DNA of 34,432 nucleotides, from assembly GCA_016195965.1 (NCBI GenBank), contig JACPYR010000050.1, positions 1-34,432 on the forward strand, given 5' to 3'. The notes under the pieces were generated by a model that saw only the letters and a program-made list of their open reading frames with translations, ran no database searches and was not told the DNA's origin. Made by a program: the position numbers and the translations under genes. The stretch comes from Nitrosomonadales bacterium. GTDB taxonomy: Bacteria > Pseudomonadota > Gammaproteobacteria > Burkholderiales > Gallionellaceae. Positions 1-34,432 of this stretch are shown here, in pieces; the stretch's first letter is position 1; each line of letters opens with the position of its first letter.

Positions 1-142
1 GGATGGTGCCGGTTTGCAGTCCTGCTCCGCCGATCTTGGGTTTGCGTTCGATGATCGCGGCACGTTTGCCCATGCGCGCCGCTTGCCAGGCTGCATGCTG
101 TCCGGCGGGACCAGAGCCAATAATCAGAATGTCGTAATCCAC
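1..142 (-). CDS. NAD(P)/FAD flavoprotein, SthA-like (N-terminus only)
   Basis: Only the first 47 codons are present; the rest lies beyond the window. The start is a GTG at 140-142, because the frame is closed by TGA at 200-202 and has no ATG. The protein opens with a Rossmann dinucleotide-binding strand (DYDILIIGSGPAGQHAAW, residues 2-19), followed by a basic second strand (AAIIERKPKIGG) and the words LQTGTI. In the pyridine-nucleotide disulfide oxidoreductase family, a GGxxxxxGTIPSK-like stretch at this point is typical of soluble (Si-specific) NAD(P) transhydrogenase and relatives that lack the redox-active cysteine pair. That enzyme interconverts NADH and NADPH in the cytoplasm. The family is well supported, the exact subfamily less so, since lipoamide dehydrogenase-like enzymes begin similarly. 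It follows the rnf operon on the same strand after a 180-base gap in which I see no clear promoter or terminator. Confidence 0.6.
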   Translation of the reverse strand, partial: MDYDILIIGSGPAGQHAAWQAARMGKRAAIIERKPKIGGAGLQTGTI

Positions 143-322
143 GGGATGGTTTGAGGCGAATTCAAACGCCCCATAACTTTTGAATTGAAGAGAATATGGT
201 CAAAAACTATGACCCGAGTGTGCCACGCATTCCACGGCAGCACAATGGGCTATCCAACTTATTAGCTTAGCGCTTACTCTGACAGTAACAGTTGCCTCTC
301 CGCATCTTCTTTGAAATTCCAT

Positions 323-604
323 TTAGTCTTCGTCGTCATCCTCAGCCATTTGCCGACGAGGTACCGTCGCAGGATCCGCGGTAATGCCTCGGTAAATTTC
401 CACTCGGTCGCCGGGTTTGAGCAGCGTGTCCAGCTTGGCCACTTTACCAAAAATACCGACCTGTCTTGTTTCCAGATCAATATCCGGAAACTTTTTCAAG
501 ATACCGGATTGTTCGATTGCATCGTGCAGCGTAGCTTGCTCAGGCACTTCGATACGCAGCCATATCTGCTGCGCGGGTTCGGAATAGGCAATACCAACTT
601 GCAT
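323..604 (-). CDS. rnfH: RnfH family protein
   Basis: 93-residue protein of the RnfH/ubiquitin-like (YfjF) family. It matches the usual length and pattern: an N-terminal beta-grasp strand (MQVGIAYSEPAQQIWLRIEV), a central IFGKV stretch and the GDRVEIYRGITADP block typical of the family, then an acidic tail (AEDDDED). RnfH is encoded at the end of nif-linked rnf operons. Its biochemical role is not settled, and it is not a subunit of the membrane complex. The ATG is preceded by a good ribosome site, GGAGAG. The gene is last in the rnf operon, 126 bases after rnfE, and that gap holds a palindromic repeat. Family assignment is confident; function is not. Confidence 0.88.
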   Translation of the reverse strand: MQVGIAYSEPAQQIWLRIEVPEQATLHDAIEQSGILKKFPDIDLETRQVGIFGKVAKLDTLLKPGDRVEIYRGITADPATVPRRQMAEDDDED

Positions 605-642
605 GAAACTCTCCTTAACGTGAAACTCGCGTAGTGATTCGC

Positions 643-690
643 TCGCCCCCTCTCCTTCCGGGGGAGGGTTGGAGTGGGGGAACGGGCGTG
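643..690. repeat. GC-rich palindromic repeat, copy 1 (between rnfE and rnfH)
   Basis: The stretch contains CCCTCTCC-loop-GGGGGAGGG, able to form an 8-bp stem with one G-T pair, followed by TTGGAGTGGGGGAACGGGCG. Read on the minus strand it gives GCCCGTTCCCCCACTCCAA, which resembles the GCCCGTTCCCCTCACCC of the copy inside nifA (7643-7715). The third copy is at 20478-20522. This style of repeat (CCCTCTCCCGCAAGCGGGAGAGGG-like) is a dispersed intergenic element in many betaproteobacteria. Here it sits in the rnfE-rnfH gap. Confidence 0.6.
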
Positions 691-730
691 GCAGATTTCA
701 TCATCAGGGGTTGCCCAATTACCATGCCCG

Positions 731-1417
731 TTAGTGGCAACCGACTGCTGGTGCTGCAACCTGCACCGCTTCGACAAGCGCGGCACGACGGCGATCGATA
801 ATCCGCTTGAGGGCTATCAGAAATCCCAAGGCCAAAAATCCGCCCGGAGGCAATACCATTAGTAAAAAACCTTTGTAATCCGGAATGAGTTTTAACTCCA
901 TGAAGGAAAATGATTGCCCCAGCAATAAATGGGCATCGGCAAATAACGTGCCGGCACCCAGTATTTCACGCACCGCGCCAATAGTGGTCAAGGCAAAGGT
1001 AAAACCTAATCCCATCATCAGTCCGTCCATGCCAGATGGCAATATCGGATTCTTTGCTGCAAAGGCTTCAGCCCTGCCGAGTACCGCACAATTGGCAACG
1101 ATGAGTGCAATATACAAACCCAGCACCTTGTACAAATCATGTGCCCATGCGTTGATACTCACATCCACCAGCGTCACCAGAGTGGCGATAATTACGATAT
1201 AGACCGGGATACGCACCTCGTCGCTGACGACGTGGCGGATCGATGAGATAAGCATATTCGCAGCAACCAATACGGCGGTGGTAGCGAGTCCCATGCCCAA
1301 GCCGTTGGTGGCGGTACTGGTCACCGCCATCGTTGGACACATCCCCAGCACTTGGGCAAATACAACGTTGTTATCCCAAAGGCCATCGCGGGTAATGCGT
1401 GAATAGGTATTGCTCAT
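731..1417 (-). CDS. rnfE: RnfE, membrane subunit of Rnf electron transport complex
   Basis: 228-residue integral membrane protein with about six hydrophobic segments, homologous to RnfE/RsxE/NqrD. The early LWDNNVVFAQVLGMCP stretch is the conserved segment with the membrane cysteine that, in Rnf/Nqr complexes, helps bind an intramembrane iron centre together with RnfA. The second conserved segment, LYIALIVANCAVLGRAEAFA, is also present, including its cysteine. It pairs with RnfA in the inner membrane to pass electrons across the bilayer. The ATG overlaps the rnfG stop (ATGA) and has a strong ribosome site, GAAGGAGG. It lies in the NifA/sigma-54 controlled rnf operon, so the likely role is ferredoxin or flavodoxin reduction for nitrogenase. 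Confidence 0.95.
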   Translation of the reverse strand: MSNTYSRITRDGLWDNNVVFAQVLGMCPTMAVTSTATNGLGMGLATTAVLVAANMLISSIRHVVSDEVRIPVYIVIIATLVTLVDVSINAWAHDLYKVLGLYIALIVANCAVLGRAEAFAAKNPILPSGMDGLMMGLGFTFALTTIGAVREILGAGTLFADAHLLLGQSFSFMELKLIPDYKGFLLMVLPPGGFLALGFLIALKRIIDRRRAALVEAVQVAAPAVGCH

Positions 1418-2067
1418 GGTTTACCTCCTTCGGGTGTCCGGCCAGATACGTCTCGGGGCACACCTTCATCCAGCAATTTCACACGCTGCTTGTCAAAAAA
1501 TTCCAAGCCACTTTTCACGGCCTTGACTACCCCGCGCGGGGTAATCGTGGCTCCGGCAAATTGATCAAACTCGCCACCATCCTTTTTCACCCCCCATTTT
1601 TCAGCAGGAGGATCGCCCAGATATTTGCTATCAAATTCATATATCCAGCGGCTCTTTGCAGGTTCGATCTTGTCGCCCAAGCCCGGAGTCTCTTTGTGTT
1701 TAATCACCCGCACACCAGTTACATGACCATTGCGCTCAATTCCCATCATGCAATCAATGGGACCGGCATAGCCTGTGCCGCTTACCTTGAACACCACCGC
1801 CTCCACCCTTCCCACCTTGCGCGCGCGATACACGGTGACTTCTCCGTTCGGGCCTTCAAGCAGCAACGTATCTTTGAGCAAATCGTTGTCATATTGCCCT
1901 GGCAGCACTTGGGTCAGGGACTGCTGCATGTCCCTTGCCTGTGCGGCAGCGATATCCGCTGAGGTTGCCTTATCTGCAAGCGCAAGGGCGGCCGTGGTGA
2001 TCAACGCCACACCGCCAAGCGATGCACCTTGATAAAACAATTTGCCGCGAAGTTGCTCCAGATTCAT
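1414..2067 (-). CDS. rnfG: RnfG, FMN-binding periplasmic subunit of Rnf complex
   Basis: 217-residue subunit with one N-terminal membrane anchor (about residues 11-30) and a periplasmic FMN-binding domain. The motif AGATITPRGV places the flavin-accepting threonine at Thr174; in Rnf/Nqr proteins FMN is attached through phosphate to this residue. Conserved ETPGLGDKI lies before it. The start chosen is the ATG at 2065-2067, because AAAGGAG precedes it and it follows the rnfD TGA by one base (TGAGATG). A longer in-frame start at 2127 would run into rnfD. RnfG relays electrons between the membrane iron centre and RnfD/RnfE. The end overlaps rnfE by four bases, indicating translational coupling. 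Confidence 0.94.
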   Translation of the reverse strand: MNLEQLRGKLFYQGASLGGVALITTAALALADKATSADIAAAQARDMQQSLTQVLPGQYDNDLLKDTLLLEGPNGEVTVYRARKVGRVEAVVFKVSGTGYAGPIDCMMGIERNGHVTGVRVIKHKETPGLGDKIEPAKSRWIYEFDSKYLGDPPAEKWGVKKDGGEFDQFAGATITPRGVVKAVKSGLEFFDKQRVKLLDEGVPRDVSGRTPEGGKP

Positions 2068-2068
2068 C

Positions 2069-3145
2069 TCACGACTCCTTTCCGCTTGAAGCAATCGGCA
2101 AAGCCGCCCCTTTGCGATCTCGCCCATAAATACGAGGCTTCACATAATGGTCGATGATGGGCGTGGCTGCGTTCATCAACATGACCGCGAATGCCACTCC
2201 TTCCGGGTAACCACCCCAGGTGCGGATGATCCAGGTCAGCAGGCCGCAAGCCAGCCCGAAGATGAATTGTCCGGTGGCCGTGTTGGGCGAGGTCACAGGA
2301 TCGGTGACAATGAAGAACGCACCCAGCATCAGCCCACCCGACAACAGGTGATACACCGGCCCGGGATAATGTGCCGGATTGAGCGTGCTAAAAATCAATG
2401 CGGGAACGGCCACGCCGAGCAGCATCGCCACAGGCGCGTGCCAGGTGATGACACGCTTGGCAATCAGAAATAAACCTCCAAGCAACAGGAGTAACGCTGC
2501 TGTTTCCCCCAGGCTGCCGCTACGGCTACCCCACAGTGCATCTAAAGGCGCATAGTAACCGGACAGTGCCTGCTCCAGCCCGATGCCGCGCGTGAATTCA
2601 GTCTTCACATGACCGAGCAATGAGGCACTAGCCATACCATCTACATGGACACCCGAAAAAGTAACGGCCAGGCTTTCCAGCAAGCCCGGCGCATGCATCG
2701 AACCCAACGGTGCAGGAACTACCCAAGTGGTCATTTCCACCGGAAAGGAAATCAACAGCATCACCCGTGCTGCCATCGCCGGATTAAATACATTCTGCCC
2801 CAGCCCACCGAACAATTGCTTGCAGATGATGACCGCGAACAAACTCCCCAATACAGCAATCCACCACGGTGCCCATGGCGGCAGCGACAACGCCAACAGC
2901 CAGGCGGTCAAAAGACCTGAGCCATCCTGCAACACCGGACGCACGGCACGTTGCTGCAATCTCAGCACCAATGCTTCGCCTATCAGCGCAGACAGTAGCG
3001 CCACTAACCACAGATTGATGGCAGGCCAACCATATAGCCAGAACCCGAACAGCGTGGCGGGAGCCAGGGCGATCATCACCAGCCGCATCACTTTGTTGAT
3101 GGTGAGCGGTACGTGCGCGTGAGGGGAATGTGCGATTTGTGTCAT
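2069..3145 (-). CDS. rnfD: RnfD, membrane subunit of Rnf complex (unusual flavin site)
   Basis: 358-residue polytopic protein of the RnfD/NqrB family. Recognisable blocks are FAVIICKQLFGGLGQNVFNP, LMLGAFFIVTDPVTSP and GGYPEGVAFAVMLMNAATPI. Family members normally carry FMN on a threonine in an (S/Q)(G)ATPLD-type motif. Here the aligned stretch reads LSGYYAPLDAL, with Ala199 where the threonine is expected. The codon is an unambiguous GCG in this sequence. Either this lineage of nif-linked RnfD does without that covalent flavin or it uses another site. The ATG overlaps the rnfC stop by four bases. The identity is secure; the flavin content is an open question. Confidence 0.93.
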   Translation of the reverse strand: MTQIAHSPHAHVPLTINKVMRLVMIALAPATLFGFWLYGWPAINLWLVALLSALIGEALVLRLQQRAVRPVLQDGSGLLTAWLLALSLPPWAPWWIAVLGSLFAVIICKQLFGGLGQNVFNPAMAARVMLLISFPVEMTTWVVPAPLGSMHAPGLLESLAVTFSGVHVDGMASASLLGHVKTEFTRGIGLEQALSGYYAPLDALWGSRSGSLGETAALLLLLGGLFLIAKRVITWHAPVAMLLGVAVPALIFSTLNPAHYPGPVYHLLSGGLMLGAFFIVTDPVTSPNTATGQFIFGLACGLLTWIIRTWGGYPEGVAFAVMLMNAATPIIDHYVKPRIYGRDRKGAALPIASSGKES

Positions 3146-4626
3146 ACGGCCTCCGTAACCTGTTCGGCTTGCTTCTCTTTAGCCAGCCTCTCTTTGGCCT
3201 CCCTTGCCGCCTTGCGTTTCGCTGCCGCCTCCTGGCGTTCACGCTCGATACGCTGCATCCTGGCCATGCGTTCATCGGCCAATTTCTTGGTGGCCTCCTG
3301 CTTCAGCTTGCCGCGCTCCTGGGTAGCCAAATCGCCCTTGGCATAATTAAAGTAATGCACCAGCGGAATATGTGCAGGACAGACATAAGAACAGGAGCCG
3401 CAGGATATACAATCTTTTAGCCCCAGCTTGACTGCACCGGGCAAATCAGCCGCGCGGATATGCGCCGCCATTTCCAGCGGCAACAAGCCCACCGGACAGG
3501 CACGCACACAAGTCGAACAGCGGATGCATGGCGATGCCTCGCTTTGGCCGATTTCATCCTTGGTCAGGGCCAGCACACCGCTGGTACCCTTTACCACCGG
3601 GACTATCGGATTGGCAATTTGCTGCCCCATCATCGTGCCACCCAACACCAGTCGTGCAGGCGGTTTCGCATAACCACCGGCGAACTCGATCAGCTCCTGC
3701 GCTGGCGTACCGATCAGCACTTGCAGATTGCAAGGTTCCTTGATCGCGCCACCGCTCACCGTGACAAGTCGCGATACCAACGGCTTACCGTAGCGTATTG
3801 CCTCATACACCGCGAACGCAGTGCCGACGTTGTGCACCAGAATGCCGATGTCGGCAGGCCGTCCGCTGGCAGGAATCTCCTTGCCGGTCAGCACCTGTAT
3901 GATCTGTTTTTCCGAGCCCATCGGATACATGCTGGGAATCACCACTACATTCACCGCGCTATCTTTTGCTGCCACACGCATCGCGGCAATTGCTTCCGGC
4001 TTGTTGTCCTCGATGCCGACCAACACTTCCTTTGCGCCCACCGAATAAGCGATCAGCCGGATACCTTCGACAATTTTCGCAGCGCGCTCGCGCATGATGC
4101 GGTCATCGCAAGTCAGATACGGCTCGCATTCGCCGCCGTTCATGATCAGCGTATGTACTCCGTTCTTGCGGCTAAGGCTGAGCTTCACCGCCGCAGGGAA
4201 AGTCGCCCCCCCCAGGCCGACGATGCCTGCCGCACCGACACGGTTGGAAATTTCCTCGGCAGATAATGCAAACGGATCAGCCAGTGTTTCTGTTTCCAGC
4301 CAGCGATCCTCGCCATCCGTTTCCAGCGTGATGGTTGGGATGGATAAACCGGATGGATGCGGAGCCGGATAATCACCCAGTGCGGCAATTACACCTGAAG
4401 TTGGCGCGTGTACCGGCGCGGAAATCATACCCTGACCGGCAGCGATAAGCTGACCTTTCAGCACCTTGTCGCCGACCTGTACCACTGGCGTGGCGGGCGC
4501 ACCGATATGTTGTTGCAATGGCACGAACAATCGTTTGGGTAGCGGCAACACGCGAATGGGGCGATCCGCCGACAACTCCTTGCGTCCCTCTGGATGAACA
4601 CCGCCGCGTAATTGAAATAATTTCAT
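3142..4626 (-). CDS. rnfC: RnfC, NADH/FMN and two-[4Fe-4S] subunit of Rnf complex
   Basis: 494-residue peripheral subunit. Order of domains: N-terminal RnfC barrel-sandwich-like segment (FQLRGGVHPEGRKELS), a Complex I 51-kDa-like FMN/NADH domain with the glycine-rich GAAGIVGLGGATFPAAVK and NGGECEPYLTCDDR, an SLBB-like segment, then two ferredoxin-type clusters (CIRCSTCVRACP and CISCGSCSYVCP). The last 60 residues are a charged, alanine/lysine/glutamate-rich helix, common in proteobacterial RnfC. The subunit exchanges electrons with NADH on the cytoplasmic face. Seven bases separate it from rnfB; the ribosome site is weak (GTGAAG), so coupled translation is likely. Confidence 0.95.
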   Translation of the reverse strand: MKLFQLRGGVHPEGRKELSADRPIRVLPLPKRLFVPLQQHIGAPATPVVQVGDKVLKGQLIAAGQGMISAPVHAPTSGVIAALGDYPAPHPSGLSIPTITLETDGEDRWLETETLADPFALSAEEISNRVGAAGIVGLGGATFPAAVKLSLSRKNGVHTLIMNGGECEPYLTCDDRIMRERAAKIVEGIRLIAYSVGAKEVLVGIEDNKPEAIAAMRVAAKDSAVNVVVIPSMYPMGSEKQIIQVLTGKEIPASGRPADIGILVHNVGTAFAVYEAIRYGKPLVSRLVTVSGGAIKEPCNLQVLIGTPAQELIEFAGGYAKPPARLVLGGTMMGQQIANPIVPVVKGTSGVLALTKDEIGQSEASPCIRCSTCVRACPVGLLPLEMAAHIRAADLPGAVKLGLKDCISCGSCSYVCPAHIPLVHYFNYAKGDLATQERGKLKQEATKKLADERMARMQRIERERQEAAAKRKAAREAKERLAKEKQAEQVTEAV

Positions 4627-4633
4627 AATCGCT

Positions 4634-5173
4634 TCACGTCGCCAGAATAGGCGCAGAGGGTTTACTCCAATGCCAGGATTGCAGAGTCGTTGGAATCGGT
4701 TGGAGTTTGATGGATTCGGTCGGGCAGACTTCTTCGCATTTGCCGCAGGCAGTACAGGCTTCGCGGAACACTACATGAATCTGTTGCGCCGCTCCCATGA
4801 TGGCATCAGTGGGGCACACCTTGTAACAACGTGTGCAACCGATACATATCTCCTCCTTGACTTCGGCTATCATCGGAACAGATTCCTTCACGCCAGCCAG
4901 ATTCACATCCGTCCCCAACCGGGTCGCCAAGGCCAAAGCTACAGCACGACCGCCAGGCGGGCAAAGCGTCACTGGCGCACGCCCCTCGGCCAACGCTTGT
5001 GCCGCACCGGCACAGCCGGGAAAACCGCACTGCCCACACTGTGAGCCGGGCAGTATCTCTATCAATTCTGCGACAAGAGCATTGCCTCCCACCTTAAACA
5101 CGCGGGCCGCCACTCCCAGGATAAGGCCCAAGATTGCGCCCAGAATAGTCAAACTTGTCAGTGCGATAACCAT
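4634..5173 (-). CDS. rnfB: RnfB, ferredoxin-type subunit of Rnf complex
   Basis: 179-residue protein with an N-terminal membrane anchor (residues about 3-25), then a 4Fe-4S domain (CGQCGFPGCAGAAQ with a further cysteine in VTLCPPGG) and two 4Fe-4S motifs (CIGCTRCYKVCP and CTACGKCEEVCP). This is the standard RnfB layout and length for proteobacteria. RnfB is the likely electron exit to soluble ferredoxin or flavodoxin. The ATG has GGGAGG about ten bases upstream. The 38-base gap to rnfA contains a 17-bp tandem duplication. Confidence 0.95.
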   Translation of the reverse strand: MVIALTSLTILGAILGLILGVAARVFKVGGNALVAELIEILPGSQCGQCGFPGCAGAAQALAEGRAPVTLCPPGGRAVALALATRLGTDVNLAGVKESVPMIAEVKEEICIGCTRCYKVCPTDAIMGAAQQIHVVFREACTACGKCEEVCPTESIKLQPIPTTLQSWHWSKPSAPILAT

Positions 5174-5193
5174 TTTATTGCGTCCTCCCTGAT

Positions 5194-5227
5194 CCTAATT
5201 TGGAACCAGCCCTAATGTGGAACCAGC
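5194..5227. repeat. 17-bp tandem duplication at the rnfA 3' end
   Basis: Two adjacent 17-base units, CCTAATTTGGAACCAGC (5194-5210) and CCTAATGTGGAACCAGC (5211-5227), differ at one base. The second unit contains the last codons and TAG stop of rnfA (minus strand). The first repeats the same bases, including a second TAG, just downstream of the stop. It looks like a recent slippage duplication. Confidence 0.85.
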
Positions 5228-5793
5228 CCGGCAAAACCCATGAAAGCCAGGGCTAACAGCCCTGCCGTGATGAAGGCAATGGGCGCGCCGGCAAAAGTTG
5301 CCGACACACTGGCAAGAGCGATACGCTCCCGCATACCCGCGAACAGTACTAACACCAGCGTGAAACCGACCGAGGAGCCAAAGCCACCGATCAGGCTTAC
5401 CGCAAAACTACTTTTTTCTTGCACATTGAGCAGCGGCAACCCCAGCACAGCACAGTTGGTGGTGATCAACGGCAGGTAGATGCCCAGTACTTGATACAGT
5501 TCGGGACTGACTTTGCGGATCACCATCTCGGTAAACTGAACCACTGCGGCAATCACCAGAATATAAGTCAGGATACGCAGATACTGGATGTCCAACGGCA
5601 TCAGCAGCCAATGCTCCAGCAACCAGGCACCCGCAGTGGTGAAGGTAATTACAAAGGTTGTGGCAAGCCCCATACTCAAGGCCGTGTCCATCTTCTTGGA
5701 TATACCCATGAACGGGCACAATCCCAGAAACTTCACCAGCACCACGTTATTTACCAGTGCGGTGGAAAGCAGCAACAACAGATATTCGCCCAT
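5212..5793 (-). CDS. rnfA: RnfA, membrane subunit of Rnf complex
   Basis: 193-residue membrane protein homologous to RnfA/RsxA/NqrE, with six hydrophobic segments. Conserved segments are [20 protein letters not shown] and [18 protein letters not shown]; each carries a cysteine expected to help ligate the intramembrane iron centre shared with RnfE. An in-frame ATG ten codons upstream (5823) is rejected, because it falls inside the sigma-54 promoter at 5820-5834 and would lie upstream of the predicted transcript start. The ATG at 5793 has AGGAG nine bases before it. It is the first gene of the rnf operon. Confidence 0.94.
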
Positions 5794-5819
5794 ATCGATA
5801 ATCTCCTGGTACTCCTTCC

Positions 5820-5834
5820 GCAAACGTCATGCCA
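5820..5834 (-). promoter_or_regulatory. Sigma-54 (-24/-12) promoter of the rnf operon
   Basis: The minus strand reads TGGCATG-ACGT-TTGC, which fits the TGGCACG-N4-TTGC consensus with correct GG-to-GC spacing and one mismatch. Transcription should begin around 5808-5809, leaving a leader of only about 15 bases that starts just before the AGGAG ribosome site of rnfA. A NifA-type activator site lies 107 bases upstream. Confidence 0.85.
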
Positions 5835-5940
5835 ACTAACTCGAATAATCTGAACGTGCAGAAAATCAAGCTGCTGGCGCATTAGTGCACCAATCCAGCG
5901 CACAAAACGTTTGTCATTGTCGGGGCGAACACCATGCGAA

Positions 5941-5956
5941 TGTAGCAAACATGACA
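5941..5956. promoter_or_regulatory. NifA upstream activator site for rnfA
   Basis: TGT-AGCAAACATG-ACA is a perfect TGT-N10-ACA palindrome. It sits 107 bases upstream of the -24 element at 5834, within the usual 80-150 base range. By chance such a site appears about once per 4 kb, so the support comes from its position relative to a good sigma-54 promoter. Confidence 0.75.
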
Positions 5957-6053
5957 ACCCGCTTGCTTTACGCGCCTCCGAGATAAAACAAAAACACTGA
6001 GGGCATGGTTATTGCTAAATAGTTATTTACTAAATATCTAAATCGGATGATTC

Positions 6054-7634
6054 ATGGCCCAGTTGCCCAAAGACAAGTTACCCACTGAGAAGAACATAAG
6101 CTCATCTTCTTCCACTGAAGAAGCAGCTAATTTCGTGCCACCGCATATTTTCCGTCAGGTGGTCGAGCAATCCGCGCTGGCGATATCCATTACCGATGCG
6201 CATGCCAGCATCCTGTATGCTAATCCTGCATTCCAGCGTACTTCAGGTTATGAGCTGCACGAAATTCTGGGACACAATGAATCTCTGCTGTCCTATCGGG
6301 TGACCCCAAAACTGGTGTACGAAACCATGTGGGCACAAATCAAACGGCAGCGCCCGTGGAATGGCCTGCTGGTGAACAAACGCAAGGACGGCAGCCGCTA
6401 TCTCGCCGAGTTGACCATCTCACCGGTGGTGGATGAACAGGGCAACACCACGCACTATCTCGGTATGCATCGTGACGTTACCGAAGTGCATAGGCTGGAA
6501 CGGCAGGTACAGAATCAAAAAACGCTGATCGAATCGGTGGTAGATGTGGCGCAAGTCGCCATCGTGCTACTGGACGAACAAGAACGCGTGCTACTGGACA
6601 ATCAGGAATACAAAAAGTTGATCGGCGATCTTGGTAAAGAGCCGGCTACCAGGCTACTCGCCGCGATGCGCACACAAATGGGCAAGGCTTTTGATCTGGC
6701 GCAAAGCAAACACCACAACATCGCCGCACGAGAAGTTTGCGTAGAATTGACCAACCGCGCCGCACGCTGGTTCTCCTGTGCGATTTCCTGGTTCGAGGAA
6801 CAGGATGTCGGCGCGGATGCATTTTATGAACCGTCGCGCCGCCATTACCTGCTGCTCACGATACAGGACATCAGCGAACTCAAACGCCAACAGGAAGCGA
6901 TACGCATCAACAGCCTGCGCGCGCTGTTGTCGGAACAGGAGCGCATCCAGGGGTTGCGCGAAACGCTGGCCGGAGCGGTATATCAACTGGAAGGCCCGCT
7001 TAACATGCTGGCTGCCGTGTCCAATATGCTGGAACGCCGCCGCGAACCGGGCAGCGAATTGCCAGCCGCCACCGCGCTGGAAGAGGCCATACAGAAAAGC
7101 CACGAAGCGGTAGAAACACTGCGCGCCTGCATCCCGGACCAGACCTCCGAGACAATGCAATCCGTCAATCTCAACGATATCTTGTCGGATATGCTCAAGC
7201 TCTGCACTGCCAGCCTGCTCGGTGCGGGCATCGTCGTGGAATGGCAACCCCAGCCAAACTCCGAGGCCGTTCTTGGGCATCCTGCGCAACTCTCCAATTT
7301 GTTCAAACAGCTCATCGCCAATGCCGTGGAAGCGATCAATGAACAACGAGGCCCACGCCGAGAATTGCGCATTGCCTGCGTTACTCGCCCCGATTGCATG
7401 GAAGTATTCATCGAAGATAGTGGCCCTGGCATCTCAGATGAATTACGCTTCAAGGTATTCCAGCCATTCTTCACCACCAAGAGCGCTACGCAGCAGCATC
7501 TCGGCTTGGGACTGGCAATGGCACAGGATGTAGTGGCGCGCCACGGCGGTACCATCGACATCGACCCGGATTTCCGGAGCGGTTGCCGGGTACGCGTGCA
7601 ATTGCCACGGGCAACGGGAGACAGCCATGTCTAA
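6054..7634 (+). CDS. nifL: NifL, redox-sensing anti-activator of NifA
   Basis: 526-residue PAS-PAS-kinase-like protein, close to the usual NifL length. PAS1 (residues about 32-150) includes [20 protein letters not shown] and [13 protein letters not shown], which match the FAD-binding PAS of NifL, with the conserved tryptophan at Trp102. A second PAS follows (about 160-285). The DHp-like helix reads [13 protein letters not shown], with Tyr310 where kinases have the phospho-accepting histidine, consistent with a non-phosphorylating NifL. The GHKL ATP-binding module is intact: ANAVEAIN (about 422), EDSGPGISD (about 453), FQPFFTTKS and GLGLAMA (about 484). NifL binds and inhibits NifA when oxygen or fixed nitrogen is high. 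The stop overlaps the nifA start by eight bases, so the two are made together. The ribosome site is weak (GGA). Confidence 0.93.
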
Positions 7635-9294
7635 TGAACCTAACGGGCGTGCCCGTTCCCCTCACCCGGAAGAGCCCTCTCCTCAATCCTCTCCCGCAAG
7701 CGGGCGAGGAGGCAAACGAGAAAATCAATCGTTAATTCCTGAATCCAACGCACAACGAGAAGGCTGGACGGAACTGGAATTGGAATTACTACGTACGGAA
7801 CTGGAAACGTTGTATCAGGTGAGCAAGGTGCTGTCACGCTCGCTTAATTTGAAAGAAACGCTGGATGGCGTGCTGCATGCCCTGCATGAAAGTGTCGGGC
7901 TGGAACGCGGCATGGTCAGCCTGATGGACGCCGAAAGCGGCGAGCTGCATGTCTCTTTGGTATATGGCGTATCGGACAAGGTTACCGAAGAAGTCAGTTA
8001 TCTCCCCGGCGAAGGCATAGTCGGCACGATATTAAAAACCGGCAACAGCATCATGGTGGAACGCATCGCAGACGAGCCGCGTTTCCTCAGCCGCCTCGGC
8101 ATTTACAACCCGATGGGCGCATTCGTCGGCGTGCCGATCCGGATCGGCAAACAGGTGGTCGGCGTGCTGGCCGCGCAACCTTCACCCGACGCGGAAATAT
8201 TGCTCAACGAATACGAGCGGTTTCTGGAAATGGTCGCCAATCTTATCGGCCAAAGCGTGCGCCTGTCACAAGATGTCGCGCAGGAAAAACATGTTCTCAC
8301 CGAAGAACGCGACGTGCTGCGCCGCACCGTGCGAGGACAATATGGTTTCGATAACATCGTCGGCCATACCCAGTCCATGCGCCGTATCTTCGAACAGGTG
8401 CGGCTGGTTGCAAAGTGGAACACCACCGTGCTGATACGCGGCGAAACCGGCACCGGCAAAGAGCTGATCGCTAACGCCATCCATTACAACTCGCCTCGTG
8501 CACGCGGCAGTTTTGTCAAACTCAACTGCGCCGCGCTACCGGAAAGTCTGCTGGAATCGGAATTATTCGGTCACGAAAAAGGCTCGTTCACCGGTGCCGT
8601 CGCGCAACGTAAAGGCCGCTTTGAACAAGCCGAAGGCGGCACGGTATTCCTCGACGAAATCGGCGACATCTCCGGCCCGTTCCAGGCCAAGCTGCTGCGC
8701 GTATTGCAGGAAGGCGAGCTGGAGCGCGTCGGCGGCACTCGAACGGTAAAGGTCGATGTTCGTGTCGTTGCCGCCACCCACCGCGACCTGGAAGCTGAGG
8801 TGGAAGCAGGCCGCTTCCGCGAGGATTTGTATTACCGGCTCAACGTCATGCCGTTGTTCCTGCCGCCATTGCGCGAACGCATGGAAGACATTCCCGACAT
8901 CGCGCGCTTCCTGGTTGAAAAAGTTGGCACGCAACAAGGTCGTCAACTCAGCCTGACCGATACCGCCTTGCGCGTGCTGATGCACCACGATTGGCCGGGC
9001 AACGTGCGGGAACTGGAAAACTGCCTGGAGCGTGCCGCCGTGATGACCGAAGGAAACGAAATCGACCGAGATGCCATCCTGCTCACCGGCATTGATGAAA
9101 AAGTATCGGCAAGCCGAGGCGCGATCCAGAACGTAGATCTAGACGACCCCAATCTCGATGAGCGCGAAAAAGTCATCGCTGCACTGGAACAGGCTGGCTG
9201 GGTGCAAGCGAAAGCAGCGCGCCTGCTGGATATGACCCCCAGGCAGATCGCCTATCGCATCCAGACCCTGAACATCAAGGTCAGGCAACTTTAA
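7627..9294 (+). CDS. nifA: NifA, sigma-54-dependent activator of nitrogen fixation genes
   Basis: 555 residues. Layout: a repeat-derived N-terminal tail (residues about 6-30, see the repeat at 7643-7715), a GAF domain (about 55-210), an AAA+ domain with Walker A GETGTGKE (272-279), the sigma-54 contact loop GSFTGA (319-324, a GAFTGA variant) and Walker [12 protein letters not shown] (338-348), then a C-terminal Fis-type helix-turn-helix ([20 protein letters not shown], about 529-548). The linker between AAA+ and DNA-binding domains lacks the CX4C cysteine pair of oxygen-sensitive NifA, so oxygen control should come through NifL. The ATG at 7627 has GGGAG six bases upstream and overlaps nifL. 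Likely targets are the TGT-N10-ACA sites at 5941, 15968 and 16001. Confidence 0.96.
7643..7715. repeat. Palindromic repeat, copy 2 (inside nifA coding sequence)
   Basis: It contains a perfect inverted repeat ACGGGC-GT-GCCCGT (7643-7656) and a second hairpin CCTCTCCCGC-AA-GCGGGCGAGG (7688-7709; ten pairs with one mismatch). It is related to the repeats at 643-690 and 20478-20522. Because the nifA ATG at 7627 has a good ribosome site, the element is translated as a proline/serine/arginine-rich tail ([19 protein letters not shown]) before the GAF domain. Confidence 0.75.
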
Positions 9295-9329
9295 CCGGAC
9301 ATGACAATCTATCCACAAAAAGGATGACC

Positions 9330-11585
9330 ATGCATAACATGATCAATACATCTATCCTGTCAGAAATGGGCATCGACGCCGATGAGATCACAACACGCCA
9401 GGCGTTCCTGCAATTTACCGGGGCGGATGCCGCGTTACTCAAGGAATTGCACGAACAGCTCACCCTGCAACATGAGGTATTCAGCGAGTCGTTCTATGTG
9501 CATTTGCAACGCTTCCCGGAAATGCTGCCGCTGCTCGGCGACAGCGCCAAGCTGGAGCGGTTGAAGAGCGCCCAGGCCAAATATTTCAGCCAACTGACCG
9601 AAGGCTGCTACGACCAGAGCTATATCGAAAATCGCTTGCATGTCGGGCTGATTCACCAGCGTGTCGGCTTGACACCAAAATGGTATATGAGCGCGTACTG
9701 CAAGTATCTGAGCGACACACTACCGGTGGTTATGCAGCAGCATGACCATCAGGACACAGGCGCGGACAGTCAGAAAAAGCGCTTCGACACCTATCAGGCC
9801 TTGCTGAAAATCATCTTCTTCGACATGGGTCTGGCGCTGGATACCTACTTCCACGCCGAACATCAGGCACTCGCCATGGCACGCGGTTATACGGAGCAAA
9901 TCGTCGCCAATATGCCGATTGGTTTTGTCGTGCTCGACAGCGAACACAAAATTCGTCTGGTCAATAATGCCGTGCTGCGCATGTTCGGAATGGATGCGAA
10001 TAATGCCTGGCAGGGACAGCGACTGCCTGATTTTATTGGCGTTGCAGAGCTGACTGAACAAATAGCACAGGTACTGTGGAGTGGCGACCCATGCAACAAT
10101 TTCGTCTTCGACCGTATCGACCCTCATGGCCTGAAAACCTATCTGGCGGACATTTCCATGGCCCAGATGGCCGGCGAGAGCGTCATCCTGTTCATGGTGC
10201 AGGACATTACCGTGCGCAAACAATCCGAGCGGGAAATTCACCAGTTGGCTTTTTACGACGCGCTGACCAAGCTTCCCAACCGCCGCCTGCTGCACGAACG
10301 CCTGACACAAAGCATGTCTATCAGCGCGCGCAGCGGAAAGCATGGCGCACTGATGCTTTTGGATATCGACAACTTCAAGATGATCAACGACACACATGGG
10401 CATGATATGGGTGACCAGCTATTGCAGGAAGTCGCCAGCCGGCTCACCGGGATCGTGCGCGAAAGCGACACCGTGGCGCGCCTGGGTGGGGACGAATTCA
10501 TTGTGGCGCTCGAATCGTTAAGCACAGATGCCCAAGAAGCCGCTAACCAGGCTGAGTTGGTTGCCGAAAAAATCCGTGCGAAGCTCAACCAGCCGTACCT
10601 GATAAATGGCCATGAACAGCATAACTCCCCCAGTATCGGAGTCAGTCTGTTTTGCGATCATCAAAACAGCATTGAAGAACTCCTCAAAGAGGCGGATCTC
10701 GCCATGTATCAGGCCAAAGCCATGGGACGCAACCAGGTGTGCTTTTTCGAACTGGCGATGAAAGCGAAACTGGCAAACCGCACTGCGCTGGAAAATGATT
10801 TGCGGGCCTCCATCCGCAAAAATCAGCTGGTGCTGTTTTATCAGATGCAGGTCGATCAATCGGCGCATATACACAGTGCGGAAATATTGCTGCGCTGGCA
10901 ACATCCGGAGCGCGGGCTGGTATCACCCGCAGAATTCATCCCGCTCGCGGAAGAAACCGGCATTATTTTGCAGATCGGTTATTGGGTGATAGAGCAAGCC
11001 TGCAGGCAGTTAAAGGCATGGGAAGTTGATCCAAAAATGCGCCACATCAAGCTTGCCGTGAATGTCAGTCCAAAACAGCTGGGCCAACCCAACTTTGTCG
11101 AACAAGTGAAAGAAATCATCAATAAAACCGGCATCGGGACTGCACAATTAAAGCTGGAGTTAACGGAAGGTTTCATCCTGAATGACCTGGAAAGCGCCAT
11201 CAAAAAAATGCTGGAATTGAAAGCGATCGGCATATGCTTCTCGATGGATGATTTCGGCACTGGCTACTCATCGCTGTCTTATCTCAGCCGCTTACCCCTT
11301 GATCAAATAAAAATAGACCAATCCTTCGTGCGCAACATCACTACTGACAAAAACAGCCGGGCAATGGTACGAACCATCATCAGCATAGCCTCTCACTTTG
11401 GCCTGAACATCATTGCCGAAGGCGTCGAAACCGATGCGCAGCTTGCCTACCTGATGCAATACAACTGCAATGCCTTTCAGGGTTACCTGTTTGGCAAACC
11501 GGTCATCCTGCAAGAATTTGAACGGTTGTGCCGCTTACAACAATCAGACTTAAGGGAACAATCCAACAGGCATGAAATTTGCTGA
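9330..11585 (+). CDS. Globin-coupled PAS-GGDEF-EAL cyclic-di-GMP protein
   Basis: 751 residues. The N-terminal globin-coupled sensor domain (about 1-165) has the family signature LHVGLIHQRVGLTPKWYMSA, with the probable proximal heme histidine at His109. A PAS domain (about 195-305) follows. The GGDEF domain keeps the catalytic GGDEF (386-390). The EAL domain carries EIL (518-520) in place of EAL and keeps DDFGTGYSS (640-648). The protein should sense oxygen through heme and make or break cyclic-di-GMP. Whether the EIL variant still hydrolyses it is uncertain. The second ATG (9330) is chosen because AGG lies six bases before it; the first ATG (9324) abuts AAAAAGG directly. The gene follows nifA by 35 bases with no visible promoter or terminator between, and a candidate terminator follows it, so nifL-nifA and this gene probably form one transcript. 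Confidence 0.92.
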   Translation: MHNMINTSILSEMGIDADEITTRQAFLQFTGADAALLKELHEQLTLQHEVFSESFYVHLQRFPEMLPLLGDSAKLERLKSAQAKYFSQLTEGCYDQSYIENRLHVGLIHQRVGLTPKWYMSAYCKYLSDTLPVVMQQHDHQDTGADSQKKRFDTYQALLKIIFFDMGLALDTYFHAEHQALAMARGYTEQIVANMPIGFVVLDSEHKIRLVNNAVLRMFGMDANNAWQGQRLPDFIGVAELTEQIAQVLWSGDPCNNFVFDRIDPHGLKTYLADISMAQMAGESVILFMVQDITVRKQSEREIHQLAFYDALTKLPNRRLLHERLTQSMSISARSGKHGALMLLDIDNFKMINDTHGHDMGDQLLQEVASRLTGIVRESDTVARLGGDEFIVALESLSTDAQEAANQAELVAEKIRAKLNQPYLINGHEQHNSPSIGVSLFCDHQNSIEELLKEADLAMYQAKAMGRNQVCFFELAMKAKLANRTALENDLRASIRKNQLVLFYQMQVDQSAHIHSAEILLRWQHPERGLVSPAEFIPLAEETGIILQIGYWVIEQACRQLKAWEVDPKMRHIKLAVNVSPKQLGQPNFVEQVKEIINKTGIGTAQLKLELTEGFILNDLESAIKKMLELKAIGICFSMDDFGTGYSSLSYLSRLPLDQIKIDQSFVRNITTDKNSRAMVRTIISIASHFGLNIIAEGVETDAQLAYLMQYNCNAFQGYLFGKPVILQEFERLCRLQQSDLREQSNRHEIC

Positions 11586-11626
11586 CTAGCATACAATGTT
11601 GAAAAAACGACACTTCAACCGACAAA

Positions 11627-11655
11627 ATCGGGATGCCTCATCCTCGATATTTTTC
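11627..11655 (+). terminator. Candidate rho-independent terminator after the nifLA operon
   Basis: ATCGGGATG-CCT-CATCCTCGAT can form a nine-pair stem with a one-base bulge and a three-base loop. It is followed by TATTTTTC. It lies 42 bases after the stop of the globin-GGDEF-EAL gene and before the Nif11 gene. The stem is modest, so efficiency is uncertain. Confidence 0.5.
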
Positions 11656-11683
11656 TAATCCTATAAAAACATACGAGACACAC

Positions 11684-11902
11684 ATGGCAATCAAAGACAT
11701 CAAGGCCTTTTCAGACAAGGCCAGAGCAGAACCAGAACTGAAAGCAAAACTCTTCGCCTGCCAAAAGGTGCGTGAACTGCTCACGCTGGCGCGCGATAGC
11801 GGGTTTCAATTTAACGAGGATGAAATGTATCCGCCCAATGAACCGCAATTCACCGCCGAGCAGCTTTCCGAAAGACTCATCAAAGCGCTGCTGCGGGCTT
11901 GA
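11684..11902 (+). CDS. Nif11 family small protein
   Basis: 72 residues. The sequence MAIKDIKAFSDKARAEPELK and the following KVRELLTLARDSGFQF match the Nif11 domain (alpha-helical, about 50 residues), which is found as a stand-alone protein in nitrogen fixation clusters and as a leader region of some peptide natural products. This protein ends 20-odd residues after the domain, with no double-glycine site or core peptide, so it is the stand-alone nif type. Its function is unknown. An upstream in-frame ATG (11633) lies inside the candidate terminator hairpin and is rejected. The ribosome site is weak (CGAGA). The gene is five bases before the next one. Confidence 0.75.
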   Translation: MAIKDIKAFSDKARAEPELKAKLFACQKVRELLTLARDSGFQFNEDEMYPPNEPQFTAEQLSERLIKALLRA

Positions 11903-11907
11903 GTGGC

Positions 11908-12213
11908 ATGACAGCTAGCAGCGAAAACCGGATAACTTGCCGGCTCTTCATAAGCTACACTGGCGTCAAACTGCCCTTCCGGCTAGTAAACCAGTTGGAA
12001 GACAGTGGAGTGGAAAACCGCAATACATTCTTTCGAGGCTATTTCGATGAACAAGATCGTCTCACCGGGTTTGAAAAAATTGCCTATGGCGAGGTAGAAC
12101 TGACACATTGTTATGAATATCACAACAACGGCAAACTCAAACATGCAGAGATCACCGACATCGACGGTGAAGTGACAGTGCTGGGATTCAATGCTGAAAG
12201 TAATACCGGGTGA
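11908..12213 (+). CDS. Small conserved protein of nif region, function unknown
   Basis: 101 residues, soluble, with no signal peptide or membrane segment. It has a compact alternating beta pattern: CRLFISYTGVKLPFRLVNQL, NRNTFFRGYFDEQDRLTGFE, YGEVELTHCYEYHNNGKLKH, AEITDIDGEVTVLGF. I have the impression that similar proteins (a DUF6156-like family) occur beside nif genes in other proteobacteria, but I cannot confirm this here. The repeated DxxGxL/E-type strands suggest a small beta-sheet protein. It starts five bases after the Nif11 gene and overlaps the start of the next gene, so the three are probably co-expressed. A TTG start at 11899 is possible but less likely than the ATG at 11908. Confidence 0.65.
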   Translation: MTASSENRITCRLFISYTGVKLPFRLVNQLEDSGVENRNTFFRGYFDEQDRLTGFEKIAYGEVELTHCYEYHNNGKLKHAEITDIDGEVTVLGFNAESNTG

Positions 12214-12952
12214 AACTGCAACCTGCAACAATGGTTGTCAGCTTGGCACAAAAACGTGCCCACCCGCCTTGGCTGTGGCACCTGTTCACATTGATCAGGA
12301 CAACCACCTGTGGCTGAAATTCTGGCGCGACCAGCGCACCGATTTCCACCTGCCCGCAGTTAATCCGCTGCTCAGCAAATTCTGGTCTAGCCTTAAGCTC
12401 GTTCATGGCAGTCGGGTATTTGTCCCGCTTTGCGGCAAGAGTTTGGACATGATCTGGCTTGCCCAACAAGGCCATGAAGTCATGGGCGTCGAGTTGAGTC
12501 CTGTTGCGGTAGGAGATTTTTTTAGAGAGAACGGCTTGCAACCGGTTCAGCGTAAGGTCGGACAATTCACCTTATGGAACGATGGCAAACTCAGTGTTTT
12601 ATGCGGGGATTACTTCACGCTGACCAAGGCAAACATAGGCCAGTTCGATACCGTCTATGACCGGGCTGCACTGACCGCGTTTCCGGAAAATATTCGCAGC
12701 CTTTATGTCACGCAGTTAAGACGGCTCGTGCCGGATAATGCCCAGATGTTTTTTCTGACCGTCGAGGATGCGGCAGAGGGTACGACCATGAAGCAAGAAA
12801 ATAGTGTGGATGAAGAGATCAAAACACTATATTCGGCGGGATTCGAGATTGACCTGGCTTATGTTGAAAGCGTGTTCGAAGCCGACCCGGAAGAGCCTGA
12901 GTTACCCGCCAGACGTGCCGAATATAAAGTGTACCGGCTTTGCGCAAGGTAG
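12191..12952 (+). CDS. TPMT-family SAM-dependent methyltransferase
   Basis: 253 residues as given. The core matches the thiopurine S-methyltransferase family: WLKFWRDQRTDFHLPAVNPL, then the SAM-binding signature VFVPLCGKSLDMIWLAQQGH followed by EVMGVELSPVAV, then CGDYFTL and YDRAALTAFP. In bacteria such enzymes methylate sulfur, selenium or tellurium compounds or small thiols; the substrate here is unknown. The family is usually about 215-225 residues, and the first 25 or so residues here look non-homologous. A GTG (12275) or TTG (12269) start would give a standard length; the ATG at 12191 overlaps the preceding gene by 23 bases. No direct link to nitrogen fixation is known to me. Confidence 0.8.
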   Translation: MLKVIPGETATCNNGCQLGTKTCPPALAVAPVHIDQDNHLWLKFWRDQRTDFHLPAVNPLLSKFWSSLKLVHGSRVFVPLCGKSLDMIWLAQQGHEVMGVELSPVAVGDFFRENGLQPVQRKVGQFTLWNDGKLSVLCGDYFTLTKANIGQFDTVYDRAALTAFPENIRSLYVTQLRRLVPDNAQMFFLTVEDAAEGTTMKQENSVDEEIKTLYSAGFEIDLAYVESVFEADPEEPELPARRAEYKVYRLCAR

Positions 12953-13017
12953 CCTGTTTAAAAACCAAAGTGTCTGTAAAGGCCATCGCTTGTTGCTATC
13001 GTACTGAACCAACGCTC

Positions 13018-13368
13018 TCAAGGCACCATCGAAAACAACTGCGGTTGTTTTTTCTTGTAGTCATTCAATTTCTGCAATGTCATCGGTGTGAGCTCTTTGA
13101 TCGCGACCCAAATCTGTAACGGGTGCTGTGACGGCTTGGACAGCGCTATTGCCAATGTCGCCCACGCTGCCCAATCTACCTCCGGCATGCGTTCTCGGGC
13201 ACCGGCGGACAGATTGGCGGCGGTTTTTGCCAGGCTGCCCAATAATTGCAAAGTCTGCGCACGGGTCAATCGGCTGGCAAAAAATTCAGCCTCGCTGATC
13301 TCGTCGGTCAAGATCAGGATGTCCAGCCCGATTTGCTCCATCAACCCCAACATCGCACCGGTCAGCAT
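13018..13368 (-). CDS. HEPN/HepT-like helical protein of the nafY operon
   Basis: 116 residues, mostly helical. The run from AEFFASRLTRAQTLQLLGSL through ANLSAGARERMPEVDW to HPLQIWVAIKELTP follows the layout of HEPN (HepT/DUF86) proteins: a helix with a downstream bundle, an RxxxPxxxW-type turn, and a final helix ending before a Leu-Thr-Pro. The catalytic R-X4-6-H of HepT ribonucleases is not evident: the expected arginine aligns with Ala73 and the histidine with Lys78. No MNT nucleotidyltransferase partner is adjacent. The gene starts with AAGGA six bases before the ATG, inside the end of the upstream gene (seven-base overlap), so it is co-translated with the Fe-S oxidoreductase. Family assignment is from pattern only. 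Confidence 0.72.
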   Translation of the reverse strand: MLTGAMLGLMEQIGLDILILTDEISEAEFFASRLTRAQTLQLLGSLAKTAANLSAGARERMPEVDWAAWATLAIALSKPSQHPLQIWVAIKELTPMTLQKLNDYKKKQPQLFSMVP

Positions 13369-14789
13369 GTTTGTTCCTTCGGGATTGCGTCGCGCAACAA
13401 CATGGCAACATGGACGGGTTGGCGATCCACGCCTTCGCGTATCTGGTGGCGGCAGGAAAATCCGTTGGCGAGGATGGTGGCGTCCGGTGCGGCACGCAGC
13501 GCGGGCAACAGTTCCAGTTCGGCCATTTGCATGGAGATGTCGGCGTGTTCGACCTCCAGGCCGAAACTGCCCGCCATGCCGCAACAGCTCGCCTCGATGA
13601 AGTCAAATTCGAATTCGGGAATCAGGCGCAATACTTTGCGCAACGACTTCATCGCACCGACGGCCTTCTGGTGGCAATGTCCATGCACCAGGGTCTTGCT
13701 GCGTGCCAGCGGGCTAAATTCCAGCGTGAAACGTTTGCGGTCGTGCTCTTTGGCGATGAATTCTTCGAACAAATAGACCTGTTTAGCCAACGCCACGGCC
13801 TCCTCGCCCAAGCCCAGTTTCAGATGATCGTCGCGCAACGACAGGATACACGAGGGTTCCAGCCCGACGATCGGGGTACCCGCAGCCAATGCTGGTCGCA
13901 ATGCCGCTTGCATTCTGCGTGCGTCACGCCGTGCCAGCTCTACTTGCCCCAGTGAAAGATAAGTGCGGCCACAGCACAATGCACGCTCCGGCTCATCGCC
14001 TACCAACGCTTGCAAGGTGGTGACGCGGTAACCCGCGGCGGTTAACACCTGGTGTGCGGCTTGCGCGATCTCAGGCTCGAAGTGCAACGCGAAGGTATCG
14101 ACAAACAGGATCACATCTCTATCACTCGCTTCGTTCTGAACACTGTTGTCCGGTACGGCATCTACTCCGTCCATGCTTCGATACACCTTGCTACGCAAGG
14201 CACTCGGCACGAACGGAATGGATGGTGCGCTGTATAGCGCAACAGCGGGTTCCGGCAACTGGCGCTTTGCCGAGATGCCCATGAAATGCTCGCCAAGCTT
14301 CGCCAACCACGGTGTGCGATTGCGCAAGCGTATCAAACTGCGCAATATGCGACGATAACGCAATATGCGCGGCAAGCCAGCCATCAGCCAATCACGAAAC
14401 GATATACCCAGATATGTATTGCGCTGTGCCTGATATTCGATCTTGATGGCGGCCATGTCCACTTGATTGGCACATTCGCGCTTGCAGCCTTTGCAGCCGA
14501 CGCAAAGCTCCATCGCTGCCGCCAGCCTGGGGTCGGCTAACGCATCTCCGCCGAACTCGCCATTCAGTGCAGCTTTGAGCGCCACCACTCTTCCGCCCGG
14601 CGAATGTGCCGCATCATTGGTGACGCGAAAACTGGGACACATCACACCCTTGGGCATACGCTGGCAGAGTTTTTCGCTGATGCACACCGCCACCGCTTTG
14701 GCAAAATCGCCGCCTGTCGCGGGTATCCCGGCATAGGCATCGCCCTGCCCTGCAGTTTCATAGGATGACCAGTCGAGATGGTGTTTCAT
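13362..14789 (-). CDS. CCG-domain Fe-S oxidoreductase (GlpC/HdrD-like), nif-linked
   Basis: 475 residues. The N-terminus carries two ferredoxin-type cysteine groups: Cys36, Cys42 and Cys51 (in MCPSF), and CVGCKGCKRECA at 96-106. Two cysteine-rich CCG motifs follow, at Cys272-Cys273 (LCCGRTYL) and Cys402-Cys403 (SCCGMAGSFG). This is the layout of the Fe-S half of FAD-linked D-lactate or glycolate-type dehydrogenases and of GlpC/HdrD/LutA relatives. No FAD-binding half or GlcD-type partner is present in the operon. The substrate and electron partner are unknown. It overlaps orf91 by four bases (ATGA) and the HEPN-like gene by seven. It is third in an operon whose promoter is sigma-54/NifA type, so it is probably made only under nitrogen-fixing conditions. 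Confidence 0.85.
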   Translation of the reverse strand: MKHHLDWSSYETAGQGDAYAGIPATGGDFAKAVAVCISEKLCQRMPKGVMCPSFRVTNDAAHSPGGRVVALKAALNGEFGGDALADPRLAAAMELCVGCKGCKRECANQVDMAAIKIEYQAQRNTYLGISFRDWLMAGLPRILRYRRILRSLIRLRNRTPWLAKLGEHFMGISAKRQLPEPAVALYSAPSIPFVPSALRSKVYRSMDGVDAVPDNSVQNEASDRDVILFVDTFALHFEPEIAQAAHQVLTAAGYRVTTLQALVGDEPERALCCGRTYLSLGQVELARRDARRMQAALRPALAAGTPIVGLEPSCILSLRDDHLKLGLGEEAVALAKQVYLFEEFIAKEHDRKRFTLEFSPLARSKTLVHGHCHQKAVGAMKSLRKVLRLIPEFEFDFIEASCCGMAGSFGLEVEHADISMQMAELELLPALRAAPDATILANGFSCRHQIREGVDRQPVHVAMLLRDAIPKEQTC

Positions 14790-15061
14790 GCGCGCGAGGT
14801 TAACAGCGCGTCAAGTGCCGAGTACAGCGCCGGGACATGCCCGGCATCCTGTGCGCTAATGCAGCTCAGCGCGTGGGACAACAGCTCGTTGCCCGCGTCG
14901 CTGTCGTTCATTTCATCGGCAAAGCGCAAGATGCTGCTGGCGACCAGATTGGTGATGCGCCGGTTCTCGCCAAATACCTTGGCCGTGCCGATGGCGTTAG
15001 CGATGAGATCGGTGATGGCCTGGTAAGGGTCCGCCTTGGCCTTGGGCTGGGGCTTGCCCAT
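14786..15061 (-). CDS. Small unknown protein (orf91) of the nafY operon
   Basis: 91 residues. I do not recognise a family. The protein starts with a basic, proline-containing tail (MGKPQPKAKADPYQ), then several amphipathic helices (ITDLIANAIGTAKVFGENRR, LVASSILRFADEMN, ELLSHALSCISAQ, VPALYSALDALLTS). There are no metal-binding clusters; one cysteine is present. There is no signal peptide or membrane segment. It is real by context: it begins three bases after the nafY stop, and its TGA overlaps the ATG of the Fe-S oxidoreductase. A helical adaptor or assembly role is only a guess. Confidence 0.75.
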   Translation of the reverse strand: MGKPQPKAKADPYQAITDLIANAIGTAKVFGENRRITNLVASSILRFADEMNDSDAGNELLSHALSCISAQDAGHVPALYSALDALLTSRA

Positions 15062-15064
15062 TCC

Positions 15065-15811
15065 CTACTCTACCGCTTCTGCCGCAGCATAATTTTTAAG
15101 CCGCCGCTCGGCACTGACACCGAGTATTTTCAGCATCCATGGCGGCGGTGAATTCACCATCGCCTGTTGAAACTGCGCGATCACTTCTTCCGCTGTGCCT
15201 CCTTCAGGGCGCTTGATCGGATAGATGTTGGCGCGAATAATTTTCGCTGCGGCAGGCCCGCCGACAGAGACGATGTAAACCACATGACAATCGCCGATGA
15301 TCTGCGCGCGGAACGCATTTTTATCTTCGGCAAAATCCGCCTCCAGAGCCAAACGGATGCCGATCAGGCGACTGTCAATCGCCGATACCTGATAGACCAG
15401 AAAACGCAGGCAAGAGCCAAAGTGTCCGCTCAGGGTCAAGCCGCTGTCGGATGCGATCGCCACGCGCACGGAATCAGGCATGTCGCCTTCGTTGTATGGC
15501 AGCACATCTGGCAGTTTTTCATCCGCCTCCGCATCGCCCCACAAAATACGCACCGCCAGCTTCATCGCTTCCAGCCCGATGCCGATATCCTCGCCGTCTT
15601 CTTCGCCGTCCAAACTGCCCAAACCGGTTTTCAGATCGGTTACGGTGAAGGTACGCAAGATATCGGCATCCAGTTTCTCGCCTAGCCGCTCCTGCAATAC
15701 CTCGATCAATTTTGGCAATGTGGTATTGGGCAGCGCCCGCGCCGCCAGCGCGACCCGCAGTGCGGCTTCCCGTGTGATAAGTTCAGGGGTTATCAGTTCA
15801 GGCTGTTGCAT
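15065..15811 (-). CDS. nafY: NafY-like FeMo-cofactor-binding protein
   Basis: 248 residues in two parts, as in NafY (gamma protein) of Azotobacter. The N-terminal domain (about 1-100) contains ITREAALRVALAARALPNTT and FTVTDLKTGLGSLDGEEDGE, which are hallmarks of NafY. The C-terminal dinitrogenase iron-molybdenum cofactor domain (about 113-225, NifX/NifB-C/NafY superfamily) contains SGHFGSCLRF with His130 at the position of the cofactor-binding histidine. NafY holds FeMo-co and apo-dinitrogenase during maturation in the cytoplasm. The ATG has AAGGAG eight bases before it. A sigma-54 promoter lies at 15868-15882. It leads an operon with three less well understood genes. Confidence 0.9.
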   Translation of the reverse strand: MQQPELITPELITREAALRVALAARALPNTTLPKLIEVLQERLGEKLDADILRTFTVTDLKTGLGSLDGEEDGEDIGIGLEAMKLAVRILWGDAEADEKLPDVLPYNEGDMPDSVRVAIASDSGLTLSGHFGSCLRFLVYQVSAIDSRLIGIRLALEADFAEDKNAFRAQIIGDCHVVYIVSVGGPAAAKIIRANIYPIKRPEGGTAEEVIAQFQQAMVNSPPPWMLKILGVSAERRLKNYAAAEAVE

Positions 15812-15867
15812 GGCGTCATCTCCTTGTGCATGGTTGGCATTACTTTTTCGTATTGCAATTTACAGCA

Positions 15868-15882
15868 GCAATTACAGTGCCA
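15868..15882 (-). promoter_or_regulatory. Sigma-54 promoter of the nafY operon
   Basis: The minus strand reads TGGCACT-GTAA-TTGC. Both elements are perfect at the key GG and GC positions with correct spacing. The transcript would begin near 15856, giving a leader of about 45 bases. Two NifA-type sites (15968-15983 and 16001-16016) lie about 86-134 bases upstream of the -24 element. Confidence 0.88.
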
Positions 15883-15967
15883 ACTCATAGATACATTGTC
15901 ACAAGAGCGGAATGTCGCGGCATATCTGCTCAACTGACCTACCCAACCGCTCCCCGATTCTGATTTT

Positions 15968-15983
15968 TGTCGTCTTCACCACA
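15968..15983. promoter_or_regulatory. NifA activator site shared by nafY and nifB (site 1)
   Basis: TGT-CGTCTTCACC-ACA is a perfect TGT-N10-ACA. It is 86 bases from the nafY -24 end and about 96 bases from the nifB -24 element, so it can serve either direction. Confidence 0.78.
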
Positions 15984-16000
15984 AGCGGATATGGATGTCA

Positions 16001-16016
16001 TGTGCTGTTTGTAACA
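16001..16016. promoter_or_regulatory. NifA activator site shared by nafY and nifB (site 2)
   Basis: TGT-GCTGTTTGTA-ACA is a second perfect TGT-N10-ACA, 33 bases from site 1 (about three helical turns, same face). An AT-rich stretch (16028-16072) between it and the nifB promoter could bend, for example by IHF, though I see no strict IHF consensus. Confidence 0.78.
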
Positions 16017-16078
16017 GCAAGCCTCATCGCAAATTAAATAACTTTAAAAAAACATCATATTGAAGAATTATTCTGCTC

Positions 16079-16094
16079 GGGCACGCTGCTTGCT
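16079..16094 (+). promoter_or_regulatory. Sigma-54 promoter of nifB operon
   Basis: The sequence is GGGCACG-CTGC-TTGCT, matching TGGCACG-N4-TTGCT with one mismatch at the first base and exact spacing. Transcription should start near 16105, about 25 bases before the nifB GTG. Confidence 0.87.
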
Positions 16095-16129
16095 GATAAC
16101 TATTTAAACCACACCATGGAGGAATTAAC

Positions 16130-17635
16130 GTGGAACTACCTGTTATCAATAACACTGCATCAGAAGCCACCAAAAGCGGCTGCTCAGCCAGTTCCTGTGG
16201 TTCGACCAACGACCAGATGGGACATCTGCCGGAGCACATCCGCGAGAAGGTGTTCAACCATCCCTGCTATTCGGAAGAAGCGCATCATTACTTCGCGCGT
16301 ATGCATGTGGCGGTGGCGCCCGCCTGCAACATCCAGTGCCATTACTGCAACCGCAAATACGATTGTGCCAACGAATCGCGCCCCGGCGTAGTTTCCGAAC
16401 TGCATCATCCGGAACAAGCCGTGAAAAAAGTGCTGGCCGTTGCCGCCACCATTCCGCAAATGACCGTGCTGGGCATTGCCGGGCCCGGCGATCCATTGGC
16501 GAACCCGGAGCGCACTTTCGCCACGTTCCGCTCGTTGGCAGAACAGGCGCCTGACATCAAGCTGTGCGTGTCCACCAATGGATTGTCTCTGCCCGATCAT
16601 ATCGATGAACTGGCCAAGCACAACATCGACCATGTCACCATCACCATCAACTGTGTCGATCCCGATGTGGGCGCAAAAATCTATCCGTGGATTTTCTGGA
16701 AGAACAAGCGCATCAAGGGTCGTGAAGGTGCAGCCATTCTGATCGAACAGCAGCAGAAGGGTCTGGAGATGCTGGTGGCGCGAGGCATCCTGGTCAAAGT
16801 GAATTCGGTAATGATTCCGGGTGTGAACGATGCGCATCTGGCGGAAGTATCCAGGACCGTCAAAGCCAAGGGTGCATTCCTGCACAACGTGATGCCGCTG
16901 ATTTCCGAAGCCGAACATGGCACGTTCTACGGCATGACTGGCCAGCGCGGCCCGACTCACGATGAATTGCAGAAGCTGCAGGACGAATGCTCCGGCGACA
17001 TGAACATGATGCGCCACTGTCGCCAGTGTCGTGCCGATGCGGTAGGGCTGTTGGGTGAAGATCGCGGCTCCGAGTTCACCATGGACAAGATCGAAGCAAT
17101 GGACATCAACTATCCCGAAGCGATGAAGATGCGCGCCGAGGTACATGCCGCCATCGCCGAAGAATTGGAAAGCAAACGCGTTGCCAAAGAAGCCAAAGTG
17201 CAATTGGTCAGCATCGAAGGCATCAAGGCCAAGCCGGAAACGCGCCCGGTATTGATGGCGATCGCCACCAAGGGCGGCGGCGTCATCAACGAACATTTCG
17301 GCCATGCCAGCGAGTTCCTGATCTACGAGGCTTCATCGGCTGGGGTACGTTTCATCGGCCACCGCAAGACCGTGGCCTATTGCGAAGGCGGCGACACTTG
17401 CGGCGATGGCGAAAGCGCATTGGACAAGAGTTTAAAAGTTCTGGCCGGTTGTGAAGTCGTGTTGTGCAGCAAAATCGGCTTTGAACCATGGGGACCGCTG
17501 GAAGCCGCCGGCATCCAACCCAATGGCGAGCATGCAATGGAAGCAATCGAAGACGCAATATTGGCGGTGTATGAAGAGATGCGCGTCGCGGGCAGACTGG
17601 AAGCGAAGCTGGATGAGCAGCAGAAGGCAGCTTGA
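16130..17635 (+). CDS. nifB: NifB, radical SAM FeMo-cofactor core synthase
   Basis: 501 residues. The radical SAM cluster motif CNIQCHYC (Cys66, Cys70, Cys73) follows the NifB-specific HPCYSEEAHHYFARMHVAVA segment. GIAGPGDPLANPE and the CRQCRADAVGLLGEDR cysteine cluster are also conserved. The C-terminal part (from about residue 375, MAIATKGGGVINEHFGHASE) is a NifX-type cofactor-binding domain, present in many proteobacterial NifB proteins. NifB fuses two 4Fe-4S clusters with a carbide to make NifB-co. The start is GTG at 16130 with GGAGG seven bases upstream; the ATG at 16116 is in another frame. It heads the operon that runs to draG, under sigma-54/NifA control. Confidence 0.97.
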   Translation: MELPVINNTASEATKSGCSASSCGSTNDQMGHLPEHIREKVFNHPCYSEEAHHYFARMHVAVAPACNIQCHYCNRKYDCANESRPGVVSELHHPEQAVKKVLAVAATIPQMTVLGIAGPGDPLANPERTFATFRSLAEQAPDIKLCVSTNGLSLPDHIDELAKHNIDHVTITINCVDPDVGAKIYPWIFWKNKRIKGREGAAILIEQQQKGLEMLVARGILVKVNSVMIPGVNDAHLAEVSRTVKAKGAFLHNVMPLISEAEHGTFYGMTGQRGPTHDELQKLQDECSGDMNMMRHCRQCRADAVGLLGEDRGSEFTMDKIEAMDINYPEAMKMRAEVHAAIAEELESKRVAKEAKVQLVSIEGIKAKPETRPVLMAIATKGGGVINEHFGHASEFLIYEASSAGVRFIGHRKTVAYCEGGDTCGDGESALDKSLKVLAGCEVVLCSKIGFEPWGPLEAAGIQPNGEHAMEAIEDAILAVYEEMRVAGRLEAKLDEQQKAA

Positions 17636-17651
17636 ATATGAAAAACATATT

Positions 17652-17726
17652 AGCCACAAGAGAACACAGAGATCACAGAGAAATTCAACTGCGGCCCTCT
17701 CTGTGTGCTCTGTGATTTCTGTGGCT
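17652..17726. repeat. CACAGAG-rich palindrome between nifB and the ferredoxin gene
   Basis: The left arm starts AGCCACA and contains CACAGAG twice (about 17652-17681). The right arm (about 17698-17726) is its near reverse complement, with TCTCTGTG, CTCTGTG and TTCTGTGGCT. An imperfect stem of close to 30 bp with a short loop can form. The same kind of CACAGAGAACACAGAG element is dispersed in many proteobacterial genomes. It fills most of the 124-base nifB-fdx gap and may act on mRNA stability or partial termination. Confidence 0.75.
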
Positions 17727-17759
17727 GGTTTTAGGTTTAGTAAATAAGGAAACTTCATC

Positions 17760-18050
17760 ATGGCTCTTGAAATCATCGAATCCTGCGTCAACTGCTGGGC
17801 ATGTGAACCGCTGTGCCCCAATCAGGCGATTTATGAAGCCAAGCCGCACTTCCTGATTAACCCGGACAAATGCAACGAGTGCGCGGGCGATTTTGCTGAC
17901 TCCCAATGCGCAACCATTTGCCCGATCGAAGGCGCGATCCTCAACGCCGATGGCGAAGCGCTGAATCCGCCCGGCTCGCTCACCGGCATCCCGCCGGAAA
18001 AGTTTGCCGAGCTGCAGGCTGCACAACAGGCTGCGCGGCACGGTGCTTGA
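17760..18050 (+). CDS. Two-cluster 4Fe-4S ferredoxin, nif type
   Basis: 96 residues. Cluster motifs are CVNCWACEPLCP near the N-terminus and CNECAGDFADSQCATICP, where the second motif has the longer C-x2-C-x8-C-x3-C spacing seen in YfhL/FdxN-like nif ferredoxins. Genes of this kind commonly follow nifB, where they supply electrons or clusters for NifB-co synthesis or feed nitrogenase. AAGGAA lies upstream of the ATG. It is seven bases before nifO. The family is secure; which of the fdxN-like names applies is not. Confidence 0.92.
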   Translation: MALEIIESCVNCWACEPLCPNQAIYEAKPHFLINPDKCNECAGDFADSQCATICPIEGAILNADGEALNPPGSLTGIPPEKFAELQAAQQAARHGA

Positions 18051-18057
18051 CAACATC

Positions 18058-18491
18058 ATGGCCAGCGTTATTTTTTATGAAAGACCCGGTTGCGGCAACA
18101 ACACCAGGCAGAAAGTGCGGCTGGCCGCATCCGGCCATACTGTGCTGGCAAAAAATCTGCTCAAGGAAAAGTGGACTGCTGAACGGCTGCGTGCTTTCTT
18201 TGGCGATCTGCCGGTGGTGCAATGGTTCAATCAAAGCGCACCCAAGGTTAAATCCGGCGAAGTCGATCCAGCAGTATTGGATGCTGAAAGCGCGCTGGAA
18301 CAGATGTTGGCCGAGCCGCTGCTGATCCGCCGTCCGCTGATGGAAGTGAATGGTATACGCCGCGTCGGATTTGACGCCGAGGCAGTGCGTGCATGGATCG
18401 GACTAAACGACGAAAAACCCAATCATGATCTGGAAAAATGTCCGAAACACCATCAGGCCCTGCCCTGCCCGTCACCAGAAACAGTTCCATA

Positions 18492-18492
<1 letters not shown>
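18058..18492 (+). CDS. nifO: NifO, ArsC/Spx-fold nitrogenase-associated protein
   Basis: 144 residues. The ArsC-like thioredoxin fold starts ASVIFYERPGCGNNTRQKVR, the pattern of the nitrogenase-associated NifO family, where the arsenate reductase catalytic cysteine loop is altered to GCGNN. Further blocks are LIRRPLMEVNGIRRVGFDAE and VRAWIGL. NifO is reported to influence molybdenum allocation between nitrogenase and nitrate reductase; its chemistry is unknown. The ribosome site is weak. The stop overlaps the next ATG (TAATG). The last 25 residues are proline-rich and probably unstructured. Confidence 0.88.
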
Positions 18493-20043
<1,551 letters not shown>

Positions 20044-20077
20044 CATTTTTCACAACCTAAACTTATAAGGAATAACC

Positions 20078-20437
20078 ATGCCCAACATCACTTTCTCCAG
20101 CCCGCTTCACAAGGACAAGACCGTATATGCGGTTGCGGGCAGCCACACCATGACCGTGCTGACACTGGCCAGGGAAAACCACATCCCCATCGATTTCGGT
20201 TGCGAGAACGGCGAATGCTCGACTTGTCTGGTGAAGATCACCAACCTTTCCAACAAGGGACCGATGGCAGGCCCGCTGACCGACCGCGAGATCAAAGTAC
20301 TCAAGGAATCCGGCAAGATCACACAGGCACAGGTCGACGCAATGAAAGTAAACGATGTGGTCACGACCGAATGGCGCTTGGCCTGCCAGATGGTGCTGCG
20401 CGATGAAGATCTGTTGATCGAGTATCCCAGCAAATAG
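20078..20437 (+). CDS. FeSII (Shethna protein II)-like 2Fe-2S ferredoxin
   Basis: 119 residues. Ligands are Cys42, Cys47, Cys50 (GCENGECSTC) and Cys103 (WRLACQ). The opening ITFSSPLHKDKTVYAVAG, the long insertion LTDREIKVLKESGKI between the third and fourth cysteines, and the ending RDEDLLIEY all resemble the Azotobacter FeSII (Shethna) protein, which is about the same length. FeSII binds nitrogenase under oxygen stress and holds it in an inactive protected complex. This is recognition from memory, not a search. It is the second 2Fe-2S ferredoxin in the operon. AAGGAA lies upstream of the ATG. Confidence 0.85.
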   Translation: MPNITFSSPLHKDKTVYAVAGSHTMTVLTLARENHIPIDFGCENGECSTCLVKITNLSNKGPMAGPLTDREIKVLKESGKITQAQVDAMKVNDVVTTEWRLACQMVLRDEDLLIEYPSK

Positions 20438-20446
20438 GCAACCATC

Positions 20447-21082
20447 ATGCAGTCCCATGTGATGCTTCCGCAGCAAGAAGCCCCTCTCTCCAACTCTCTC
20501 CCGCAAGCGGGAGAAAGGACAAACGTGAAAGGCAACCTTCGATTATTGGGACTGTATGCGGAACTGATGACGCACGCGGCGGACCTGCCGAACGACGAAC
20601 TGTTCGCGCAGATGATCGCTAGCCAGACGGCTGGAGCAGGTGCATTGCCGTCCGGCCTTGGATTAAACCAGATGGAATTCTCCGCGCTGCTGGCGCGTCA
20701 CTTTCCCGGCATCGAATTGCGCACTCGTTGTGCGGAAATCATCGCCGACCCGCGCGCGCTGGAACGCGACGATATGCTCGCGCTGCTGGTCGAGCACCGT
20801 GCCGACAAAGACATGTCGGAGTTATGGATGGCACAGATCGTCACCGCCGCCTGCATGGCCAGCGACCACCTGTGGCAAGACCTCGGGCTGTGGTCGCGCG
20901 ATTACCTCAGCCGCTTGATGATGCAGAATTTTCCTTCCCTCGCAGCGAAGAATGTACATGACATGAAATGGAAGAAATTTCTCTACAAGCAATTGTGCGA
21001 ACGCGAAGGTATCAACGCCTGCCGTGCGCCTTCATGCGAATATTGTGTGGATTATTTGAAGTGTTTCGGGCCGGAGGATTGA
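20447..21082 (+). CDS. nifQ: NifQ, molybdenum donor for FeMo-cofactor
   Basis: 211 residues from the first ATG. The C-terminal NifQ signature CRAPSCEYCVDYLKC (C-x4-C-x2-C-x5-C) is present, as is the helical body (LGLNQMEFSALLARHFPG, ELWMAQIVTAACMASDHLWQ). NifQ carries a Mo-Fe-S cluster and delivers Mo to NifEN/NifH. The start is ambiguous: ATG 20447 would translate the repeat at 20478-20522 as a tail, while GTG 20525 (AAAGGA five bases upstream) gives 185 residues and begins just before conserved sequence (LRLLGLYAELM). The GTG start would use a ribosome site provided by the repeat itself. The stop overlaps the draG start region. Confidence 0.93.
   Translation: MQSHVMLPQQEAPLSNSLPQAGERTNVKGNLRLLGLYAELMTHAADLPNDELFAQMIASQTAGAGALPSGLGLNQMEFSALLARHFPGIELRTRCAEIIADPRALERDDMLALLVEHRADKDMSELWMAQIVTAACMASDHLWQDLGLWSRDYLSRLMMQNFPSLAAKNVHDMKWKKFLYKQLCEREGINACRAPSCEYCVDYLKCFGPED
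20478..20522. repeat. Palindromic repeat, copy 3 (at the nifQ start)
   Basis: It contains the perfect hairpin TCTCCCGC-AA-GCGGGAGA (20497-20514) after CCCCTCTCTCCAACTC. It belongs to the same repeat family as 643-690 and 7643-7715. It lies between the two possible starts of nifQ and ends in AAAGGA, a usable ribosome site. Confidence 0.75.
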
Positions 21083-21978
21083 TACAACTCTACCGTAATG
21101 ACCGCGCTATCGCCGCCTACCTCGGCCTCGCCATCGGCGATGCGCTGGGCGCAACGGTGGAATTCATGACGCCGCGCGAAATTGCGGCGCAGTATGGGGT
21201 ACATGACACGTTGCGAGGCGGCGGCTGGCTGCGCCTCAAACCGGGACAAGTTACCGACGACACCACCATGTCGCTCGCGTTAGGCTGTTCCATCCTCGCG
21301 CAAAGAAAAGTGGATGCACTCTCGGCAGCTCATGCCTTCGACGCATGGATGCGCGGCAAGCCTGTGGATATCGGCAATACCGTGCGGCGCAACCTGCTGC
21401 AATTCCGTAAGACCGGCAATCCCGAAGCACCCTATTCGGACCACGATGCTGGCAACGGCGCGGCGATGCGCGTGCTGCCCATCGCACTTGCCACGCTCGG
21501 CCAGCCGGAAGAAACAGTGCGCGCCGCCAGCCGTGCACAAGCCCATGTCACCCATAACAGCACACTTTCGGATGCCGCCTGCGAATGCCTGGTGTTCATG
21601 GTGCAGGACGCACTGCTCGGCGCAGACAAGAACCACCTGCTGCACCAGTACGCCCACCCTCTCGTCGCACAACATCCCGAATTCAAATTCCGCGCAGTAC
21701 GCCAGAGCAGCAATCCCAGCGGCTATGTGGTTGATACTATCCAGGCTGTCTTTCAGTCCTTTTTCGATACCGATGATTTTCGCGGCTGCTTGATCGATGT
21801 AGTCAACCGGGGCGGCGATGCCGACACCACCGGCGCGATTGCGGGAATGCTGGCAGGAGCGGCGTATGGACTAAAAGGAATACCAGCCGGTTGGCTGACC
21901 ACGCTGAATAACGATACCCGTCATGCCTGCAAAACACAAGCCAAAGCACTATTCGAACTGGGGCTTACCCTACAGTAG
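21079..21978 (+). CDS. draG: DraG, ADP-ribosyl-dinitrogenase reductase hydrolase
   Basis: 299 residues from the chosen start. It is a manganese-dependent ADP-ribosylglycohydrolase: AAYLGLAIGDALGATVEFMT, VTDDTTMSLALG, DAGNGAAMRVLPIA and RGGDADTTGAIAGMLAGAAY hold the expected Asp/Thr metal ligands and substrate loop. DraG removes ADP-ribose from NifH to reactivate nitrogenase. The start is uncertain: TTG 21079 overlaps the nifQ TGA (TTGA) but GGAGG is only one base away; GTG 21061 is the alternative; no ATG fits. Translational coupling to nifQ is likely. The partner transferase DraT is not in this window. The gene is last in the nifB operon and converges on ureG. Confidence 0.92.
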   Translation: MIQLYRNDRAIAAYLGLAIGDALGATVEFMTPREIAAQYGVHDTLRGGGWLRLKPGQVTDDTTMSLALGCSILAQRKVDALSAAHAFDAWMRGKPVDIGNTVRRNLLQFRKTGNPEAPYSDHDAGNGAAMRVLPIALATLGQPEETVRAASRAQAHVTHNSTLSDAACECLVFMVQDALLGADKNHLLHQYAHPLVAQHPEFKFRAVRQSSNPSGYVVDTIQAVFQSFFDTDDFRGCLIDVVNRGGDADTTGAIAGMLAGAAYGLKGIPAGWLTTLNNDTRHACKTQAKALFELGLTLQ

Positions 21979-22175
21979 CTGGAGTATTTTTCTATCCCTT
22001 TTCATTTGTCGCTACAATTTCGATTTGAAATAATGAAGGGCATCATTTTGTTACACGTTGGTCACAATCTTAATAGAAGAAACACCGAAGATCAGAGTCG
22101 CCAAGGTTATTGATTTCAAGGATGGCCACTACTTTGTGTTCCCTAACCACACACGCCTGGCCTTTCCAGAGCAGC

Positions 22176-22793
22176 TTACAGACTTTTCATCAACCCCTGC
22201 GTCTCAATAAACCGAACGATATCTTCCACTCCTTGATTGGTTTTAAGATTGCTGAACAGGAATGGTCGATCCCCGCGCATGCGCTTGGCATCGCGCGCCA
22301 TCACTTCCAGCGAAGCGCCAACATAAGGCGCGAGGTCAATCTTGTTGATGATCAGCAAATCTGACTTGGTGATGCCGGGGCCGCCTTTGCGCGGAATTTT
22401 TTCTCCTGCGGATACGTCGATCACATACAACGTCAGATCGGAAAGCTCCGGGCTAAAAGTCGCGGCAAGATTATCACCACCGCTTTCGATAAAGATGATA
22501 TCGAGACCTTCAAAGCGGCGACCGAGTTGATCCACAGCCTCCAGGTTCATGGATGCGTCCTCGCGGATGGCGGTATGAGGACAGCCGCCAGTTTCTACAC
22601 CGATAATGCGCTCCGGCTCCAACGCCTCGTTTCGAGTCAGAAATTCGGCATCTTCCTTGGTGTAAATGTCATTGGTAACGACGGCTATGTTGTAAACGTC
22701 GCGCAGTCGACGGCATAGAGCAAGCGTCAGGGCAGTCTTACCCGAGCCGACTGGGCCTCCGATACCAACACGAAGAGTTTCTTTTTCATTCAT
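22176..22793 (-). CDS. ureG: UreG, GTPase for urease nickel insertion
   Basis: 205 residues. The P-loop is [23 protein letters not shown], the metal-binding CPH motif in [34 protein letters not shown] and [11 protein letters not shown] are all typical UreG. It uses GTP to drive nickel insertion into urease with UreE, UreF and UreD. The start is the second ATG (22793), which has AAGGAG six bases upstream; the ATG at 22808 is closer to the ribosome site and adds non-conserved residues. It is last of the urease operon, 24 bases after ureF. Confidence 0.96.
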
Positions 22794-22817
22794 ACAATGC
22801 TCCTTCAAAAAATCGCT

Positions 22818-23501
22818 TCAGGACCTGAATAGACGGCTGTACTGGGTTTCATGGCGGCATCCGGCCAAAGCAAGCCCTGGCGCAAAATTACTGATTTCAT
22901 CATCATTCAGGAAACAGGCGGTCTCTACCAAGCCGGGCAGGCGGCTCCCCAAAGAGAACAACATACGCTGTCCATCCGTTTGACCGAGAGGGATGATTTT
23001 CATGGCGGCGCCGACCTGATTTTCCAACCATGACCACGCATAAGCCTGTACCGCAGCAGCGACCGGAATGTTCCAGATGGCAACCGCACAGGCGTAAGCA
23101 GCAGGAAAGCTGATTGGAGAAAGTATCTGAATGCGCTTCAGATGAAGCGGGCTATCTTCGTGTATCGATTCCAGCAAGCGACACAGGGAATAGCCCATTT
23201 GCAGCGTCTCAGCGTGCGATTCCGCAGTCTCCCGTCCGGCGCAAAATAATTCATTCCAATGCCGGATCAGCGCGTGGTCTTCCGCCTGCCAAGCGTGATA
23301 CATCCGCCACAATACGGGAAGCTCGAAACTGCACAGCGAATATTCCAATACATCGCCGATCCAGAGTTCTGCACTGGCGGCATCATGCACAGTACCGTCC
23401 TCAACAGCCCATTCCAATCCCTGAGAATAGCTGTACGCCCCTACCGGAAGCATGGGGCTGGCGAGTTGCAGCAATTTTACGAGGGCAACTGAATCAATCA
23501 T
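22818..23501 (-). CDS. ureF: UreF, urease accessory protein
   Basis: 227 residues, all-helical, usual length. Conserved UreF blocks are [20 protein letters not shown] near the N-terminus, [20 protein letters not shown] and [20 protein letters not shown]. It forms the UreD-UreF-UreG activation complex on apo-urease and controls UreG GTPase. The ATG overlaps the ureE stop by eight bases. Confidence 0.95.
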
Positions 23502-23991
23502 GTGACATCATCGAACGCAAAGGAGGACGTATCGATGCAGCCGGGTCATCATCGTGATGATGGCGATGACCGCCGCCATAAGCACCGGCTTCCGGCTCGA
23601 AAGACGCATTCTGATTTTCGACATGCACGCCCAAGCCGACCAACATTTCCATCAACACGTGATCTTGCTCCAGCCGCAGCCACCCTTCGCCGATTTGCAG
23701 CGGCACATGACGATTGCCCAGATGATAGGCTGCACGCATAAGCTGGATCGGCGTGTCTGCCGTAACCCGCATGACAGGCTCGTCTGCTGCCACCACCTGC
23801 ACGATGCGTCCGTCGCTGGCACGCAATCGGTCGCCGCCGCGCAGGATGGTGCCACGCTCCAGGAACAGCACGACCTCTTCACCGGATTCCAGCTGCACGC
23901 GCAGTCGACTTTTCTGGCGGCGATCGAAAGGCAGGATCAGCCGGTCGCTAAACTGATCGCCAGAAATGAGTCGTTCGGTTATGTGCAGCAT
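23494..23991 (-). CDS. ureE: UreE, urease nickel metallochaperone
   Basis: 165 residues. The N-terminal peptide-binding domain ([37 protein letters not shown]) is followed by the metal-binding domain ([13 protein letters not shown]), with the nickel-binding histidine in GNRH. The C-terminal tail carries a histidine cluster ([10 protein letters not shown]) that can hold extra nickel. Its start shares one base with the ureC stop (TGATG). Confidence 0.95.
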
Positions 23992-25694
23992 CAGAATAAA
24001 AAATAGCGTTGCGCCATCGGCAGCGAAGTGGCCGGTTCACACATCAATAGTTGACCATCCGCATGTACCAGATAAGTCTCGGGATCAACCGTGATCTCAG
24101 GCGCGTAGTCATTATGCACCATATCCTTCTTGCCGAGGTTGCGGGTGTTCTTCACCACCGACAATGTTTTTTTCAGATCCAACGCCTGCACTTGCGGATT
24201 ATCAAGCGCGGCCTTTGAAACAAAGGTCAGCGAAGTGGCATGCAGCGCCCCGCCAAATGCACCGAACATCGGGCGGTAATGCACCGGCTGTGGCGTGGGA
24301 ATAGAGGCATTGGCATCGCCCATGGCAGCGGCAGCAACCATGCCGCCTTTAAGAATCAAGCTGGGCTTTACCCCAAAAAAGGCCGGTTTCCACAGCACCA
24401 GATCAGCCAACTTGCCGATTTCCACGCTGCCAACTTCGTGGGAAATGCCATGCGCTTTCGCCGGGTTGATGGTGTATTTTGCAATGTAGCGTTTGGCACG
24501 AAAGTTATCGTTGCGAGCTCCGTCTCCCGGCAGCGCGCCGCGCTGTTGCTTCATCTTGTGTGCGGTTTGCCAACAGCGCAGGATGACTTCTCCCACGCGC
24601 CCCATGGCTTGAGAATCGCTGGAAAACATGCTGAGTGCGCCCAGATCATGAAGGATATCTTCGGCAGCGATAGTCTCGCGTCGAATGCGGCTTTCCGCGA
24701 ATGCCACATCTTCTGCGATGGCTGGATCGAGATGGTGGCAGACCATCAGCATGTCCAGATGCTCATCTATTGTGTTGATGGTGTAAGGGCGCGTTGGATT
24801 GGTGGAGGATGGCAACACATTGGGCAATCCCGCCAGCTTGACGATGTCGGGCGCATGACCGCCGCCCGCGCCTTCGGTGTGGTAGGTGTGGATGGTGCGT
24901 CCCTTGAAAGCGGCGGCTGTCGTTTCTACAAATCCTGATTCGTTCAGCGTATCGGTGTGTATCGCCACCTGCACATCATACCGGTCTGCCACTGACAGGC
25001 AGTTGTCGATCGCTGCCGGAGTGGTGCCCCAATCTTCATGCAGCTTCAAGCCAATGGCACCCGCTTCGATCTGTTCGACCAACGGATCAGGCAGGGAAAC
25101 ATTACCCTTGCCGAGAAAACCCATATTCATGGGGAACGCATCGGCCGCCTGCAACATGCGGTGGATATGCCACGGACCAGGCGTACAGGTGGTCGCAAAC
25201 GTTCCAGTTGCAGGGCCAGTACCGCCGCCTATCATGGTGGTCACGCCCGACATAAGCGCTTCTTCTATTTGCTGAGGGCAAATGAAGTGGATGTGCGTGT
25301 CGACACCACCAGCAGTAACGATCATCCCTTCTCCCGCGATGATTTCCGTCCCCCCGCCGATCGAGATGGTCACGCCGGGCTGGATGTCGGGATTGCCCGC
25401 CTTGCCGATGGCAGAAATGCGCCCCCCCTTGATGCCGATGTCTGCCTTAACGATGCCCCAATGATCCAAGATCAGCGCGTTGGTGATCACGGTGTCGGCT
25501 ACCTCGGCGGAGATTTTCTGCCCTTGCCCCATGCCATCGCGGATTACCTTGCCGCCGCCGAATTTCACTTCCTCGCCATAAATAGCGAAATCTCGTTCGA
25601 CTTCGATGAAGAGATCGGTATCCGCCAGGCGCACCCGATCACCGACAGTGGGGCCGAACATTTCTGCATAAGCGCGACGCGAAATTGTACTCAT
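23991..25694 (-). CDS. ureC: UreC, urease alpha (catalytic) subunit
   Basis: 567 residues, standard length. Nickel ligands and catalytic parts are present: [14 protein letters not shown], the carbamylated lysine in [41 protein letters not shown], and the flap histidine in VCHHLDP. It hydrolyses urea to ammonia and carbamate in the cytoplasm. The ATG at 25694 has AAGGAG nine bases upstream; an in-frame start further upstream (25772) would run into ureB and is rejected. Confidence 0.97.
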
Positions 25695-25707
25695 CCGTAA
25701 ATACTCC

Positions 25708-26019
25708 TTAGTTAAGCGCGCCTTGTACCAAACCACGAAAACCAAATACCCTGCGGCTTCCGGCGTAATCAACTAAATTTACCGTACGGCTTTGTCCTGG
25801 TTCAAAACGAACGGCGGTACCGCTGGCAATATCAAGCCTCATGCCTCGCGTAGCGGCCCGGTCAAAATCAAGCGCGGCATTGGTTTCAGCAAAATGGTAA
25901 TGGGAGCCAACCTGAATAGGGCGATCGCCTGTGTTAGAAACAACAAGACTCAAAGAGCGACGACCAACATTCAGTTTAATGTCGCCATCATCAACAACAA
26001 GAATTTCGCCGGGAATCAT
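25708..26019 (-). CDS. ureB: UreB, urease beta subunit
   Basis: 103 residues, the normal size for a separate beta chain. It opens [20 protein letters not shown] and contains [20 protein letters not shown] and [18 protein letters not shown]. It is a structural subunit of urease. The ATG at 26019 has AAGGGA upstream; a longer frame to 26100 overlaps ureJ and is not conserved. Confidence 0.95.
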
Positions 26020-26030
26020 GTCTGTTTCCC

Positions 26031-26621
26031 TTAAAAAGCGCCTGACAACAGGCCCAAGCCGGAAAAAGCGACGGCGGCACCTGCAATTCTTGGCAACCAA
26101 CCATTGTGCTCCAGCACAAAACGACCAAGCAGCATGCCGGCCATGTGCAGCAGCATGGTGCCGATGACCATGCCGGAGAGTGATGACAGTACTTGTGCTG
26201 CGGGTAGTTCACTGCCGTGAGCGAAACCATGGAAGATGGCGAAAGTGCCGACCAGGGCTGCACCCATCATTAGCGGAAGTTTTATACGCAGTGCGACGAA
26301 TAGGCCCAGCACCAGCAATGAGGTTGCGATCATCGGTTCAACCAGGAACATGATCGCTCCAGAGAATCCAATTATCCCGCCTAGCAATAACAGGCTGGCG
26401 AACACAAAAGGTGGAATCCATACGCTACGACGAGAGTTTCTGAAATTTTGCATGCTCCAGATACCCACCGCGATCATCGCCAGCATGTGATCCAGTCCGG
26501 TTAAGGGGTGAATGAAACCCATGATGAAGGCAGAATCATGGTGAATCCCGGCATCAGAGCCGATGTGAGCCGAGGCCAGTGTGGGTAGCATGCTAACAAT
26601 TGCAAACAGAATGCGTTTCAT
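26031..26621 (-). CDS. ureJ: HupE/UreJ family nickel permease-like membrane protein
   Basis: 196 residues with a cleavable signal-like N-terminus ([20 protein letters not shown]) and about six membrane segments. The family signature [18 protein letters not shown] and the second histidine motif [11 protein letters not shown] are present; both are thought to handle nickel. Members within urease operons are called UreJ. The likely role is nickel uptake for urease. The ATG has AAAGGAG; the gene sits between ureA and ureB with 11-base gaps. Confidence 0.92.
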
Positions 26622-26632
26622 CGATATCTCCT

Positions 26633-26935
26633 TTAAATAATGGGATGGTGAACCGTGACCAACTTGGTGCCGTCCGGGAAGGTGGCTTCGACCTGGATTT
26701 CCGGAATCATTTCCGCAATGCCGTCCATCACATCATCGCGCGTAAGCAGGGTCGTTCCATAACTCATCAGCTCTGCAACCGTGCGTCCCTCGCGCGCGCC
26801 TTCCAGGATTGCAGCAGAGAGATAGGCCACTGCCTCTGGATAATTGAGTTTGAGCCCTCTGGCTTTGCGGCGCTCGGCAAGCAAACCGGCCGTGAACAAC
26901 AACAGCTTATCCTTCTCCCTTGGGGTCAGTTCCAT
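26633..26935 (-). CDS. ureA: UreA, urease gamma subunit
   Basis: 100 residues, the full size of the gamma chain. It begins [20 protein letters not shown] and contains ARKRG-type [20 protein letters not shown] and a C-terminal [18 protein letters not shown]. It is a structural urease subunit. AAGGAAG lies upstream of the ATG. Confidence 0.96.
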
Positions 26936-26962
26936 ATTTTTTCTCTTCCTTGGCAGTCCAAA

Positions 26963-27814
26963 TCAAGTATTCCATATTCTGGGGCGCTGTGCTGCAACGT
27001 TGGCATATGAAGGACGCAGCACCGCCCATAACGCTTCAAAGTAATGCCGAGCCGCTTGTGCGCTGTGCCCCAGATAACGCGCGATAAAAATTTCCGGCAA
27101 AGCACTCACTCCCACATACCCATCGTCCGGTGGCAACAGAGTGCGGCAATTTTCCAATACAGGTGAAGGTGTCCCACCCGCAGCCACCACGAATGTCGCA
27201 CTGACCGGGCAACCCCGCAAACCTGCCGGGGATGCCAGCAACTTATCGCCGCCCTTCAGGTTGGCACGCTCTCCCCAGATCAATTTGGAAGAACGGTATA
27301 TCTGTAAATTTTGCCGTAACTGTCCCGCACGAAATTGCTCGCCACATGCCTGCCGTCCCAGACAGGTAATTTCCCACCCGGCATAACAGGCAGACTCGGC
27401 CAGCTCTACCTTTGCATTCCATGTAACCTGCGCGGCATCGTACACAATACTTTCCTGCGGCAGCCATTCCAAGACGGCATTTTCATTTATCCTGAACTCA
27501 AGATGTTGCGCAGCTTCCCTGCCATTCGCCTTGTACCATTTCCCCGCTCCGGGCGTGGTCAGTAACGCGTGTGCATCGCTGCCAACATCTACGCTGACTT
27601 TCAACTGGTCTCCGCCAGCTACACCACCTGGTGGGTGCAACACGATAACGTGACAGATTCCACGGCCTTCAGGATAGAGCGGCTTTTGCACAACCAGGGG
27701 GCCACTATGTTGACGCTGTGCAAGGATGGTCTCATTCGAATTGCTCCGAGCGAACCGGAGTTTCAGCGTCGCCTTCCACTCCTCTTGTAAGCAGGTGTTT
27801 CCTGCCATTTGCAT
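26963..27814 (-). CDS. ureD: UreD (UreH), urease accessory protein
   Basis: 283 residues. Conserved UreD blocks are VVQKPLYPEGRGICHVIVLH, PPGGVAGGDQLKVSVDVG, HALLTTPGAGKWYKANG, LEWLPQESIVYDAAQV and the cysteine-rich ITCLGRQACGE. It is the scaffold of the apo-urease activation complex. The start is not certain: ATG 27814 or ATG 27808 after the amiE stop, or TTG 27820 overlapping it. No clear ribosome site is visible, so translation is probably coupled to amiE. Confidence 0.93.
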   Translation of the reverse strand: MQMAGNTCLQEEWKATLKLRFARSNSNETILAQRQHSGPLVVQKPLYPEGRGICHVIVLHPPGGVAGGDQLKVSVDVGSDAHALLTTPGAGKWYKANGREAAQHLEFRINENAVLEWLPQESIVYDAAQVTWNAKVELAESACYAGWEITCLGRQACGEQFRAGQLRQNLQIYRSSKLIWGERANLKGGDKLLASPAGLRGCPVSATFVVAAGGTPSPVLENCRTLLPPDDGYVGVSALPEIFIARYLGHSAQAARHYFEALWAVLRPSYANVAAQRPRIWNT

Positions 27815-27816
27815 AT

Positions 27817-28857
27817 TCAATTTAAGGGTGCATCATTTTCATTTGGAATACCTGCAATTGGACACTCTGCCGTACCTATCGTGGTTCGTGTAATAGCCTC
27901 AACCTGCTTTCTGGCACCTTCCGGATCATTCACCCACTTTTTATAAAATTCAAAAGGAATTTCCGCAACGCCTTTTTCACCGTCGCCCGAATTGATCATC
28001 CCGGTGTATCCGCGATGCAACAATTTGAAGAGATGATTCTGGGACTGTCCATTTTTTCGTGCATCGCGGATATGGGAAACAGATAGTTCGGCGTACTGGA
28101 TTCCATAGTCTTCCTCACCGCACTCACCTAGCGTCCTGCCATCAAATCCAACAATTGCCGAATGACCAAAATAGGAATAAACACCATCGAAGCCGGTTGC
28201 ATTTGCAACGGCTACGTAGCTGTTATTCATGAATGCCATCGCCTTTGCCACCAATACCTGCTGTTCTTTTGACGGATACATATAACCCTGACATCTGACA
28301 ATCAGCTCCGCGCCCCTCATGGCGCAATCACGCCAAATTTCCGGATAGTTGCCATCGTCGCAAATGATCAGGCTGATCATCAGCCCCTTGGGACCTTCGC
28401 TGACATAGGTACGGTCTCCTGGATACCAACCTTCTATAGGGCACCAGGGCATTATTTTCCGATACTTCTGTACGATTTTGCCGTAACTGTTGATGAGGAT
28501 CAATGTGTTGTACGGCGCTTTGTTCGGATGAGCTTCATGCCTTTCCCCGGTCAGGGAAAAAACACCCCATACATTGGCTTTTTTACAGGCTTCGGAAAAA
28601 ATAGCTGTTTCATCTCCAGGTATGACCGAAGCAGTTTCATACATTTCCGCAGCGTCATACATGATCCCGTGGGTACTGTACTCGGGAAAAATGACCAAAT
28701 CCATTCCCGGTAACCCGACTTTCATGCCGACAAGCATATCCGCGATTTTTCTCGCATTCTCCATGACTTCCGCCTTGGTATGAAGGCGCGGCATCTTGTA
28801 ATTGACGACTGCAACTCCTACCGTGTCTTTGCTGCTTGAAATGTCACCATGTCTCAT
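27817..28857 (-). CDS. amiE: AmiE, aliphatic amidase
   Basis: 346 residues, the exact length of Pseudomonas aliphatic amidase, which it closely resembles from the first residues ([20 protein letters not shown]). The nitrilase-type catalytic triad is in place: Glu59 (VIFPEYS), Lys134 ([17 protein letters not shown]) and Cys166 ([11 protein letters not shown]). It hydrolyses short amides such as acetamide or propionamide to the acid plus ammonia. Its position between the transporter genes and the urease genes suggests that amides imported by the ABC system are cleaved here. AAGGA precedes the ATG. A formamidase-only specificity (AmiF) is less likely given the resemblance to AmiE. Confidence 0.94.
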
Positions 28858-28912
28858 AATTCATCCTTATCGAGAAAACTCACACAGATATTTGTATTAC
28901 TTATCCGCACGG

Positions 28913-29602
28913 TCAAACTGACAGATACTTCTTTATTTTTGCCGCATCCACATCATCGCGTTTATCTTCGTGGATGAAATTCCCCCTTTCAATCACGATG
29001 ATCCGGTCGGCGATTTCCATCGTAAAACTCAGTACCTGCTCGGAGACAATGATCGTAATTTCCCGCATCTTGCGTATCTCGTTTAGTACCTTGGCAATAT
29101 CCTTGATGATGGATGGTTGTATCCCTTCTGTAGGCTCATCCAGCAACAATACCTTGGGGTTGGTCACCAAAGCACGTGCTATCGCAAGCTGCTGCTGCTG
29201 GCCACCGGAAAGATTTCCGCCCTTGCGTTTTTTCATGTCGAACAAGACAGGAAACAATGCATAAATGTCATCAGGAATGACCCGATCCCCGGACTTCTCC
29301 AATCCAGTCTCGATATTTTCCTCTACCGTCATGGCTGGAAAAATCATGCGTCCTTGCGGCACGTAGGCAATTCCTTTGGCGACACGTTGATGGCTTTCAT
29401 CACCCTGAATGCTTTCGCTGTCGATCATGGCCTTGTCCGCTTTGCTGGGTAATATCCCCATCAACGCTTTGAACAACGTAGTCTTTCCCATGCCATTGCG
29501 TCCCATGATGGCCAAAGTTTCATTTTTCTCTGCTTTAAAGCTGACACCTTGAATGACCTTGCTCTGTCCGTAGCTCACCTGCATATTTTCGATTTCCAAC
29601 AT
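28913..29602 (-). CDS. urtE: UrtE/FmdF-like ABC transporter ATPase
   Basis: 229 residues, LivF-type ATPase. Walker A is GRNGMGKTT, signature motif LSGGQQQQLAIARAL, Walker B VLLLDEPTEGIQPS. The last of these, with GIQPSII, is typical of urea/amide UrtE. It pairs with UrtD to energise import. GAGGAG precedes the ATG. Confidence 0.93.
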   Translation of the reverse strand: MLEIENMQVSYGQSKVIQGVSFKAEKNETLAIMGRNGMGKTTLFKALMGILPSKADKAMIDSESIQGDESHQRVAKGIAYVPQGRMIFPAMTVEENIETGLEKSGDRVIPDDIYALFPVLFDMKKRKGGNLSGGQQQQLAIARALVTNPKVLLLDEPTEGIQPSIIKDIAKVLNEIRKMREITIIVSEQVLSFTMEIADRIIVIERGNFIHEDKRDDVDAAKIKKYLSV

Positions 29603-29631
29603 AACCTACTCTCCTCACGGTCTCACAGAGA

Positions 29632-30375
29632 CTAATGGCCCAGATAAACTTCAATCACTTTTTCATTTTCCTGTACCTTGTCCATCGATCCTTCTGCCAG
29701 AATTTTCCCCTGGTGCAGCACAGTGACCTTGTGCGCGATTTTCTTGACGAACTCCATATCATGCTCGATGACGATGACCGACCGGTTCATACAGATGCGA
29801 TTGAGCAGGTCTGCGGTCTGGTCACGCTCCTTTGCGCTCATACCGGCTACAGGTTCGTCAAGCATCAGCAGCTCCGGTTCCTGCATCAGCAACATGCCAA
29901 TTTCCAGCCACTGCTTCTGGCCATGACTGAGCAGCGCGGCTTCCATGCTCAGCATGTCCTGCAACAAAATCTGTTCGGCCACATTATTGACCCTGTCCAC
30001 CACTTCATCCGTTCTCTTGAAAAACAGACTACCCCACACACTGCGCCCTATTGGGTAAGAAATTTCAAGGTTCTGGTAAACCGTCAGATTCTCGTAAATT
30101 GATGGGGTTTGAAACTTGCGGCCCACGCCAGCACGCACGATCTCGTGTTCAGCAAGCGATGTGAGCTCCTTATTCTTGAACTTGATGGAACCCGAAGTTG
30201 ATTTTGTTTTTCCGCAGATAAGATCAAGTAAGGTTGTCTTTCCCGCACCGTTTGGCCCGATCACCACGCGCAATTCATTTTTGTCTACATACAGCGTTAA
30301 ATTATCCACGGCTTTAAAGCCATCAAACGATACCGTCAGATCTTCAATCGCCAGCACGAAATCGGTATTGCTCAT
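29632..30375 (-). CDS. urtD: UrtD-like ABC transporter ATPase
   Basis: 247 residues, LivG-type ATPase. Walker A is GPNGAGKTTLLDLICGKT, Walker B LLMLDEPVAGMS. The signature region reads LLSHGQKQWLEIGMLLMQEP, the LSHGQKQWLEIGM form characteristic of UrtD. The start overlaps the urtC stop by four bases. Confidence 0.94.
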   Translation of the reverse strand: MSNTDFVLAIEDLTVSFDGFKAVDNLTLYVDKNELRVVIGPNGAGKTTLLDLICGKTKSTSGSIKFKNKELTSLAEHEIVRAGVGRKFQTPSIYENLTVYQNLEISYPIGRSVWGSLFFKRTDEVVDRVNNVAEQILLQDMLSMEAALLSHGQKQWLEIGMLLMQEPELLMLDEPVAGMSAKERDQTADLLNRICMNRSVIVIEHDMEFVKKIAHKVTVLHQGKILAEGSMDKVQENEKVIEVYLGH

Positions 30376-31544
30376 GCTTTTGCTCCTTTTTCCTGGATGT
30401 GTTTCGTACTCTTCACATCATTAGTTGCAGCTGAACGCCTGGCTTTTGCAATGTCTATGTATCGCTTGATGAAACCTAACTTTGACGCATGTTTTTCATA
30501 CAGTCCGGCCAGGCCGTTCGGGAAAAACATGACTACTGATATGAACAATCCACCCATCAGAAACAGCCATAACTCCGGGTAAGTCTCGGAAAATATCGTC
30601 TTGCCATAATTCACCAGCAAGGTGCCATACACCGCCCCTATCTGCGACATACGTCCGCCTACTGCCGCAAAGATAACCATCTCGATGGAAGGCACGATGC
30701 CGATAAAGGACGGCGACATGAAGCCCACCTGCAAAGCGAACATAGCGCCGCCAATTGAGGAAAACATTGCGGCTACGCAGAATATGAATATCTTGAAGTT
30801 GGAAACGTCGTATCCGGAGAAACGAACACGCTCTTCCTTGTCGCGCATCGCCAGCAGTAGCATGCCGAACTTGCTGGAGAGTATGAAGCGGGAGATGAAA
30901 ATGCAGCCAAACAGCATCAGGCCATTAACGTAATAGAGGATATATTTGGCACTGTCTTCGCGGATATCCCAACCCAGGATCGTTTTAAGGTCGGTAATAC
31001 CATTCACCCCCCCGGTATAACCTTGTTGCCCGACGATCAGAATGCTCAGGATCAATGCGATTGCCTGCGTGATGATCGCAAAGTAGACCCCGCCCACGCG
31101 TCGCTTGAACATCGCAAAACCGATGATGTATGCAAACAATGTGGGAACAATCAATATGGCCAGAATCGTCAGGGGCAGGCTCTTGAAAGGCTCCCAGAAC
31201 CAGGGCAACGACGTGATCTGGTTCCAATCCATAAAGTCCGGTATGCCTGGTGTGGTCTGGATTTTTGTGCTGATCGGATCCGACGCCTCCAATTTCAGAA
31301 ACATGGCCATACAGTAACCACCCAGGCCAAAGAAGATTCCTTGACCCAGACTCAGAATGCCGCCGTTACCCCACAGCAATACCAGGCTGACCGCAATAAA
31401 GGCGTAAGTGATGTATTTGCCAGCCAGCCCCAAACGAAACACATCCAGTCCCAGAGGCAGCGCAATAAATATGATCGCGGCCAGCATTGCCAGTCCAACC
31501 GCGCCCTTGTGGCCACCTATCAATCTGTTAAATAGCGTATTCAT
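30372..31544 (-). CDS. urtC: UrtC-like ABC transporter permease
   Basis: 390 residues, LivM-type permease with about ten membrane segments. LVLLWGNGGILSLGQGIFFG and GYTGGVNGITDL are family landmarks. The C-terminus is a charged cytoplasmic tail of about 40 residues. AAAGGA precedes the ATG; it is ten bases after urtB. Confidence 0.93.
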   Translation of the reverse strand: MNTLFNRLIGGHKGAVGLAMLAAIIFIALPLGLDVFRLGLAGKYITYAFIAVSLVLLWGNGGILSLGQGIFFGLGGYCMAMFLKLEASDPISTKIQTTPGIPDFMDWNQITSLPWFWEPFKSLPLTILAILIVPTLFAYIIGFAMFKRRVGGVYFAIITQAIALILSILIVGQQGYTGGVNGITDLKTILGWDIREDSAKYILYYVNGLMLFGCIFISRFILSSKFGMLLLAMRDKEERVRFSGYDVSNFKIFIFCVAAMFSSIGGAMFALQVGFMSPSFIGIVPSIEMVIFAAVGGRMSQIGAVYGTLLVNYGKTIFSETYPELWLFLMGGLFISVVMFFPNGLAGLYEKHASKLGFIKRYIDIAKARRSAATNDVKSTKHIQEKGAKA

Positions 31545-31554
31545 CTTGAGTCCT

Positions 31555-32472
31555 TTATTTACGAATCTTAGAAGCGAATAATCCCTCGGGGCGCATCATC
31601 AGAATGATGACGATGGTGAGCAAGGTGGTAACCTTGCCCATGGAGCTGGTCATAAAGAACTGAAGTATGGACTGTGCTTGTGCAATACCAAATGCCGAGG
31701 ATATCGTTCCCAACAAGCTGGCTGCACCGCCAAATACCACAACCATAAAACTATCGACGATATACAACGAGCCACTGGTTGGTCCGGTAGAACCAATCGT
31801 GGTGAAAGCGGCACCCGCTACACCGGTGATACCGCAGCCAAGTGCAAAAGTGATACGGTCTACCTTCTTGGTATTGATACCGACGGCACCTGCCATTACC
31901 CGGTTCTGAACCGTAGCGCGCACGCGCAATCCCCATCTGGAACGAAACATGAACAAGAACACACCGGCGGTAATTAATGCGGTCAGACCCATAACGAACA
32001 CGCCATTTATCGGAATATCGATATCCGGCGTAGGCTTGAATGAACCCAACATCCATTCGGGCAATTCGGCACTGACCTCTTTTGCACCAAATGCAGATCG
32101 GAATATCTGCTGCATGACCAGACTCAGCCCCCATGTGGCAAGCAGCGTATCCAGCGGGCGTTTATACAGATGCCTGATAAGCACAAATTCGACGAGGTAA
32201 CCTACTGCGAAAGCCAGACCGAAAGCCACGATCATGGCAAACGGAAAGTAGTAATTGACGAAATCGTATTTAACTGCAAATTTTGACAACATGACTGTTG
32301 CGTAAGCGCCGATGATCATGAATTCACCGTGTGCCATATTGATCACACCCATTTGACCAAAAATAATTGCCAGTCCAAGCGCCATCAGAAGCAACACACT
32401 AAACAGGCTCAAGCCCGAAAAGCCTTGCATGACGAAGACGTTCCCTATTTCTGCCATCGAGTATCCAAACAT
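31555..32472 (-). CDS. urtB: UrtB-like ABC transporter permease (short form)
   Basis: 305 residues, LivH-type permease. FGQMGVINMAHGEFMIIGAY and RATVQNRVMAGAVGINTKKV are conserved. Many proteobacterial UrtB proteins carry a long periplasmic N-terminal extension (over 500 residues in total); this one lacks it and resembles the short-chain amide (FmdE-type) and cyanobacterial forms. GGAGG lies seven bases before the ATG. Confidence 0.92.
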   Translation of the reverse strand: MFGYSMAEIGNVFVMQGFSGLSLFSVLLLMALGLAIIFGQMGVINMAHGEFMIIGAYATVMLSKFAVKYDFVNYYFPFAMIVAFGLAFAVGYLVEFVLIRHLYKRPLDTLLATWGLSLVMQQIFRSAFGAKEVSAELPEWMLGSFKPTPDIDIPINGVFVMGLTALITAGVFLFMFRSRWGLRVRATVQNRVMAGAVGINTKKVDRITFALGCGITGVAGAAFTTIGSTGPTSGSLYIVDSFMVVVFGGAASLLGTISSAFGIAQAQSILQFFMTSSMGKVTTLLTIVIILMMRPEGLFASKIRK

Positions 32473-32555
32473 GATGTAGCCTCCAGCTTTTTGACTTTCC
32501 TATAAGAAGTAAATAATTACTAAACTATAGCGATGATCTTTTTTAGACTTGCATC

Positions 32556-32576
32556 AGCAGCCCCACCGGGGCTGCT
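32556..32576 (-). other. Strong hairpin between urtA and urtB
   Basis: AGCAGCCCC-ACC-GGGGCTGCT is a perfect nine-pair GC-rich stem, 22 bases beyond the urtA stop. It is not followed by a T-run on the minus strand, so a simple rho-independent terminator is unlikely. Such a structure fits mRNA protection or partial attenuation, keeping the binding-protein message more abundant than the permease messages. Confidence 0.7.
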
Positions 32577-32597
32577 GTGCTGATACCAGACTGACTC

Positions 32598-33842
32598 TTA
32601 TTGATAACCCTTTGGGAACGGGTCAGGTTTGATGTAGTCAGAGGTGTAAACAACCTTGGCTTGTCCATCCTTACCCCACTCTCCGATGCGCAACTTGGTC
32701 ATCAGATGGTGATTTTCTTCCACAGTTACCGGACCTTCAGGTGCATCCTTAAACACATATCCTGGTAATGCAGCCTGCACCTTGTCTACGTCAAAGCTAC
32801 CCGCACGCTCAACCGCAGCCTTGTACAACCAGGGACCCAGATATGCCGCTTGTGTCACGTCACCAATCACTGACTTGTCACCCCATCTCTTTTTAAACGC
32901 TGCAACAAACTTCTTGTTCTCCTGGTTGTCTTGAGATTGGAAATACTTCATTGCAGAGTAGAATCCCGCCAGATTTTCACCACCAATACCCAGCACTTCA
33001 TCTTCGGTGACAGAAATCGTCAGCATGGTTTGTTTGGATGAGTTCAAGCCTGCCGCATTGAGCTGTTTGAACCATGCAACGTTGCTGCCACCCACCACTG
33101 CCGCGTAGATTACATCGGGTTTTTTCAGTTTAATCTTGTTGATTACCGAGCCGAACTGAGTGTCGCCCAAGGCAATGTATTCTTCACCCACCACAGTGCC
33201 ACCGAGATGCTGCTCGATATGTTTGCGAGCAATTTTCATGGAAGTTCTTGGCCAAATGTAATCGGAACCAATCAGATAATATGTTTTGGCTTTCTTTTCC
33301 TTGTGTATCCAATCCAGTCCGGCCAGAATTTGCTGGGTCGCTTCCTGTCCGGTGTAGAACACATTCTTGGATTGCTCCAGACCTTCATAGAAGGTTGGAT
33401 AGAACAGCAAGCCATTTTCTTTTTCAAACACGGGCAACGCCGCTTTGCGCGAAGCGGATGTCCAACAACCCATTACCGCAGCGACCTTGTCTGAGACCAA
33501 CAGTTTTTTGGCTTTTTCAGCAAATGTCGGCCAGTCGCTGGCGCCGTCTTCCTGAATCACTTCAATCTTTCGACCCAGAATTCCGCCCAAGGCATTGATC
33601 TGCTCAATCGCCAATTTCTCGGCTTGAATAGATCCGGTCTCACTGATCGCCATAGTGCCCGTGGCAGAATGCAGAATCCCAACCTTGACCGTTTTATCGG
33701 TCACCGCCAGCCCTGTGGTATTGACCTTTGCTGTCGGAAAATCTGCGGAAAATGCGCTGCCCGCAAAAACTCCCGTAGCAATAAGCGCGATGGTTAAAGC
33801 ACCACTTGCTTTGATAAAACGACGTCTACTTAAGGTACTCAT
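32598..33842 (-). CDS. urtA: UrtA/FmdD-like amide or urea binding protein
   Basis: 414 residues. A Tat-type signal (SRRRFIKASGALTIALIATG) is followed by a cleavage region near AFSADFP, so it is exported folded to the periplasm. The mature part is a Leu/Ile/Val-type periplasmic binding fold: KVGILHSATGTMAISETGSI, QEDGASDWPTFAEKAKKLL, VMGCWTSASRKAALPVFE, YLIGSDYIWPRTS. These blocks are shared by urea (UrtA) and short-chain amide (FmdD/AmiC-like) binding proteins, so the ligand cannot be decided from the sequence. The neighbouring fmdA, fmdB and amiE favour amides plus urea. CAGGAG precedes the ATG. Confidence 0.93.
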   Translation of the reverse strand: MSTLSRRRFIKASGALTIALIATGVFAGSAFSADFPTAKVNTTGLAVTDKTVKVGILHSATGTMAISETGSIQAEKLAIEQINALGGILGRKIEVIQEDGASDWPTFAEKAKKLLVSDKVAAVMGCWTSASRKAALPVFEKENGLLFYPTFYEGLEQSKNVFYTGQEATQQILAGLDWIHKEKKAKTYYLIGSDYIWPRTSMKIARKHIEQHLGGTVVGEEYIALGDTQFGSVINKIKLKKPDVIYAAVVGGSNVAWFKQLNAAGLNSSKQTMLTISVTEDEVLGIGGENLAGFYSAMKYFQSQDNQENKKFVAAFKKRWGDKSVIGDVTQAAYLGPWLYKAAVERAGSFDVDKVQAALPGYVFKDAPEGPVTVEENHHLMTKLRIGEWGKDGQAKVVYTSDYIKPDPFPKGYQ

Positions 33843-33909
33843 AATATATTTCTCCTGGTTAAAATAACAAACACAAACTCACTCAATAATCTTGAGCAAC
33901 CTTTTAAAT

Positions 33910-34272
33910 CTAATGCCCCACCATCCAAGGTCTTGCAGTTTTTTTGGTCTGCATCTGCAAAATTGGCGTGCCCGATTCTGGATTAACCTTGTACGCCCCA
34001 GACTTGTTGTTGCCCAAACCGGGTTTACAACTATGTGTCCCGGTACAACCGCAACTGGAACGACGGCCAGTTCTAGGCTCGTGCGCAGATCGCTCGTTGC
34101 GCTCGTGAGCGCTGCGTTGCGTCTTGCCAATAATGGCCAGGCGCGGCACCGACAGAATGCGCGGACTTTCACAACCACATTCCTCGCATTCCGCTGGCAG
34201 GCTGGAATCGTTCGTCCTGCGCAGCGCGGTAAATACACCACAGGTTTCACATTGATATTCATAAAGAGGCAT
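33910..34272 (-). CDS. fmdB: FmdB family zinc-ribbon protein
   Basis: 120 residues. The N-terminal zinc ribbon (MPLYEYQCETCG, then CEECGC) is the FmdB/putative regulatory protein signature, associated with formamidase and amide use in Methylophilus. The rest is a low-complexity linker with a duplicated RSAHE (QRSAHERNERSAHEPR) and a cysteine-containing SSCGCTGTHSC segment. It may be a regulator or metal-binding partner of formamidase; the function is not proven. AAGGAG, overlapping the fmdA stop, precedes the ATG. Confidence 0.9.
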   Translation of the reverse strand: MPLYEYQCETCGVFTALRRTNDSSLPAECEECGCESPRILSVPRLAIIGKTQRSAHERNERSAHEPRTGRRSSCGCTGTHSCKPGLGNNKSGAYKVNPESGTPILQMQTKKTARPWMVGH

Positions 34273-34284
34273 GACGGGCGCTCC

Positions 34285-34432
34285 TTAGCTCGCTACTGCA
34301 GTGTCAATGCCGCCCGTGACAACAATTTCCGGGCCGTTGGCATTGGGCTTGAGATCGAAATCGAAAATCTCGGTCGGCAACCACAAAGTGGCGCAGGCGT
34401 TGGGTATATCCACAATGCCGCTGATGTGCCCC
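34285..34432 (-). CDS. fmdA: FmdA, formamidase/acetamidase (C-terminus only)
   Basis: Only the last 48 or so codons are in the window. They read HISGIVDIPNACATLWLPTE followed by IFDFDLKPNANGPEIV and end TAVAS. This is the conserved C-terminal segment of the FmdA/acetamidase family, which hydrolyses formamide and related amides to ammonia and acid. It is directly upstream of fmdB, the same order as in Methylophilus fmdAB. The promoter of the whole amide/urea operon should lie beyond the right edge. Confidence 0.85.
   Translation of the reverse strand, partial: GHISGIVDIPNACATLWLPTEIFDFDLKPNANGPEIVVTGGIDTAVAS

Follow-up and report, generated by a model that had tools for sequence, protein, structure and literature searches.

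The window analysed here, a stretch of 34,432 nucleotides from a Nitrosomonadales bacterium of the Gallionellaceae (contig JACPYR010000050.1), contains four closely packed genes on the minus strand, divergent from nifB; rnf genes are also found within the window. The features of the region are as follows.

13018–13368, minus strand: HEPN-like protein, 116 aa; HepT fold predicted, active site of HepT absent
13362–14789, minus strand: stand-alone CCG-type Fe-S protein, 475 aa, a 4Fe-4S dicluster part and a CCG part
14786–15061, minus strand: orf91, 91 aa, predicted to be all-helical
15065–15811, minus strand: nafY, FeMo-co carrier family by its Pfam domains (DIMCO_N and Nitro_FeMo-Co)
15867–15882, minus strand: sigma-54 −24/−12 site TGGCACTGTAATTGCT, a motif match upstream of nafY
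15968–15983, no strand: NifA-type upstream site 1, TGT-N10-ACA, a motif match
16001–16016, no strand: NifA-type upstream site 2, TGT-N10-ACA, 33 bp from site 1
16079–16094, plus strand: sigma-54-like site GGGCACGCTGCTTGCT before nifB, one mismatch, divergent
16130–17635, plus strand: nifB, the divergent neighbour, TIGR01290 654 bits (cut-off 344)

The packed row described in the first-pass annotation is real; its coordinates were confirmed, as were the 3-base gap between nafY and orf91, the 4-base overlap of orf91 with the CCG gene and the 7-base overlap of the CCG gene with the HEPN-like gene. The four genes are lined up like an operon after a conserved promoter of the sigma-54/NifA type, the use of which is predicted. 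Both defining domains of NafY, PF16844 DIMCO_N (115.5 bits) and PF02579 Nitro_FeMo-Co (62.8 bits), are present in the nafY product only. The orf91 product belongs to no Pfam or NCBIfam family and has no convincing fold match.

Neither the sigma-54 motif nor the NifA-type motif is significant within the window alone. TGGCACTGTAATTGCT is the sole zero-mismatch sigma-54 match there, but matches with up to two mismatches number 27, equal to shuffles, and TGT-N10-ACA occurs 10 times, against 6.8 expected. The case for the promoter therefore comes from conservation of the motifs across loci, and not from window statistics. A sigma-54 site and a NifA-type site are present within 350 bp upstream of the operon in 23/23 loci, their spacing being 40–160 bp in 21/23 (0.004 expected from dinucleotide shuffles); the NifA-type sites are paired, 32–33 bp apart, in 21/23. 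This conserved motif pair agrees with the promoter predicted in the first-pass annotation. Both of the NifA sites claimed there are present, but they are located between the operon and nifB, with the sigma-54-like site of nifB facing away, and are therefore probably shared by the two. At three loci (L014, L025 and L040), the CCG gene and nifB are 1.2–2.0 kb apart, with NifA-type sites at both ends. Outside Gallionellaceae, the HEPN-like gene has a putative promoter of its own, with both elements in 7 of 24 loci (0.003 expected), and a NifA-type site precedes the HEPN-like row in 15 of 24 (1.0 expected); for L084, L085, L091 and L099, the scan covered the sequence preceding what is presumably the row's first gene, in place of that preceding the HEPN-like start. 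By its motifs, the operon would belong to the NifA/sigma-54 regulon, its dependence on NifA and RpoN being predicted.

The CCG protein has the 4Fe-4S dicluster and CCG domains of YdiJ/GlpC-type proteins, with PF02754 at 25.9 bits (cut-off 20.6) and PF13183 at 27.0 bits, a borderline score exactly at the cut-off of 27.0; GlpC and YdiJ are the top NCBIfam models, both under cut-off. A 4Fe-4S dicluster part followed by a CCG part is common to this protein, GlpC and the C-terminal Fe-S half of the FAD-linked 2-hydroxyglutarate dehydrogenase YdiJ. Unlike them, the window protein is linked to nif and, according to Pfam, its 475-aa frame contains no FAD domain, the N-terminal FAD-linked oxidase half being missing. 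A 100/100 branch places 41 stand-alone CCG sequences on one side and 17 YdiJ-type halves on the other, and five of five YdiJ-type frames checked carry the FAD domains PF01565 and PF02913, which bears out the earlier description of a lone half-enzyme. The gene nifD was found in 13/13 genomes with a stand-alone CCG protein (one nifD partial), as defined by a line of 510 bits chosen after viewing the score table; the short frames of G239, G255 and G459 (335–442 bits) fall under this line and were left out. The notion that every match to the CCG profile is nif-linked was rejected: 167/399 genomes match, and the five lower-scoring frames checked were all FAD-fused.

As GlpC and YdiJ are Fe-S parts of flavin dehydrogenases, the CCG protein might be an electron-transfer subunit, carrying electrons from a separate flavoprotein to the quinone pool or along an Rnf/ferredoxin path to nitrogenase, with the HEPN-like protein merely stabilising it. 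The rnf genes of the window would suit this role, as would the flavin amine-oxidase-like gene found near the HEPN-like or CCG gene at five loci in four families (Pfam Amino_oxidase in 3/3 checked). However, the operon of the window has no flavoprotein gene and faces nifB, not rnf, and loci with a lone HEPN-like gene have no CCG gene, so that this explanation appears rather doubtful.

The CCG and HEPN-like genes occur in the same 20 of 90 family genomes, where they are adjacent and on one strand in 20/20 by coordinates; the 7-base overlap recurs in 20 of the 23 genome-contig loci with both genes. In G466, both HEPN-like copies adjoin a CCG gene, so the pairing recurs. nifD is present in 21 of 22 HEPN-like carriers, two of these nifD genes being partial, and in 37 of the 377 genomes without a HEPN-like gene (Fisher p 1e-18, with no correction for kinship), the carrier line of 84 bits having been chosen after viewing the score table. 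Occurrence of the stand-alone CCG and HEPN-like genes is thus near-exclusive to genomes with nifD. The first-pass annotation had proposed this nif specificity and had named independence from nif in most genomes as the contrary outcome; the opposite of that outcome was found.

Other neighbours vary. At L045, L086, L092 and L095, they include nifX, ferredoxin and nifQ genes, with modE at three of the four. Since nifB, nafY, nifX, nifQ, modE and a modC-like gene adjoin in several loci, the HEPN-like protein could be imagined as a factor trafficking cofactor or molybdenum, with the role of NafY/NifX though a different fold, and with the CCG protein keeping the carried cluster reduced. This is unlikely: the HEPN-like protein has no obvious metal ligands, because no Cys column is conserved in alignment A6 and most distant members have not retained the window protein's His82, and no nif gene was found by BLAST within about 9 kb at L087 and L089.

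The first-pass annotation regarded orf91, the CCG protein and the HEPN-like protein as partners of nafY, all four genes constituting one assembly module centred on NafY. Close packing behind one promoter speaks for such a module, as does orf91, which accompanies nafY in all five loci where nafY precedes the CCG gene (the window, L020, L026, L140 and L141) and was found solely beside nafY among the loci examined; genome G050 has the complete nafY–orf91–CCG–HEPN-like row. But nafY is absent between the promoter and the CCG gene in 20 of the 23 loci of the promoter test, and the module is improbable; as the main reading, partnership with nafY was rejected. Although nafY itself, of the NafY/NifX group of FeMo-co carriers, lies within the operon, the CCG and HEPN-like proteins have no NafY/NifX domain and there is usually no nafY in front of them. 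At six loci, five of them of Thiobacillus, a HEPN-like gene lies opposite nifB without a CCG gene. Because of these six loci and the 20/23 loci without nafY, the operon is best described, at the level of sequence, as two cassettes: an optional nafY–orf91 and a core CCG–HEPN-like pair.

The window HEPN-like protein alone has no Pfam match. The HEPN fold predicted for it earlier agrees with a match to the fold of HepT, the toxin of the HepT/MntA system (PF01934), and the predicted fold is common to both proteins. An active HepT toxin is marked by the motif RX4HXY, comprising the RX4-6H active site and an AMP-accepting Tyr, according to PMC7641770. The HEPN-like protein differs in having no RX4H(XY), no MntA among the window genes scanned, a nif-type promoter and a nif-linked occurrence. 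R and H occur together at the HepT active-site positions in 0/62 rows of the HEPN-like alignment, and at the Tyr position 58/62 have a gap and none has Tyr; of 64 initial rows two were dropped, that of the window as a duplicate of P0051 and that of L094 because its slice contained a stop. Weak HEPN-like matches in 9 genomes (20–43 bits) and at 6 places (22–32 bits) were left out as HepT-like; four weak matches were fetched and aligned. Kinship with HepT, SIR2-like genes near some loci and an AAA+ neighbour weakly resembling an IetA-type defence ATPase (51 bits; NCBIfam IteA 40 bits) might suggest that the protein is a toxin or acts against phages and only happens to be encoded in a nif region, but this reading is highly improbable and was rejected, given the missing active-site pair, the nif-type promoters, the lack of an MNT domain (MntA antitoxin) among the window genes scanned and PADLOC, which gave no match for two HEPN-like members, orf91, the CCG protein, one SIR2-like protein and one protein of about 97 aa, its only match being a weak one to the AAA+ ATPase of L083.

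The preferred reading, given a probability of roughly 35%, is that the CCG protein and the HEPN-like protein of predicted HepT fold are a nif-only maintenance pair. It builds on the gene arrangement, the promoter motifs, the nifD link, the loss of HepT residues and the separation of the CCG protein from FAD-fused frames, all read from sequence. Jointly, the two proteins likely contribute to the upkeep of the machinery that builds nitrogenase. The disarmed HepT-fold protein would dock a client, on which the CCG Fe-S protein would perform thiol or electron chemistry. A complex of the two is suggested by the 7-base overlap and constant adjacency, an adaptor role of the HEPN-like protein by its varying partners (CCG, AAA+ ATPase or none), and clients among the cofactor-assembly proteins of nitrogenase by the neighbours nifB, nifQ, nifX, nafY and modE. 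The nafY–orf91 pair would serve as an optional cassette for FeMo-co carriage, with the same promoter as the core pair.

More broadly, it is a tentative proposition, somewhat short of even odds, that in Burkholderiales a HepT-type toxin has been disarmed and domesticated into a NifA-controlled nif adaptor with interchangeable effectors, a nif-only CCG protein or an AAA+ ATPase, as part of a so far undescribed system that maintains nitrogenase or the assembly of its cofactor. If so, many Burkholderiales fix nitrogen with accessory proteins beyond the standard nif list, one of them derived from a toxin fold, and the HEPN-like and stand-alone CCG proteins are two markers for locating further genes of the nif regulon. 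In literature searches with most subscription journals outside their coverage, none of the papers listed (15 of 55 in one case) describes, in its title or abstract opening, a nif-cluster protein of the HEPN-like or CCG kind. A search did not find the word HEPN in PMC3916325, which lists azo3791, a ‘conserved hypothetical ATPase’, among eight genes of the Azoarcus BH72 NifA regulon with both RpoN and NifA sites. By description alone, azo3791 may be likened to the AAA+ ATPase gene that directly follows the HEPN-like gene at five loci in five genomes.

The window, contig C78, comes from a draft genome of 2.73 Mb (82.9% complete). The closest named relatives of its proteins are from Sideroxydans, Sideroxyarcus and Gallionella, and the genome is taken to belong to the family Gallionellaceae. 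It carries nifL, nifA and nifB (627, 687 and 654 bits), rnf and urease genes, an ArsC-like nifO, nifQ, a draG-like gene and genes for a flavodiiron protein and ferredoxins. The first-pass annotation described a row of four genes behind one sigma-54 promoter, and this anatomy was right; coordinates and spacings (+3, −4 and −7 bases) were reproduced.

15065–15811, minus strand: nafY, divergent from nifB
14786–15061, minus strand: orf91, after a 3-base gap from nafY
13362–14789, minus strand: CCG-domain Fe-S protein (CCG), 4-base overlap with orf91
13018–13368, minus strand: HEPN-like protein, 116 aa, 7-base overlap with CCG
15867–15882: predicted sigma-54 site, perfect match, upstream of the row
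15968–15983 and 16001–16016: two TGT-N10-ACA (NifA-type) sites upstream of the operon

Within a single 34-kb window, neither the sigma-54 motif nor TGT-N10-ACA is rarer than chance. In all 23 loci compared (the window and 22 related ones), both elements fall within the 350 bp that precede the operon, with a spacing of 40–160 bp in 21 of them, against 0.004 expected from shuffles. The NifA-type sites are paired, 32–33 bp apart, in 21 of the 23; L025 and L040 have one such site near CCG. In the window these sites probably serve both the operon and nifB, since they are located between the operon promoter and a sigma-54-like site of nifB itself. Loci L014, L025 and L040 have 1.2–2.0 kb between nifB and CCG, with NifA-type sites at both ends, as would be expected if selection keeps control of the operon. 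We infer that the operon is induced by NifA.

The HEPN-like gene and the CCG orthologue are found in the identical 20 of 90 family genomes (at least 115 bits for the former, more than 880 bits for the latter) and are neighbours, by coordinates, in all 20; orf91 is present in five of the 90. Among 33 genome-contig loci with the HEPN-like gene, 23 contain CCG, and the 7-base overlap is the same in 20 of these. A divergent nifB lies within 2 kb in 28 of the 33; of the others, L041 adjoins nifLA, L044 and L045 lie by nifX-like and nifQ genes, L046 has nifH-like and nifDK-like neighbours and L029 is truncated at a contig end. A nafY gene was observed in front in just five loci: the window, L020, L026, L140 (genome G050) and L141 (G069), the last two taken from whole genomes. 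The CCG tree puts these loci at three separate points, which suggests losses or moves. CCG and the HEPN-like gene thus form the core and nafY–orf91 an optional cassette. The observation of a NifA-type operon was confirmed, and its interpretation as three partners of nafY is corrected. In six loci, five of them named Thiobacillus, the HEPN-like gene lies opposite nifB with paired NifA-type sites and without CCG; the sigma-54 pattern used here matched no site toward the HEPN-like gene in these six.

A HEPN-like profile matched 31 of 399 Burkholderiales genomes, 22 of them with at least 84 bits and nine weakly (20–43 bits); nifD was over the cut-off in 55 and partial in three. Among the 22 carriers, nifD is over the cut-off in 19, partial in G000 and G452 and absent from G221, as compared with 37 of 377 non-carriers (Fisher p 1e-18, kinship ignored). 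The draft genome G221 also has no nifH over the cut-off, and its genus-mate G290 has nifD. Of the 20 carriers in the family, nifD passes the cut-off in 16; it is partial in G000, nifH passes the cut-off in G031 and G087, and G023 (85% complete) has just a nifD-model match of about 300 bits. The association runs in one direction only: the HEPN-like gene is missing from 15 of 31 nifD-positive genomes of the family and from 37 of the 58 nif genomes in the order sample. A phylum-wide profile search of 398 genomes gave strong matches only in G000 and G001, the other 27 scoring about 20–45 bits.

Thirteen genomes have stand-alone CCG (at least 510 bits); nifD is over the cut-off in 12 of them and partial in G000. 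The lower-scoring matches listed are mostly frames of about 1000 aa or longer, and all five checked have FAD domains. A tree built from 58 CCG regions has a 100/100 branch that sets 41 stand-alone rows apart as a group from 17 YdiJ-type rows, the top-scoring of that type rather than a full survey. Gallionellaceae also have a second type of stand-alone CCG gene, located behind a glutathione S-transferase (GST) gene near nifHDK (L047:4126–6131, L049:8912–11170, L051:5815–7967). The GST and CCG genes overlap by 4 bases in L047 and L051, and L047 also has SIR2-like and hemerythrin-like genes close to the pair. In G125 (L136) this type adjoins an opposite-strand AAA+ gene.

Five loci outside Gallionellaceae have a gene for an AAA+ ATPase of about 560–570 aa immediately after the HEPN-like gene: L083, L086 and L088 (4-base overlaps) and L092 and L094 (8-base gap). 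After the ATPase come a protein of about 97 aa in all five loci and GST in four. The ATPases (L083:9705–11423, L086:9565–11262) resemble IetA/IteA-type and proteasome-activating ATPases only weakly. The family of about 97–99 aa is found near HEPN-like genes in nine loci (e.g. L083:11444–11737, L045:10381–10680); members scanned had no Pfam, NCBIfam or PADLOC match. The HEPN-like gene follows nifX, ferredoxin and nifQ in L086, L092, L095 and L045, with modE before it in three. In L087 and L089, BLAST recognised no nif gene across 18–19 kb, and the HEPN-like gene nonetheless comes with NifA-type and sigma-54 sites of its own. Both elements are present in seven of 24 loci outside the family (expected 0.003) and a NifA-type site in 15 (expected 1.0); one of the remaining nine has a sigma-54 site. 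In genome G466 the HEPN-like gene is present twice, with a CCG gene next to each copy. CCG, GST, AAA+ and the protein of about 97 aa recur in at least three families among the 33 loci compared and together appear to be a single set of nif accessory genes that has been reshuffled.

Judged from sequence, these genes appear to constitute a nif accessory module, the most widespread member of which is a disarmed HepT fold: the HEPN-like protein has this predicted fold and lacks the RNase active-site residues. CCG and the HEPN-like protein may form a complex. The latter would be the adaptor, because it is constant and its neighbour changes, and the recurrence of nifB, nifQ, nifX, nafY and modE as neighbours points to clients on the cofactor side. 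Overall, docking of an assembly or nitrogenase client would fall to the HEPN-like protein and reduction of a thiol or cluster on that client to CCG; in other lineages, the AAA+ ATPase would remodel it. We give this joint reading a probability of about 0.35. The main alternatives are that CCG acts as a subunit of an electron chain, which is somewhat less probable, and direct trafficking of the cofactor or Mo, which is slightly less probable still.

Literature searches aimed at the CCG/HEPN-like nif gene set turned up no account of it among the papers listed. The nif clusters of Sideroxydans ES-1 have been described, and the parts of that account consulted here mention no HEPN or CCG gene (PMC3770913). 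A conserved hypothetical ATPase of Azoarcus BH72, azo3791, is listed with both RpoN and NifA sites (PMC3916325).

A flavin amine-oxidase-like gene lies near HEPN-like or CCG genes in L088:12032–13612, L090:3230–4824, L093:3708–4817, L096:6874–8577 and L135:7812–9407 (PF01593 in all three checked), and its product is a candidate for the flavin partner that CCG lacks. In some nif regions a SIR2-like gene adjoins the HEPN-like gene: L046:894–1781 (Pfam) and, by similarity to the L046 protein, L084:6208–7044 and L085:7491–8327. Genome G146 has four HEPN-like copies (L096, L097, L101, L102), three without a NifA-type site in front; these copies may have another role. In the window, a protoglobin-PAS-GGDEF-EAL protein gene directly follows nifA, and then come Nif11, DUF6156 and TPMT genes (9324–12952); a DUF6156 gene also adjoins a stand-alone CCG gene in L135.
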